A program made the position numbers and the translations under genes. 51,312 nt of DNA from Oscillospiraceae bacterium (GTDB lineage Bacteria; Bacillota; Clostridia; Oscillospirales; Oscillospiraceae), in assembly GCA_017458065.1 (NCBI GenBank), contig JAFTGD010000036.1, forward strand, positions 1-51,312, given 5' to 3'. This document shows positions 1-51,312 of this stretch, in pieces. Within the stretch, counting starts at the first letter, position 1, and every line of letters starts with the position of its first letter. The notes under the pieces were generated by a model. It had not been told where the DNA came from. It saw nothing but the letters and a program-made list of their open reading frames with translations, and ran no database searches.

Positions 1-47
1 ACTTGTTTGCGCTGCCACAAGGCAAGAGCTTTTTCATAACGATCCAT
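1..47 (-). CDS. Start of an unidentified gene, cut by the window edge
   Basis: Only the first 15 codons are visible (MDRYEKALALWQRKQ), too few to assign a family. The start is supported by a GGGAGGT ribosome binding site a few bases upstream of the ATG and by a TATAAT-like -10 box (77-82, minus strand) just before it. It reads leftward out of the window. Its gene lies beyond the 5'-nucleotidase remnant and is probably outside the sugar island. Confidence 0.55.
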   Translation of the reverse strand, partial: MDRYEKALALWQRKQ

Positions 48-150
48 GCACGCCACCTCCCGATGATTGTGGAAGCATTATAACACAGATTCTGCTCGTT
101 CGGGAGATTATAATAAAAATGTTTTCAAAGACTTCTGCAAAGGAACAAAA

Positions 151-172
151 CGCCCCGCCGAAAGGCGGGGCG
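151..172 (-). terminator. GC-rich hairpin terminator of the nucleotidase remnant
   Basis: A perfect 9-bp stem (CGCCCCGCC / GGCGGGGCG) with a GAAA or TTTC loop lies here. On the minus strand it is followed by TTTTG. The same hairpin occurs at 12514-12535 after the intact gene. Confidence 0.75.
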
Positions 173-243
173 TCGGTGCGTCTGAAATGGAGTTTTTCGG
201 CTTCTTCAAAGCAGAAGTCAAAGCGCGGGGAAAGAGTTGCGGA

Positions 244-388
244 TCACTCCGTCAGAATCTGCGTGGCCAGGCCGGAGGGCGCAGCGTAATGGTCGCCGAT
301 CACGCCGTCGAGCACTTCAGCGACATAGTCCATGACCGCCTCATCCATGGGGATGCCGGTGTCAAAGCCGAAGCCTTCGCTGTATGCA
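244..388 (-). pseudogene. 5'-truncated 5'-nucleotidase remnant
   Basis: Minus-strand translation ends in YSEGFGFDTGIPMDEAVMDY and then a tail ending ATQILTE, nearly identical to the C-terminus of the intact secreted 5'-nucleotidase at 12604-14319. Only about the last 48 residues remain, part of the substrate-binding domain; the metallophosphatase domain and signal peptide are absent. Upstream of 388 the similarity stops and unrelated AT-rich sequence begins. It is non-functional and marks a breakpoint of the island to its right. Confidence 0.8.
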
Positions 389-554
389 GCTTTGCGGAGC
401 CGATAGTGTTTCTTCAATAAACACTGGTAATCTTCCTTGCTTTGGACTATAATTCTTTCCGGTACTGTTTTTCATATCACAAAAACTGTACCAAAAAAGA
501 AGAACGCTTCCAAGTTTTTTCTTGGTTGCGTTCTTCTTTTTTCGGGGACTTTTT
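389..554. other. Breakpoint spacer with two AT-rich inverted repeats
   Basis: No gene is visible here. Two hairpins occur. One pairs 461-472 with 481-492 (GGTAC...GTACC plus GTTTTT/AAAAAC, one mismatch position). The second pairs 493-507 with 528-542 (AAAAAAGAAGAACGC with GCGTTCTTCTTTTTT) and has a nested CCAAG/CTTGG stem in the loop. The second would serve as a terminator on either strand. Together they occupy the join between the nucleotidase remnant and the truncated oxidoreductase and may be scars of a lost element. Confidence 0.5.
493..542. terminator. Bidirectional A/T-flanked hairpin terminator
   Basis: A perfect 15-bp inverted repeat with runs of A on one side and T on the other, and a nested 5-bp stem inside the loop. 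It lies just after the truncated oxidoreductase start on the minus strand, so it would end the glycoside operon transcript. Confidence 0.7.
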
Positions 555-608
555 TCACAGCCCCACCTGAGCGATCTTGCCGCAGCCTAAGATTCCGATT
601 TTGATCAT
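555..608 (-). pseudogene. N-terminal stub of a Gfo/Idh/MocA oxidoreductase
   Basis: The ATG at 608 follows the GH43 stop by 16 bases and has a good AGGAG site. It reads MIKIGILGCGKIAQVGL and then stops. The first 15 residues are a textbook beta1-loop-alphaA NAD(P)-binding start (GILGCGKI, GxGxxx) of Gfo/Idh/MocA dehydrogenases. These enzymes are normally 330-400 residues; everything after the dinucleotide loop is missing and unrelated sequence follows. This was probably the last gene of the minus-strand operon. Gfo/Idh enzymes paired with TIM-barrel isomerases often oxidise or epimerise sugars (family knowledge). The link to this operon is inference. Confidence 0.7.
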
Positions 609-624
609 GTTATTTTTCTCCTGC

Positions 625-1728
625 TCAGCGCGTATTGTCATCCGCATTGATTTTCCACTCGTCATGCCAGCGAATGATCGGTTTTTCACCCTCCCATTCG
701 ATAGGAAGCCACACATACCGGGCGATGCTGGTATTCTCCATGTGGGTCATTGGCTTGCCGGAGAGCTTGCCTGCGGGCCGGACGCTGCGATCCGGGATAA
801 TCAGATCGGCGTGCCGGTCGCCGGACATAGCTTTCTCAACCATTGCCAGATACTTCAGCCCTATTTTCTGCTGCAGCGGCGTGGGTTTCCAGCGGTCGGC
901 CATGGCTATATACTGTTCTGTTCCCGGTACTTTCAGCACACAGGTGAACTGACCGTAGAAGCTGGTTCCGTCCGTATCCCCGATGCAGGGATCGCCTAAG
1001 TCGGTATACTCTCCATGAAAATCGTCGAAGACGCAGACCCGGCTTGGATTGGGATAATAGCCGCTGGTACCGGAGGTGATAAGATACTTGCGGCCACCAT
1101 GCTCAAAATAGGTGGGCGCTTCCCGTGAGAGAGGCGGATGCAGGTCAACGTAGTGCTCGGAGAACTCGACCGTCACCTCGGTATAGGTGTCGGAGAGCGT
1201 AGCGGTTACGATCTCAAAATGGGGGCGGTCGAAGATGAAATAGGCTTTTTTTGTCTCGTTGTCTATGGCAAGCGCAAAGTCCCCGGTATCCATATCCAGC
1301 GGCTTATAGATCTTATGGACAAACTCATAAGGGCCGAGGAAATCATCCGCCTGCATGACCGACATAAACTGGCTGGTCGTTCCACACATGATTTTCAGCC
1401 ACGCCACATATTTTCCGGTCTTTTCACAGTAGAGGATATGTGGCCGGTCCATGCAGTAGGTGGGGTGCAGTGGGCTTTGCAGATCGTCCGGCTGGGGCGG
1501 GATGATGAGACCCTTGTCCTCCCAGTTATAAAGGTCTTTGGAGCTGTAGCAGCGCACGCCCCAGTGCCAGACCTTGTTTCGCGCTCCGCCCACGGTTTTT
1601 TCCTTGTTCTCGCCAAACCAATAATAGACGCCGTCCTTTTCGCTGTAGAACACAGAGAAGCCGTGGGCTTGAATGGGCTTCCCGCTGGTATCCAGCCACT
1701 CCTGGCCCGGACGGAAACCATTAACCAT
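625..1728 (-). CDS. GH43-like five-bladed propeller glycoside hydrolase
   Basis: A 367-residue protein. It starts WLDTSGKPIQAHG, then a YYWFGENKE motif, resembling the N-terminus of GH43 galactan beta-1,3-galactosidase-type enzymes, where the first Asp acts as the base. There is no signal peptide, so it is cytoplasmic. The start chosen is the ATG at 1728, inside the overlap ATGGTTAA with the upstream gene's stop and preceded by AGGGAGG; a longer reading from 1770 would overlap the upstream gene by 50 bases. Likely role: removal of a glycosyl unit (galactose, arabinose or xylose) from imported plant oligosaccharides. Substrate cannot be read from sequence. A GH43-like enzyme outside the characterised subfamilies is possible. 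Confidence 0.75.
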   Translation of the reverse strand: MVNGFRPGQEWLDTSGKPIQAHGFSVFYSEKDGVYYWFGENKEKTVGGARNKVWHWGVRCYSSKDLYNWEDKGLIIPPQPDDLQSPLHPTYCMDRPHILYCEKTGKYVAWLKIMCGTTSQFMSVMQADDFLGPYEFVHKIYKPLDMDTGDFALAIDNETKKAYFIFDRPHFEIVTATLSDTYTEVTVEFSEHYVDLHPPLSREAPTYFEHGGRKYLITSGTSGYYPNPSRVCVFDDFHGEYTDLGDPCIGDTDGTSFYGQFTCVLKVPGTEQYIAMADRWKPTPLQQKIGLKYLAMVEKAMSGDRHADLIIPDRSVRPAGKLSGKPMTHMENTSIARYVWLPIEWEGEKPIIRWHDEWKINADDNTR

Positions 1729-2587
1729 GATCCGTGTCCCTCCCTGTTTCGTACAGGATCGAGCGGACATTTTTGTAGCCGTCCTTCAGTGCCTCCAGCA
1801 TAGAGCCACCGCTTTTATCCTGATCGATGACGACCGTTCCCGCAAAATGCGGAAGCGTATCCAGCAAGGAGAGAACTTCCCTCGTTTGGATCACCCCATC
1901 GCCCACCGGGGCAAAGGCCTCCGCGGGCATGTTTTTACGGGTATAGTTTCCGGTTTTATACGCGGGATAGAAATCCTTCAAGTGGATGGATAGGATCCTG
2001 TCCGCATAACGCTGGATGATCGATACTTCGTCACCGGCCAGCGCCGCCCAGCCAATATCCACCTGAAGCAGTACGTCCGGACTGGTCAAGACCAGGAAGG
2101 CTTCCATAGCCTCTACGGATTTTCCACGGAAGCGGATCCTTTTGAATTCATCATCGTGGTTGTGGTAAACGATCCGGCAGCCGTGGGGAACGACGGCGTC
2201 GGAGATTCTGCGCACAAGCTTTGCCCAGCGCCTGGCCAGCGCGAGACTGCCAAAGGGCGCACCAACAACAAAATACTCAATCCCGTACTGCTCATGGAGC
2301 ATGAGAATCGTTTTCACAATCCGGTCCACCGGCATGGCGAACCAGCCGTACCCGACAGCAATATGTACGGAGGGGAATGTCATCCCCAGCGAGCGCATCT
2401 GCTCCCATCCGGTTTTCAGCGTCTCCAGCGTCCACACATTTTTTGTCATCTTTCCCTGCGTCTGCTCGAAACGGACAAGCGGCTCGATGCCCTGAAACCC
2501 GGCGTCGTGCAGCGCCCGGATGGTTCCTGTGAAATCTTCGGTAAGCTCCTTGCTCAGTCCATAGGTCTGTGTTGCAATCTTTGTCAT
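1721..2587 (-). CDS. Sugar phosphate isomerase/epimerase-type TIM barrel
   Basis: A 288-residue protein of the xylose-isomerase-like TIM-barrel superfamily. It starts MTKIATQTYGLSKEL and carries the metal-site motifs YHNHDDEF, VDIGWAALAG and SIHLKDFYP. The last conserved ligand region reads VVIDQD where relatives usually have VEQD. The ATG at 2587 is preferred over an upstream GTG at 2596 because AAGGTG sits 6 bases before it. The stop overlaps the start of the GH43 gene by 8 bases. Family members isomerise, epimerise or eliminate sugars and keto-sugars. Pairing with a Gfo/Idh oxidoreductase recalls oxidation-dependent glycoside cleavage systems, but the specific reaction here is unknown. Confidence 0.75.
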   Translation of the reverse strand: MTKIATQTYGLSKELTEDFTGTIRALHDAGFQGIEPLVRFEQTQGKMTKNVWTLETLKTGWEQMRSLGMTFPSVHIAVGYGWFAMPVDRIVKTILMLHEQYGIEYFVVGAPFGSLALARRWAKLVRRISDAVVPHGCRIVYHNHDDEFKRIRFRGKSVEAMEAFLVLTSPDVLLQVDIGWAALAGDEVSIIQRYADRILSIHLKDFYPAYKTGNYTRKNMPAEAFAPVGDGVIQTREVLSLLDTLPHFAGTVVIDQDKSGGSMLEALKDGYKNVRSILYETGRDTDHG

Positions 2588-2592
2588 AGGAT

Positions 2593-5142
2593 TCACCTTC
2601 CGCTTTTGTAAAGATAGGTACCGGCGGAAACCGTATGGGTCTCTCCCGTTGGAAGAAGGATCTCCGCTGTGGTATTCGCCGGAATCTCGATTTCAAAGCT
2701 CACGCCGCTGTCGGTCTTCTCCCAGCGGCTTTTGACTTCGCCATAGAGGCTCTTGTAGCTGCCTTCTGCGTGGGTCAAGGTTCCACCGGGTTGAGGCGCG
2801 ATCACGAAATGATTTTCCCAGGCCACCCGGATACCGGCCACAGTGTCAAACAGCCACTGGCAGACAGCCCCGGGGGAATAGTGGTTCTGGCTTAAGTTTC
2901 CCTCCCAGTTTTCCCAAACCGTGGTCGCTCCGTCAGCGATTTCCGCCAACCAACCGGGCTTTTCGGTATTGAACAGCATCTTATAGGCCGTCTCGGCCTC
3001 GCCCGCTTCCGTCAGCACGGGCAGCACAAAGGGCGTGGACAGGAATCCCGTCCCGACGCGGTAGTTGTAATTCTCCACCGCCTGCGTGAGCCGCTTCTGT
3101 GCCTTCCGCTTATTTTCGTCCTCCAGCACACCCAGCGCCAGAGGCCGCACCAGCTTGGCCTGCCGGTCGGTGTCCAGCGCGGCGAAGCGGAGATAAGCTA
3201 TCTTCGCAGCCTTGGCCGTCTCGGTCAATTTTGCGGCATAAGTCTCTTCACCCAGCAGCTGCGCGATCTCCGCCATCGTCGTCATAGCGAGGGTAAGGTA
3301 AGCGGTGCACTCCTCCGGGTGCTTGGCCTTGGTTCCGTAGACCGTGTCCCGGAACTCCTCTGGCTCCAGCCACTCGCCCAGGTGTACGCCCTTTTCGTAG
3401 TGGCCGTCCTTTTCCAGCTTGGAGAAGAGATACTCCGCGTACTTCTTCATCATCGGCCAATAGCGGCGCAGGAGCTCTTTGTCGCCGAAGCGTTTGTAAT
3501 AGCGGTACGGGATCAGATACACCGCGTCCGCCCAGCCCACGGAGGAGCCGGTGGCCTTGTACATCATCTCCACGCCGTTATAGGGCAGCACAGCGGGAAT
3601 CAGACCGTTTTTGTACTGGCTGTCCTCCATATCCCGCAGCCACTTCGAGAAGAACGGGGCCGTGTTCATGAGATACGCGCCGGTATCAAAGAAAATCTGT
3701 GCGTCGCCCGTCCAACCCAAGCGCTCGCGGGTGGGGCAGTCGGTGGGCACGTCGAGGAAATTGCCCTTCATGCTCCAGCGGGTGTTTTCCAGCAGCTTGT
3801 TCACCCGCTCGTCGGAGCAGGTAAAGTCGCCTGTCTGCTCCAGATCGGAATAGACCGCAATTGCGGTAAAGGCGGTGGGGTCGATGTCCACGTTCCCCTC
3901 GATCTGCACATAGCGGAAGCCGAAGACGGCGAAGGAGGTTTTGTAGGCGTCCTCCTCACCGGAGCAGAAGAAGACGATCTCCTGCAAGGGCGTTCCCACG
4001 CTCTCGCCTTTCACCTGATTGCCCAGTAGCTTTTTGATCAGCGCCCGCTGGTTCCAGCCCTTAGCGGGTCTCCGCTCCTGGATGCCGCTCAGATCCACAT
4101 GACCGTCCTTTTCCAGCACCTCGCCGCAGACAAGCTTCAGGCGCTGTCCCTTTTGTCCTTTCACGGTAAAGGCCAAAAAGCCCGCGATATTTTGCCCGAA
4201 GTCCAGCACCCTCGTGCCGTCCTTGGCTGTCAGTAGCTTCGGGGTAAAGCGCTCATGCTCGGTCACAGGAACATTGTCGGAAGAGAGCAGCGCCGCATTT
4301 TTGGGCGGGGCCACAACCTGCGCTTTCCCGTTGTAGCTCGGCTGCATGGCCGCGTTATAGACTTCGCCGTCCTTTAGGTCGGCAAAACGGATCGGGCCGT
4401 CATTCGACCAAGCCCACGTTTCGTCCGAGACAATCGTCTCGGTGCAGCCATCCGCGTAAGTGATCTCCAACTGCGCCAGGACACTGGTCTGATTGCCGTA
4501 GACATTCACGACGCCATAGGCCGCCGTGCTGCCGCGGAACCAGCCGTCGCCGAGCCGCAGCTCCACGGTGTTCTGTTCTTTCAACAGCGCGGTCACATCG
4601 TAGGTCTGAACCTGAATGCGCTTGCGGTAGTCCGTCACGCCGGGAGCCAGAACGAAATCTTCCAACCGCTTTCCGTTGACGGTCACGTCGTACACGCCCC
4701 GGGCCGTGGCATAGAGGCGCGCTTTCACGATCTCGCCCCTTGCGGCAAATTCTTTCTTAAAACAGTCCACCGGATATCGGCGGTTCTTTTCGATCTTATA
4801 CTCTCCGCAGATCCACCTGGCCGTCCAGTCGGCGGCTTCGAGCAGGCTAAGCTCAAAGGTGCTTTCGCTTGTTTCACCGGGCTGATCGTTTTCATCCCAG
4901 AGCCGCACGCTCCAAAAAACAAGATCCCGGCTGTGCAGGGGCTGTCCGGCATAGCGGATATGGGTCATGGAATTAGACTGCACCTTGCCGCTGTCCCAGA
5001 TGATGTCTTCCTCGCGCTTGCAGACGATCTGATACGCCGTCTGCCTAACGCCGCCCTCCGCGTTCCAGTAAAAGCGCGGCTGGGTGATTCCGAGGCCCAA
5101 GGGCTCCGTCAGATATTCGGTTTGTAAATGAATCGCTTTCAT
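2593..5142 (-). CDS. GH78 alpha-L-rhamnosidase
   Basis: An 849-residue cytoplasmic enzyme (no signal peptide) with the usual order: N-terminal beta domains, an (alpha/alpha)6 catalytic barrel from about residue 430, and a C-terminal beta domain. The catalytic cluster is intact. D468, E473 and D480 lie in DVPTDCPTRERLGWTGD with the spacing of Bacillus RhaB D567, E572 and D579, and E744 in TVWENWEG matches its fourth acidic residue. It removes terminal alpha-L-rhamnose from plant glycosides such as pectin fragments or flavonoid rutinosides. The start follows the GH2 gene by 10 bases. No frame damage is visible. Confidence 0.93.
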   Translation of the reverse strand: MKAIHLQTEYLTEPLGLGITQPRFYWNAEGGVRQTAYQIVCKREEDIIWDSGKVQSNSMTHIRYAGQPLHSRDLVFWSVRLWDENDQPGETSESTFELSLLEAADWTARWICGEYKIEKNRRYPVDCFKKEFAARGEIVKARLYATARGVYDVTVNGKRLEDFVLAPGVTDYRKRIQVQTYDVTALLKEQNTVELRLGDGWFRGSTAAYGVVNVYGNQTSVLAQLEITYADGCTETIVSDETWAWSNDGPIRFADLKDGEVYNAAMQPSYNGKAQVVAPPKNAALLSSDNVPVTEHERFTPKLLTAKDGTRVLDFGQNIAGFLAFTVKGQKGQRLKLVCGEVLEKDGHVDLSGIQERRPAKGWNQRALIKKLLGNQVKGESVGTPLQEIVFFCSGEEDAYKTSFAVFGFRYVQIEGNVDIDPTAFTAIAVYSDLEQTGDFTCSDERVNKLLENTRWSMKGNFLDVPTDCPTRERLGWTGDAQIFFDTGAYLMNTAPFFSKWLRDMEDSQYKNGLIPAVLPYNGVEMMYKATGSSVGWADAVYLIPYRYYKRFGDKELLRRYWPMMKKYAEYLFSKLEKDGHYEKGVHLGEWLEPEEFRDTVYGTKAKHPEECTAYLTLAMTTMAEIAQLLGEETYAAKLTETAKAAKIAYLRFAALDTDRQAKLVRPLALGVLEDENKRKAQKRLTQAVENYNYRVGTGFLSTPFVLPVLTEAGEAETAYKMLFNTEKPGWLAEIADGATTVWENWEGNLSQNHYSPGAVCQWLFDTVAGIRVAWENHFVIAPQPGGTLTHAEGSYKSLYGEVKSRWEKTDSGVSFEIEIPANTTAEILLPTGETHTVSAGTYLYKSGR

Positions 5143-5152
5143 ATCTTTTGTC

Positions 5153-7435
5153 TCACTTCACCGGAATCCTGACAGTCGAACTTTCTTTGCCGTCAGTTGC
5201 TATGATTGTAACAGTCCCGCTTCCCCCCGCTCTGACAACCGCAAGAGCCCGACCATAGTAGGTGGTGTATTCACCCGTGTCAAAGCGCTCCTCTGTGCGG
5301 GGATTGGCGCTGCCGAAGCCCAACAGCTCGCCACCCTCGACAGTGACGCAGAGCTTGCGGTCGGCGTTGGATTCCACCACGCCGTTTGCGCCCTCGACCG
5401 TCACGGGGATATAGACCACTTCGCCGGGCTGGACACTGGTTTTTTCCGGTTTAACGGCCAGGTGCAGCGGTGCGTCCGCCGTGTTCAGGGCGCTGCGGCC
5501 AAGCTCCCGCCCGTCCGCGCCATAAGCCACCGCCTCCAGTCTGCCGGGGGCGTAATTCACCTTAAAGCTGGCCTTGCTGTTTTTCACCTTGGCGCTCGAC
5601 AGCTTTCTGCCGTTCAAGAGCAGTTCCACTTTTGCCGCGTCGTAATAGACCTCGACCGTTGCCGTTTTTCCCTTACAGCCTGCCCAGCTCCAGCTGGGGA
5701 TGGCATTGGTGCCGCGCCAGGCCGCCTTGATGGGCTTTTTCTCATGATTAACCGGCTGGACGCAGATCGCGGGCGCGTCCAATTTCCCCCAGACCGCACT
5801 GGCCCAGAACAGCTCTCCGTTGGGATCGCCCAGAATGTCGAAGGCCCCGGTGTCGCCCAGCAGCCAGGGATAGGGTTTGGAAAAGCCCTTGCCGTCCTCC
5901 GTGTAAGCCCACGCGCCGATCCCGGCCTCGCCTAAGTAATCCCAGGCCGTCCACATGAAGTCGCCCACCAGATAGGGATATTTCTTCACCATGGCCCAGT
6001 TTTGAGCAATGGTCTGGGGGAAGGTCTCACTGCCCACCACCACACGCTCGGGGTGCGCCTTTCCTTCCATCGGATAACGGCCGGAGGCGTAGTTGTAGCC
6101 GCAGATATCCAGTTGGGCCAGAGCGGGCGTTGTGGCTGCGTCCGCCTTCTTGGAGTTGGCGGATTTGTTCATCCCCGTGCCGATCAGGGAAGTGACCATG
6201 TTGAACACGGTGGAATTCATGCCCTGCAGCTTCTTGTCACTGCTCTCGTCCCGGCCCTCGCCGTTTTCGTCGTAGATGCCTTTGCCCTTGGCGGCATTGG
6301 AGATGATCATCAGGTTGAAGCCGCCGGTGACCGCCCGATTGGGATCGACCTGATGGAGGTAAGATACCATCTCGCGGATCGCCTCGACGCCTTCCGGCTT
6401 GGCGGGTTCGGAGACCTCGTTGCCGATAGAGTAGAGAATGACAGAGGGGTGATTGAAATCCCGGTTGACCATGGCGGCGAGATCTTCCATATGGTGCTCC
6501 CGCCAGTCCGTGGCATAGTCATACTTCGTCTTGTGGTTGTACCACATGTCCCAGGTTTCGTCCATCAGATAGACGCCCAAAGCATCGCAGGCCTCCAGCA
6601 TGGCGCGGGAGCAGGGATTGTGAGAGGAACGAATGGCGTTGAAGCCCGCGTCCTTGAGTGTCTTCACGCGCCGCCACTCGCTCTCGTCATAGGTGGCCGC
6701 GCCGAGAATGCCGTTGTCGTGATGGAGGCACCCGCCGCGCAGCAGCGTTTCCTTGCCGTTGATGAACAGCCCCTTGGTCGACCATTCCACCTTGCGGATG
6801 CCAAATGGGATTTCTTCGCTGTCCGCGCCATTGGTGACCTTTGCCGTGTAGAGGTACGGCGTATTCTCACTCCAGAGTCTGGCGTCGGGGATCGTCAGCT
6901 CAAAATCCGTGCCCTCGCCGGACACGCCCGCGACTTCTACCTTTACAGCCTTGGGAGACTGGACGCGGATGACAGCCGGATCATAGGAGACGGTGCTGAT
7001 CTTCACGCTCTCCGGCTCGATGCTGTCCTTGGGGCCCTCCCAGAGCCAGACCGGGCGGTAAATCCCCGCGCCGGAGTACCAGCGGGAGTCCGGGTGTTTC
7101 ACGGCGCACTCCACGCGGATGGTGTTTTCTCCGTCGATCAGATACGCGTCGGCGTTCACAAAAAACGGGATATAGCCGTAGGCTGCGCCACCTGCTTCCT
7201 TGCCGTTGATATAAACCTTTGCGTTCTTATACACGCCCTCGAACTGGAACAGAACATGCTCCGCAGCCGGGCGCGGGAAGGTCTTTTCATAGACATATTC
7301 CCCATCGGGGAAGAACGCCCCCGCGCTGCCGCTTATCGCGTTGGGGTCGCGCTGCTCGTGCAGCATGGCGTCGTGAGGGAGCGTAATCGTCTGTCCTTTG
7401 TATGTCCAGTTATCGTTGAAAGAAATCTTTCTCAT
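5153..7435 (-). CDS. GH2 beta-galactosidase-type hydrolase
   Basis: A 760-residue GH2 enzyme. It has the sugar-binding jelly-roll domain (about 1-135), an immunoglobulin-like domain, and the TIM barrel with acid/base E340 in SIGNEVSE and predicted nucleophile E470 in VVGSETFPQ. C-terminal beta domains follow, including an invasin/Ig-like tail. There is no signal peptide, so it acts on imported oligosaccharides. The ATG follows a CGGAGG site located inside the last codons of the upstream SGNH gene, indicating coupling. Beta-galactosidase is the commonest activity of this GH2 branch; beta-glucuronidase or other specificities cannot be excluded. Confidence 0.9.
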   Translation of the reverse strand: MRKISFNDNWTYKGQTITLPHDAMLHEQRDPNAISGSAGAFFPDGEYVYEKTFPRPAAEHVLFQFEGVYKNAKVYINGKEAGGAAYGYIPFFVNADAYLIDGENTIRVECAVKHPDSRWYSGAGIYRPVWLWEGPKDSIEPESVKISTVSYDPAVIRVQSPKAVKVEVAGVSGEGTDFELTIPDARLWSENTPYLYTAKVTNGADSEEIPFGIRKVEWSTKGLFINGKETLLRGGCLHHDNGILGAATYDESEWRRVKTLKDAGFNAIRSSHNPCSRAMLEACDALGVYLMDETWDMWYNHKTKYDYATDWREHHMEDLAAMVNRDFNHPSVILYSIGNEVSEPAKPEGVEAIREMVSYLHQVDPNRAVTGGFNLMIISNAAKGKGIYDENGEGRDESSDKKLQGMNSTVFNMVTSLIGTGMNKSANSKKADAATTPALAQLDICGYNYASGRYPMEGKAHPERVVVGSETFPQTIAQNWAMVKKYPYLVGDFMWTAWDYLGEAGIGAWAYTEDGKGFSKPYPWLLGDTGAFDILGDPNGELFWASAVWGKLDAPAICVQPVNHEKKPIKAAWRGTNAIPSWSWAGCKGKTATVEVYYDAAKVELLLNGRKLSSAKVKNSKASFKVNYAPGRLEAVAYGADGRELGRSALNTADAPLHLAVKPEKTSVQPGEVVYIPVTVEGANGVVESNADRKLCVTVEGGELLGFGSANPRTEERFDTGEYTTYYGRALAVVRAGGSGTVTIIATDGKESSTVRIPVK

Positions 7436-7442
7436 TGGGATC

Positions 7443-8147
7443 TCAGCCTCCGTTAAAAATCAAGTCAAACAGCTTGTCCGCAAACAGCCGGTGCATCTCC
7501 GGTGTGGGATGGTTCATGCCGTTACTAAGCAGTGCCGTGGTATCCACGCCATCGGCCTCCCTCTGCTTCCACTCGGCATACACGTCCGCCAGAGGCACGT
7601 CCAAGTCCTTTGCCACATCCCGCACTCCCTGTGCGTAGGCGTCCATTTTTCCGCCCTTTTGCAGGGATTCATAGTATTTATGGACAAACCACCAGAAGCC
7701 TTTGAAGCCCTTGACGCCGTGGGAGCAGAGCATGCCCGGCGTCATAAGTGCGACCTCAATCCCCTCGTCCCGCAACGCGCCGACGATCTGCCGCAGATTT
7801 TGCTTATACTCCTCCAGCGCCTGTGCGCCCTTGCGGGAGTCCGTCACGTCGTTTGTGCCGAACATGACGCAGCAAAAATCCGGCTTTTTGTCCAGCACAT
7901 CGGTCTGGATGCGCTTTAGACCGTCGCCGGAGAAGTTACCGCCCACACCGGCATTGATCACCGTGATTTCCTTGCCATAGGTTTCCCGGATGCGGTCAGC
8001 AAGCAGCTTGTGGTACGCCAGCTCCGGTTTCCAGGCGGATTCCTTGAAGCCGTTTTGAAACTCGAATTCTCCATGGGTCACGCTGTCCCCGAAAAAGCAC
8101 AGCGTTGGAATATCTCCGTTTAGGATCTTCTCTGCAATTTTCAGCAT
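7443..8147 (-). CDS. SGNH/GDSL-type esterase
   Basis: A 234-residue SGNH hydrolase. Block I GDSV carries nucleophile S22. The oxyanion residues are in NAGVGG (about 65-70) and GTND (N99). The catalytic His lies in NHPTPEMH (H213). The usual Asp of the D-x-x-N-H-P signature is Asn (N209), so the catalytic dyad or triad may be unusual. It has no signal peptide. Such enzymes remove acetyl or other acyl groups from plant sugars before glycosidase attack. It is the first gene after the transporter, separated by 69 bases and a strong hairpin. The N209 substitution makes activity uncertain. Confidence 0.85.
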   Translation of the reverse strand: MLKIAEKILNGDIPTLCFFGDSVTHGEFEFQNGFKESAWKPELAYHKLLADRIRETYGKEITVINAGVGGNFSGDGLKRIQTDVLDKKPDFCCVMFGTNDVTDSRKGAQALEEYKQNLRQIVGALRDEGIEVALMTPGMLCSHGVKGFKGFWWFVHKYYESLQKGGKMDAYAQGVRDVAKDLDVPLADVYAEWKQREADGVDTTALLSNGMNHPTPEMHRLFADKLFDLIFNGG

Positions 8148-8170
8148 GTTGACCTCCTGTATGGGCGAAT

Positions 8171-8197
8171 GGGGGCGGCGGCTATGCCGCCGCCCCC
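8171..8197 (-). terminator. Strong GC hairpin between transporter and esterase
   Basis: A perfect 12-bp stem (GGGGGCGGCGGC / GCCGCCGCCCCC) with a 3-base loop. No T-run follows on the minus strand, so it may stabilise the upstream message end or only attenuate read-through into the SGNH gene. Confidence 0.5.
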
Positions 8198-8216
8198 TCG
8201 GAGTGAAACGTGTGGT

Positions 8217-9624
8217 TTATTTCTTGTTCTTTTTCGCGGCCTTGGCCTCTGCCTTCGCTTTTTTCTCCGCGAGCTTTGCCTGATATTTGGCTTCTTCCTC
8301 CTCGAAGCTCAGGCCATTCTTCTCACATTTTGCCTTCAGTTCTTCGATCCGCTTTTCCTCCGCGATCCGATCCTGCTCGGCCTGCTCAAGCTCAGCCTTC
8401 TCCTCGGGAGAGAGATAGACCTCGCCCCGGGATTCACACTCTGCCTTACGGCGGGCGGTGAGTTCTTCATGGACCACCGGCAGCAAATCCTCCACCTTGA
8501 GGAAGATCATGATAACCGCCATGGCCACCAGTCCGATCAGGGGGATGCCGACATAGGCGAACGTAATAAAGCCCTGTGTGGAGGCATTTTGTACGTTATA
8601 CACGCCCTCTGAGATCAGCCGGGGCGCCTCATAACCGGTGGTGGTCAGCCCCAGGTTGAAGATGCCTTGACCGATGCCCACCGATACGGTGTTGATGATG
8701 GTGAAAATGGAAGCTGTCAGACCGTCAGCACGCATTCCTTTTTCATACTCTATGTAATCCAGCGTATCTGCCATCAGGGCACTGTACACATAGCTGGGCA
8801 GCCAGCCAATGGCATAAATGAAGGAACCCGCCAGCATAAGCGGCATACTGCGTGCGCCGATCCAGCAGATCACCTCCGCCGCCGCGGCGATCAGGAAGCC
8901 GGTGATCATGACCTTGCGCTTGCCGAATTTTTTCACCAGAGGCCAGAGCAGGAACACGCCAAAACCAAGCGGCGCTTTTCCGACGGCAGACAAAATGGTC
9001 TGTGTGGTGCCGTCGTTGTAGGTGCCCAGAACCCAGTTACAGAAATACGGCAGAGAGATCGTCATCATATTGGACATGATCTGGAAGGCCAGCATAAAGA
9101 GGATCATCAGTACCCAGTATTTATCGCCGAAGCAGGCGGAGAGCTGCTCCTTCAAGGCGACCGTCTGGGTCTCGCCGGCGGACACGGCGGCTTCCGTCAC
9201 ACGCTCTTTTGTGAAAAAGTATTCCAGCACGGTAAAAGGCAGCGCAATGGCGGCAATGATAATCATGGCGATGAGCCACTTCTCATAGCTGTATCCCAGC
9301 ACCGGCATAAGGACTGCCGGGAACACCAGCGAAACGACCACGCCGGGGAGCATGTTGACACCCATGTTCGTGAACAGGCTCAGCGCGTCCCGCTGCTTGA
9401 CATTGCTGGTGGACAGCGGAACCATCAAGGTGTGGCTCATATTATAGATGGTGTAGGCGAAAGAGAAGAAGATGTTGTAGGTCAAGGCCACCAGTACGAA
9501 CTGCAGCAGGCTGTGCTCCCGGGGCACCAGGAACAGAAGGATGGTGGTGACGGTCATCAGCGGCGCAGAGATAAAGATCCAGGGGCGGGCCTTGCCCTGC
9601 CGGGTACGGGTCTTTTCAATGATT
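8217..9624 (-). pseudogene. GPH sugar symporter, 3' portion (split by IS200)
   Basis: This is the C-terminal three-quarters of a glycoside-pentoside-hexuronide cation symporter. It begins IIEKTRTRQGKARPW, the cytoplasmic loop 2-3 signature of the family, and continues through about ten membrane segments into a long Lys/Glu-rich tail (ending AAKKNKK), likely a cytoplasmic helix. The upstream 91-92 codons lie at 10304-10578, beyond the IS element. Joining Gln92 to this part gives MGQIIEKTRTRQG, exactly the family motif, so the gene was intact before insertion. Internal ATGs could allow a truncated product, but one lacking the first two helices should not transport. Confidence 0.88.
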
Positions 9625-9692
9625 GAAATGCTTAAACCCCCAGCTATGCTGGGGAGAACGGAATAAGCAGAAGCGTGAGGCCTGACGGTAAA

Positions 9693-9757
9693 GGCCTCCT
9701 ATGGTATACTGGTTAAGGTGTCGAAAGCCATAATCAGAATAAATACCATAGGAGGCC
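9693..9757 (+). promoter_or_regulatory. 5' leader stem hiding the tnpA ribosome binding site
   Basis: GGCCTCCTATGGTAT (9693-9707) is the exact reverse complement of ATACCATAGGAGGCC (9743-9757), giving a perfect 15-bp stem. The tnpA ribosome binding site AGGAGG (9750-9755) is inside the right arm, so translation should be blocked in the folded leader. Translational shut-off by a leader hairpin is known for IS200 of enterobacteria. Here it is seen only as base complementarity. Confidence 0.75.
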
Positions 9758-9764
9758 ATCCAAA

Positions 9765-10187
9765 ATGGACAGTAAAAGTTTATCACATACCAAATGGGAA
9801 TGCCAGTACCATATCGTATTTATCCCGAAATATCGACGGAAAGTGCTGTATGGGCAGGTAAGAAATGACGTCCGAGAGATTCTTCGGACACTGTGTGAGT
9901 ACAAGAAGGTCGAGATTATCGAAGGTGCGGTTTGTGCAGACCACGTACACTTGTGTGTTAGCATCCCACCCAAGATGTCTGTGTCCTCGTTCATGGGATA
10001 CTTGAAGGGCAAGTCTGCGTTGATGATCTACGATAGGCATCCAGAACTCGGGAACAAGTTCGAGCGCGATTTCTGGGCACGTGGATATTATGTGTCAACG
10101 ATTGGAAATGTGAACGAAGAGACGATTCGAAACTATATCAAGAACCAGCAGGAAGAATCGTACAACGAAAGCAGGGCAATCAGGTAG
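9765..10187 (+). CDS. tnpA: IS200-type HUH transposase TnpA
   Basis: A 140-residue Y1 single-strand transposase of typical length. The HUH metal motif is DHVHLCVS (H60 and H62). The catalytic tyrosine is most likely Y124 in RNYIKNQQ. The conserved FWARGYYVSTIG stretch precedes it. As a dimer it cuts and joins the top strand at the subterminal hairpins (family knowledge). The frame is intact, with AGGAGG 10 bases before the ATG but held in a hairpin. A downstream stretch (10213-10225) can pair with 9717-9729 in the leader. Confidence 0.95.
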   Translation: MDSKSLSHTKWECQYHIVFIPKYRRKVLYGQVRNDVREILRTLCEYKKVEIIEGAVCADHVHLCVSIPPKMSVSSFMGYLKGKSALMIYDRHPELGNKFERDFWARGYYVSTIGNVNEETIRNYIKNQQEESYNESRAIR

Positions 10188-10303
10188 CCTCATTTTGAGG
10201 TAGCCAGTACACGGCTTTCGACACCCCGCCTTTGGCGGGTGCAAGTACTCCGCCCCTTACAGGGGCAACATCAAACCACCACTTGAAGTGGTGGTCCTGA
10301 CTT

Positions 10304-10578
10304 TGACCCATGACGATGTTGGTGATGGCGTCGATGAACTTGGACAGGATGGGGAACAGTGCCATAAACGCCGCTGCCCAGGCAAAGGAGTTGGTCAGAT
10401 CCAGCACGTCCGTGTAAAACACGTTCAGATAGCTGATCAGTGTGATGTTCAGGATCGCCGCGCCCAAGGGGCCAAAGAAATAGCCCAGCCATCTCTCAGA
10501 GCCGCTGGTATTCGCGGACTTGATATAGGGGTCAAACTTGGGGGACGCAAATAGCTTTGATTTTTCCAGTACGGCCAT
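10304..10578 (-). pseudogene. GPH sugar symporter, 5' portion (split by IS200)
   Basis: These are the first 91-92 codons of the symporter, from the ATG at 10578 (CGGAGG 8 bases upstream; a second ATG two codons earlier is too close to that site). It starts MAVLEKSKLFASPKF, includes the GYFFGPLGAAIL and ITNIVMGQ motifs and two membrane helices. Reading then runs into the IS element and ends at 10180 after about 40 foreign codons. It is the first gene of the minus-strand glycoside operon, so the insertion may also be polar on SGNH, GH2 and the rest. Confidence 0.88.
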
Positions 10579-10647
10579 GGTCATATCCTCCGTTTTTATT
10601 TTCGCTGCTGCCGAGTTAAAAATATCCTTGCATTTTTCCGTACTTTC

Positions 10648-10677
10648 ATTATAATAGTTTCTGTACACCATGTTCAA
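10648..10677 (-). promoter_or_regulatory. Predicted promoter of the glycoside operon
   Basis: On the minus strand, -35 TTGAAC (10672-10677), an 18-base spacer and a perfect -10 TATAAT (10648-10653) lie upstream of the transporter start. Confidence 0.65.
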
Positions 10678-10701
10678 TAAGCAGATTATTTTCTTTTGAT
10701 A

Positions 10702-10711
10702 GTTCATGAAC
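10702..10711. promoter_or_regulatory. Candidate TetR operator palindrome
   Basis: GTTCATGAAC is a perfect 10-bp palindrome between the divergent transporter promoter and the TetR gene, about 25 bases upstream of the transporter -35. The position suits a local repressor. Ten bases is short, so this is a weak prediction. Confidence 0.3.
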
Positions 10712-10754
10712 ATTTATGGGAAAAATGTTGATTATCTCAGAGCGGAGAGCAAAA

Positions 10755-11328
10755 ATGAAAAATGAAGATACCCGTGTTCAATTTACGAAGAAAATTCTGA
10801 AGGATTCCCTCTTGAAGCTGTTAAGAGACAAGCCCATCGGCAAAGTCACAATCAAAGAGCTGTGCGACGCTGCCGGTCTAAACCGGGGAACCTTTTACCT
10901 CCACTATAACGAACCAAATGATTTGCTGCGGGAAATTGAGGAGGAATTTGTTCGGGAAAAGATGTGTTTCTTCGACCCCTATATGAAGAACGACAATCCC
11001 GATCAGCTGGCGCAGCTATTCGGTGCGATCATGCAAAACCGCGAGTTGAGTCTGATTCTTTTCGGTCGCAACGGCGCTCCGCAGTTTACGAACCGGATCA
11101 AAAACCTTATGCGAGAACGCATCCTTGAGGACTGGCAGCGTGAGTTTCCCAGCTATTCCCTTGCTGACCTGCAATTTGTATATGAGTTTTTTCTTTCCGG
11201 GCGCCATGAATCTGATTCTCAACTGGCTTTCGGGCAGCGACTCACTGCCCGTTTCGGAGTTCGCCCATCGGCTGGACTGTCTCGGGCACTACTGTCATCT
11301 TGCCATTCGAGAGTTCCGCCACGCGTAA
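10755..11328 (+). pseudogene. TetR/AcrR-family regulator, frameshifted
   Basis: The N-terminal helix-turn-helix is clear: residues about 1-60 include KVTIKELCDAAGLNRGTFYLHY. The ATG at 10755 has GGAGAG upstream. The first frame matches the family to YEFFLSG near 11199, then loses similarity and runs to 11351. The +1 frame continues correctly as GAMNLILNWLSGSDSLPVSE to a stop at 11328. One extra base between about 11187 (T6 run) and 11201 (GGG) explains this. The intact protein would be about 190 residues with a TetR C-terminal ligand domain and would likely repress the divergent glycoside operon. A sequencing error is possible. Confidence 0.8.
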
Positions 11329-11349
11329 ATCAACCTATACACGTCAAAT

Positions 11350-11388
11350 AGGAGCTGTAGCAAAATGAAAATTTTGCGCAGCTCCTTT
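11350..11388 (+). terminator. Terminator after the TetR gene
   Basis: Nested stems AGGAGCTG/CAGCTCCT (11350-11357 with 11379-11386) and GCAAAAT/ATTTTGC (11360-11366 with 11371-11377) are followed by TTTTC. Confidence 0.8.
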
Positions 11389-11513
11389 TCTAATGACCGG
11401 CGAGCGAAAAAAGAAGCAGAATTCAGCATTATTGTGAAAACTGCAGTAACTACCACCAGAGCACACCTTAAAAAGCCTGCTCTAGAGAGATCAGATATTC
11501 TGTTTTGTTGCAT

Positions 11514-12105
11514 CTAAGCGGAATCTTTTATGATCAGCTGCGTTCCTGTACGGTCATTCTGTATTTTGGAATGCAGTTTGTTGATATCGTAAGCCATGGC
11601 CAGCAACAGTATTTCCGTTGTCACCTTGTTATTTCCGCGGAGCAGAAACTGTCGGAATGTCTCGCTGTAATTCGCTTTTTCGGTGCCCTCTTCCGTGGAC
11701 GAAGGGCTCCGTTGATTTTTCCCGGAGAGCTTCCAACAGGTCTTCCGCTTCTGTACAGAGTACAGCATGTTTTGCTGACAGTGCTGCCGTAACAGTTTCA
11801 AGCTTTTCGTTATTTCCTGGCTTCGTATTTCGTTGTGCTCTTCTTCCACAACACAAAGCTGTACTTATTGGCGTTTGCTTCGATTTTTGTCCCATCTACA
11901 AACAGGTGCTCATACTTGATTTCCCCGTAACTCGACAATTTCTCTACCAACTGGAAAAACAGTCCTTCCGCACACTGTGACAACCGGCGGCTTCTGAATC
12001 TCGCTATCTCGTGATAACTCGGCGCTGCTGCCCCATTCAATAACCAGATGAAGTTGATATCCCGTTGACACGATGCCTGAATTCGTCTGGAATCGAAATT
12101 GCAAA
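11514..12105 (-). pseudogene. Degenerate IS1182-family transposase
   Basis: Pieces of an IS1182-type DDE transposase are spread over more than one frame. Around 11950-12075 there is RDINFIWLLNGAAAPSYHE, then VDGTKIEANANKYSF and WKKSTTKYEARK. Around 11640-11740 there is AEDLLEALREKSTE and FVHGRGHRKSELQRD. At 11514-11640 the C-terminal RGNNKVTTEI, MAYDINKLH and KIQNDRTGT occur. The catalytic middle is deleted and frames change, so it is dead. Full-length relatives are about 450-550 residues. It shows old mobile-element activity at the right edge of the sugar island. Confidence 0.8.
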
Positions 12106-12494
12106 TAGATTTTGCTCATTTGAGATTAATCTTAGTAAAACTGCAAAAATAAGCTAAATATCTACAAAGACGATTTTGCTCTTTGTTGGTCTTTGTTTGC
12201 ACATTTTGAAAATACATACATTCTCATAGAGTTGGCTGGTTCTAGATAGTCTTAAAGCGACGCTGTCTTTAAGAAGGGATTCGATTATCTTTTCAAAACT
12301 GCGTTTATGAAGTGGAATTTGACTATTACTTTCAGCATGATGCACAATGGACGGCAAGAAAGCTGCAGTCAGAAAGCCTGCTGGAAAAGGCTGGAAGATG
12401 TAAAACAAAAGTGGAAGCAAAGTTAATGTATAACGGCAATTTTTTGCCGATATGCATATGTAATCGTATTCCTTGTTTTTGCTGAAAATCTCGG
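12106..12494. other. AT-rich stretch with no recognisable gene
   Basis: Between the transposase remnant and the nucleotidase terminator repeat no gene with a plausible start is seen. Short open frames on both strands (for example plus strand 12313-12428) match nothing I recognise and lack ribosome binding sites. Probably remnants of further inserted DNA. Confidence 0.5.
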
Positions 12495-12748
12495 CTTCTG
12501 CAAAGGAACGAAACGCCCCGCCGAAAGGCGGGGCGTCGGTGCTTTTAAAATGGAGTTTTTCGGCTTCTTTAAAGTGGAAGCCGAAGCGCGGGGACCGAGC
12601 GGATCACTCTGCCAGAATCTGAGTGGCCAGGCCGGAGGGCGCGGCATAATGGTCGCCGATCACGCCGTCGAGCACTTCAGCGACATAGTCCATGACCGCC
12701 TCATCCATGGGGATGCCGGTGTCAAAGCCGAAGCCTTCACTGTAGGCG
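12495..12748. repeat. Direct repeat, right copy (intact nucleotidase 3' end)
   Basis: Partner of 132-388: same orientation, same terminator and same last roughly 48 codons. Here it belongs to a full gene. The pair brackets 12.1 kb of sugar genes and insertion-sequence debris. Confidence 0.85.
12514..12535 (-). terminator. Terminator of the 5'-nucleotidase gene
   Basis: 9-bp GC stem CGCCCCGCC/GGCGGGGCG, then TTTCG on the minus strand. It lies 69 bases after the stop codon and is identical to the hairpin at 151-172. Confidence 0.75.
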
Positions 12749-14319
12749 CGCTGGAAGACGTTGTAGGTGTCGCCGCCGGCAGCGCAGAAGTTGTTGGTGA
12801 CGACCGCGTAGGTTGCGGCCTCGTCAAAGGGCTCGCCGTTGATGGCGGTGATGGTCACGCGCTGGATGGAGGCGGGGGCGTAATAGCTGCTCTCCTTGCC
12901 GTCAATGGTGTAGATATCGCCCTGGTCATATTCCTTGGTGGTGTCCAGCGTCCATTCGATGCCGGAGGTCTGCGGGAAGCCGCCGACGGCCTCGGGCGTG
13001 CAGTAGGTGGAAGCTTCGAGCGCTTCCAGCAGCTCGGTGCCCGTGACATAGATGACGGCAACGGTGTTGCCGAAGGGCAGAACGGTGTTGATGTCGTTTT
13101 TGGTGACATCGCCGGTCGCGATAGGTGCACGGATGCCGCCGCCGTTGGTGATGCCGACCACGGGCGCCTCATAATAGGCGTCCAGACCGCCGGCAGAGAC
13201 CACGCTCCAGACCATGGCGTCGGTGATCAGTTCGCCCATGTTGGTCTCTTCGGTGCGGTTACCGGGGGCCTTTTCGCCGTTGAGGTCGACCTCGGAGACC
13301 GCAAAGACAGCGCCGTACTCTTCATCGACAGCCGCCATGATCTCGTCCGCGGCCGCCTGGACCTCGGCGTCCTTCTCAAGGCCTGCCGTGGCGATCAGGA
13401 AGTTGTCGGAGATCGTCTTGGTCTCATCGTCGATCACGAGGACGCCGACGTTTTCAAACTTGGTGCCGGTGGACTGGATCGGCTCGCCGTTCTCGCCGGC
13501 CGTCATAACGGTGTGGGAGTGGCCGTCAATCAGGAAGTCGATATCCGTGACGTTTTCATACAGGTCGATGGAGCGGTAGCCGTTCGCGGCGGATTCCGCA
13601 TCCACGCCGAGGTGGACGATGCCGATGATGAGGTCGACTTCCTCTTCCTTGAGGGACTCGACGGCAAGCTGTGCGCTGGCATACAGATCGTCAAAGGTCG
13701 CGAAAGAGATCTCCTTGATCATGCCGGGGTTGACCTTGGTGGCGGTCTCCGGCGTTTCCATGCCGAAGAAGCCGATCCGCAGGTTAGTGGCGGGCTCTTC
13801 GCCCTCGACAGGCTCGGCGTCGGGATCGACGGTCTCAGCCTCGACGACAGCGGTCGCGGGGAGGATGGTATCGCCGGTCTCATCCAGATAGACGTCGGCG
13901 CAGATCACTTCAAAATCCGCATCCTGCAGATTTTCCATCAGCTGGGCATAGCCGAAGTCAAATTCGTGGTTGCCCAGGGTGACGATGTCGTAGCCGGCGG
14001 CGTTCATCATGGCGATCGCGCTGGCGCCTTTGGAACTGCTGACATAGGTGGTGCCCTGGCTGAAGTCGCCTGCGTCAACCAGGATGACATCGGTTGCGCC
14101 GGCAGCCAGGAACTCATTCTTCAGCTCCGTCATGTAAGCGTAACCGCCGAGCGCGCCGTGCACGTCGTTGGAGTGCAGGATAACGGTCTTGCCGGTAAAG
14201 TCGGTGCGGAAGACTTTGGCGTTGGCCGCGTAGTCATAATCCGCATACGAGGTGGCGCCGAGAGCCAGAATCATGACCAGAGCGAGGGCGAGCGCAAGAA
14301 GTTTCTTTGTTTTCTTCAT
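12604..14319 (-). CDS. Secreted 5'-nucleotidase / 2',3'-cyclic phosphodiesterase
   Basis: A 571-residue UshA-type enzyme. It has an N-terminal signal peptide (KKTKKLLALALALVMILAL, cleavage likely after SYA). The metallophosphatase domain has HSNDVHGAL, DAGDFSQG, GNHEFDFG, GIVHLG and GHSHT metal motifs. The C-terminal 5'-nucleotidase domain has TNGGGIRA and NNFCAAGGDTY. It hydrolyses extracellular nucleotides to nucleosides plus phosphate. The start is set at the ATG of MKKTKK, 7 bases after GGAGG, because an ATG two codons earlier touches the site. No LPxTG or lipobox is seen, so the enzyme is released or held by other means. It fits the adjacent nucleoside importer and phosphorylase. Confidence 0.93.
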   Translation of the reverse strand: MKKTKKLLALALALVMILALGATSYADYDYAANAKVFRTDFTGKTVILHSNDVHGALGGYAYMTELKNEFLAAGATDVILVDAGDFSQGTTYVSSSKGASAIAMMNAAGYDIVTLGNHEFDFGYAQLMENLQDADFEVICADVYLDETGDTILPATAVVEAETVDPDAEPVEGEEPATNLRIGFFGMETPETATKVNPGMIKEISFATFDDLYASAQLAVESLKEEEVDLIIGIVHLGVDAESAANGYRSIDLYENVTDIDFLIDGHSHTVMTAGENGEPIQSTGTKFENVGVLVIDDETKTISDNFLIATAGLEKDAEVQAAADEIMAAVDEEYGAVFAVSEVDLNGEKAPGNRTEETNMGELITDAMVWSVVSAGGLDAYYEAPVVGITNGGGIRAPIATGDVTKNDINTVLPFGNTVAVIYVTGTELLEALEASTYCTPEAVGGFPQTSGIEWTLDTTKEYDQGDIYTIDGKESSYYAPASIQRVTITAINGEPFDEAATYAVVTNNFCAAGGDTYNVFQRAYSEGFGFDTGIPMDEAVMDYVAEVLDGVIGDHYAAPSGLATQILAE

Positions 14320-14383
14320 AATCATTCCTCCATATTATTTTTTTGCGACCCTATTGTCTGTCGCAATGATCAGAAGCAAACTC

Positions 14384-14412
14384 ATTTTACCACATATAGG
14401 AAATCAGGACAA
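14384..14412 (-). promoter_or_regulatory. Predicted promoter of the 5'-nucleotidase gene
   Basis: Minus strand -35 TTGTCC (14407-14412), 17-base spacer, -10 TAAAAT (14384-14389). The leader has a small GCGAC/GTCGC hairpin near 14345-14364. Confidence 0.55.
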
Positions 14413-14486
14413 GAAAAACCTGCGGCAAGAGAATCACTTGGTTAGGGACACACTATATGCCAAATTAAAGTATTCCGGAAATATTC

Positions 14487-14515
14487 TTGTTCATTTGTCG
14501 GCATTATGCTATACT
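14487..14515 (+). promoter_or_regulatory. Predicted promoter of the YjjI operon
   Basis: -35 TTGTTC (14487-14492), 17-base spacer, -10 TATACT (14510-14515), about 50 bases before the first small gene. Confidence 0.6.
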
Positions 14516-14564
14516 GATCATTGAAAAGCTTGACTGACTTGGCTTTGACGGGAGGCGAATCATC

Positions 14565-14861
14565 TTGAAAGCAGAGCAAACTGCCACGGGAAAAACGGCT
14601 TATCTGACAAACGATAAGGATGTTATTTTTTTCTTGTTTGGAAACAGAACAATACGTTTCAAAGGGCCATATAGTCTGAATCTGATCACACAGGTACAGG
14701 AGTGGGATCATGGATATCTTGTTGTCGAAGCCTTCTATTCCCACAGTGAAAAACCGGTTGAAGATTATATTGATTTAGTTCCGATCCTGCAGGATTTATA
14801 TATTGATCCCGATACATTCCTGAAACCAATTGAAAAGGTGGAGGTACGGTATGCCAGATAG
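14565..14861 (+). CDS. Small unrecognised protein A of the YjjI operon
   Basis: A 98-residue protein starting with TTG after GGGAGGCG. I do not recognise the family. It is soluble, with no signal or membrane segment and no cysteines, and looks like a mixed alpha/beta fold: an N-terminal strand region with FFLFGNRTIRFKG, then DHGYLVVEAFY, and an acidic helix ending in a proline-rich turn. It overlaps the next small gene by 11 bases and both precede yjjI, so the three are surely co-transcribed. Possible roles are assembly or protection of the radical enzyme or a regulator; none is shown by sequence. Confidence 0.75.
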   Translation: MKAEQTATGKTAYLTNDKDVIFFLFGNRTIRFKGPYSLNLITQVQEWDHGYLVVEAFYSHSEKPVEDYIDLVPILQDLYIDPDTFLKPIEKVEVRYAR

Positions 14862-15012
14862 TATTCTTCAGAATATTGCTGATCAGGCGGATATGATTGT
14901 TGCCGGCTATGCGTTCACTGCTACGGAAAACGATTTTGTAAATGGTCTCGGTATTCGGTTCACGGGTTTTACGGAGACAATCAATAAAACAAGGAGAATT
15001 TATCATGTCTGA
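14851..15012 (+). CDS. Small unrecognised protein B of the YjjI operon
   Basis: A 53-residue protein, starting ATG at 14851 (GGTGGAGG upstream, inside the previous gene) and overlapping the yjjI start by 8 bases. It starts MPDSILQNIADQADMIV and includes FTATENDFVNGLGIRF. There are no cysteines, no signal peptide and no membrane helix. The tight overlaps on both sides indicate translational coupling. Function unknown. Confidence 0.7.
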   Translation: MPDSILQNIADQADMIVAGYAFTATENDFVNGLGIRFTGFTETINKTRRIYHV

Positions 15013-16525
15013 AGCACTGAATATTATTCAAGATCCTACTCTTACATATCATCAGGAGTTGCTGGCTTTGGCTCGTCTGGGGGAGAGCACAGACAATTCT
15101 CTGCGCTATTCGGATGCCTATTATGAGGCTAAAAGAAAAGGCGCTCTCTGCGACTTAAATGAGGGAGTCATGCCGTATCGCCCTCGCTACATCTGCCCAG
15201 ACTACGATCTGCTGTTTCAGAAGGGCTGCAAATTCCTGGAACTGGATCCGCCGAAAGATCTGCTCGAAGCGGTGAACGTGCTGGAGATTTTCTACTGTCA
15301 TGTCCCGTCCATAACCAGTTTCCCGGTTTATCTGGGTGATCTTGACAGGCTGCTTGAGCCCTTTGTCGTCAGGGAAGACCGCGCTTATGCCAAAAAAGTG
15401 TTGGGCCTTTTCCTGCGCAACATTGACCGTGTGCAGACGGACTCTTTTGTACACGCGGATATCGGGCCGGAAGACAGCATCACCGCGCGGCTTCTGCTTG
15501 AGCTGACCGAGGAAATGCAGCTTGCTGTGCCGAATCTCACCCTGCGTTATGATCCGGAAACGACGAGCGACGACTTTGCCCTCGCCTGCGTCAAATGTAT
15601 GCTTAAAACCGCTAAACCATCTTTTGCCAACCACCGCATGTTCGTCAAAGAATGGGGAGAGAGGTATGCCATCGCCTCCTGTTACAACGGCCTGTCCATC
15701 GGTGGCGGTGGATTTACCTTGCCTCGCCTGCGGCTGTACGAATGCGCCCTGGATGCAAAGAGCCCGGAAGACTTCCTCGAGCGCGAACTGCCGCGCCATA
15801 TTGATTTACAGCTGGAATACATGGATAAGCGTGTGAAGTTCATCGTGGAGCAGTCGTCTTTCTTCAAGACAAATTTCCTGGTCACGGAGGGCTTTGTGAA
15901 GAGAGAGAATTTCACAGGCATGTTTGGCGTGGTAGGCCTGGCCGAGTGCTGCAATTACCTGCTGGGGATCACGGACAAAAAGAAGGGCTTCGGCATGAAC
16001 GAGGAAGCCACAGCTCTTGGACTGCGCATCATGGACGCTATAGATGCACGTGTGAAGGCTCATGAAGCACCTTACTGTGAAGCCTATGGCCATCGTTATC
16101 GGTTGCATGCGCAGGTCGGCATTGATACAGACGGCATGGACGACTCTCCCGGTACGCGCATTCCCATTGGGGTGGAACCGACAATGCTGGAACAGCTTGA
16201 GGTCAATGAAAAATTTCACCCTTATTTCCCAACCGGTACCGGTGACATCTTCAAGTTCGAGGAGACATGGCTCAAGACTCCTGATGCGATTCTCGCCATT
16301 ATCAAGGGCTCTCTGGAAAACGGCCTGCGTTACTTCTCCGGCTATCTTGAGAACAACGATGTAGTGCGCGTAACAGGCTACCTTGTAAAAAAGAGCGAGA
16401 TCGAAAAACTGCGGGCCAAGAAACAGTCGCTCAACAACGTGACCGTTTTCGGTATGGGCGCACAGGACGGCGGACACGCCCTTGATCGGAGGGTTCAGCA
16501 GTATGGTGAAGGCACCGGTCAATAA
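15005..16525 (+). CDS. yjjI: YjjI-family glycyl radical enzyme
   Basis: A 506-residue member of the YjjI family (formerly DUF3029), starting ATG at 15005 with AAGGAG. The radical glycine motif is VVRVTGY, with G458, 48 residues before the C-terminus; other glycyl radical enzymes have RVSGY. A Cys-rich core, GLAECCNYLLG, is a candidate active-site region. The enzyme is activated by the partner YjjW, whose gene overlaps its end by 23 bases. The substrate of YjjI is not established to my knowledge. In E. coli yjjI-yjjW lies beside the deoCABD nucleoside genes, and here it lies between a 5'-nucleotidase and a nucleoside importer plus DeoD, which favours a role in (deoxy)nucleoside or pentose breakdown. 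Confidence 0.93.
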   Translation: MSEALNIIQDPTLTYHQELLALARLGESTDNSLRYSDAYYEAKRKGALCDLNEGVMPYRPRYICPDYDLLFQKGCKFLELDPPKDLLEAVNVLEIFYCHVPSITSFPVYLGDLDRLLEPFVVREDRAYAKKVLGLFLRNIDRVQTDSFVHADIGPEDSITARLLLELTEEMQLAVPNLTLRYDPETTSDDFALACVKCMLKTAKPSFANHRMFVKEWGERYAIASCYNGLSIGGGGFTLPRLRLYECALDAKSPEDFLERELPRHIDLQLEYMDKRVKFIVEQSSFFKTNFLVTEGFVKRENFTGMFGVVGLAECCNYLLGITDKKKGFGMNEEATALGLRIMDAIDARVKAHEAPYCEAYGHRYRLHAQVGIDTDGMDDSPGTRIPIGVEPTMLEQLEVNEKFHPYFPTGTGDIFKFEETWLKTPDAILAIIKGSLENGLRYFSGYLENNDVVRVTGYLVKKSEIEKLRAKKQSLNNVTVFGMGAQDGGHALDRRVQQYGEGTGQ

Positions 16526-17345
16526 GATCATTCCTTTTTCCAATGTAGACGGGCCAGGAAACCGTACTTCGATTTTTTTTCAAGGCTGTCCCTTCAACTG
16601 TCTGTTCTGCCACAATCCGGAGACCATTCATCTCTGCAGAAACTGCGGTGTCTGCGTGAAAAACTGCCCGGTAGGAGCTCTGAATATTGATGCGGATTAC
16701 AAGGTAATCTGGAATCGGGAAAAATGTGTTCAATGTGACACCTGCATTAAGGTCTGTCCGCACGACGCCTCACCGAAAATCCAATGGATGACAGTAGAAG
16801 AAGTCATGAAAGAGGTTCGACGTGCATCACCTTATATTGCAGGGATCACCACTTCAGGCGGGGAATGCACCCTTCAAAACGAATTTCTGATTGAGCTGTT
16901 TTCCAACGTTCTGAAACTGGGCAAGACCTGTCTGATCGACTCCAACGGCTCTTTTGACTTTGAGGCGGACCCGCGTGTGCTGAAAGTTTCAGAAGGCGTG
17001 ATGCTGGATGTCAAAGCAGTTGAGAAGGGCTGGAATGATGAACTGATCTCTTTTCCGAGGGACATCGTCCTGAAGAATCTTGATTATCTGCTGCAGATCG
17101 GAAAACTCTATGAGGTACGAACCCTGATCTTCCCAAACCGCGACCGGGAGAATGAAGAAACCGTCCGTTATGTGGCGGAACACATTCGTGACCGTTGCTT
17201 CTATAAAATTATACGTTATCGCCCTTATGGCGTACGGGAAAAGAACCGCAAACGAATAGGAGAATTCGAAACCGATTTAGATTATGCGGAGAGATTTGCC
17301 GCTCTCGCACGCGAAAAGGGTGCGACAAAAGCATATGTAGTATAA
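16503..17345 (+). CDS. yjjW: YjjW-family glycyl radical enzyme activase
   Basis: A 280-residue radical SAM protein. The SAM cluster motif is CPFNCLFC (C29, C33, C36). An inserted ferredoxin-like domain carries two further 4Fe-4S motifs: C45-x2-C48-x2-C51-x3-C55 and C75-x2-C78-x2-C81-x3-C85. TTSGGECTLQ matches the SAM-binding GGE region. It abstracts the YjjI glycine hydrogen to make the radical. Start at 16503 chosen over 16482 because GGAGGG lies about 10 bases upstream. It overlaps yjjI by 23 bases and is followed by a bidirectional terminator. Confidence 0.95.
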   Translation: MVKAPVNKIIPFSNVDGPGNRTSIFFQGCPFNCLFCHNPETIHLCRNCGVCVKNCPVGALNIDADYKVIWNREKCVQCDTCIKVCPHDASPKIQWMTVEEVMKEVRRASPYIAGITTSGGECTLQNEFLIELFSNVLKLGKTCLIDSNGSFDFEADPRVLKVSEGVMLDVKAVEKGWNDELISFPRDIVLKNLDYLLQIGKLYEVRTLIFPNRDRENEETVRYVAEHIRDRCFYKIIRYRPYGVREKNRKRIGEFETDLDYAERFAALAREKGATKAYVV

Positions 17346-17356
17346 CCAGAGTAGAC

Positions 17357-17395
17357 AAAAACACCCGGAGGCTGAATATGCCTTCGGGTGTTTAT
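17357..17395. terminator. Bidirectional terminator between yjjW and the nucleoside importer
   Basis: AAACACCCG (17359-17367) pairs with CGGGTGTTT (17385-17393), with an inner imperfect GAGGC/GCCTT stem and A- and T-rich flanks. It serves the two converging transcripts. Confidence 0.8.
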
Positions 17396-17430
17396 TTGAG
17401 AAGCAGAAGATTCTGTTGGAAACAGAGAGC

Positions 17431-18375
17431 TTATTTTGCTTTGATGTAGGGTTTGCCGTTGGCGGCGGGAACACGGGATTTGCCGACAAAGAGCACCAGA
17501 ACGATAACCGTGACCACATAAGGGATCATGGAAATCAGATGCATGTTCACGCCGGAGGAACCACCTAGCACGACCTTCAGACCGGAGCAGAAGCCGAAGA
17601 GCAGGCACCCGATCAGAGCGCCGTGGGGACGGAACTTGCCGAAAATGACCGCGGCGATGGCGATGAAACCTTGGCCGACAATCGAGATCGGCCGGAACTG
17701 GGTGGAGACGGTCATGGTGACACAGGCGCCTCCGAGACCGGCGAGGAAACCGGAAATGCAAACGCAGGCAAATCGCATCGCAATGACGTTGATACCCAGC
17801 GTCTCACAAGCCTGAGGATGCTCGCCGCAGGCACGCAGCCGCAGACCGAAACGGGTCTTGTAAAACACAAACCAGACAACAATCACCGCGAGGAAAACCA
17901 AGTAGGTGGAGGCATAATTTGCAACGACGTTGTCCATAAAGCGGCCGAACACAGTCGTGGTATCGAAGACACCGGAGAAAAGCTTGGGAATCTTCTGGCT
18001 GGCGGTCAGAGGGATGGTATCGGTGGAGTTGAAGAGGACTTTTGCAATCATAATGACAATGCCGGGTCCAAGCATGTTGATGGCGGTGCCGGCGATAGTC
18101 TGGTCCGCGCCGAGGTTCACCGTGGCGATCGCATGCAGCATGCCGAAAAAGGCTCCGGCAAGACCACCGCAAAGAAAGCCGATCCAGGGGTTGCCAGTAA
18201 AATAGGCGACCACGGTGCCGGTGAAAGCGCCGGCAGTCATCATGCCCTCAATACCGATGTTGACGACACCGGAGACCTCGGAGAAGCAGGAGCCGAGAGC
18301 GGCATACAGCAGCGGGGTAGAATAAATCAGAGTGGCATAAAGAATGATACCAAAACTGTTCCAGAAGTTTGTCAT
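17431..18375 (-). CDS. nupQ: Nucleoside ABC importer permease, NupQ-like
   Basis: A 314-residue membrane protein with about eight to ten helices, of the BMP/nucleoside branch of branched-chain-type permeases. Motifs include VNIGIEGMMTAGA near residues 38-50 and RLRACGEHPQACETLGI, both typical of NupQ/YufQ. It starts ATG overlapping the stop of the upstream permease by 4 bases. With the other permease it forms the channel for nucleosides delivered by the binding protein at 21190-22194. It is the last gene of the operon. Substrate choice among purine, pyrimidine or deoxynucleosides is not readable. Confidence 0.88.
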   Translation of the reverse strand: MTNFWNSFGIILYATLIYSTPLLYAALGSCFSEVSGVVNIGIEGMMTAGAFTGTVVAYFTGNPWIGFLCGGLAGAFFGMLHAIATVNLGADQTIAGTAINMLGPGIVIMIAKVLFNSTDTIPLTASQKIPKLFSGVFDTTTVFGRFMDNVVANYASTYLVFLAVIVVWFVFYKTRFGLRLRACGEHPQACETLGINVIAMRFACVCISGFLAGLGGACVTMTVSTQFRPISIVGQGFIAIAAVIFGKFRPHGALIGCLLFGFCSGLKVVLGGSSGVNMHLISMIPYVVTVIVLVLFVGKSRVPAANGKPYIKAK

Positions 18376-19499
18376 GTCCCTTGCACCTCCTTCTTATCTG
18401 CGGATACAGGCGGTTTCGGAGGCGCTTTCGGCGCTTTCTTCAGGAATTTCAGCCTCCGGAAGATGACGGAAATAGCAATGAAGAAAACGACGGTTCCAAC
18501 GATGACATTAATCAGCTGTGTCGGAGCTCCGACCAGATTCAGCTTACTGCCGCCGTACATCAGCGCGCCGTAGAAGAGACCGGCAATGAAGACGCCGAAG
18601 GGATTGGAAACGCCGATCAGGGCAACGACAATGCCGGCAAACCCAAAGCCCTCTTGGGAGGAAAAGATCGAGATGCGGCTGCCCATACCCATCAGCTGAA
18701 GCGCACCGGCCAGTCCACCCAGGGCCCCGGAAATCGCAAGCGCGGTCAGAATGGAGCGATTGACATTAATGCCGCCGTATTCCGCAGCGAACTTGTTGTA
18801 GCCGACAGCTTTCAATTCATAGCCGAGGGTAGTCTTTTCAATGATGAACCACACCAGGAGCATCACAAGGATGGCTACAAGGATCCCCCAGTTAGCAGTC
18901 GGGCAGAGACCGACACTCTTGATGAAATCCTTGGAGAAGAGCATGCTGGCGTTGGAGGAAATATTTTTTGTCGCTTCGGCGGAACCTTCGCTTTTTATAG
19001 CCGGGATTCCTGCAATAAAGTTGGAGAGATAGAAGGCGATCCAGTTGAACATAATCATGGAGAGCACTTCATTGATTCCCCACTTTGTTTTCAGAAAACC
19101 AACGATAATCCCCCAGAGTGCACCGGCAGCCATCGCCGCGAGGAAGCAGAGCGGGATCAGGAGGGGCTTCGGAAGGGAACCGCACAGGATTCCAACAACG
19201 GCTGCCGCCATCGAACCAACAACAAACTGTCCTTCTGCGCCAATATTGAAGACGCCGGTTTTAAACGAAAAAGCGACGGACAACCCAGCCACAATATAGG
19301 GAACCGAGTACACAACAACATAAGAGAAGCCTTTCAGGCTGGTAACACTGTTGAGAAGACGTCCGTAAGCCGCTCCAACGGAAAGACCCATTACCGCAAG
19401 GAAAGCTGCGCCGACCAGGAAGCCGAGGATGATGGAGAGCAGGATATGGATAAATGTGCTCTCGGACACAAAATCCAAAAAGCCTTTTTTCTTTGTCAT
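18372..19499 (-). CDS. nupP: Nucleoside ABC importer permease, NupP-like
   Basis: A 375-residue permease, longer than its partner by an N-terminal helix and a periplasm-side loop (about 165-195). VFNIGAEGQFVVG is the family counterpart of the partner's VNIGIEGMM motif, and KAVGYNKFAAEYGGINV is the cytoplasmic coupling loop. A Lys/Pro-rich C-terminal tail follows. The stop and start overlap neighbours by 4 bases on both sides, so ATPase and the two permeases are translated as a unit. Confidence 0.88.
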   Translation of the reverse strand: MTKKKGFLDFVSESTFIHILLSIILGFLVGAAFLAVMGLSVGAAYGRLLNSVTSLKGFSYVVVYSVPYIVAGLSVAFSFKTGVFNIGAEGQFVVGSMAAAVVGILCGSLPKPLLIPLCFLAAMAAGALWGIIVGFLKTKWGINEVLSMIMFNWIAFYLSNFIAGIPAIKSEGSAEATKNISSNASMLFSKDFIKSVGLCPTANWGILVAILVMLLVWFIIEKTTLGYELKAVGYNKFAAEYGGINVNRSILTALAISGALGGLAGALQLMGMGSRISIFSSQEGFGFAGIVVALIGVSNPFGVFIAGLFYGALMYGGSKLNLVGAPTQLINVIVGTVVFFIAISVIFRRLKFLKKAPKAPPKPPVSADKKEVQGT

Positions 19500-21037
19500 T
19501 GCGATTTCCCTCCTCCTGCCATCATCAGGCCCAGGGTGTTTTCATCTGCTTCCTTGCCGGGGATGGAGCTCACGATCTGCCCATCAAAGATGACATCAAT
19601 GATATCGGAAAGACTCATGATCTCATCCAACTCAAAGGAGACCAGAAGAACAGCCTTGCCTTTATTACGCTGATCCACAATGTACTTGTGGACATATTCA
19701 ATAGCGCCGACGTCCAGGCCGCGGGTCGGATTGACCGCGATCAGCAGGTCTTTGTCGTTCTGAACTTCACGGGCGATAATGACCTTCTGCTGGTTGCCGC
19801 CGGAGAGTGTACCGGCAGGGCGCTTTTCACTCTTTGGCGGACGAATGTCATAGTTTTCAATGGACTCAGTCGCATGTTGGAAAATCGGATCGCGCTGGAG
19901 AACGGATTTTTTGGAAAAGGGATCCTCTTCATAATTTTGGAGAATCAGATTGTCCTCGATCGAGAAATCTAGCACCAGACCGTGTTTCTGGCGGTCGGCG
20001 GGAATGCTGGATACGCCATGCTCAAAGCCGAAACGGGGCGGCTTGTTGAAAACATCCACGCCATTGACAAGCACCTGACCCGAAACGCCCTTACGCAGAC
20101 CTGTGATGACTTCGACAAGCTCGGTCTGGCCGTTTCCGTCAATACCGGCAATACCGACGATCTCGCCGCGGCGAACCTGAAGATTCAGCCCCTTGACAAT
20201 CTCAACATCGCGATAGTCCTTGCAGTGGAGATCCTTTACATCCAGAACAACCTCGCCAGGGGTCTGTTCCTGTTTGTCGACCTTGAAGCTGACTTTGCGG
20301 CCGACCATCATGCTGGCCAGATCGTTCTCATCCACGTCGTCCACATCGACCGTGCCGATGTATTTTCCGAGACGAATGATAGTGCAGAAGTCCGCGGATT
20401 CCTTGATCTCCTTCAGTTTGTGCGTGATAATGATGATGCTCTTGCCGTCTTTGACCAGGTTGTGCATGATGGCAATCAGTTCCACAATCTCCTGCGGCGT
20501 GAGAGAAGAAGTGGGCTCGTCAAGGATCAGAATATCCGCGCCGCGGTACAGCGCTTTGAGAATTTCAACTCGCTGCTGCATGCCGACGGAGATGTCTTCT
20601 ATTTTCGCATCCGGATCGATGGACAGCCCATAACGCTCAGAAATCTCCACAACATTTTTTCGTGCTGTTGCCATATCCAGTTTAATGCCCTTCTGCGGCT
20701 CCGTGCCCAAGACGATGTTTTCCGTTACCGTAAATGGCTGGATAAGCATAAAGTGCTGATGGACCATGCCGATTCCAGCATCGATGGCATCGCGGGGATT
20801 GTTCATTTCAATTTTTTTCCCGTTTACCAGAATGTCGCCGGAAGTAGGCTTCAACAAGCCGTAAAGCTGGTTCATCAGGGTTGACTTGCCAGCGCCGTTT
20901 TCGCCGAGAATTGCGTGGATTTCACCCTTGTGGACTGTGAGATTGATTCCGTCATTGGCCACAAAATCGCCAAATTTCTTGACGATATTGCGCATTTCAA
21001 TTACGGGGGTATTCATGTCCACATATTCTTTTGCCAA
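19496..21037 (-). CDS. nupO: Nucleoside ABC importer ATPase, NupO-like
   Basis: A 513-residue protein with two fused ABC domains. The first has Walker [10 protein letters not shown] (45-53) and Walker [11 protein letters not shown]. The second has a degenerate Walker A (GIDGNGQTE) and signature LSGGNQQKV. This layout is typical of BMP-type and CUT2 importers. The start is taken as TTG at 21037, 8 bases after AGGGGG; an ATG at 21016 (MNTPVIEMRN) lacks such a site, and the longer open reading from 21133 has none and overlaps the terminator. It powers the two downstream permeases. Confidence 0.88.
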   Translation of the reverse strand: MAKEYVDMNTPVIEMRNIVKKFGDFVANDGINLTVHKGEIHAILGENGAGKSTLMNQLYGLLKPTSGDILVNGKKIEMNNPRDAIDAGIGMVHQHFMLIQPFTVTENIVLGTEPQKGIKLDMATARKNVVEISERYGLSIDPDAKIEDISVGMQQRVEILKALYRGADILILDEPTSSLTPQEIVELIAIMHNLVKDGKSIIIITHKLKEIKESADFCTIIRLGKYIGTVDVDDVDENDLASMMVGRKVSFKVDKQEQTPGEVVLDVKDLHCKDYRDVEIVKGLNLQVRRGEIVGIAGIDGNGQTELVEVITGLRKGVSGQVLVNGVDVFNKPPRFGFEHGVSSIPADRQKHGLVLDFSIEDNLILQNYEEDPFSKKSVLQRDPIFQHATESIENYDIRPPKSEKRPAGTLSGGNQQKVIIAREVQNDKDLLIAVNPTRGLDVGAIEYVHKYIVDQRNKGKAVLLVSFELDEIMSLSDIIDVIFDGQIVSSIPGKEADENTLGLMMAGGGKSQ

Positions 21038-21130
21038 ATCGACCGCCCCCTTTTCAATAAGAAGATAAATTATTCTATCATATTCACATTCATTTTTCCA
21101 CAGGGAATTCACGGTTTTTTCACAAAGAAA

Positions 21131-21156
21131 CACTGCCCGGATTACTCCGGGCAGTG
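21131..21156 (-). terminator. Attenuator hairpin after the nucleoside-binding protein
   Basis: Perfect 11-bp stem CACTGCCCGGA/TCCGGGCAGTG with a 4-base loop, followed on the minus strand by a T-rich stretch. Partial termination here would give more binding protein than ATPase and permeases. Confidence 0.75.
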
Positions 21157-21189
21157 CAGATGAAATCGTTATGTGCGTAAGAAAAAGGA

Positions 21190-22194
21190 TTAGTCATCAA
21201 GGGTGAAAGCGGGGCAATCGTCAACGCTGGTGGGAACGACGACATCACCGGCGATAACGGCGGCCTTTGCATTCTCAACAAGCTCGAGAACGTCTGCGGG
21301 GATGTTGTCGCGGGTCGGGGCAAGGTCAACACCGCCGTTGGACAGGTCATACAGATGTACACCGGCGACAAATTCGTCAGCGGCAACCGCCTTGGAGATG
21401 TCCTGAGAAGCGACATCGACGCGCTTCATGGCAGAGGTGATGACATGCTCGGGAGCGAGAGAGGACTGGTCAGTGTCAACACCGATAGCCCAGATGCCTT
21501 CCTCGTCGCAGGCGTTGATCACACCGATGCCGGTGCCGCCGGCAGCCTGATAGATGACGTCCGCGCCCTTGGTGATCATGTCTTTTGCCGCGGTGGAGCC
21601 GCCGGCGATGTCACCGAAGTTGTTGGCGTTGTACTGCAGAACGGTGGCGTCCGGGCAGACTTCCTGAACACCGGTGATGAAGCCGATGCCGAAGAGGTTC
21701 ATGGAATCAGAGACCATGCCCTGGACATAACCGACGGTCTTGGACTCGGTCACGGAACCGGCAACCAGACCGACAAGGTAGGAGGCCTGCTCCTGGGCGA
21801 ACATCAGGCAGGCAACGTTCGGAAGGTCAGCGCAGGAAGAGTCATCAATGATGGCAAAGAGCTGGTCGGGGTTATCCTCGGCAGCCTCGCGGGTGGCATC
21901 GGCCAGCATGTAGCCGACGCAGATGATCAGATCATACTCTTCATCGATGAAGGTGTTGATGTTGGTCTGATAGTCGGCGTCTGTCTTGCTCTCCAGATAG
22001 GCAACCTCAAAGGTGTCATCTTCCGCGGCAAGGGCCTGCAGGCCTTCCCAGGAAGTCTGGTTGAAAGACTTGTCGTTCACGCCGCCGACGTCGGTGACCA
22101 TACCGATTTTGACGGTGTCAGCGGCAAAGGCGCTCGGAACCGCAAACGCCAGAACCATGCAGAGAACCAGTGCGATAGAAAGGATCTTCTTCAT
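21190..22194 (-). CDS. BMP-family nucleoside-binding protein
   Basis: A 334-residue substrate-binding protein of the BMP/Med/TmpC family, starting VKIGMVTDVGGVNDKSFNQ after the signal sequence. The signal peptide (MKKILSIALVLCMVLAFAV...AFA) looks like a type I site with no lipobox cysteine, unlike most BMP lipoproteins, so membrane anchoring is not evident. Later motifs include AAGGTGIGVINAC and IGVDTDQSSLAP. It delivers nucleosides to the NupOPQ-like complex. CGGAGG precedes the ATG. It is the first gene of its operon, with a clear promoter and a palindrome upstream. Confidence 0.92.
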   Translation of the reverse strand: MKKILSIALVLCMVLAFAVPSAFAADTVKIGMVTDVGGVNDKSFNQTSWEGLQALAAEDDTFEVAYLESKTDADYQTNINTFIDEEYDLIICVGYMLADATREAAEDNPDQLFAIIDDSSCADLPNVACLMFAQEQASYLVGLVAGSVTESKTVGYVQGMVSDSMNLFGIGFITGVQEVCPDATVLQYNANNFGDIAGGSTAAKDMITKGADVIYQAAGGTGIGVINACDEEGIWAIGVDTDQSSLAPEHVITSAMKRVDVASQDISKAVAADEFVAGVHLYDLSNGGVDLAPTRDNIPADVLELVENAKAAVIAGDVVVPTSVDDCPAFTLDD

Positions 22195-22227
22195 TTGTTT
22201 TCCTCCGTTAATAGAATTGATTTGATT

Positions 22228-22247
22228 TCTCAGGGAGCTCCCTGAGA
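22228..22247. promoter_or_regulatory. 20-bp perfect palindrome in the BMP operon leader
   Basis: TCTCAGGGAGCTCCCTGAGA is a perfect palindrome starting about 10 bases downstream of the -10 box, close to the expected transcription start. The position fits a repressor operator; a hairpin in the leader or the deoD terminator are alternatives (no T-run follows). Confidence 0.5.
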
Positions 22248-22256
22248 CCGTTTGTT

Positions 22257-22286
22257 ATTATACCATGTGCACGGGGGCATAATCAA
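22257..22286 (-). promoter_or_regulatory. Promoter of the nucleoside importer operon
   Basis: Minus strand -35 TTGATT (22281-22286), 18-base spacer, perfect -10 TATAAT (22257-22262). Confidence 0.7.
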
Positions 22287-22315
22287 GGGAAATCTTTACA
22301 AATTAACAACAGAAT

Positions 22316-23056
22316 TTAACCGAGCTTTGCCATCTCGACGGCGGTGTCCAGGGCCACCTCCATCATCTGGGTAAAGGAGCTCTGCCGCTCTTCCGCGGGG
22401 AGGTTGTCCTCCGGACGGTAGATGTGGTCGGAGATGGTGCAGATGCAGAGCGCCCGCTTGCCCGCATAGGCTGCGTTGGCATAGAGACCGGCGGCCTCCA
22501 TCTCCACAGCGAGCACGCCCATCCGCTTCCACTGGTCGTTTTTGGAGCAGCCCTCGGCGGCGTAGAAGGGGTCGGAGGAGAGAATGTTGCCGACGCGCAT
22601 GTCGATGCCGCGGCGCTTCGCGACGGCGACGGCGGTGCTGAGCAGGGTGTAGTCCGCGATGGGGGCGAAGGTGGCGGTTTCACCGAGGCCGAAGCTCTTG
22701 ACATAGTTGGAGTTGGTGCAGGCAGCCTGCCCGGCGACGAGGTCGCGCAGCTTCAGGTCGTCCTGCAGCGCGCCGGCCGAGCCGATGCGGATGATGTTGT
22801 CCACATCATAGAAGTTGAAGAGCTCCCAGCTGTAGATGCCGATGGACGGGATGCCCATGCCGGAGGCCATGACCGTCACGGGGACGCCCTTCCAGGTGCC
22901 GGTGTGGCCCTGTACGCCGCGGACGTTGTTGACCAGAACGGGGTCGGTGAGGAAGGTCTCGGCAATGAATTTGGCCCGGAGCGGGTCGCCGGGCATCAGG
23001 ACGGTCTTTGCGATCTGTTCTTTCGCTGCGTTGATATGGGGGGTCGGGATGGACAT
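22316..23056 (-). CDS. deoD: Purine nucleoside phosphorylase, DeoD type
   Basis: A 246-residue hexameric-type phosphorylase. Motifs: VLMPGDPLRAKFIAE (phosphate-binding Arg), IRIGSAGAL, ILSSDPFY, AVEMEAAGLY (ribose-binding Met-Glu) and TISDH with the catalytic Asp that protonates purine N7. It splits purine (deoxy)nucleosides to base plus (deoxy)ribose 1-phosphate in the cytoplasm. AGGAGG precedes the ATG. It lies directly upstream of the importer operon and follows a leader of about 140 bases with its own promoter. The neighbours give a full route: nucleotide, nucleoside, import, phosphorolysis. Confidence 0.95.
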   Translation of the reverse strand: MSIPTPHINAAKEQIAKTVLMPGDPLRAKFIAETFLTDPVLVNNVRGVQGHTGTWKGVPVTVMASGMGIPSIGIYSWELFNFYDVDNIIRIGSAGALQDDLKLRDLVAGQAACTNSNYVKSFGLGETATFAPIADYTLLSTAVAVAKRRGIDMRVGNILSSDPFYAAEGCSKNDQWKRMGVLAVEMEAAGLYANAAYAGKRALCICTISDHIYRPEDNLPAEERQSSFTQMMEVALDTAVEMAKLG

Positions 23057-23200
23057 GGGGATACCTCCTGTAAAGTGAATGGTAGAAGCAAACGGATCGT
23101 ACGGAGAGACATATGGATGAACAAAAACAGTCTGCCCGTTCTCCCCGTCTCCGGCAGGGACAACGCCTGTTCCGGCAGAATATGCCGTGTCTCAATATTC

Positions 23201-23230
23201 ATTATAACGGAAGCGATCAGACGCTGTCAA
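23201..23230 (-). promoter_or_regulatory. Near-consensus promoter of deoD
   Basis: Minus strand -35 TTGACA (23225-23230), 18-base spacer, -10 TATAAT (23201-23206). The -35 lies within the last codons of the ROK gene. The roughly 140-base leader contains short CTGCC/GGCAG stems followed by a T-rich stretch, but no riboswitch class I recognise. Confidence 0.75.
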
Positions 23231-24341
23231 CAAAAGCGCGGACAAAATGGAGCGAGGCGCCCAGCGGCGTGATGTGGTGGCGCAGCGTGCTCAGCTGAAC
23301 AAAATCGGCGTTGCCCGTAAAGGGATTGCCCGCTTTGACATAGTCCTTGAGGATGGGGATATAGGGCTGCAGATATTCCGAGAACAGGCCGCCCAGGATC
23401 ACATCGCAGTCCAGAACCATGTGGACGCTGTTGACCGCGATGGCAAGATGCCGCAGCATATCGTAGAGCAGCGCTTCGTAATCCGGGTTGTGCTGCTCGA
23501 CGCCCCGGAAGAAGTCCTCCAGCGAGACGCCGAAGGTGTCCTCAATGCGCTTGGGAGAGCAGTATGGTTCCATGCAGCCGTTCTTTCCGCAGCTGCAGCG
23601 CAGTCCGCCGGGCTCAATGCAGATGTGGCCCAGCTCCCCGCTCTGGGCGTTGTCGCCCGCATAGGGGATGCCGCCGATGACGACGGCGCCGCCGATCCCG
23701 TATTCCAGGGAATAATACGCGAGGTTGGAGTAGCCGCCGCGTACAAAGCACTCGGCGTGTCCGCTGGCGGAGGCGTCGTTCTCCACAAAGACCGGATAGG
23801 GGATGCCCTGCGTCAGCAGCTCCAGCGGAACATCCTTCAGCCCGAGGGTCGGCGCGGCGTGGATCCGGGCGTGATCCTGGGTGATGAGGCCCGGGATCGT
23901 AATGCCGACGCCGAGCAGTTTGTTCCTGTCAACTTGAAAATCGTCAAGGAAGGATTCCAGACTCTCCTTCAGAGAGCTGTTCTCCTCGTGGACGCTGGAG
24001 ACAAAGTCAAAGGGAATTGCGCGGTATGCGAGCTCTCGCAGGCGCAGATCCGTCAGCACAAAACGGAGCCTGCTCCCGCCGACGGCGATCCCGACGGCAA
24101 GCCTTGCATCGGGGATGATTTCAAGCCCCTGGGCTCTACGGCCGCCGGTGGAGCGCTCTTCCCCCGAATACTGGACAAGGCCTTCGCTCATGAGTTCATT
24201 CAGGTTCTGATACAGCGTCGGCATGCTGATGCCGCAGCGGGCGGCGAGCATCTGCTTGGAGCAGAAGTCCTGCGTCGAATATAAGGTCTGATAGATCTTG
24301 CTCCGTACGGAGGAGGGAGGACGGATCGAGGTATTCAGCAT
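23217..24341 (-). CDS. ROK-family transcriptional regulator
   Basis: A 374-residue NagC/XylR-type protein. It has an N-terminal winged helix (about 10-70, with QMLAARCGISMPTLYQNL), then the ROK sugar-sensor domain: LGVGITIPGL, ENDASASGHAE and the zinc motif GLRCSCGKNGCMEPYC. Kinase-type ATP binding looks weakened (GIAVGGSRLRFVLTD in place of a canonical DxGGTK loop), as in regulators. It diverges from the chvE-mmsAB sugar operon across 310 bases, so it probably senses that sugar and represses the importer. The adjacent deoD is a less likely target. Confidence 0.88.
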   Translation of the reverse strand: MLNTSIRPPSSVRSKIYQTLYSTQDFCSKQMLAARCGISMPTLYQNLNELMSEGLVQYSGEERSTGGRRAQGLEIIPDARLAVGIAVGGSRLRFVLTDLRLRELAYRAIPFDFVSSVHEENSSLKESLESFLDDFQVDRNKLLGVGITIPGLITQDHARIHAAPTLGLKDVPLELLTQGIPYPVFVENDASASGHAECFVRGGYSNLAYYSLEYGIGGAVVIGGIPYAGDNAQSGELGHICIEPGGLRCSCGKNGCMEPYCSPKRIEDTFGVSLEDFFRGVEQHNPDYEALLYDMLRHLAIAVNSVHMVLDCDVILGGLFSEYLQPYIPILKDYVKAGNPFTGNADFVQLSTLRHHITPLGASLHFVRAFVDSV

Positions 24342-24652
24342 CGTGAGAACCTCCTTTTCTAATGCAGCTTACACATGTTGCGGGATGATACCTTCTATTT
24401 TAACATGCTTTTCCAAAGAGTCAATGGCTTTTGGAGGACTTACATAAGATAATTTTAGACAAGCATTTTACAAAAGCCTTTGAGAGCCTTGCAAAGTGCA
24501 CAAAAAACGGGCATTATTTTTGGGAAAAATCACGAATTGATCCTCGGGTCCAAAAAACTCTTGACTCTTGGCACCCGTATTTGTAAAATCATCATATGGA
24601 AGTAGGGACTACTTCCCAGATCAAAAAAGAAGAAAAAACAAGGAGGATCCCC
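24342..24652. other. Divergent regulatory region, ROK gene to chvE
   Basis: A 311-base non-coding stretch. It holds the chvE promoter and AT-rich repeats: TCCAAA (24413-24418) facing TTTGGA (24431-24436) as a short inverted repeat, and related AAAAGCCTTTG / AGAGCCTTG words near 24471-24494. These are candidate ROK sites only by position. Confidence 0.4.
24561..24589 (+). promoter_or_regulatory. Promoter of the chvE-mmsAB operon
   Basis: -35 TTGACT (24561-24566), 17-base spacer, -10 TAAAAT (24584-24589), about 63 bases before the ATG. Confidence 0.75.
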
Positions 24653-25765
24653 ATGAAAAAGCTACTCTCAATTGTCCTCGTGGTCTGCATGGTTCTTGCG
24701 CTTGGCGCAGTTGCCGCGTACGCCGATGAAGGCGACCTCGTAGGCATCTCCATGCCGACCAAATCCCTTGAGCGCTGGAACCGCGACGGCTCTTACCTCA
24801 AGGAGCAGTTCGAAGCAGCCGGCTATCAGGTCGAGCTGACCTACTCCGACAACGACGCTGTTCAGCAGAACAACGACATTGCCAACATGATCGCTGACGG
24901 CGTTAAGGTTCTGATCATTGCCGCCATCGACTCCGACACCCTGAGCTCCGTCCTCGCGGACGCTGCCGAAGCCGGCATCACCGTGATCGCCTATGACCGT
25001 CTGATCAACAATGCCGACATCGCCTACTATGTCTCCTTTGATAACTACACGGTCGGCGTTCTGCAGGCCCAGTACGTGATCGACGCTCTCGACCTCGAGA
25101 ACGCCGGTGACAAGACCTTCAACATCGAGTTCACCGCCGGTGACCCGGCCGACACCAACGCCGGCTACTTCTTCAACGGCGCGAAGGACACTCTGCAGAA
25201 GTATCTCGATGCCGGCACGCTGCTGGTTCCCTCCGGCAAGCTGACCTTCGAGCAGGTCGCCACTCCTCAGTGGAGCACCGACACCGCTCTGGAGAACTTC
25301 CAGAACACCCTCGCCTCCTTCTATGGCGACGGCACTGTCCTTGATGTTGCTCTTTGCTCCAACGACTCCACCGCAGCCGGCGTTGCCCAGGCCATCGTCT
25401 CCGACTATGCCGGTGAGAATCAGCCCATTGTCACCGGTCAGGACGGCGATATCGGCAACCTCCAGAACATTGTTGACGGCACCCAGACCATGACGGTCTA
25501 TAAGAATGTCTCCGATGAAGCCGGTGTCACCCTGGTTCTGGTTGACGCCATCCTCAACGGCGAGACTCCGGGAGCCGAGCTCTGCGAGAAGTTTGACGCT
25601 GACGCTGCTTTCGATACCGAGACCTATGACAACGGCCTTGGCGTTGTTCCTTCCTACCTGCTGGTTCCTTATTCCATCGATAAGGACAACCTCGACCTGC
25701 TCGTCGAGACCGGCAACTATGAGTGGGATGCCGACGGCGTGTATCTGGTTTCCACGCTGGGATAA
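24653..25765 (+). CDS. chvE: ChvE-like monosaccharide-binding protein
   Basis: A 370-residue periplasmic-type sugar-binding protein of the ChvE family. After the signal it reads VGISMPTKSLERWNRDG, then IAAIDSDTLSSVL, IAYDRLI and VTGQDGDIGNLQNIVDG. ChvE proteins bind several aldoses such as arabinose, xylose, glucose and galactose. The signal peptide ends AYA-DE without a lipobox cysteine. AGGAGG precedes the ATG at 24653; the open reading continues 19 codons upstream with no site. It is the first gene of the importer operon, and a hairpin after it limits read-through. Confidence 0.9.
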   Translation: MKKLLSIVLVVCMVLALGAVAAYADEGDLVGISMPTKSLERWNRDGSYLKEQFEAAGYQVELTYSDNDAVQQNNDIANMIADGVKVLIIAAIDSDTLSSVLADAAEAGITVIAYDRLINNADIAYYVSFDNYTVGVLQAQYVIDALDLENAGDKTFNIEFTAGDPADTNAGYFFNGAKDTLQKYLDAGTLLVPSGKLTFEQVATPQWSTDTALENFQNTLASFYGDGTVLDVALCSNDSTAAGVAQAIVSDYAGENQPIVTGQDGDIGNLQNIVDGTQTMTVYKNVSDEAGVTLVLVDAILNGETPGAELCEKFDADAAFDTETYDNGLGVVPSYLLVPYSIDKDNLDLLVETGNYEWDADGVYLVSTLG

Positions 25766-25793
25766 TCTTCCCCATCTAACCGCATAAGAACCG

Positions 25794-25819
25794 AGGGGCG
25801 GGGTCACACCCCCGCCCCT
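25794..25819 (+). terminator. Attenuator hairpin after chvE
   Basis: Perfect 10-bp stem AGGGGCGGGG/CCCCGCCCCT followed by GTTTCTTAT. The ATPase gene begins 57 bases later, so partial termination is likely. Confidence 0.75.
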
Positions 25820-25875
25820 GTTTCTTATATCCCTCATCCGTCGGATACGGAGAAAAACAGAGGAGGGTTTTCACT

Positions 25876-27429
25876 TTGGCTGATCATATCCTTGTGATGA
25901 AGAACATCACAAAAGAATTCCCCGGCGTCAAGGCCCTGGACAACGTGAATCTCGAGGTTGAGAGAGGCGAGATCCACGCTCTGGTCGGCGAAAACGGCGC
26001 GGGGAAATCCACATTGATGAACGTGCTTTCGGGCACATATCCTTATGGCAGCTATACCGGAGATATCATTTATAACGGTGAAGTCTGCCATTTCAACACG
26101 CTCAGAGACAGTGAAAAACTGGGCATCGTCATTATTCACCAGGAACTTGCTCTGATACCGGAGCTCTCCATCGGAGAAAACATGTTCCTTGGCAACGAGC
26201 GCAAAGGCCGGTTCGGCATCGACTGGGACCGCACCTATCATGAAGCGAGAACCCATATGGATCAGGTCGGCCTCAAAGAGAGCGAGCACACCATGATCAA
26301 GGACATCGGCACCGGCAAACAGCAGCTCGTCGAGATTGCCAAGGCGCTCTCAAAAAACGTGAAATTGCTTATCCTCGATGAGCCGACGTCTTCACTGAAC
26401 GAGGAAGACTCCAGAATGCTGCTGGATCTTCTTCTGTCGTTTAAGAAGCAGGGCATGACCTCCATCATCATCTCGCACAAGCTCAATGAGATCGCCTATG
26501 TGGCGGACCGGATTACGGTTGTGCGAGACGGCTCGACGATTGAAACCATAGACAACCACGACCGTACAGTGGACGAAGACAGAATTATCCGCGGCATGGT
26601 CGGCCGCGAGCTCAGCGACCGCTTCCCTGCGCGTGAGCACAATGTCAGCAAGGAAATCGGTCTGGAAGTAAAAAACTGGACCGTTCACCACCCGGTCTAC
26701 ACCGAAAAGATTGTGGATGACAACGTCTCCTTCAAGGTCCACAAGGGCGAGATCGTCGGCTTCTCCGGCCTGCAGGGCGCGGGGCGGACAGAGCTTGCAA
26801 TGTCCATCTTCGGCCACTCTTACGGTACCGGCATCAGCGGCCAGCTCTTCATCAACGGCAAGGAAGTAAAGCTCACCAACGAGCGCAAAGCCATTGAGGC
26901 GGGGCTTGCCTATGTCACGGAGGACCGCAAAGGCAACGGCCTGATCCTTCCGCAGACCATCGCCGTGAACAACACCATGGCCCGTCTGGACAAGGTGTGC
27001 AACAACGGCATCATAGATACCGTAAAGGAAAACCTGGTTGCGGAAGAGTACAGGGACAGACTCAAAACCAAGACGCCGTCCGTCCAGCAGGCGGCGGGGA
27101 ACCTCTCCGGCGGCAACCAGCAGAAGGTGCTGCTGTCCAAATGGATGTTTGCCGACGCCGATGTTCTGATTCTCGACGAACCGACCCGCGGTATTGACGT
27201 CGGCGCCAAGTACGAGATTTACTGCATCATGAACGACCTGGTGGCGCAGGGCAAGTCCGTTATCATGATCTCGTCTGAAATGCCTGAGATCCTCGGTATG
27301 TGCGACCGCGTCTACGTTATGAACGAAGGCAAGATCGTCGCGGAGATGGATATCGCGGATGCTTCGCAGGAGAAGATCATGGCGGCAATCCTGAAGTCAG
27401 AAAAGAAGGAAGAGGAGAAACAAGTATGA
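25876..27429 (+). CDS. mmsA: Multiple-monosaccharide ABC importer ATPase
   Basis: A 517-residue CUT2-type ATPase with two ABC domains. The first has Walker [10 protein letters not shown] (38-46) and Walker [12 protein letters not shown]; the second has LQGAGRTE in place of Walker A and signature [11 protein letters not shown]. It starts with TTG at 25876 after GAGGAGGG. It energises the permease MmsB, whose ATG overlaps its stop by 4 bases. Confidence 0.92.
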
Positions 27430-28586
27430 ACGTCAAATCCTTTGTGAAAAAGTATACCATGGTCATTGCGCTGGTGGCCGTCTTCATTCTGTTTGGCCTG
27501 CTGACGCACGGCCGTCTGCTCTATCCGCAGAACATGTCAAACCTCATGCTGCAGAACTCCTACGTTCTGGTTCTGGCCTGCGGTATGCTGCTGTGCATTC
27601 TGACCGGCGGCAACATTGACCTTTCCGTCGGTTCGACGGTCTGCCTGGTCGGCGCGCTGGCCGCTCAACTTATGGACAAGAGCGGCATGAACGCGATTCT
27701 GGTCATCTTTATCTGCCTGATGGTTGGCGCCGTGATCGGCGGCTGGCAGGGCTTCTGGATCGGCTATGTCCATATCCCGCCTTTTATCTGCACACTTTCG
27801 GGTATGTTTCTCTTCCGCGGTCTCGGCCGTGTCATTCTGAAGTCCAAGACCGTCCCTGTGAAGGATAAGACATTTCTGAACATCTTCGCTTCCTATGTGC
27901 AGATCCCCGGCCTGGACGACAACAAGATCAAATGGTCGGCTCTGATCATCGGCATTGTGATCGCGCTGATTATTCTGATTACGGTCTTCACAGGCCGCGC
28001 TAAGAGAGCAAGAAAAGGCTACGCAGTCGGCCCGCTCGGATCCGAGCTGCTGAAAAAAGTGATCATCGCCGCACTGGTTGTGTTCTATTCCTGGAAGCTT
28101 GCCAATTACAAGGGCATCCCCGTCATGCTGATCTGGGTGCTGGCAGTTGTGTTCATCTATGCGTTCATCACCAGCAAGACCGCCCTTGGCCGCTATTTCT
28201 ACGCGGTTGGCGGCAATGAGAAAGCCACCAAGCTCTCCGGTATCGACACCCGCAAGGTGTACTTCCTCGCCTACCTGTCCATGTCCTTCCTCGCCGGTCT
28301 TTCCGGCCTGCTGATGGCGGCCCGCATTGCCTCCGTCAACGGCGACACGGGCAACGCCTTCGAGATGGACGCCATCGGCTCCTGCTTTATCGGCGGCGCC
28401 TCCGCCTATGGCGGCTCCGGCACGGTAGCCGGCATCTGCATCGGCGCTATCTTCCTCGGCGTGATCAACCAGGGCATGTCGATCATCGGTCTGGACAACA
28501 ACTGGCAGTACATTGTCAAGGGCGCAGTGCTTCTGGTCGCTGTTATCTTCGACGTTGTCTCCAACCACAAGACCGGCAAGGCATAA
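27426..28586 (+). CDS. mmsB: Multiple-monosaccharide ABC importer permease
   Basis: A 386-residue permease of the GguB/MmsB/XylH type, longer than RbsC (about 320) because of an extra membrane pair around residues 175-240. [16 protein letters not shown] is the family signature near residues 55-70. [14 protein letters not shown] is the coupling loop, and [16 protein letters not shown] lies near the C-terminus. Start at 27426 with GAGGAG upstream and ATGA overlap with mmsA. Confidence 0.92.
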
Positions 28587-28615
28587 GCAAGCGAAAACTG
28601 ATTATCATGACAAAG

Positions 28616-28648
28616 TACCGGCGCGTTTATCTGCGCCGGTATTTTGTA
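28616..28648 (+). terminator. Hairpin terminator/attenuator after mmsB
   Basis: ACCGGCGC (28617-28624) pairs with GCGCCGGT (28633-28640) and is followed by ATTTTG. The xylulokinase-like gene starts 17 bases after it, so it probably tunes rather than stops read-through. Confidence 0.65.
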
Positions 28649-28664
28649 AGAAAGGAACGTTTTT

Positions 28665-30143
28665 ATGTATTACATCGGTGTTGATCTTGGAACCTCCGCC
28701 GTCAAGCTCCTTCTGATGGACGCGGACGGAAAGATCCTGAATGTCGTCTCCAGAGAGTATCCCCTGTTGTTCCCGCATCCCGGCTGGTCGGAGCAGCATC
28801 CTGAGGACTGGATCCGGGAGACCATGGCCGGCATCAAAGAACTCACCTCCGGCTGCGACCGCAGCCAGGTCGCCGGCATCGGCTGCGGGGGGCAGATGCA
28901 CGGGCTTGTCGTGCTGGACGCAGAAGACCGGGTTATCCGTCCCGCCATCCTGTGGAACGACGGGCGCACGGAGGAAGAGACGGCCTGGCTGAACACGGAA
29001 ATCGGGAAGAACCGCCTCTCCGAGCTCACGGCCAATATTGCCTTCGCCGGCTTTACGGCGCCGAAGCTCCTCTGGATGAAGAAGCAGGAACCGGAGAACT
29101 TTGCCCGGATCCGGAAGATCATGCTGCCCAAGGATTATATCAACTACTGCCTCACCGGCGTTCACGCCTGCGATTATTCCGACGCCTCCGGCATGCTGCT
29201 GCTGGATGTAAAAAACAAGTGCTGGTCGAAGGAAATGCTGGAGATCTGCGGCGTGCAGGAAAAGCAGATGCCGAAGCTCTTTGAGAGCTTTGACTGCATC
29301 GGTACCCTTCTGCCCGAGGCTGCGAAGGAGCTGGGTCTGCGGGAGGATGTCAAAGTCGTCGCCGGCGCAGGCGATAACGCCGCGGCGGCGGTGGGAACCG
29401 GCGTGGTCGGTGAGGGCGGCTGCAACATCAGCCTCGGCACCTCCGGGACCATCTTCATCTCCTCCGAACACTTTGGCGTGGATCCCAACAACGCGCTGCA
29501 CTCCTTTGCCCACGCCGACGGCGGCTATCATCTGATGGGCTGCATGCTTTCCGCCGCCTCCTGCAACAAGTGGTTCTGTGAGGATATCCTGAAGACCGCG
29601 GACTATGCCGCCGAACAGAAGGACATCACGGAGGAAAAACTTGGCTGCAACCGGGTGTTCTTCCTGCCGTATCTGATGGGAGAGCGCTCCCCCATCAACG
29701 ATGTCAACGCCCGCGGGACCTTTACCGGCCTCAGCATGGATTCCTCCCGCTCGGATATGATGCAGGCTGTGCTGGAGGGCGTGGCCTTCGCCATCCGCGA
29801 TTCACTGGAAGTGGCCCGTTCCCTGGGGCTGGATATCCGGAAGAGCCGTATTTGCGGCGGCGGAGCAAAGAGCCCGCTCTGGAGAACGATCATGGCCAAC
29901 GTCTGCAGCCTCGAGCTGGAGCAGATCGAGTCCGAAGAGGGCCCCGGCTACGGCGGCGCCATGCTGGCGGCGGTCGCCTGCGGCGAGTTTGCCTCCGTGC
30001 AGGATGCCGCGGATAAACTGGTCCGTGTCGTTGCGACGGTGAAGCCGGATCCGGCAATCACAGCCCGCTATGAGGCGCAGTACCAGAAGTTCCGTCGGAT
30101 CTATCCCGCGATGAAAGCTATATTCCCGGGTTTGAACGCATGA
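28665..30143 (+). CDS. xylB: FGGY-family carbohydrate kinase, xylulokinase-like
   Basis: A 492-residue kinase. The N-terminal phosphate loop is GVDLGTSAVKLLLMD. GCGGQMHGLVVLD and ILWNDGRT are xylulokinase sugar-site motifs, with the catalytic Asp in GAGDNAAAAVGTG. NISLGTSGTIF and RICGGGAKSPLW form the C-terminal nucleotide domain. It most likely phosphorylates D-xylulose after xylose uptake, but no xylose isomerase is in the window, so another ketopentose is possible. AAAGGAACG precedes the ATG. Its stop overlaps the next small gene by 4 bases. Confidence 0.85.
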   Translation: MYYIGVDLGTSAVKLLLMDADGKILNVVSREYPLLFPHPGWSEQHPEDWIRETMAGIKELTSGCDRSQVAGIGCGGQMHGLVVLDAEDRVIRPAILWNDGRTEEETAWLNTEIGKNRLSELTANIAFAGFTAPKLLWMKKQEPENFARIRKIMLPKDYINYCLTGVHACDYSDASGMLLLDVKNKCWSKEMLEICGVQEKQMPKLFESFDCIGTLLPEAAKELGLREDVKVVAGAGDNAAAAVGTGVVGEGGCNISLGTSGTIFISSEHFGVDPNNALHSFAHADGGYHLMGCMLSAASCNKWFCEDILKTADYAAEQKDITEEKLGCNRVFFLPYLMGERSPINDVNARGTFTGLSMDSSRSDMMQAVLEGVAFAIRDSLEVARSLGLDIRKSRICGGGAKSPLWRTIMANVCSLELEQIESEEGPGYGGAMLAAVACGEFASVQDAADKLVRVVATVKPDPAITARYEAQYQKFRRIYPAMKAIFPGLNA

Positions 30144-30451
30144 GAGAAGATCAGAACTTTGAATACGACGTCCAGAAGCGTGCGAAAGCCGGTACCGCAG
30201 CGACTCTCCGGGCGGTGGTCAGCATCTATGTGGTCTATCTGGCATGGACGGTGCTGAAGGGCGTTCTGGACGGGAGCTCCCCCGTTCCTCTGTGGCTGGC
30301 CTGCCTTGTTGCAGTGGTTTTTACCGGGGCGGCCATCGCCTTTGGCGTCTTTACCTGGAAAACCTATCAGCGGGATAAGGAAGCTGCCCGCCTTCCGGCC
30401 GCAACGGAAACGGATGAGGAGACCGAGGAGACGGAGGAGACGGAGTCATGA
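30140..30451 (+). CDS. Small two-helix membrane protein
   Basis: A 103-residue protein with a short basic/acidic N-terminus and two membrane helices (about 25-43 and 50-72). It has an acidic C-terminal tail of repeated Thr-Glu units (TDEETEETEETES). Not recognised. Overlaps of 4 bases at both ends tie it to xylB and the next small gene. It may be an accessory of the importer or sensor; nothing more can be said. Confidence 0.7.
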   Translation: MREDQNFEYDVQKRAKAGTAATLRAVVSIYVVYLAWTVLKGVLDGSSPVPLWLACLVAVVFTGAAIAFGVFTWKTYQRDKEAARLPAATETDEETEETEETES

Positions 30452-30879
30452 CCAGGCAGGAACTGAATGCGCTGTACGACGCATACCTTGAAAATGCCAT
30501 CCGGGCGGAACAGGAGAGAAAGCCGCTGGAGGGACTGTTCGGTTTTGGCAGAAGAGCGTCTGATGATCCCTGCCATGAACGCTTCGCAGAGGATGTGGAG
30601 GCCTGGATGAAGGCCTTCCGGGAATCGGAACCGGACAGCGCGGCGGTGCGGGAGATTCTGTCCTGGGTCTACCGCGCGCCGAAGGAATATCCGGAGCCCC
30701 AGACTGCCTATTGGAACATGATGGCGGTACAGGGCTTCACGCAGGAACTGATCCCGATCTTGAACCGGGAAGATGCACAGGCACTGGAAGCCGAATTCAA
30801 AGCGACGTATGCGCGCTGGGAGCGCATGCCGGTCCAGAAGCAGATTTTGAAAGCGCTGCAGGCTTTGGCCGGGCAGTGA
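30448..30879 (+). CDS. Small helical protein of unknown function
   Basis: A 143-residue soluble, all-helical, charged protein with no signal. Features: CHERFAEDVEAWMKAFR near residues 52-68, a Trp/Tyr-rich middle (WVYRAPKEYPEPQTAYW) and a C-terminal helix ending QILKALQALAG. Its length and pattern (Cys-x3-Phe-x6-Trp, then a late LKxx helix) resemble the 144-residue protein at 38803-39237, which also follows a sugar importer. Whether they are homologous needs a profile comparison. Confidence 0.7.
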   Translation: MTRQELNALYDAYLENAIRAEQERKPLEGLFGFGRRASDDPCHERFAEDVEAWMKAFRESEPDSAAVREILSWVYRAPKEYPEPQTAYWNMMAVQGFTQELIPILNREDAQALEAEFKATYARWERMPVQKQILKALQALAGQ

Positions 30880-30916
30880 TGCCGGTGATCCGGAGAGGAA
30901 AAGGTGAACGACCGAT

Positions 30917-32170
30917 ATGGCGGAGGAAATTTATACCGTTGTTGTTGCCGACGATGAACAGGAGCTGCGGGAAGCCGTATGCAATATGATCCACTGGGAG
31001 GAAATAGGCTTCCGCCTTGTCGGCAGCGCCGGCAACGGGCTGGACGCCTTACAGCTGGTCGAGCAGCTGCAGCCGGATCTGCTGCTGACCGATATTCAGA
31101 TGCCGTTTATCACCGGAACAGAGCTGGCGAAGAGCGTCCGCGAGCTTCAGCCGCTGATCTCGATTGCTTTTCTCTCCGGCTATGACGATTTTGAATACGC
31201 GCAGCGCGCCATCGAAACCCGCGTGATCTCGTATCTGCTGAAACCGATCAGCGTTGCGGAACTGACCCTTGCCCTGCGCGAAATCCATGCAAAAATGGAA
31301 CAGCATTTTCTGGAGCTGCGGCCTGTGGACGTCCATGTCAGCAGGCATCTGACCACGGCCTCGCTCCTGCTGGATCCCTATGCGGAATACTCGGGCGAAG
31401 AAGCGGAAGCACAGCTGCTGGAGAGCGGGATGGTTTTCACCAGCCCGTACGGCATTGCGGTGTTCTGCCTCGGCGTCCGGCAGGCGGAGCAGCGATCGGC
31501 GTACATGGTCGATCGTGTGCTCCGCAAGTATTTTAGCTGCTGCAGCTTTGCCTCCGGCGGCAGGATCCTGAGTCTGGTGATCTCGGAGGACGGTTTTGCC
31601 CATCTCGGCGCGGCCCTGGATGAACTCTACACCGTGTGCAGAAGGATGCTGGATGAAAACTGCGTTCTCGGCATCAGCCGCATTTATTCCAGCCTCGGCT
31701 TCTGTTCCGAAGCCTGCCGCGAGGCGGTGGAGACCCAGCAAAAAGCCATAGAGCCGGGCATTTTCCGCTATGAGGATCTGCTTGCGTCCGCAGACGCGGC
31801 CGTGTCCGGTTCCGCGGTCAATCCGGCACGGGACGGCGTTCGCGCTCTGTGTCAGCAGGCCATGAAGATCATCGCATCCGAATATCAGAATGACAGTCTG
31901 AGCCTGAGTTCCGTCAGTGAACAGCTGCATGTAAACCCCAATTACCTGAGCGCCAACATGAAGAAATACGCGGGAGACACCTTCATTAACCTCCTGATCC
32001 GCGAGCGGATGGAACACGCCCTTCAGATGCTGCAGCAGTCCGGCAGCGTCAAGATCGCCGACGTCGCCGCCGCCTGCGGCTATACGGATCAGCATTACTT
32101 CAGTTACTGCTTTAAAAAGTACCACGGGATCAGCCCGGTCAAAATGCGGCGCGCGGAGGACTCCGTATGA
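30917..32170 (+). CDS. YesN-type response regulator with AraC DNA-binding domain
   Basis: A 417-residue protein. The receiver domain (about 5-125) has acidic residues D12-D13, phospho-acceptor D59 in LLLTDIQMPF and Lys in YLLKPISV. A middle region of about 180 residues has no clear motif. A C-terminal AraC/XylS domain (about 315-412) has two helix-turn-helix units: LSSVSEQLHVNPNYLSA and IADVAAACGYTDQHYFS. It is activated by the histidine kinase whose ATG overlaps its stop by 4 bases. Such regulators switch on sugar importer genes; the chvE and mgl operons next door are the likely targets. Confidence 0.92.
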   Translation: MAEEIYTVVVADDEQELREAVCNMIHWEEIGFRLVGSAGNGLDALQLVEQLQPDLLLTDIQMPFITGTELAKSVRELQPLISIAFLSGYDDFEYAQRAIETRVISYLLKPISVAELTLALREIHAKMEQHFLELRPVDVHVSRHLTTASLLLDPYAEYSGEEAEAQLLESGMVFTSPYGIAVFCLGVRQAEQRSAYMVDRVLRKYFSCCSFASGGRILSLVISEDGFAHLGAALDELYTVCRRMLDENCVLGISRIYSSLGFCSEACREAVETQQKAIEPGIFRYEDLLASADAAVSGSAVNPARDGVRALCQQAMKIIASEYQNDSLSLSSVSEQLHVNPNYLSANMKKYAGDTFINLLIRERMEHALQMLQQSGSVKIADVAAACGYTDQHYFSYCFKKYHGISPVKMRRAEDSV

Positions 32171-33885
32171 AAAAGAGTGGCGTGCGCATGAGCAGCCTTC
32201 TGCTACTTTCCATACTCACCATTGTCATTCTCGTCCTGGTCAGCGCGGTCCTTCTCTTTTCCCGCACCTATCAGCAGCAGCTGATCCTGACGGCGAGGAC
32301 CAACAGCCTCCGTACCGTTACGCAGGTCAGCAGCACCGTGAACGAGTATCTCTCCGAGATCAGCACCGTCATGCAGACGCTGGAGGAGGAGCTGTCGGAT
32401 GCGGAAGAACAGCGGTCGGATTTTTTTGATGTCTTTCTTCGGATCCGTCCGGATGTTGTCGCGGTGTCCACCTATGACGCGGCCGGCCGGCTCTCTCACT
32501 GCTACAGCAGTCTCGGCGAGCCGACGGGGGCACTGAGCGACAGCGTGAATCTCTCTCTGGATATGGAGCGGCTCCGCTCCGAGCCGGAGGGATATGTCTC
32601 GGCGCCGCATGTCGTCACGTTTTTTCCGGATGTCTATCCCTGGGTGATCACGACGGTTTCCCAGATCGAGCGCGGGACGGGCGAGCGCTGGATCGCCCTC
32701 GACATCAGCTGCAGCAACATCGCAAACTACATCAGTGACAGTGGCATCGGGCGGCGCGGATACTGCTATCTGATGGACACCGACGGCAATATCGTCTACC
32801 ACCCGCAGCAGCAGCTGATTTATTCGGAACTGAAGAGCGAAGATACCGCGCTCACCGCCGCCCTGGAGGATGGGAGCCATGTGGAAGGGAATGTCATTTA
32901 CGCCATCCGGACGCTGAGCAACGGGCAGTGGAGACTGGTGGGCGTCAGCTTCCTGCAGGAAGTCCTGACGGAGAGTCTGCGGCAGCTCGGCACCGTTCTC
33001 CTGCTGCTTGCCGGCCTGGTCCTGCTGGCGGCGCTGGTTGTGAGCGTCGTTCTGAGCGCGACGCTCTCCCATCCGCTCCGGGATCTGGAGAGCGCCATGG
33101 AAGCGTTTGAGGCGGACGCCGACGGCTTCCGTTATGCTCCGCCCCGGAGCGGGGTTCGGGAAGTCCGCCATCTCTCCGCCTCTTTTCATGAGCTTGTGCT
33201 CAAGGTCCAGCAGCTGATGAAAACCGTCAGAGACGAGGAGATCAATCTTCGCAAAACGGAGCTCCGGGCCCTGCAGGCGCAGATCAACCCCCACTTCCTC
33301 TATAACACGTTGGATTCCATCTCCTGGATGTGCGAGCAGGGGAAAAACGCCGAAGCCGTCGAGATGGTCAACGCCCTTGCGCGCCTGTTCCGCATCAGCA
33401 TCAGCCGCGGACACGAGCTGATCCCGATCCGCAGCGAGCTGCAGCACGCGGAGAGCTATCTGGAGATCCAGGCACACCGCTACAAAAACCAGTTCACCTG
33501 GGCGATTGACGCCGAGGAGCCGTGCCTTGACTACCTCTGTCACAAGATCACGCTCCAGCCGATCATTGAAAACGCGATTTATCACGGCATCAACGGCCTT
33601 GTGGATGATGGGGAGATCCGGGTTTCGGTCCGGGAGGAAGGGAACGATATCCTGTTCACCGTGGAAGACAACGGCTCCGGCATGACCGATGAGCAGATCG
33701 CCGCCATCATGCAGAAGGAGCAGAGTGACCGCGCCGGAATCGGCATCAAGAACGTCAACGACCGCCTGCAGATCTACTTTGGGTCCGCCTACGGGATCCG
33801 GATCGAGAGCAGGCCGGATGAAGGGACCACGGTTTCTATCCGCATGCCGAAGGTGCAGAAAGAGGCAGAGTATGAGAAAAAATAA
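32167..33885 (+). CDS. LytS/YesM-type sensor histidine kinase
   Basis: A 572-residue membrane kinase. First helix about 9-31, an extracellular dCache-like sensor region of about 240 residues, second helix about 273-298, a HAMP-like segment, then the His_kinase domain with phospho-acceptor H376 in QAQINPHFLYNTLDS. The ATP-binding domain has LQPIIENAIYHGI (N box), VEDNGSGM and GIGIKNVNDRL. The stop overlaps the downstream binding-protein gene by 14 bases. The set YesN, LytS and sugar-binding lipoprotein mirrors XylFII-LytS-YesN of clostridia, in which the binding protein presents sugar to the kinase. Confidence 0.92.
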   Translation: MKKSGVRMSSLLLLSILTIVILVLVSAVLLFSRTYQQQLILTARTNSLRTVTQVSSTVNEYLSEISTVMQTLEEELSDAEEQRSDFFDVFLRIRPDVVAVSTYDAAGRLSHCYSSLGEPTGALSDSVNLSLDMERLRSEPEGYVSAPHVVTFFPDVYPWVITTVSQIERGTGERWIALDISCSNIANYISDSGIGRRGYCYLMDTDGNIVYHPQQQLIYSELKSEDTALTAALEDGSHVEGNVIYAIRTLSNGQWRLVGVSFLQEVLTESLRQLGTVLLLLAGLVLLAALVVSVVLSATLSHPLRDLESAMEAFEADADGFRYAPPRSGVREVRHLSASFHELVLKVQQLMKTVRDEEINLRKTELRALQAQINPHFLYNTLDSISWMCEQGKNAEAVEMVNALARLFRISISRGHELIPIRSELQHAESYLEIQAHRYKNQFTWAIDAEEPCLDYLCHKITLQPIIENAIYHGINGLVDDGEIRVSVREEGNDILFTVEDNGSGMTDEQIAAIMQKEQSDRAGIGIKNVNDRLQIYFGSAYGIRIESRPDEGTTVSIRMPKVQKEAEYEKK

Positions 33886-34837
33886 ACTGCTGTTGCTTTT
33901 GCTGCTTACGATCCTGCTGTTGAGTGCATGCGCCGGGACAAGCGAGTCGTCGTCGCCGCAGTACAAGATCTATCTGATCTCAAAATCCACTTCCACCGAG
34001 TTCTGGCGGTCGGTTTTCGCCGGGGCAAACGCGGCCAAGGCGGAATACAACGTGGATCTGATTATCCGCGGTCCGGAGACGGAAGAGAACTACCTCGGAC
34101 AGAACATGTACATCCAGGAGGCGGTGAACAACCACGCCGACGCGATCGTCTTTTCCGCCATCAGCTATATGGAAAACGCCCCTGCCATCGACGCTGCCGC
34201 AAAAGCGGGGCTTAAGATCATTGTCATCGACAGCGACGTCAACTCTTCCAATGTCAGCGCCCGCATCGGAACGGACAACATCCAGGCGGGCAGGATCACG
34301 GCCTCCGCCGCCCTTGCGTCGGAGGAAGAGCACATCTCGGTCGGGATCGTCAATTTTGCCCAGGTCAGCCGGAACGGTGAGGAGCGGGAGATCGGCCTTC
34401 GGGAGGAGCTGGAAAAGGATCCGCGCGTCGAACAGATCTACACGGTCAACACGGTCACCGATCATGATGCAGCCCGGGAAGGCGCCGTTTCGCTCCTGGA
34501 GGAATACCCCGAAATCAACGTTCTGATCGGGCTGAACGAGCCGCTCGGCGTCGGTGTGGCGGAAGCCTCGGAAGCGCTGGACCTCAGCGGCCGGGTTCGG
34601 GTGATCTCCTTTGACTCCAATATCCGCTGCATCGATCTGCTGCGGAGCGGCGACGTCTCCGCCCTGATTGTCCAGAACCCCTACGCAATGGGCTATCTCG
34701 GCGTGGAAACCGCCTGGAAGGTCCTGGAAGGCCAGAGCTTCCGTCCCGATCAGCTGATCGACACCGCCACTTCGATCATCACAAAAGAAAACATGTTCAC
34801 CGTGGAAGGACAAAAAGCGCTGTTCTCCTTCGGCTGA
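33872..34837 (+). CDS. Sugar-binding lipoprotein, probable sensor partner (XylFII-like)
   Basis: A 321-residue RbsB-fold protein with a clear lipoprotein signal (MRKNKLLLLLLL...LLSAC, Cys20). Motifs: YLISKSTSTEFW, GANAAKAEYNV, IDSDVNSSNVSARIGTDN and VISFDSNIRCIDLL. It is encoded 14 bases inside the kinase gene with no importer genes of its own directly attached, so it most likely binds extracellular sugar and signals to the LytS-like kinase instead of feeding a transporter. Ligand unknown; pentose by analogy. Delivery to MglAC downstream is the alternative. Confidence 0.85.
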   Translation: MRKNKLLLLLLLTILLLSACAGTSESSSPQYKIYLISKSTSTEFWRSVFAGANAAKAEYNVDLIIRGPETEENYLGQNMYIQEAVNNHADAIVFSAISYMENAPAIDAAAKAGLKIIVIDSDVNSSNVSARIGTDNIQAGRITASAALASEEEHISVGIVNFAQVSRNGEEREIGLREELEKDPRVEQIYTVNTVTDHDAAREGAVSLLEEYPEINVLIGLNEPLGVGVAEASEALDLSGRVRVISFDSNIRCIDLLRSGDVSALIVQNPYAMGYLGVETAWKVLEGQSFRPDQLIDTATSIITKENMFTVEGQKALFSFG

Positions 34838-34879
34838 CAGCAGTGATTGTATATAGTGCACAAATTTAAATGATCTTTT

Positions 34880-34967
34880 TTGACACTTTCAACGAAGAAA
34901 ATGAAAAATCCTAACTTTTTTCACTAAAATAATCCATTGATTTTCCTCCTCTATTTGATAAGATAAT
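34880..34967 (+). promoter_or_regulatory. Candidate promoters of the mgl operon
   Basis: Two candidates in the 177-base gap. One is TTGACA (34880-34885), 18 bases, AAAAAT (34904-34909). The other is TTGATT (34937-34942) with TAAGAT (34959-34964) at 16 bases or GATAAT (34962-34967) at 19 bases. The second lies closer to the gene. Confidence 0.4.
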
Positions 34968-35014
34968 TACAACCGAGGGAATATCCCGGAATATGATTCA
35001 TGGAGGAACGCAAA

Positions 35015-36127
35015 ATGAAGAAAGTATTAGCACTCATCCTCGTCGTTGTCATGGTGCTTGCGCTGTCCGTCACTGCCTATGCAGAGCCGGCCCCCGACAC
35101 CAAGGTTGCTGTGTTCTGGTATGCTTTCAGCGATGCCTATCTGTCCACCGTCCGCGCCGAGCTGGACGCCGACTTTGAGGCCGCCGGCATTGAGTATCAG
35201 GACTTCGACAGCAACAACAACCAGGGCACCCAGCTTGAGCAGGTCCAGACCGCTGTCACCAACGGCTTCACCGTCCTGGTCGTGAACCTGGTCACCTCCG
35301 GCTCCGCCGATGCTGCCCAGCAGATCATCGAGGCCGCAGGCGATGTCCCCGTGGTCTTCTTCAACCGCGCCATTGAAGGCGACGGCGAAGAGCACACCGT
35401 TCTCGACGCCTTCGAGAACATCTCCTTCATCGGTACCGACGCCCCCGAGGCCGGCCACATGCAGGGCAAGATGATCGGCGACTTCCTGGTCGAGAACTTT
35501 GACGCGGTCGACCTGAACGGCGACGGCAAAATCTCCTATGCCATGTTCATGGGCGACGCCGCCAACGTCGAGGCCATCTATCGTACCCAGTACGGTGTCG
35601 AAGATGCCGACGCCATCCTGGTTGAGAACGGCAAGCCCGAACTCGAGTACTTCGACGCATCCAACTCCCTCAAGTATCAGCTCGACCCGAACGGCGCCTG
35701 GTCTTCCGCTGCCGCGTTTGACTTCATGAGCGTCAACCTTGCCGGCTACAACGAAGGCAACGGCAACATGATCGAGCTCGTCATCGCCAACAACGACGAT
35801 ATGGCCATCGGCTCTATCTCCGCGCTGCAGGCTGCAGGCTACAACCTCGGCGACGGCGCCAGCACCAAGATCCCTGTCTTCGGTGTCGACGCGACCCAGG
35901 TTGCCAAGGACGCCATTGCTGACGACACCATGACCGGTACCGTCAAGCAGGACAACGTCGGTATGGCCAACGCCATCTGCGGCGTCGTCTACGCGGTTGC
36001 CGGCGGCGAAGCAGTTGCTGACGCCGTTGCCGCGGTTGCCGAGTCCGACGAGATCTTCTCCGTTGCAGAAGGCTTCGCCAACAAGCTCTTCGTCGCCTAC
36101 GCTCCCTACACCGGCGCCGAAGCATAA
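35015..36127 (+). CDS. mglB: Galactose/glucose-binding protein, MglB-like
   Basis: A 370-residue sugar-binding protein. The signal peptide ends AYA-EP with no lipobox. The mature part has VAVFWYAFSDAYLS, NLVTSGSADAAQQI, FFNRAIEGD and VIANNDDMAIG. A calcium loop DLNGDGKISYAMFMGD corresponds to that of E. coli MglB, strong evidence for the galactose-binding branch. The start is the ATG at 35015; an ATG 15 bases earlier overlaps the GGAGG that serves this one. First gene of the operon, followed by a strong hairpin. Confidence 0.92.
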   Translation: MKKVLALILVVVMVLALSVTAYAEPAPDTKVAVFWYAFSDAYLSTVRAELDADFEAAGIEYQDFDSNNNQGTQLEQVQTAVTNGFTVLVVNLVTSGSADAAQQIIEAAGDVPVVFFNRAIEGDGEEHTVLDAFENISFIGTDAPEAGHMQGKMIGDFLVENFDAVDLNGDGKISYAMFMGDAANVEAIYRTQYGVEDADAILVENGKPELEYFDASNSLKYQLDPNGAWSSAAAFDFMSVNLAGYNEGNGNMIELVIANNDDMAIGSISALQAAGYNLGDGASTKIPVFGVDATQVAKDAIADDTMTGTVKQDNVGMANAICGVVYAVAGGEAVADAVAAVAESDEIFSVAEGFANKLFVAYAPYTGAEA

Positions 36128-36145
36128 TCCCGTTTGAATCCTTTG

Positions 36146-36174
36146 GGGGCAGCTGTCAGAACGACAGCTGCCCC
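36146..36174 (+). terminator. Attenuator hairpin after mglB
   Basis: Perfect 12-bp stem GGGGCAGCTGTC/GACAGCTGCCCC with a 5-base loop, then ATTCTG. The mglA ATG is 39 bases downstream. A long U-run is lacking, so it may also protect the mglB message 3' end. Confidence 0.7.
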
Positions 36175-36212
36175 ATTCTGAAGTTTTACAGCGAAAAGGG
36201 AGGTAAGCAGAT

Positions 36213-37709
36213 ATGGCAGAGGATATCCTCCTGCGAATGACGGATATCACCAAGACCTTTCCCGGCGTCAAGGCGCTGGACCACGTCTCTCTGGAAGTGG
36301 AGGCGGGGACGGTTCACGCGCTGATGGGCGAGAACGGCGCCGGAAAATCCACGCTCATGAAGTGCCTGTTCGGGATCTATGACAAGGACGACGGCCACAT
36401 CTACCTGGAGGGAAAAGAAGTCAACTTCAAAAGCTCCAAGGAAGCGCTCTTAAACGGCGTCGCCATGGTGCATCAGGAACTGAACCAGGCGCTTAAGCGG
36501 TCCGTGATGGACAACATCTGGCTCGGCCGCTATCCCACCGTCGGCGGGGTCATGGTCGACGAAAAGAAAATGCTGAAGGACACCAGGGCGGTATTTGAAG
36601 AACTCGGCGTCAATGTGGATCCCAAGCGGATCATGAGCACGATGCCGGTTTCTCAGCGCCAGATGGTCGAGATCGCCAAGGCCGTATCCTATAACTCAAA
36701 AATCATCGTCTTTGATGAACCGACCTCCTCACTGACGGAGGAAGAGGTCGAGCATCTGTTCCGCATTATCAACATGCTCCGCGATCGCGGCGTGGGGATC
36801 ATCTACATCTCCCACAAGATGGCGGAGATCAAACGGATTTCTGACTATATTACCGTTATGCGTGACGGTACTCATGTGGTGACCAAGCCTTCTTCCGAGC
36901 TGGAAGTAGCCGACATCATCCGATATATGGTCGGCCGTGAGCTGACCAACCAGTTCCCCCCGAAGACCAACAAGCCCGGCGAGGTCTCTCTTGAGGTGGA
37001 GAACCTGAGCGCCCAATACAGCCTTCTGCGGGATGTGAGCTTCCAGGCCCATGCGGGAGAAGTGCTGGGTCTTGCCGGCCTTGACGGCAGCGGCCGTACC
37101 GAGACACTGGAGAACATCTTCGGCAGCGCGACGCGAAAGAGCGGCACCATCAAATTAAACGGCAAGGTCTGCCGAAACCGCAACCCGAGGGAATCCATCA
37201 AAAACGGGTTCTCCCTGCTGACGGAGGAGCGGCGCGCAACCGGTATCTTCGCCATCGAGAACATCCGGGAGAACACGGTCATCTCCAGCCTCAAAAAGCA
37301 CATGCGCTTCGGCCTGCTGTCGAACAAATCCATGAAGGCCGATACCCAGTGGTCCATCGACGCCATGCGTACGAAAACGCCCTCTCAGGAGACCAAGATC
37401 CGCAGCCTCTCCGGCGGCAACCAGCAGAAGGTCATCATCGGACGCTGGCTGCTGACGGACCCCGAGGTCCTGCTGCTGGATGAGCCGACGCGCGGCATTG
37501 ACGTCGGCGCCAAGTATGAGATCTATCAGCTGATTCTGGATCTGGCCAACCGGGGCAAAACCGTGCTGATGGTCTCTTCCGAAATGCCCGAGCTGCTGGG
37601 CGTCTGCGACAGAATTCTGGTCATGTCCGGCGGCCGGCTGGCGGGCGAGGTTGACGCGAGGAACACCTCGCAGGAAGAGATCATGACCCTGGCTGCGAAA
37701 TACGTCTGA
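36213..37709 (+). CDS. mglA: Galactose ABC importer ATPase
   Basis: A 498-residue CUT2 ATPase with two ABC domains: Walker [10 protein letters not shown] (39-47), Walker [14 protein letters not shown], a degenerate second Walker A LDGSGRTE and signature [12 protein letters not shown]. It starts ATG after GGGAGG. It pairs with the MglC-like permease 14 bases downstream. Confidence 0.93.
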
Positions 37710-37722
37710 GGAGGAAGGATCA

Positions 37723-38799
37723 ATGAGCTATTTTTCCAATAAAAAGCAGGAGTACCAGGCGCTGGATGCGCGGGATCGCCGCCGCTTCTGGGTTGACGGA
37801 CTGCTGAACAACGCGCTGTATATCCTGATGGCCATCTTCATCATCTTTACGGCCGTCAAGAACACCAACTTTGTAAAGCCCGGCTCCATTGTCAATATGA
37901 TTACCCTGGCCGCGGTCTCGCTCCCCATGGCGCTGGGCATCGGCGGCTGCATCGTCCTGACCGGTACCGACCTCTCCGCAGGCCGTGTGTTCGGCCTTGC
38001 CGCGGGCATGTCGGCGGCCTTTCTGCAGAACCGCGCGGCGAGCAAGCTGATCTTCGAGCACCTGCCGGCGACCACCGGCGGCTGGATCCTCGTTGTGCTG
38101 CTGATGGTGATGGCGGCCGGCGCCGTGATTGGCATGGTGAACGGCTTCTTCGTCGCAAAGTTCAGCCTGCACCCCTTTATCGTCACGCTGGCGACCCAGC
38201 TGATCACCTACGGCGTCATCCTGATGTTCTTCCAGATCAACGGCAACGGCGGCGGCCCGATCAGCAACGTCGCGGCGGAATTCAAGAGCGCGGTCTCCGG
38301 GCCCTGCTTCCGCATTGAGAAGTGGAACGTCTCCATCCCCTGGTATGTGATTTTTGCGGTGATTCTGGTCGTCGTGATGTGGTTCATCTGGAATAAGACC
38401 CGCTTCGGCAAGAATATGTTCGCCGTGGGATCCAACATGGAGGCGGCAAAGGTCTCGGGCGTCAATGTGTTCATGACGACGGTTCTGGTACACACCCTCG
38501 CCGGCGCCCTTTACGGATTCGCCGGTTTTGTGGAGGCGGCGCGTCTCGGTTCCGTGACGGCGGCCACCGGTCTGAACAACGAATGCGACGCCATCGCGGC
38601 CTGTGTCATCGGCGGCGTCTCTTTCGTCGGCGGCACCGGCAACATCGGCGGGATTGTCCTCGGGGTGTTCGTGCTGCGCATCATCTTTGTCGCGCTGAAC
38701 ATGCTGGGCATCAACCCCAACCTCCAGTACATCATCAAGGGCGCCATCATTCTGGCCGCCTGCTCTCTGGATATGCGCAAGTACCTCGTGCGCAAGTAA
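37723..38799 (+). CDS. mglC: Galactose ABC importer permease
   Basis: A 358-residue permease with about ten helices. GIGGCIVLTGTDLSAGR is the MglC-type signature, with a longer loop near residues 105-150 than RbsC. AVGSNMEAAKVSGVNV is the coupling loop. GGAGGAAGG precedes the ATG. With MglB and MglA it imports galactose, methyl-galactosides or glucose. Confidence 0.92.
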   Translation: MSYFSNKKQEYQALDARDRRRFWVDGLLNNALYILMAIFIIFTAVKNTNFVKPGSIVNMITLAAVSLPMALGIGGCIVLTGTDLSAGRVFGLAAGMSAAFLQNRAASKLIFEHLPATTGGWILVVLLMVMAAGAVIGMVNGFFVAKFSLHPFIVTLATQLITYGVILMFFQINGNGGGPISNVAAEFKSAVSGPCFRIEKWNVSIPWYVIFAVILVVVMWFIWNKTRFGKNMFAVGSNMEAAKVSGVNVFMTTVLVHTLAGALYGFAGFVEAARLGSVTAATGLNNECDAIAACVIGGVSFVGGTGNIGGIVLGVFVLRIIFVALNMLGINPNLQYIIKGAIILAACSLDMRKYLVRK

Positions 38800-38802
38800 A
38801 GC

Positions 38803-39237
38803 ATGGATTTTATAGACCTGATCGCATCTGCCCATCCGTACCTGGACCTGTTCGACTACGACCATTACCCGGACTGTTTTGCGGAATTTGAGAAGAACCT
38901 GACCGAGTGGTTTGACCGCCGGGAGGGCGCCGCTGAGGAGTGCACGGCGGAGAATATTCTGGACCGGTTTGAACAGCGCTGGGCGCAGCTGCCGCGAAGA
39001 GCGCGCAAAGAGGCCGCCTTCCGGGACAAGCAGGTTTTGGCGCTGTTTTTCTCCCCTGCCGCGGAGAGGCTTTCCGACGACAGAAAAGCCTTTGCCGCCG
39101 ACTTCCGGGAACAGTGGAACGCCCGCTTTCCGAACAACACCTTTCTTTCGGGCCGCTTTGAAGAGATCCTCAAGGGTTTCGATGCCAATCTGCTTGGCCT
39201 CCCGCTGAGAAAATCAAAACAGAATCGCAGACAATAA
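38803..39237 (+). CDS. Small helical protein at the end of the mgl operon
   Basis: A 144-residue soluble protein, rich in Phe, Glu and Arg, with no signal. It starts MDFIDLIASAHPYLDLFDY, includes CFAEFEKNLTEWFDRRE and FREQWNARFPNNTF, and ends in a basic tail. It begins 3 bases after the mglC stop with no clear ribosome binding site, so it depends on translation of mglC. Not recognised. See the 143-residue protein at 30448-30879, which may be a distant relative in the parallel sugar operon. Confidence 0.65.
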   Translation: MDFIDLIASAHPYLDLFDYDHYPDCFAEFEKNLTEWFDRREGAAEECTAENILDRFEQRWAQLPRRARKEAAFRDKQVLALFFSPAAERLSDDRKAFAADFREQWNARFPNNTFLSGRFEEILKGFDANLLGLPLRKSKQNRRQ

Positions 39238-39255
39238 CAGAACCCGACACATAAA

Positions 39256-39291
39256 AAACGAGGCTGCCTCAAAAGTGAGACAGCCTCGTTT
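39256..39291. terminator. Bidirectional terminator between mgl and Lsr-like operons
   Basis: AACGAGGCTG (39257-39266) pairs with CAGCCTCGTT (39281-39290), A-run on the left and T-rich on the right, inner CTC/GAG pairing. Confidence 0.85.
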
Positions 39292-39325
39292 ATATTTGGT
39301 TGATACAGTGCTGAGATTGTTCCTC

Positions 39326-40297
39326 TTATCCCAGTTTGTTGCCCATCATTCTTCTGGTACGCAGAGAGTCGATGTACATGGCGATGAAGATGATGACGCC
39401 GCGGACGAAAGGCGTGACAAAAATGGAGATGCCCGCGTTTGCCATGCCTGCCGCCAGGAACAGCAGGATCAGCGAGCCGATGACCGCGCCCGGGAAGATG
39501 GTGCCGCGGCCGCCCAGAAGGCTGATGCCGCCAAGGCAGGCGCCCGCAATGGCAAGGAACTCATAGCTGTTCAGACCGGTGGTCACGATTGCGCCTTCCA
39601 CAACGATCCAGAAGAACGAGCCGGCGATGCCGCAGAGCAGGCCTTCCAGCAAAAGCGCCTGGGTCTTGACCCGGTCGGAATTGATACCGATTCGCTTCGC
39701 CACGTTCTCGTCGCAGCCTACCAGCAGCAGTCTGCGTCCAAAGGCGGTATACTTCAGCACCAGGTGCAGGATCACAATGAACACGATGAGCACGATGACC
39801 GTGAGCTGCAGTCCTCCCAGCGCGGCGATACGCGTCTGCCGGAGCGCCTTAACGTGGTCGCCGAGGGTGATGGTGTTGTCGTTTGTCAGGATACGCCCGT
39901 AAGCGCGCAGAACGAGCATCATGCCGAAGGTGACCAGCATGCCGTTCATTTTGAGCTTTACGATCAGCAGGGAGTTGACCCAGCCCAGGAACACGCCGAT
40001 CACGATACCGACGAGAAGGGCTGCAGCGAACGGTACGCCATACCAGTGCATCAGCATACCGGAGGAGACGCCGGCTGCGTAGCCGATGGCGGCGCAGGAC
40101 AGGTCAATGATTCCTACCAGGAGGCTGAAGGTTACGGCGCAGGTGATCAGGATCAGGGGCGTTCCGTTGTTGATGGTCGCATAAACGCTCCTCAACGTCA
40201 GGAAGTTGTTCCCGACGATCCCGAAGATGACCAAAATGGCGAGCAGCACAAGATAGGAAGACAAATTAAAAACGTCAAATTTCTTCTTATTCTGCAT
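39326..40297 (-). CDS. CUT2 ABC importer permease, second of the Lsr-like operon
   Basis: A 323-residue permease with about eight to ten helices. The usual motif near residue 60 reads SLLVGIIDLSCAAIG (canonical: GGIDLSVGS). The coupling loop is VGCDENVAKRIGI, and CLGGISLLGGRGTIFPG lies near the end. It starts ATG inside the end of the ATPase gene (11-base overlap) with AGGAGGAG just before. Last gene of the operon. With the other permease it should form a heterodimer, as LsrC-LsrD do. Confidence 0.85.
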   Translation of the reverse strand: MQNKKKFDVFNLSSYLVLLAILVIFGIVGNNFLTLRSVYATINNGTPLILITCAVTFSLLVGIIDLSCAAIGYAAGVSSGMLMHWYGVPFAAALLVGIVIGVFLGWVNSLLIVKLKMNGMLVTFGMMLVLRAYGRILTNDNTITLGDHVKALRQTRIAALGGLQLTVIVLIVFIVILHLVLKYTAFGRRLLLVGCDENVAKRIGINSDRVKTQALLLEGLLCGIAGSFFWIVVEGAIVTTGLNSYEFLAIAGACLGGISLLGGRGTIFPGAVIGSLILLFLAAGMANAGISIFVTPFVRGVIIFIAMYIDSLRTRRMMGNKLG

Positions 40298-41813
40298 TTT
40301 TCTCCTCCTGACTGACGATGCCCTTCATCAGGTTCTCCTTCGAAAAGTCCGCTTTCTGTACTTCGCCGACCAGTCTGCCTTCATAAATCACGATGATTCT
40401 GTCGCACAGACTCATGATTTCTTCCAGCTCTGAAGATACAACCACAAAGGAGGTCCCTTTTTCCGCTTTCTCAATAATCAGTTCCTTGATCTCGTTCTTG
40501 GCGCCAACGTCAACGCCCTTGGTGGGTTCATCCATAAACAGGATCTCCGGATCCTTCAGGAACCACTTGGCGATGATGACTTTCTGCTGGTTGCCGCCGG
40601 AGAGCTTGGAGACTTTCATGTTTTCGTCAATGGCTTTGACGTCAACTTCCTTCATCAGCTTGCGGGCTTCCACGGCTTCTTTTCCGGGATTGAGAATGCC
40701 AAGGCCCTTGGTTGCAAACTCATCCAGCTTGGAGCTGGTGATGTTCCTGCCGATGGACATGTTCAGGAACAGGCCGTCATAATGTCTGCCCTCGGTCAGG
40801 TAGCCGATGTGCTTGTAGAATTCCTTCTGGGTGATCTCGCGGAGCTCTCCACCTTGCTTGAAGTACAGCTGTCCGTCGACCATCTTGTCGATGCCGAGGA
40901 TGGTGTTGAAGAGCTCGCTTCTTCCGGAGCCGAGCAGACCCCAGACGCCGAGGATCTCGCCCTTGTGCAGCTCGAAGCTGAAGTCTCTCGGCAGCTTTTC
41001 ACCGGAGATGTGCTCCGCTTTGAAAATCACATCGTCCAGCGTGTTGCCGCGGACATGAGTGCTGCCTTCGATCTGATAGCCCAGCATCATCTCGACCAGC
41101 TGCTCTTTGTTGATGTCGCTGATGTCCGCTTTCCCCACGACCTGGCCGTCTCGTAGCACGACAACATTGTCGCACAGCTCAAAAATCTCATCCAGGAAGT
41201 GGGAGATGTAGAAGATGATATAGCCCTGCTCTTTCAGCCTGTGGATAACGCTGAACAGCATGGCGACCTCGTGGTCGGAGAGGGAGGAGGTCGGCTCGTC
41301 GAAGAGGAGGATCCGACCGCCCTGGCTCAGCGCACGGGCGATCTGGATGATCTGCTTGTCGCCGACGGTGAGGGTGTATACCGGGGCCTCCACATCGATG
41401 TGGCTGTCAAGCGCTTCCAGGTGAACCTTCGCTTCCTTCTTCATGGCGGCGCGGTCCAGTGCGAAGGAGCCTTTTTTCCGCCACTTGTTCAGGTCTGCAG
41501 CCAGAATGTTCTCATAGACATTCATGGTGTCGAAGGCCTGTACCTCCTGCTGGATAAAGGCGACGCCAAGCTTCGTGGAAGCTTTGGGGTCTGCGATCAC
41601 GACCTTCTCGCCGTTGATGATGATCTCGCCGCCCTCGTCCGGCTGGTGAATGCCGCCGAGGATGTTCATCAGGGTGGACTTACCTGCGCCGTTGACGCCG
41701 ACAATGCCGCACACTTTGCCCGGCGTTGCGGAGAACGAAACATCCGACAGCGCTTTGACGCCGGGGAAGGTCTTGCTGATATGCTTCAGCTCCAAAGAAA
41801 GTTTGTTATCCAT
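40287..41813 (-). CDS. CUT2 ABC importer ATPase of the Lsr-like operon
   Basis: A 508-residue protein with two ABC domains: Walker A GVNGAGKST (39-47), Walker [11 protein letters not shown], a degenerate second Walker A (LLGSGRSE) and signature [13 protein letters not shown] with FMDEPTKGVDVG. It matches LsrA/RbsA in length and layout. AAGGAG precedes the ATG. Three bases separate it from the upstream permease stop. Confidence 0.9.
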   Translation of the reverse strand: MDNKLSLELKHISKTFPGVKALSDVSFSATPGKVCGIVGVNGAGKSTLMNILGGIHQPDEGGEIIINGEKVVIADPKASTKLGVAFIQQEVQAFDTMNVYENILAADLNKWRKKGSFALDRAAMKKEAKVHLEALDSHIDVEAPVYTLTVGDKQIIQIARALSQGGRILLFDEPTSSLSDHEVAMLFSVIHRLKEQGYIIFYISHFLDEIFELCDNVVVLRDGQVVGKADISDINKEQLVEMMLGYQIEGSTHVRGNTLDDVIFKAEHISGEKLPRDFSFELHKGEILGVWGLLGSGRSELFNTILGIDKMVDGQLYFKQGGELREITQKEFYKHIGYLTEGRHYDGLFLNMSIGRNITSSKLDEFATKGLGILNPGKEAVEARKLMKEVDVKAIDENMKVSKLSGGNQQKVIIAKWFLKDPEILFMDEPTKGVDVGAKNEIKELIIEKAEKGTSFVVVSSELEEIMSLCDRIIVIYEGRLVGEVQKADFSKENLMKGIVSQEEKNAE

Positions 41814-41816
41814 CGA

Positions 41817-42773
41817 TTACGCTCCTTTCTTCAGGGCCTGCTGCTGCCGATAGGAAGAAATGCCCATTGCGCCGATGATGATGCCGCCCTTGATCAGCGT
41901 CGTATAGTAATCCGATACGGCAAGCAGATTCATCACGTTGTTCAGGCCGACGATCAGGAACGCGCCGAGAACGGCATCCCGGACGCGGCCGGTGCCGCCA
42001 TTCGGAGAGACGCCGCCGATGACGGCCGCGCTGATGATGTCCAGGATCTGGGACTGGGGACCCATGTTCGCTCTTGCGGTTGCAATGGAAGCTGTGTTGA
42101 TGACGCCCGCGATACCGGCGCACAGACCGCTGATCACATACGTGAGCATGGTGAGGTTCTCGCTGTCAATGCCGGAGACTCTTGCGGTTCTGGCATTGTT
42201 GCCGATGTAATAGAGCTTTCTGCCGAACTTTGTACCGGTCAGAATAAAGTCCAGAACAATCGTAACAAGCAGGAGAATGATGATGACCGTCGTCTTGTTG
42301 AAGAATGTGGAGAAAGACGGCGGCAGAATCGGCAAACCGCGCGTTCCGCTGAGGATCGTGGCAAGGCCCGTGCCGATCGTCATCATGGAAAGCGTAACCA
42401 CCATCGGGACCATCTTCAGCTTTGCAATGGCAAAGCCGTTAATCAGGCCGAGAAGAGAGGCGGTCAGAATGATGACAAAGGTGCCGACGATCAGGTTGCC
42501 GCCCAGCGTGGTCATGTAATACACGCCGACGACGGCGGAGGCCGCCATGACGGCGGGGTTAGAAATGTCCATACCGCCGATGACCAGCACATAGGTTGCG
42601 CCGCAGGCCATCACGGCAATGGGGGCGATCTGCTGCAGAAGGTTGGTAAGATTCCGCGGGGTGGCGAAATTCGGAACTGTCAACGATAGTATGATAAACA
42701 CGACGGCGATGACGCCGAGCATGATCAGTAGCGTTTTATTGTTGCTTGCGAAGCGTTTCAGTTTTGCTGACAC
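41817..42773 (-). CDS. CUT2 ABC importer permease, first of the Lsr-like operon
   Basis: A 318-residue permease starting with GTG (GGAGGG about 10 bases upstream). MACGATYVLVIGGMDISNPAV is the counterpart of the GGIDLSVGS motif. IGNNARTARVSGI is the coupling loop, and VIGGVSPNGGTGRVRDAV lies near the end. A strong hairpin separates it from the binding-protein gene upstream. Two different permeases in one operon recall LsrC and LsrD. Confidence 0.85.
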   Translation of the reverse strand: MSAKLKRFASNNKTLLIMLGVIAVVFIILSLTVPNFATPRNLTNLLQQIAPIAVMACGATYVLVIGGMDISNPAVMAASAVVGVYYMTTLGGNLIVGTFVIILTASLLGLINGFAIAKLKMVPMVVTLSMMTIGTGLATILSGTRGLPILPPSFSTFFNKTTVIIILLLVTIVLDFILTGTKFGRKLYYIGNNARTARVSGIDSENLTMLTYVISGLCAGIAGVINTASIATARANMGPQSQILDIISAAVIGGVSPNGGTGRVRDAVLGAFLIVGLNNVMNLLAVSDYYTTLIKGGIIIGAMGISSYRQQQALKKGA

Positions 42774-42833
42774 GATCGTGTTCCCTCCATTCTTGGAAGC
42801 TGTCTAAGTCAAAGAAAAAAGAAAATCAGGATC

Positions 42834-42860
42834 GGGGGCGAGGCAGTTGGCCTCGCCCCC
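42834..42860 (-). terminator. Attenuator hairpin after the Lsr-like binding protein
   Basis: Perfect 11-bp stem GGGGGCGAGGC/GCCTCGCCCCC, 5-base loop, between binding-protein and permease genes. Confidence 0.7.
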
Positions 42861-42904
42861 CAGGATAATGCTAAGTGTTGATTGTTCGAAGAGCGCCGGA
42901 CGTA

Positions 42905-44071
42905 TTAATAGTCTGCGTAGTCGTTGCCCCACAGAGGAATGGTGGCAAGGATCTCTTCGATGTTGTCGTTGGTGGACTGGGTTCCGAGAACCAGCTGCAC
43001 CTGCTCAACTTCCTTGCCCTCGAGCAGGTCGAAAGCACCGGCGGCAGCATGAACTGCGAAGTTGTAGCAGCCCTGGTCAACGGCGGTGTCCATGTAGCCC
43101 TCACGCAGATGCTGGATGCCGAGAGGATACATATCGGAAGCGGAGAAGTACACGTGGCCTTCCTCGCCGCGCTTGTGCCACATACCGGCATCTTCCATAG
43201 CCTTCTGGATGCCGCTGTTCAGGAAGTCAGAAGAAGAATACATGCAGTTTGCATCGGGGTTGGCTGCGAGGACAGGAGCGAGGTTCTGGCCGCAGACGTC
43301 GGGCTCCCAGTGGCCGCACTCGACTTCGACAATGGGGATGCCCTCATAGCCGCCGTCCTTCAGAGCGCGCTGCAGACCGGCTTCTCTGTTGTGGGCGTTC
43401 TCGTCGGTCTTGTCACCGTAGCAGTCAATCAGTTTGACGGGCTCAACGCCGTCAGCCTTCATGATCTCCCACAGATCCATCATGCCGACATACGCCTGCT
43501 CTTCGGAAGCGAAGTTAACGGTCAGATCGGGGACCTGGTCGCCGGTCGCATCGTGGGAAACTTCACGGCAGTAGGAAACATAGATGATGCCTGCGTCGTG
43601 GACTTCCTTGACGGACTGCAGAATGGCCTGAGAGTCAAGGCAGGGGCAGAAGATGACTTCGCATCCGGCGGCAATCAGGTCACGGATGTCGTTGGCCTGC
43701 TTGGTGACGTCGTCAGCGGCGTTGGTGGTGATGAGCTCAACTTTGTAGCCGCGCTGCTCTGCTTCGTAGTCCAGTCTGTACTGCAGATAATCTGCCCAGG
43801 CGTGGAAAGCAGCAGCCTGAAGGCTCTGCATCGCAAGGCCCATCTTGACGGGCTTGAGTTCGGCTTCTGCGTCAGCAGCTTCTTCCGCCGGAGCGGCTTC
43901 TTCTGTCGCAGCTTCTTCCGCGGGTGCTTCCGCGATGTCCTGCTTGGGGGATCCAGCGCTGCCCTGCTGAGAGGTGCTCTGGTTGCTGCCACCGGCAGCT
44001 TGCTGCTGGCCGCATGCACAAAGTGCAAAGATCATAACCAGCGCGAGGATGATTGCTAGGGTCCTTTTCAT
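42905..44071 (-). CDS. Lsr/Rbs-type binding lipoprotein
   Basis: A 388-residue binding protein. Lipoprotein signal with Cys20 (ALCAC), then a flexible Gln/Ser/Ala/Glu-rich linker of about 55 residues (repeated EEAA units) that lifts the domain from the membrane. The binding domain starts VKMGLAMQSLQAAAFHAW. It has IFCPCLDSQAILQS, SYCREVSHDATG and YSSSDFLNSGIQ. It is the CUT2 (RbsB/LsrB) fold, but I do not see an LsrB-specific ligand signature, so binding of AI-2 is not shown. Several Cys residues in the domain are unusual for the family. Confidence 0.85.
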   Translation of the reverse strand: MKRTLAIILALVMIFALCACGQQQAAGGSNQSTSQQGSAGSPKQDIAEAPAEEAATEEAAPAEEAADAEAELKPVKMGLAMQSLQAAAFHAWADYLQYRLDYEAEQRGYKVELITTNAADDVTKQANDIRDLIAAGCEVIFCPCLDSQAILQSVKEVHDAGIIYVSYCREVSHDATGDQVPDLTVNFASEEQAYVGMMDLWEIMKADGVEPVKLIDCYGDKTDENAHNREAGLQRALKDGGYEGIPIVEVECGHWEPDVCGQNLAPVLAANPDANCMYSSSDFLNSGIQKAMEDAGMWHKRGEEGHVYFSASDMYPLGIQHLREGYMDTAVDQGCYNFAVHAAAGAFDLLEGKEVEQVQLVLGTQSTNDNIEEILATIPLWGNDYADY

Positions 44072-44141
44072 GTTTTTCCTCCTTAGTTTCTTTTTTCTTT
44101 AAAGCCCTCCGTTTCCGGAAAGCGTTCAAAGCATGTTAAAA

Positions 44142-44474
44142 TTAGTTCTTGTCTTCGTAAAGCTCGATGATGGCGTCGTCCCAAATGACGAATGCCAGGC
44201 GGATCTTCGGGTCGTTGTTGACGTGCGCCGGTCCGAAGATGACCTGCTGGGCCTGCTCCGCGTAGTACTCGATGTTGTCGACGCTGTAGGCCACATGGGG
44301 CTGCTTGGAAAGGATCTCGGGGAAGATGGTGCCTTCGTCAAACTTGAGGTACTCAATCTTGAAGTCGTAGGCGTCAACGCTCTCGTTGACCCAGAACTTG
44401 CCCCAGTCGTTGTAGACCATGTTGGGCTTCTTGTTCAGTACGGGAATGCCAACGTGCATGTATTCAGCGGACAT
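44142..44474 (-). CDS. VOC-fold (glyoxalase-like) metalloprotein
   Basis: A 110-residue protein with the classic VOC metal set in order: H7 (MHVGIPV), E41 (KIEYLKF), H60 (PHVAYSVDN) and E104 (AIIELYE), across two beta-alpha-beta modules. VOC enzymes of this size act as dimers on vicinal oxygen substrates, often as isomerases, epimerases or glyoxalases. It lies between lsrF and the binding-protein gene. In E. coli lsr the equivalent step after phosphorylation is isomerisation of phospho-DPD by LsrG, an unrelated fold; this VOC protein could serve in its place. That is inference. Good ribosome binding site GAAAGGGG. Confidence 0.75.
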   Translation of the reverse strand: MSAEYMHVGIPVLNKKPNMVYNDWGKFWVNESVDAYDFKIEYLKFDEGTIFPEILSKQPHVAYSVDNIEYYAEQAQQVIFGPAHVNNDPKIRLAFVIWDDAIIELYEDKN

Positions 44475-44513
44475 TTCTCTTAAACCCCTTTCGTAATATC
44501 AAAGTAAAGTCTG

Positions 44514-45395
44514 TCAGTTGATGGCGTCGGTGAAGAACTCGAAGGCTTCCTTGCCGGTGAATCCTTCGTGGACGACCTTGCGGATGGCCTTGATCATCTC
44601 GACAGGATGCTCGCTCTGGAAGACGTTGCGGCCCATGTCGACGCCCTTTGCGCCGGCCTGGATGGCCTTGTACGCCATGTCGAGGGCTTCGTTCTCGGGC
44701 AGCTTCTTGCCGCCGGCAATGACGATGGGAACCGGGCAGGCAGCCACGACGTTTTCAAATCCCTCTTCGATGTAGTAGGTCTTCACAAAGGTCGCGCCCA
44801 ACTCTGCCAGCATTCTGGTGGCCAGCATGAAGTACTTCTCGTTGCGCGCCATCTCTTTTCCGACTGCGGTAACGCCCAGAACGGGGATGCCGAACTTGGC
44901 GCCCTGGTCGGCCGCTCTGCAGAGCGCTTCGACGGAAGCCGCTTCGCCGCTGCCGCCGATGAAGCACTGGATGGCCAGCGCGGAGGCGTTCATGCGGATG
45001 GCGTCCTCAAAGTCCAGCGCCATGCCGGAGCCGGTGCTCAGATCCTCAAACAGAACGGAGGTGTCGTGGGTTGCACGGAGGCAGATCGCCTTGTTTGCCG
45101 TGGGCGGGATGCAGCTGCGGATGGCGCCTCTGGTGGCCATCAGCACGTCCGCGTACTCGCAAAGCGGCGCGATGGTGACATCCAGACGCTCAAGCCCTGC
45201 CGTGGCACCCATGAAGTAGCCATGGTCGAAGGCCAGCATGACGGTGTTCCCGGATTTGGGGTCGAAGATTCTCGACAGGCGGTTCTTCATGCCCCAGTCG
45301 GTATTGCCAAGGCCCTTCACAAAGAAGCCGGTGTCTGCCGCGGGAATATCCAGATGGTAATCTTTTGCAATTTTATTTCCGACTGCGTCAGCCAT
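44514..45395 (-). CDS. lsrF: LsrF-like aldolase/thiolase
   Basis: A 293-residue class I aldolase-fold protein with close similarity, from memory, to E. coli LsrF: DWGMKNRLSRIFDPK, TVMLAFDHGYF (H58), LERLDVTIAPL, FVKTYYIEEGFE with active-site K205, PVPIVIAGGKKLPE and GVDMGRN. LsrF transfers an acetyl group from 3-hydroxy-2,4-pentanedione 5-phosphate to CoA, the last step of AI-2 breakdown, giving DHAP. A related aldol cleavage of another phospho-ketose is the alternative. AAGGAG lies 10 bases before the ATG. Confidence 0.88.
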   Translation of the reverse strand: MADAVGNKIAKDYHLDIPAADTGFFVKGLGNTDWGMKNRLSRIFDPKSGNTVMLAFDHGYFMGATAGLERLDVTIAPLCEYADVLMATRGAIRSCIPPTANKAICLRATHDTSVLFEDLSTGSGMALDFEDAIRMNASALAIQCFIGGSGEAASVEALCRAADQGAKFGIPVLGVTAVGKEMARNEKYFMLATRMLAELGATFVKTYYIEEGFENVVAACPVPIVIAGGKKLPENEALDMAYKAIQAGAKGVDMGRNVFQSEHPVEMIKAIRKVVHEGFTGKEAFEFFTDAIN

Positions 45396-45412
45396 TTTTC
45401 AAATACTCCTTC

Positions 45413-46411
45413 TTACTCTTTGAAGAACACGGTTGCGTGAGCGGGCGTATTCCACAGCGCCTCGATCTCATCGTCCCACTTGGCCATATCCAGCTGGAAG
45501 CCGGCGGCTTCCTGAACAGTCAGGATCTCGCCAACCATGCAGCCGGCAATCTTCACGCCCATGTTCTCAAGATAGGCAACCGTCTCTTTGTAGAGGATGT
45601 ACATCTCCATCAGGGTGGTTGCGCCGCTGCCGTTGATCATGACGAAAGCCTTGTCGCCGGCCTTCAGGCCCAGGTGCTCGACGATGGGCTTCGCAACAGT
45701 GGCGATGGTGTCCTTCGCGCTCATCATCGGGACGCGGACGCCGCCGCCTTCGCCGTGCTGGCCTGCACCGATCTCCATCATGTCGCTCTCGGCCAGATCA
45801 CCAAAGGAAGCGCCGTTCTGCGGATGCGTTGCGCAGGCAACCTGAACCGCGATACCGGCCATGTTCCGGGCATAGCGCTCGCAGATGTCGGCAACCTCAT
45901 CCAGGGTCTTTCCTGCAGCGCAGGCAGCACCGGCAATGTGGTACAGAGCGGCGGCGCCGCCCAGACCGCGGCGGTTCTCCTCGCCGTTGGGGTCAAAACG
46001 GATCTCTTCGTCGGTGACGACCTGGCGCACCTTCATACCGGCCTTCTTGGCCAGCTTCAGAGCCTGCTTGCCGGCGAGCTGGTCGCCTGCATAGTTCAGG
46101 GTCAGCAGCAGAACGCCGTGGCCCTTGTCCGCACGCTGCATGGCCTCAAAGACCAGCTGGCCGGAGGGAGCGGCAAAGATGTCGCCGACGGCGCAGACAT
46201 CCAGCATGCCTCTGCCGGTGAAGCCCTGCACGGCGGGCTCATGGCCGGAGCCGCCATAGCTGACGACGGTGACGCGGTCCGCATTGGCAAGGTCCTTGCT
46301 GATGACGAGATGTCCGTCAACTTCGACGACATCGCCGTACACCAAACCCATGCCTTCCAGCAGTTCGTCGGTCAGGGTTGCGGGATCGTTCATAAACTTC
46401 TTCATTTTCAT
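45413..46411 (-). CDS. dhaK: Dihydroxyacetone kinase subunit DhaK
   Basis: A 332-residue DhaK subunit. GGSGHEP (53-59, H57), NYAGD (D110) and GAGQHGE (H219) preserve the substrate-binding His, the general base Asp and the His that forms a hemiaminal with the ketone substrate, as in E. coli D109 and H218. It binds a short dihydroxyketone covalently for phosphorylation by DhaL. No dhaM phosphocarrier gene is in the window, so the kinase may use ATP directly or an unlinked DhaM. DHA itself, erythrulose, apulose or DPD are possible substrates; the neighbour LsrF favours a DPD-like compound. Confidence 0.92.
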   Translation of the reverse strand: MKMKKFMNDPATLTDELLEGMGLVYGDVVEVDGHLVISKDLANADRVTVVSYGGSGHEPAVQGFTGRGMLDVCAVGDIFAAPSGQLVFEAMQRADKGHGVLLLTLNYAGDQLAGKQALKLAKKAGMKVRQVVTDEEIRFDPNGEENRRGLGGAAALYHIAGAACAAGKTLDEVADICERYARNMAGIAVQVACATHPQNGASFGDLAESDMMEIGAGQHGEGGGVRVPMMSAKDTIATVAKPIVEHLGLKAGDKAFVMINGSGATTLMEMYILYKETVAYLENMGVKIAGCMVGEILTVQEAAGFQLDMAKWDDEIEALWNTPAHATVFFKE

Positions 46412-46460
46412 ACTTTCCTGTCTCCTTTATATATTTTTTGTTTTGAAACAGTGCTCTTTC

Positions 46461-47069
46461 TTATTCTTTGGCGAGACCTTCGAAGAACTTTGCCATGGAC
46501 ATGGCGCCGGCGTCCGGGGTGCCGATGGTCTTGGCGCCGAAGGTCTTGGCACGGCCAAACTTGGAAACAAAGTTCTTGCTGTTTTCCGCACCCGCTTTTG
46601 CGGCTTCCGCCGCGACGGAGAAGAGCTCGCTCACGCTGTCGCCGGCATAGGCGGCGATGGCCTCACAGGCGGGGATCACGGTGTCCATCATGGTCTTGTC
46701 GCCGACCTTGGCGCCGGACATGTCGTCCAGAGCTTCAAACGCGGAGGCGAACATCGCCTTCACACCGTCAACGTCGATCTCTTCCGCTTCCGGAGCGCCT
46801 TCCTGCATGCCGTCCAGCCAGGAGTTCCACAGGGGAACTGCGCTGCCGCCGTTCAGGCTCAGCACGGCCATGGCCGCATCGTCCAGCATCTCCTTGATGT
46901 CGCCGGTGGACTCGGTAACCGCGTTCTTGACGGCGGCGGCAATCTTGTGCATGGTCAGACCGTGGTCGGCATCACCGAACTTGGAATCAATATCGGTCAG
47001 CTCCTGCTCCGCACCGATCACACTCTCACAGGCGTTGATGATTCTGCTTTTCAACTGGCTTATTTCCAT
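46461..47069 (-). CDS. dhaL: Dihydroxyacetone kinase nucleotide subunit DhaL
   Basis: A 202-residue all-helical DhaL subunit. D28, D33 and D35 in IDSKFGDADHGLTM reproduce the Mg-nucleotide-binding Asp triplet (D30, D35, D37 in E. coli). NGGSAVPLWNSW is the next nucleotide loop. The start is the ATG at 47069 (GAGGGG upstream); a reading from 47108 would begin in the operator region. First structural gene after the regulator. Confidence 0.92.
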   Translation of the reverse strand: MEISQLKSRIINACESVIGAEQELTDIDSKFGDADHGLTMHKIAAAVKNAVTESTGDIKEMLDDAAMAVLSLNGGSAVPLWNSWLDGMQEGAPEAEEIDVDGVKAMFASAFEALDDMSGAKVGDKTMMDTVIPACEAIAAYAGDSVSELFSVAAEAAKAGAENSKNFVSKFGRAKTFGAKTIGTPDAGAMSMAKFFEGLAKE

Positions 47070-47101
47070 TGTAGCTTCACCCCTCAACAAGATTCTAAAA
47101 A

Positions 47102-47115
47102 TTAACATTTGTCAA
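47102..47115. promoter_or_regulatory. Candidate operator 1 of the dha-lsr operon
   Basis: TTAACATTTGTCAA is an imperfect palindrome (TTRACA-2-TGTYAA type), 32 bases before the dhaL ATG and downstream of the promoter. A close variant lies at 47288-47301. Confidence 0.45.
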
Positions 47116-47177
47116 AAAATGGCATTCGCAAAGAATTTTCGCTAAAAACCCTTCTGCGCCATTCTGGATTACGACAT

Positions 47178-47206
47178 ATTTTTGCACTCTTTTTTCAGGA
47201 TGTCAA
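47178..47206 (-). promoter_or_regulatory. Predicted promoter of the dha-lsr operon
   Basis: Minus strand perfect -35 TTGACA (47201-47206), 17-base spacer, -10 AAAAAT (47178-47183). Confidence 0.6.
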
Positions 47207-47224
47207 GAAAAAAGCCGTCCGCTG

Positions 47225-47281
47225 AAAAAAAACTGTCATTATTGCTAAAGTGTTCGGAAAGATTTTAGACAATAATGACAG
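47225..47281 (-). terminator. 12-bp inverted repeat with T8 tract after sorC
   Basis: CTGTCATTATTG (47233-47244) and CAATAATGACAG (47270-47281) are perfect inverted repeats 25 bases apart. On the minus strand they are followed by eight T. Most simply this is the regulator gene's terminator. The AT-rich stem, long loop and place just before the promoter also allow a looping operator. Confidence 0.55.
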
Positions 47282-47287
47282 TTGAAA

Positions 47288-47301
47288 TTAGCAAATGTTA
47301 A
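47288..47301. promoter_or_regulatory. Candidate operator 2 of the dha-lsr operon
   Basis: TTAGCAAATGTTAA, an imperfect palindrome matching operator 1 in the reverse sense. It overlaps the stop codon of the regulator gene and lies upstream of the promoter, so the pair brackets it with about 186 bases between starts. Confidence 0.45.
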
Positions 47302-48239
47302 AAACTGACTCTGGAAACCTTTTCAGCCAGACTGTACGGAAGGACAAGCTGGTTGATGACACCCGTTCGCAGCGCGCCGATGACGCACTGCGCCCTCACC
47401 TGGTTGGAGCAGACAGCTGTCACGTTGGTCTGCCGCAGCTGCTGGATGGAAGCCTGAAAGGTGGATTCGGACAGGGGGGAGATGATTCTGCCGTAGGAGT
47501 CAAAGTAGTGAGCCAGGACCCTGCCGACGGCCTTCTTCTCGGTGAGGGCGTTGCCGTAGAGGGACTTAACGCCCAGATCGGGATAGGAGGGGAAGTTGGA
47601 AACGGATACCAGCGCCTGCTCCATAAAGTCCCACTCCTCCATAATGGAGCGGTAGGCGTCCGACTGTTTCATGATCTCGTATTCCACCGTGGTCTCATAC
47701 AGAGCCGGCGAATATAAAAAGGTAGGGTGTCTGCCCGTTTTCAGGGAGAAAATCCGGACCAGCTCGTTGGTGTGATATCCTCTTGTGACGGAGTTTACCC
47801 TTCCGACGAGCGGAAACAGCGCGCCTCGCGTGGCGATGGCGTTTTCCTGCGTCTCGGCAAAATCCGCCATCCTGCCGAGGATGGAGCCCCAGCCGACGCC
47901 TACATGCTTGCCGTCGTTTGCCTTGCTGAAGCAGAGGTGGAAGGCGGCCTCCGCCACCCGCAGGTTGGTCAGGTCGTCGTTCTTTCCGTCCGGCACGGTG
48001 ATGACGGCGTCGATCCGGTAGGTGTTCCTCAGCTTTTCCGTCACGTACTCGGCGGTGACGCGGCTGTCGTTGATGGAGATGGTGACAATCCCGCGCTCCT
48101 TCGCCTCGTTCAGGATCAGGCTGACAAGGGGCCGCGAGATCCCGAGCTTCTTGGCGATCTCGTTCTGGCTGCAGTTATCCTCGTAATAGAGGCGCGAGAC
48201 CTCTATCATTCTTTTGATTTTATCGTCTGCAGAAATCAT
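47298..48239 (-). CDS. SorC/LsrR-family sugar-binding regulator
   Basis: A 313-residue regulator. An N-terminal sigma-like helix-turn-helix (about 8-55: CSQNEIAKKLGISRPLVSLIL) is followed by the SorC/DeoR sugar-phosphate effector domain (VGVGWGSILGRM and ALRTGVINQLVLPYSLAEKV). LsrR, the AI-2 regulator, is of this family. The ATG at 48239 follows GGGAGAG; the longer reading has no site. It lies directly upstream of the dhaL operon in the same orientation and likely represses it until a phosphorylated substrate binds. Confidence 0.88.
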   Translation of the reverse strand: MISADDKIKRMIEVSRLYYEDNCSQNEIAKKLGISRPLVSLILNEAKERGIVTISINDSRVTAEYVTEKLRNTYRIDAVITVPDGKNDDLTNLRVAEAAFHLCFSKANDGKHVGVGWGSILGRMADFAETQENAIATRGALFPLVGRVNSVTRGYHTNELVRIFSLKTGRHPTFLYSPALYETTVEYEIMKQSDAYRSIMEEWDFMEQALVSVSNFPSYPDLGVKSLYGNALTEKKAVGRVLAHYFDSYGRIISPLSESTFQASIQQLRQTNVTAVCSNQVRAQCVIGALRTGVINQLVLPYSLAEKVSRVSF

Positions 48240-48635
48240 GTTTCTCTCCCGGCGCGTACGGATCCTTTTCCTTATTAATACTACAAAAAAACAAAATTTG
48301 CAACCGAGCAGTTTCCGCATACCGCGGACGGCTTCCTGCGGAAAGCGATTGAAAGCCCGGTGCCGTTCTGTGGCATGATGAGGCGAAAACAAGAATCACG
48401 GCGGAGAAAACCGGCTGCGGGCGGAAACAGAAATTGAGAAAATCATCCGGTCAGAGCAGGATCTCGAAGAAGAAGCATGGAAAAGAACGGTCTCTTTTTG
48501 TGAATATTAAAACAGAAAGGGGGAGACGGTTGTAGAAATTCACAAAAGCTTCCAATTGAAAAAATGGGGCAATTCCTCAATAATGTGGTTGCTGGTTCCA
48601 AGAAACAAAGTTTTTAATGACAGGAGGAATTACCA
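48240..48635. other. Divergent intergenic region, sorC to aminotransferase
   Basis: A 396-base stretch without a gene. The left part should hold the sorC promoter (AT-rich at 48272-48300). The middle 48300-48480 is GC-richer, with no start or site I trust. The right part holds the aminotransferase promoter at 48556-48584. Confidence 0.5.
48556..48584 (+). promoter_or_regulatory. Promoter of the aminotransferase gene
   Basis: -35 TTGAAA (48556-48561), 17-base spacer, -10 AATAAT (48579-48584). Confidence 0.65.
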
Positions 48636-49781
48636 GTGAAAATTGACGAATTTATTCTGGAAAACTGGCTGAACCCGGCGTGTGACAGCGAGAAGAACAA
48701 GGTCTATCTCGGTGGAAGCTGCGTGCTCCCCATGACGGTGGAGGAGCTGTTTGAACTGACCGGCGAAAGCATGGAGAACTTCTTTGAAGAAGTGAAGCAC
48801 ATGAACCTGGGCTATCCGCGCTTTGAGGGCACGCCTCGCACGCGCAGAGCGCTGGCAAAGCTCTATAAGAATGTGAAACCGGAAGAAATCATTCTTTGCC
48901 ACGGCGGAACCGGCGCAAACGCAACCGTTTGCTATGCCCTTCTGGAGAGCACAGACAATGTCGTCTCCATCATGCCAAACTATCAGCAGTTCTATTCCAT
49001 TCCGCGCTCGATCGGATGCGAGCTTCGTGAGGTTGACCTGAAGATTAAAGACGGGTACCGCCTGGATCTCTCAGAAGTCAGAGACAATGTCGACCAGAAC
49101 ACCAAAGCGATTCTCTTTACGAACCCGAATAACCCCACAGGAACAGTGCTTAAGCTGGAAGAGATGGAAGAGCTGGTTGAGATCGCCAGAAGTGTCGATG
49201 CCTGGATTATCTGCGACGAGATGTACCGTGGCCTTGACGAGGAATATATGCCGTCGTTCATGGACCTTTATGAAAAGGCAATTGTCACTGCGAGTTCCTC
49301 CAAGATTTATTCCATGGCCGGAACCCGTGTCGGATGGATCATCTGCCACGATGCGGAAACCCGGAAGAAGCTGTTTAACTGGCGCTCTTACGATTCGATC
49401 TGCGGCGGCGTATTCGACGAATGGATCTTTGCGATTGCACTGGAACATGTTGACAAGATTTTTGATCGCTCCCGCAAGATCGTAAACGCGAACAAAGCCG
49501 TAATCGATAAATGGCTGGAGAATCACCCCTATCTGCATCAGTATGCCGAGTCCCACGGAACCACCTATCTGGTTCATTATGATTTGGATGTTCCGGCGGA
49601 AAAGTTCTGTGATGACCTGCTGGATCAGAAGGGCGTCCTTGTATGCCATGGCGACTGCTTCAACATTCCTTACAGCTTCCGGATTACACTTTCCCATGCG
49701 CACAATCTGGAAGAAGGCCTGCGGCTGATCGACGAGTATATTAACGAGCTTGTCGCACAGGGCAAGGCGCAGAAGCACTGA
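48636..49781 (+). CDS. PLP-dependent class I/II aminotransferase
   Basis: A 381-residue fold-type I aminotransferase starting with GTG after AGGAGG. Motifs: HGGTGANATV (cofactor phosphate loop), NPNNPTG (163-169), D194 in IICDEMY, and Schiff-base K223 in SSSKIYSMAGTRVGW. The substrate is not readable; aspartate/aromatic-type or carbon-sulfur-lyase-like relatives are possible. It is a single-gene unit with its own promoter, ends at a bidirectional terminator, and faces the PucR regulator. Confidence 0.88.
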   Translation: MKIDEFILENWLNPACDSEKNKVYLGGSCVLPMTVEELFELTGESMENFFEEVKHMNLGYPRFEGTPRTRRALAKLYKNVKPEEIILCHGGTGANATVCYALLESTDNVVSIMPNYQQFYSIPRSIGCELREVDLKIKDGYRLDLSEVRDNVDQNTKAILFTNPNNPTGTVLKLEEMEELVEIARSVDAWIICDEMYRGLDEEYMPSFMDLYEKAIVTASSSKIYSMAGTRVGWIICHDAETRKKLFNWRSYDSICGGVFDEWIFAIALEHVDKIFDRSRKIVNANKAVIDKWLENHPYLHQYAESHGTTYLVHYDLDVPAEKFCDDLLDQKGVLVCHGDCFNIPYSFRITLSHAHNLEEGLRLIDEYINELVAQGKAQKH

Positions 49782-49819
49782 CCCCCGGAGCGCAGGAGCG
49801 CAAATAAAAACAATAAATG

Positions 49820-49850
49820 GCCCGGAGCAATGAGAAAAATGCTCCGGGCT
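49820..49850. terminator. Bidirectional terminator, aminotransferase and pucR
   Basis: Perfect 10-bp stem GCCCGGAGCA/TGCTCCGGGC followed by TTGATTATTTT on the plus strand and T-rich sequence on the minus strand. Confidence 0.85.
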
Positions 49851-49896
49851 TGATTATTTTCAACAGAAGAGATGCCGTTTCCACGGATCCCGGGGA

Positions 49897-51078
49897 TCAG
49901 ATGATACGGAAATCGCTGAGCATATAGATCCTGGATGCCAGGGAAAGCTGTTCATAGTCAGACGGGAGGCGATAGTTCAGCCCTGTGATATCCGCTATCT
50001 TTGACAGACGGAAGCGCAGCGTGTTTTCGTGCTGCCCTGTTTTCTCCGCGAGGATGTGCAGATTACCGTCAAAAAGGACATAACGCAGCAGCGTATAAAG
50101 GAGATTCCCCTGATTTTTCGCATCGAATTCGATGATCGGTTCAATAATCTTCTCGGTAAATTTCTGCATCGCCTCGTCGTCCCGCAAGGGAAGCAGCACC
50201 TGATAGATCCCGATGTCCTCGTAGCGCACGTAGGGGCGGTCTGAGGGGATGTCATATTGCAGAGAGAGCTTCCGGATAACCGACGCGTAAACCGCTTCAT
50301 ACAATGCGCTTCTGAGGTCTTCAGGGAGAAAGTGTACACGGCTGACGCCTATCCTGACGTCGTCATACTTTGAGAGCAGGCTCTGAAAAATGCGCAGGAA
50401 ATCTGCGTGACCGGGGTCAAGGGCATCCTGCGTCAGGAGGAGAAAGTATCCGTTGCCGAAGCGGTACCGGACAAACACCATTTCTTTGGGGAACCATTCC
50501 GGTTTCAGCGAAATGTGCCGGCGTTCCTTGTCAAAACTGATATATGCTGCCACGTACTGACTGCGCATCAAGGTTAGAAGACGGTGCGCAATCTGCGCTC
50601 TTTCTGATGGGCTGTTCAGCCCGAAGAGAAGCTGGCTCAAATCCTTTTCTACCCGCTCGCTCTGCTCAGAGGCTTTGATAAAGTCGTTTGTGCAGATGAT
50701 AAAGTCCTCGAAAAAAGTCTTTTTTCGGTCGGCAAGCAGAATCGGAAAACCTTTCGCATCGGCATACCGCAGGACGGAATCGTGAATGGGGAGCTGAAAA
50801 ACATTTTTAATGACAAGTCCGCTGCACTCTTTCCCGATCAGGTATTTGACGACGTCATTCAGCATAAACGGGTTGTCCTTGGCAAACAGCAGGGACGAGA
50901 TCACAAGCTGATTGGGAAGAAAGTTTGCATGTGCGTACTTCCCGTTTACATCACGGTCCAGCTCATAATCCAAAATCCCGCATCCTGTTACCTGGCGGGT
51001 CAGTCCGGATTTCCCGGCAAGAAGCTGAAAATCCCGATAATACTCATAATTGAGAAGATCTGCAACGCTCACAGCCAT
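49897..51078 (-). CDS. PucR-family transcriptional regulator
   Basis: A 393-residue regulator. N-terminal PucR domain (about 1-120: VSVADLLNYEYYRDFQLLAG, then LVISSLLFAKDN), a middle GGDEF-like/CdaR segment, and a C-terminal PucR-type helix-turn-helix (NLHILAEKTGQHENTLRFRLSKI, about 345-368). PucR proteins control purine, amino-acid or amine use. The ATG at 51078 is chosen because GGAGGT lies 6 bases upstream; a reading from 51105 has no site. Its target is unclear; the convergent aminotransferase is the only catabolic neighbour seen. Confidence 0.9.
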   Translation of the reverse strand: MAVSVADLLNYEYYRDFQLLAGKSGLTRQVTGCGILDYELDRDVNGKYAHANFLPNQLVISSLLFAKDNPFMLNDVVKYLIGKECSGLVIKNVFQLPIHDSVLRYADAKGFPILLADRKKTFFEDFIICTNDFIKASEQSERVEKDLSQLLFGLNSPSERAQIAHRLLTLMRSQYVAAYISFDKERRHISLKPEWFPKEMVFVRYRFGNGYFLLLTQDALDPGHADFLRIFQSLLSKYDDVRIGVSRVHFLPEDLRSALYEAVYASVIRKLSLQYDIPSDRPYVRYEDIGIYQVLLPLRDDEAMQKFTEKIIEPIIEFDAKNQGNLLYTLLRYVLFDGNLHILAEKTGQHENTLRFRLSKIADITGLNYRLPSDYEQLSLASRIYMLSDFRII

Positions 51079-51250
51079 AAGGGTACCTCCGGAGAATCTG
51101 ACCATTTCTCAGTGTTCTTACCTGTTATTTTACACGGGTACTGTACAAATTGCAAGGATTCATTGTAAAATTTGGCTCTTCTGCACTGATGGTGGGTAAC
51201 ATAGCCCCGAACATTGTGCAGAGAATATAGGTTATATTGGGGTTCTCGCT

Positions 51251-51311
51251 CTTGGGAGCCCCCTTCCCAAGAAGGTGGCCCCCGGCGCTTGGCCATCCCC
51301 GCTGCCAAGCG
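51251..51311. other. Two adjacent hairpins at the window edge
   Basis: CTTGGGA/TCCCAAG (51251-51257 with 51265-51271) and CGCTTGGC/GCCAAGCG (51286-51293 with 51304-51311) lie in a C-rich tract with repeated CTTGG/CCAAG words. No coding gene with a ribosome binding site is seen in 51079-51312. Possibly the edge of a repeat or an RNA leader continuing outside. Confidence 0.35.
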
Positions 51312-51312
51312 G

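Follow-up and report, generated by a model that had tools for sequence, protein, structure and literature searches.

What is the function of an operon in which two subunits of a dihydroxyacetone-type kinase, an LsrF-type enzyme and a small VOC protein are coded side by side? The question is raised by nine minus-strand genes at positions 39326-48239 of the window, the term used here for the whole 51,312-nt stretch of DNA. The initial annotation read them as one minus-strand unit for the processing of AI-2 or a related ketose phosphate.

Gene order and transcription

All nine genes were found as open frames on the minus strand, in the order first described. The features are, in the direction of transcription:

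47298..48239, minus strand: SorC/DeoR-type sugar-binding regulator (PF04198, 90 bits)
47231..47283, minus strand: stem-loop with 14-bp arms, then a T-run; probably terminates or attenuates sorC transcription (inverted repeat)
47178..47206, minus strand: promoter-like site TTGACA-17-AAAAAT before dhaL (sequence pattern)
46461..47069, minus strand: DhaL, nucleotide subunit of the kinase (PF02734, 129.5 bits)
45413..46411, minus strand: DhaK, substrate subunit of the kinase, distinct subfamily (PF02733, 273.9 bits)
44514..45395, minus strand: LsrF-family class I aldolase or thiolase (NCBIfam LsrF, 424 bits)
44142..44474, minus strand: VOC metalloprotein, proposed isomerase or epimerase (AlphaFold fold and metal site)
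42905..44071, minus strand: CUT2 substrate-binding lipoprotein (PF13407, 98.9 bits)
41817..42773, minus strand: CUT2 permease (PF02653, 122 bits)
40287..41813, minus strand: CUT2 double ATPase (PF00005, two stretches)
39326..40297, minus strand: CUT2 permease (PF02653, 82 bits)
39256..39291, minus strand: intrinsic terminator-like stem of 16 pairs at the operon end, following the last gene

The stem-loop between sorC and dhaL is kept in an alignment of the window with loci L014, L015 and L016, and the TTGAC box before dhaL is invariant in four of four aligned loci. Because this conserved box and the stem-loop with its T-run lie between the two genes, sorC is probably a transcription unit separate from dhaL onward. 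The genes, strand and order of the single unit are thus retained, with sorC probably standing outside it. The regulator (scanned as 47298-48242) was initially called SorC/LsrR-type. The SorC assignment holds, but the LsrR model gives only 56.8 bits against a cut-off of 486; the NCBIfam DeoR (Bacillus type) model gives 129.5 bits, also under its cut-off.

A comparison of the binding protein with LsrB had been suggested. At the LsrB ligand positions, which we take to be K35, D116, D166, Q167, P220 and A222, an alignment of these remote proteins places Q, C, D, E, P and A in the window protein, a difference at three of the six. Its AlphaFold model, with a pLDDT of 51.7, gives no guidance on the ligand. 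The reported absence of lsrK and lsrG extends to the whole genome of the window: LsrG has no match there, and the three LsrK matches are read as ordinary FGGY kinases because they are only 24-28% identical to LsrK.

A conserved module with a changed kinase pocket

Loci were chosen by their VOC protein, as the best 80 of 202 VOC relatives. DhaK stands beside VOC in 78 of these 80 and DhaL in 76, the misses occurring only at contig ends, while 71 carry an aldolase gene of one of two types. DhaK, DhaL, VOC and aldolase are a conserved four-gene module and not a one-off, and the initial view that DhaKL and VOC stand together, often with an LsrF-type enzyme (45 of the 80), is borne out. The best 80 of 202 come from Bacillota, Actinomycetota, Synergistota, Spirochaetota, Fusobacteriota and others, and two Bacteroidota plasmids bear the same four genes. 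By their titles the records are largely from gut and rumen; they include Hungatella, Gordonibacter, Slackia and Clostridium citroniae and asparagiforme, the last two presumably now Enterocloster. VOC matches were found in only 2 of 291 genomes of an even class sample, so the module is rare in that class. Where annotation was seen, it was piecemeal: DHA kinase, hypothetical protein, AI-2 thiolase. CUT2 genes, counted by likeness to the parts of the window or of E. coli Lsr and to no other transporter type, adjoin the module in 6 of the best 80 of 202 loci. Genome-wide tests covered 50 genomes, namely those of 48 of the 80 loci together with G000 and G263; some of these assemblies are incomplete, so absences are soft. 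Neighbouring genes were read by eye in part of the loci.

The VOC protein has 110 amino acid residues, and its AlphaFold model (pLDDT 95.9) has the VOC fold of paired beta-alpha-beta units. Residues H7, E41 and H60 are invariant across the 61 sequences aligned, and 60 of these also have E104, the last one being gapped there, in agreement with the initial claim of a metalloprotein with an intact H-E-H-E site. Its top structural matches include glyoxalase I (2qh0, 3hdp) and methylmalonyl-CoA epimerase (3gm5, 3rmu); two further members of the superfamily, 2r6u and 1kmz, rank level with them in the fold comparison. The four-ligand metal site is presumably common to the protein and these two enzymes. 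The protein differs from both enzymes in its short chain, in an identity of 18-22% over the aligned part, and in belonging to a family with no matching model in Pfam or NCBIfam.

The kinase subunits score under the equivalog cut-offs, DhaL with 114.8 bits against 138.3 and DhaK with 248 bits against 406 for dhaK1. The window DhaK keeps the covalent His and the catalytic His and Asp (H57, D110 and H219), and its pocket contains L105, A108, A81 and Q218. The pocket was compared over 69 module DhaKs of 325-345 residues, the window protein included, with 30 controls; these were the best Dak1 scorers out of 57 matches and are therefore biased to canonical DhaKs. In E. coli numbering, all 69 have Leu at position 104 (controls: Lys 25, Gly 5, Leu 0 of 30), Ala at 107 and Gln at 217 (controls: Ile 30 of 30), and 67 have Ala at 80 (controls: Ser 28 of 30). 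Lys104 and Ser80 are, we assume, pocket residues with a role in dihydroxyacetone kinase. A second residue alignment held 79 module DhaKs, three of them gapped at N-terminal positions. The module DhaKs have kept their catalytic residues and their pocket is rewritten, in the same way whether the linked aldolase is LsrF or class II. Among the lower-scoring DhaKs inspected, outside the 30 controls (L124, L125 and L126), that of L124, which is without VOC, has the Leu pocket too.

The lyase position and the proposed pathway

The LsrF-type enzyme of the window scores 424 bits against an equivalog cut-off of 297 and shares 55% identity with E. coli LsrF. Asp57, His58, Lys203, Asp251 and Arg254, whose roles in LsrF have been described (PMC2728841), are conserved between the two, and the description as a close LsrF relative is confirmed. 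It may be noted that catalytic residues equal to those of true LsrF fit thiolysis equally.

In the best 80 of 202 loci this position is taken by an LsrF-like enzyme in 45, by a class II FBA-type aldolase in 26, by both in none and by neither in 9. At least five exchanges between LsrF and class II are seen on the DhaK tree (77 rows, sequences under 300 residues left out), many branches of which are weakly supported. Seventeen of the 26 class II aldolases were checked for motifs: LDHG is present in 17 of 17, while GT[VA]HG is unmatched in 6 and HGGSG in 2. LsrF is found in trans in all seven searched genomes of the "neither" group (L064 and L090 lie outside the genome-wide set) versus 2 of 18 class II genomes (Fisher p 7.5e-5, kinship not corrected); the other 16 of the 18 have no LsrF at E<=1e-40. 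In five of those seven it belongs to an lsrKRACDBF operon. Across the phylum LsrF is rare: of 398 evenly sampled genomes, 5 have it at E<=1e-60, that of the window included. The exchange of LsrF with class II, together with LsrF in trans, therefore suggests that LsrF and an ordinary class II aldolase probably cleave the same phosphorylated intermediate. This in turn favours a retro-aldol split, with DHAP and a short aldehyde as products, over CoA thiolysis.

From the observed conservation, pocket differences, fold, aldolase exchange and LsrF in trans we infer a pathway, in each of its reactions, its substrate, phosphate donor and regulation. Judged from the genes, the probable task of the module is to gain energy by phosphorylating and then cleaving a short ketone that is sugar-like and open-chain. 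The proposal of hydroxyketone catabolism, with DhaKL as kinase, VOC as isomerase or epimerase and LsrF or class II as lyase yielding DHAP and a short aldehyde, is one to which we give an even chance. Acting on a short ketose, either free or as the 1-phosphate, VOC would interconvert isomeric or epimeric forms by shifting a proton beside a metal-bound carbonyl, as in glyoxalase I and methylmalonyl-CoA epimerase. DhaKL would hold the open-chain ketone covalently via His219 and phosphorylate the CH2OH beside the carbonyl, ATP being the most likely donor. The lyase, a class I enzyme of the LsrF type here and class II in other lineages, would split the ketose 1-phosphate into DHAP and the aldehyde. 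In this lineage the CUT2 transporter and SorC regulator may confer inducibility by an external substrate.

The known LsrF substrate is, by structure, the 4-keto form of 5-deoxypentulose 1-phosphate, from which it is one alcohol apart. The leading candidate substrate would be a 5-deoxypentulose (5-deoxyribulose, 5-deoxyxylulose or a 5-thio analogue), giving DHAP and acetaldehyde. More tentatively, and at less than an even chance, this could be a widespread route to DHAP in anaerobes, hitherto undescribed, where a retuned DhaKL phosphorylates open-chain 5-deoxypentulose that a new VOC isomerase family supplies or epimerises, and where LsrF is both retro-aldolase and AI-2 thiolase. If so, members bearing lsr would use a single LsrF for both pathways, which would link the salvage of deoxysugars with the breakdown of the signal, and many proteins named AI-2 thiolase would be misnamed. 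MTA/SAH nucleosidase is over cut-off in 27 of the 50 module genomes (39 at E<=0.001; that of the window is just under, 66.6 bits against 73.8) and IF-2B, the family to which the isomerase of the classical DHAP shunt belongs, is present in 26, with a relative on another contig of the window's genome. Neither dependence on nor complementarity with the module is indicated by these counts, and because of this the 5-deoxyribose idea lacks genomic support. Co-occurrence of LuxS, IF-2B and the nucleosidase in the 50 genomes singles out no substrate. A purine nucleoside phosphorylase-like gene lies 3 kb from the L078 module; it is the sole case among the loci read by eye, which gives no conserved link.

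Alternative readings and known systems

AI-2 processing by non-homologous parts in a changed order is, in our estimate, unlikely. VOC would isomerise DPD to HPD by an acyloin shift, as in glyoxalase I chemistry, DhaKL would phosphorylate the CH2OH now beside the ketone, and LsrF would thiolyse P-HPD to DHAP and acetyl-CoA. The identical catalytic residues agree with this, and by the rule used only two columns of the alignment tell the 5 lsr LsrFs apart from the 44 of the module. In a tree with 41 of the 45 module LsrFs (at least 280 residues), the lsr LsrFs of three genomes outside the enterobacteria (Enterocloster, Lacticaseibacillus and Thermophilibacter) nest inside those of the module, and the C. 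aminophilum module LsrF falls in their clade (support 0.999). The lsr operons accompanying five of seven aldolase-less modules and the LuxS of the window's genome also favour it. However, a class II aldolase occupies the position in 26 loci, and P-HPD, to our knowledge, has no hydroxyl for retro-aldol cleavage. LuxS is matched in 27 of the 50 module genomes and has no match in 23, some of them incomplete assemblies; the binding protein departs from LsrB as described above. Of the 50 module genomes, 7 also carry an operon running from lsrK to lsrF; the LsrK search covered 25 of the 50. All seven such operons examined lack lsrG and have a cupin-like gene of their own beside lsrK; 4 of the 50 genomes, the window's not among them, have weak matches to LsrG (21-29% identity). 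VOC as the LsrG stand-in of lsrG-less lsr operons was rejected on this cupin-like gene and on DhaKL staying with VOC, and a simple lsr variant on the class II exchange and the coexisting operons. The AI-2 reading is weakened, and the evidence speaks against the module being merely an AI-2 breakdown system; the kinase, isomerase and C-C lyase logic of the first proposal fits, and AI-2 as its substrate is unsupported.

An equally improbable reading is that a common pentulose or tetrulose (xylulose, ribulose, erythrulose) is degraded via its 1-phosphate to DHAP and glycolaldehyde or formaldehyde. It is consistent with the CUT2 transporter of the window and with L125, from a related genome, where DhaL, CUT2 genes and, as judged by eye, an RpiB-like gene accompany a DhaK with a "GNY" pocket; this cluster indicates that the DhaK family is retuned for other substrates. 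Against it, the module pocket has turned hydrophobic (Leu, Ala), pentuloses cyclise and would be disfavoured by an open-chain-ketone kinase, and CUT2 genes seldom adjoin the module. The erythrulose routes known to us use isomerases and need no aldolase. Erythrulose or apulose, initially the main rival, is not favoured, since what the module keeps is the aldolase and not an RpiB-type isomerase or transketolase; a profile scan of the nine operon genes found no RpiB-type isomerase. Finally, DhaK/DhaL homology and the kept His218 equivalent would allow the operon to code for a kinase of dihydroxyacetone or a triose, its other genes being accessory; this is very improbable given the aldolase gene and the sub-cut-off scores, and a plain DHA kinase was rejected on the pocket changed in 69 of 69.

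The preferred hydroxyketone pathway would define a four-gene set, undescribed as such, for largely gut and rumen bacteria. It would imply a new VOC family of sugar or sugar-phosphate isomerases and a DhaK adapted to a new ketone, and LsrF annotation by itself would be no proof of AI-2 processing. In titles and abstract starts of the open-access literature we found no LsrF joined with dihydroxyacetone kinase in such a module, no apulose with kinase and no dihydroxyacetone kinase with 5-deoxyribose, and among the matches listed no cupin with LsrG or LsrK.

With DhaKLM dihydroxyacetone kinase the module shares the K and L subunits, the covalent His and the catalytic His and Asp. It differs in the replaced pocket Lys/Ser/Thr, in the linkage to VOC and aldolase, and in the absence of DhaM from the window's genome by profile search; DhaM is over cut-off in 9 of the 50 module genomes. 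The E. coli lsr operon (LsrKRACDBFG) has in common with it a SorC-family regulator, a CUT2 transporter, the LsrF catalytic residues and DHAP as likely product, while the module has no LsrK or LsrG, differs at three LsrB ligand positions and has a lyase replaceable by class II. The erythrulose-type kinase clusters, to which we assume L125 belongs, likewise join DhaK and DhaL to a CUT2 transporter, and L125 differs in its RpiB-like gene and "GNY" pocket and has no VOC or LsrF match. In the DHAP shunt for 5-deoxyribose disposal, DrdK, DrdI and DrdA are MtnK-, MtnA- and fuculose-aldolase-like (PMC6079011); a profile scan of the operon found none of these three types. The module would use DhaKL, VOC and LsrF or FBA instead, and a ketose, not an aldose, would be phosphorylated. 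The scheme of kinase, isomerase and aldolase leading to DHAP and an aldehyde is nevertheless the same in that account (PMC6079011), and the proposed pathway would be a DHAP shunt whose components have no kinship with those known so far.

Module conservation and the lyase position

The first relative of the module was found in G263, a genome from another family of the same class, with a divergent SorC gene and the order DhaL-VOC-DhaK-LsrF. No sugar ABC gene was noticed in the 16 kb read there; behind LsrF only 0.9 kb of contig remains. Among named genomes, a scan with the VOC protein gave 202 relatives, and the analysis was carried out on the best 80. DhaK is located beside VOC in 78 of these 80 loci and DhaL in 76; the four loci missing either gene are contigs cut on that side. 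The initial annotation asked whether lsrK and lsrG are always missing from such neighbourhoods; the 80 loci gave no match to E. coli LsrG and a single LsrK match, of 26% identity (L059). An ABC arrangement like that of the window occurs in four of the 80 loci (L014-L017; L016 is cut), and CUT2 transporters of another kind in L039 and L076. Aureibacter and Parabacteroides plasmids carry the four module genes as a group too. Across an evenly sampled set of genomes of the class, the module is rare (2/291).

In two Bacteroidota loci the module is flanked by c-type cytochrome genes (L127) or cytochrome c biogenesis genes (L128), and by giant SUMF1/FGE-sulfatase proteins (with HZS-alpha and NPCBM domains in L128) along with beta-propeller and chorismatase-like proteins; for an extracellular redox context this is odd company. 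A stand-alone VOC relative of 135 residues (L011, 7097-7504) lies in a 15-kb stretch without a match to DhaK or DhaL, and the VOC family is therefore wider than the module.

In the 80 loci the lyase position is occupied by an LsrF-like protein 45 times and by an FBA-type class II aldolase 26 times, never by both; nine loci have neither. The DhaK tree shows at least five exchanges between the two types. Of the class II proteins, four were scanned and three exceed the cut-off of the ketose-bisphosphate aldolase subfamily; the motifs LDHG, GT[VA]HG and HGGSG occur in 17, 11 and 15 of 17 proteins examined. The 50 module genomes (25 with LsrF in place, 18 with class II aldolase, seven with neither) were searched for LsrF at E<=1e-40. 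It is present in all seven genomes of the last group versus two of the 18 class II genomes (Fisher p 7.5e-5, uncorrected for kinship). It is scarce elsewhere: at E<=1e-60, 5/398 genomes of the phylum have it, the window's genome among them. In five of the seven it belongs to an lsrK-lsrR/lsrACDB-lsrF operon with no detectable lsrG, and in two it lies away from lsr genes. LsrF, including that of lsr operons, thus appears to serve the module; in other members an ordinary class II aldolase appears to do the same job. Taken together, these two points suggest that the intermediate is a ketose 1-phosphate hydroxylated at C4.

The DhaK pocket

The ketone-binding histidine, and the catalytic His and Asp, are retained in module DhaKs at every filled alignment column. 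Covalent binding of the ketone by a histidine is described in PMC6429413. At position 104 (E. coli numbering throughout) all 69 module DhaKs have Leu, whereas 30 controls of the class, chosen as best Dak1 scorers and hence biased to canonical enzymes, have Lys (25) or Gly (5). Ala107 and Gln217, the latter replacing Ile, are found in 69/69, and Ala replaces Ser80 in 67/69. Lys104 and Ser80 of E. coli DhaK presumably contact DHA hydroxyls. The pocket residues of the module are alike with either lyase partner, and none of the 30 control loci has a VOC or LsrF match within the ~1.5 kb examined on each side. Judged by these residues, the module DhaK would be a retuned kinase. DhaM exceeds its cut-off in only 9 of the 50 module genomes and was not found in the window's genome, which makes ATP the likely phosphate donor.

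A DhaK with the module pocket type (LNHNGD), Leu included, came from the lower Dak1 scorers examined (L124, 7064-8062); its 15-kb stretch has no VOC, DhaL or LsrF match, and a SorC regulator lies 2.4 kb off.

Proposed substrate and the AI-2 alternative

Most likely, the VOC protein would act as an isomerase or epimerase by proton transfer, DhaKL as a ketose 1-kinase, and LsrF or the class II aldolase would cleave the product to DHAP and an aldehyde. P-HPD, the known LsrF substrate, is the 4-keto form of a 5-deoxypentulose 1-phosphate. A 5-deoxypentulose is therefore the simplest candidate that would suit both lyases and the greasy, open-chain DhaK pocket. The nucleosidase that would free 5-deoxyribose is above cut-off in 27/50 module genomes (39/50 at E<=0.001) and slightly below it in the window's genome. 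Neither its distribution nor that of the isomerase family of the classical DHAP shunt speaks for or against this candidate substrate.

Processing of AI-2 by the module is less likely. It would require isomerisation before phosphorylation, since DhaK phosphorylates a CH2OH adjoining a ketone and DPD has none. The module and lsr LsrFs do share the residues named in the LsrF structure paper (PMC2728841), including Asp57, His58, Lys203, Asp251 and Arg254; under the rule used only two alignment columns set them apart. The lsr LsrFs of Enterocloster, Lacticaseibacillus and Thermophilibacter are nested among those of the module, and their clade includes the module LsrF of C. aminophilum. However, LsrF is exchangeable for a class II aldolase, seven of the 50 module genomes also have lsr operons that bring a cupin-like gene of their own, and LuxS occurs in only 27/50 (10/25 with LsrF in place), some assemblies being incomplete. 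The comparison with LsrB proposed initially also counts against AI-2: the window's binding protein has Q, C, D, E, P and A at the six LsrB ligand positions, and among solved structures its closest relatives are binding proteins that are either sugar-type or uncharacterised.

A cupin-like gene adjoins lsrK in all seven lsr operons compared (L136, L148, L144, L145, L147, L143, L137), where lsrG is not detectable; the hosts are Bacillota, Atopobiaceae and Fusobacteriaceae. Examples are:
L136, 9005-9355: cupin-like gene, 116 residues, named by eye, no NCBIfam match
L148, 17665-18015: cupin-like gene
The genes are 71-85% identical to that of L136, and are candidate replacements for the LsrG isomerase.

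Three further LsrF relatives (L139, L140, L141) are 43-46% identical to E. coli LsrF. They adjoin an LsrR-like regulator and, by eye, an alcohol dehydrogenase-like gene (L139, L140), or CUT2 genes and an FGGY kinase match (L139, L141); the neighbours indicate a further pathway with an LsrF-type enzyme.

The window also contains:
14942-17345, plus strand: YjjI-family glycyl radical enzyme and YjjW activase, both above NCBIfam cut-offs
The NCBIfam model gives no function for YjjI. Nucleoside-type ABC genes and a DeoD phosphorylase share the window.

Relation to known routes

Kinase-isomerase-aldolase routes ending in DHAP are already known. No published account of the module, or of this combination of parts, was found in the open-access literature searched. 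The isomerase family of the classical DHAP shunt is present in 26 of the 50 module genomes. This shunt (PMC6079011) runs parallel to the pathway proposed here, but the enzymes of the module are unrelated to those of the shunt.
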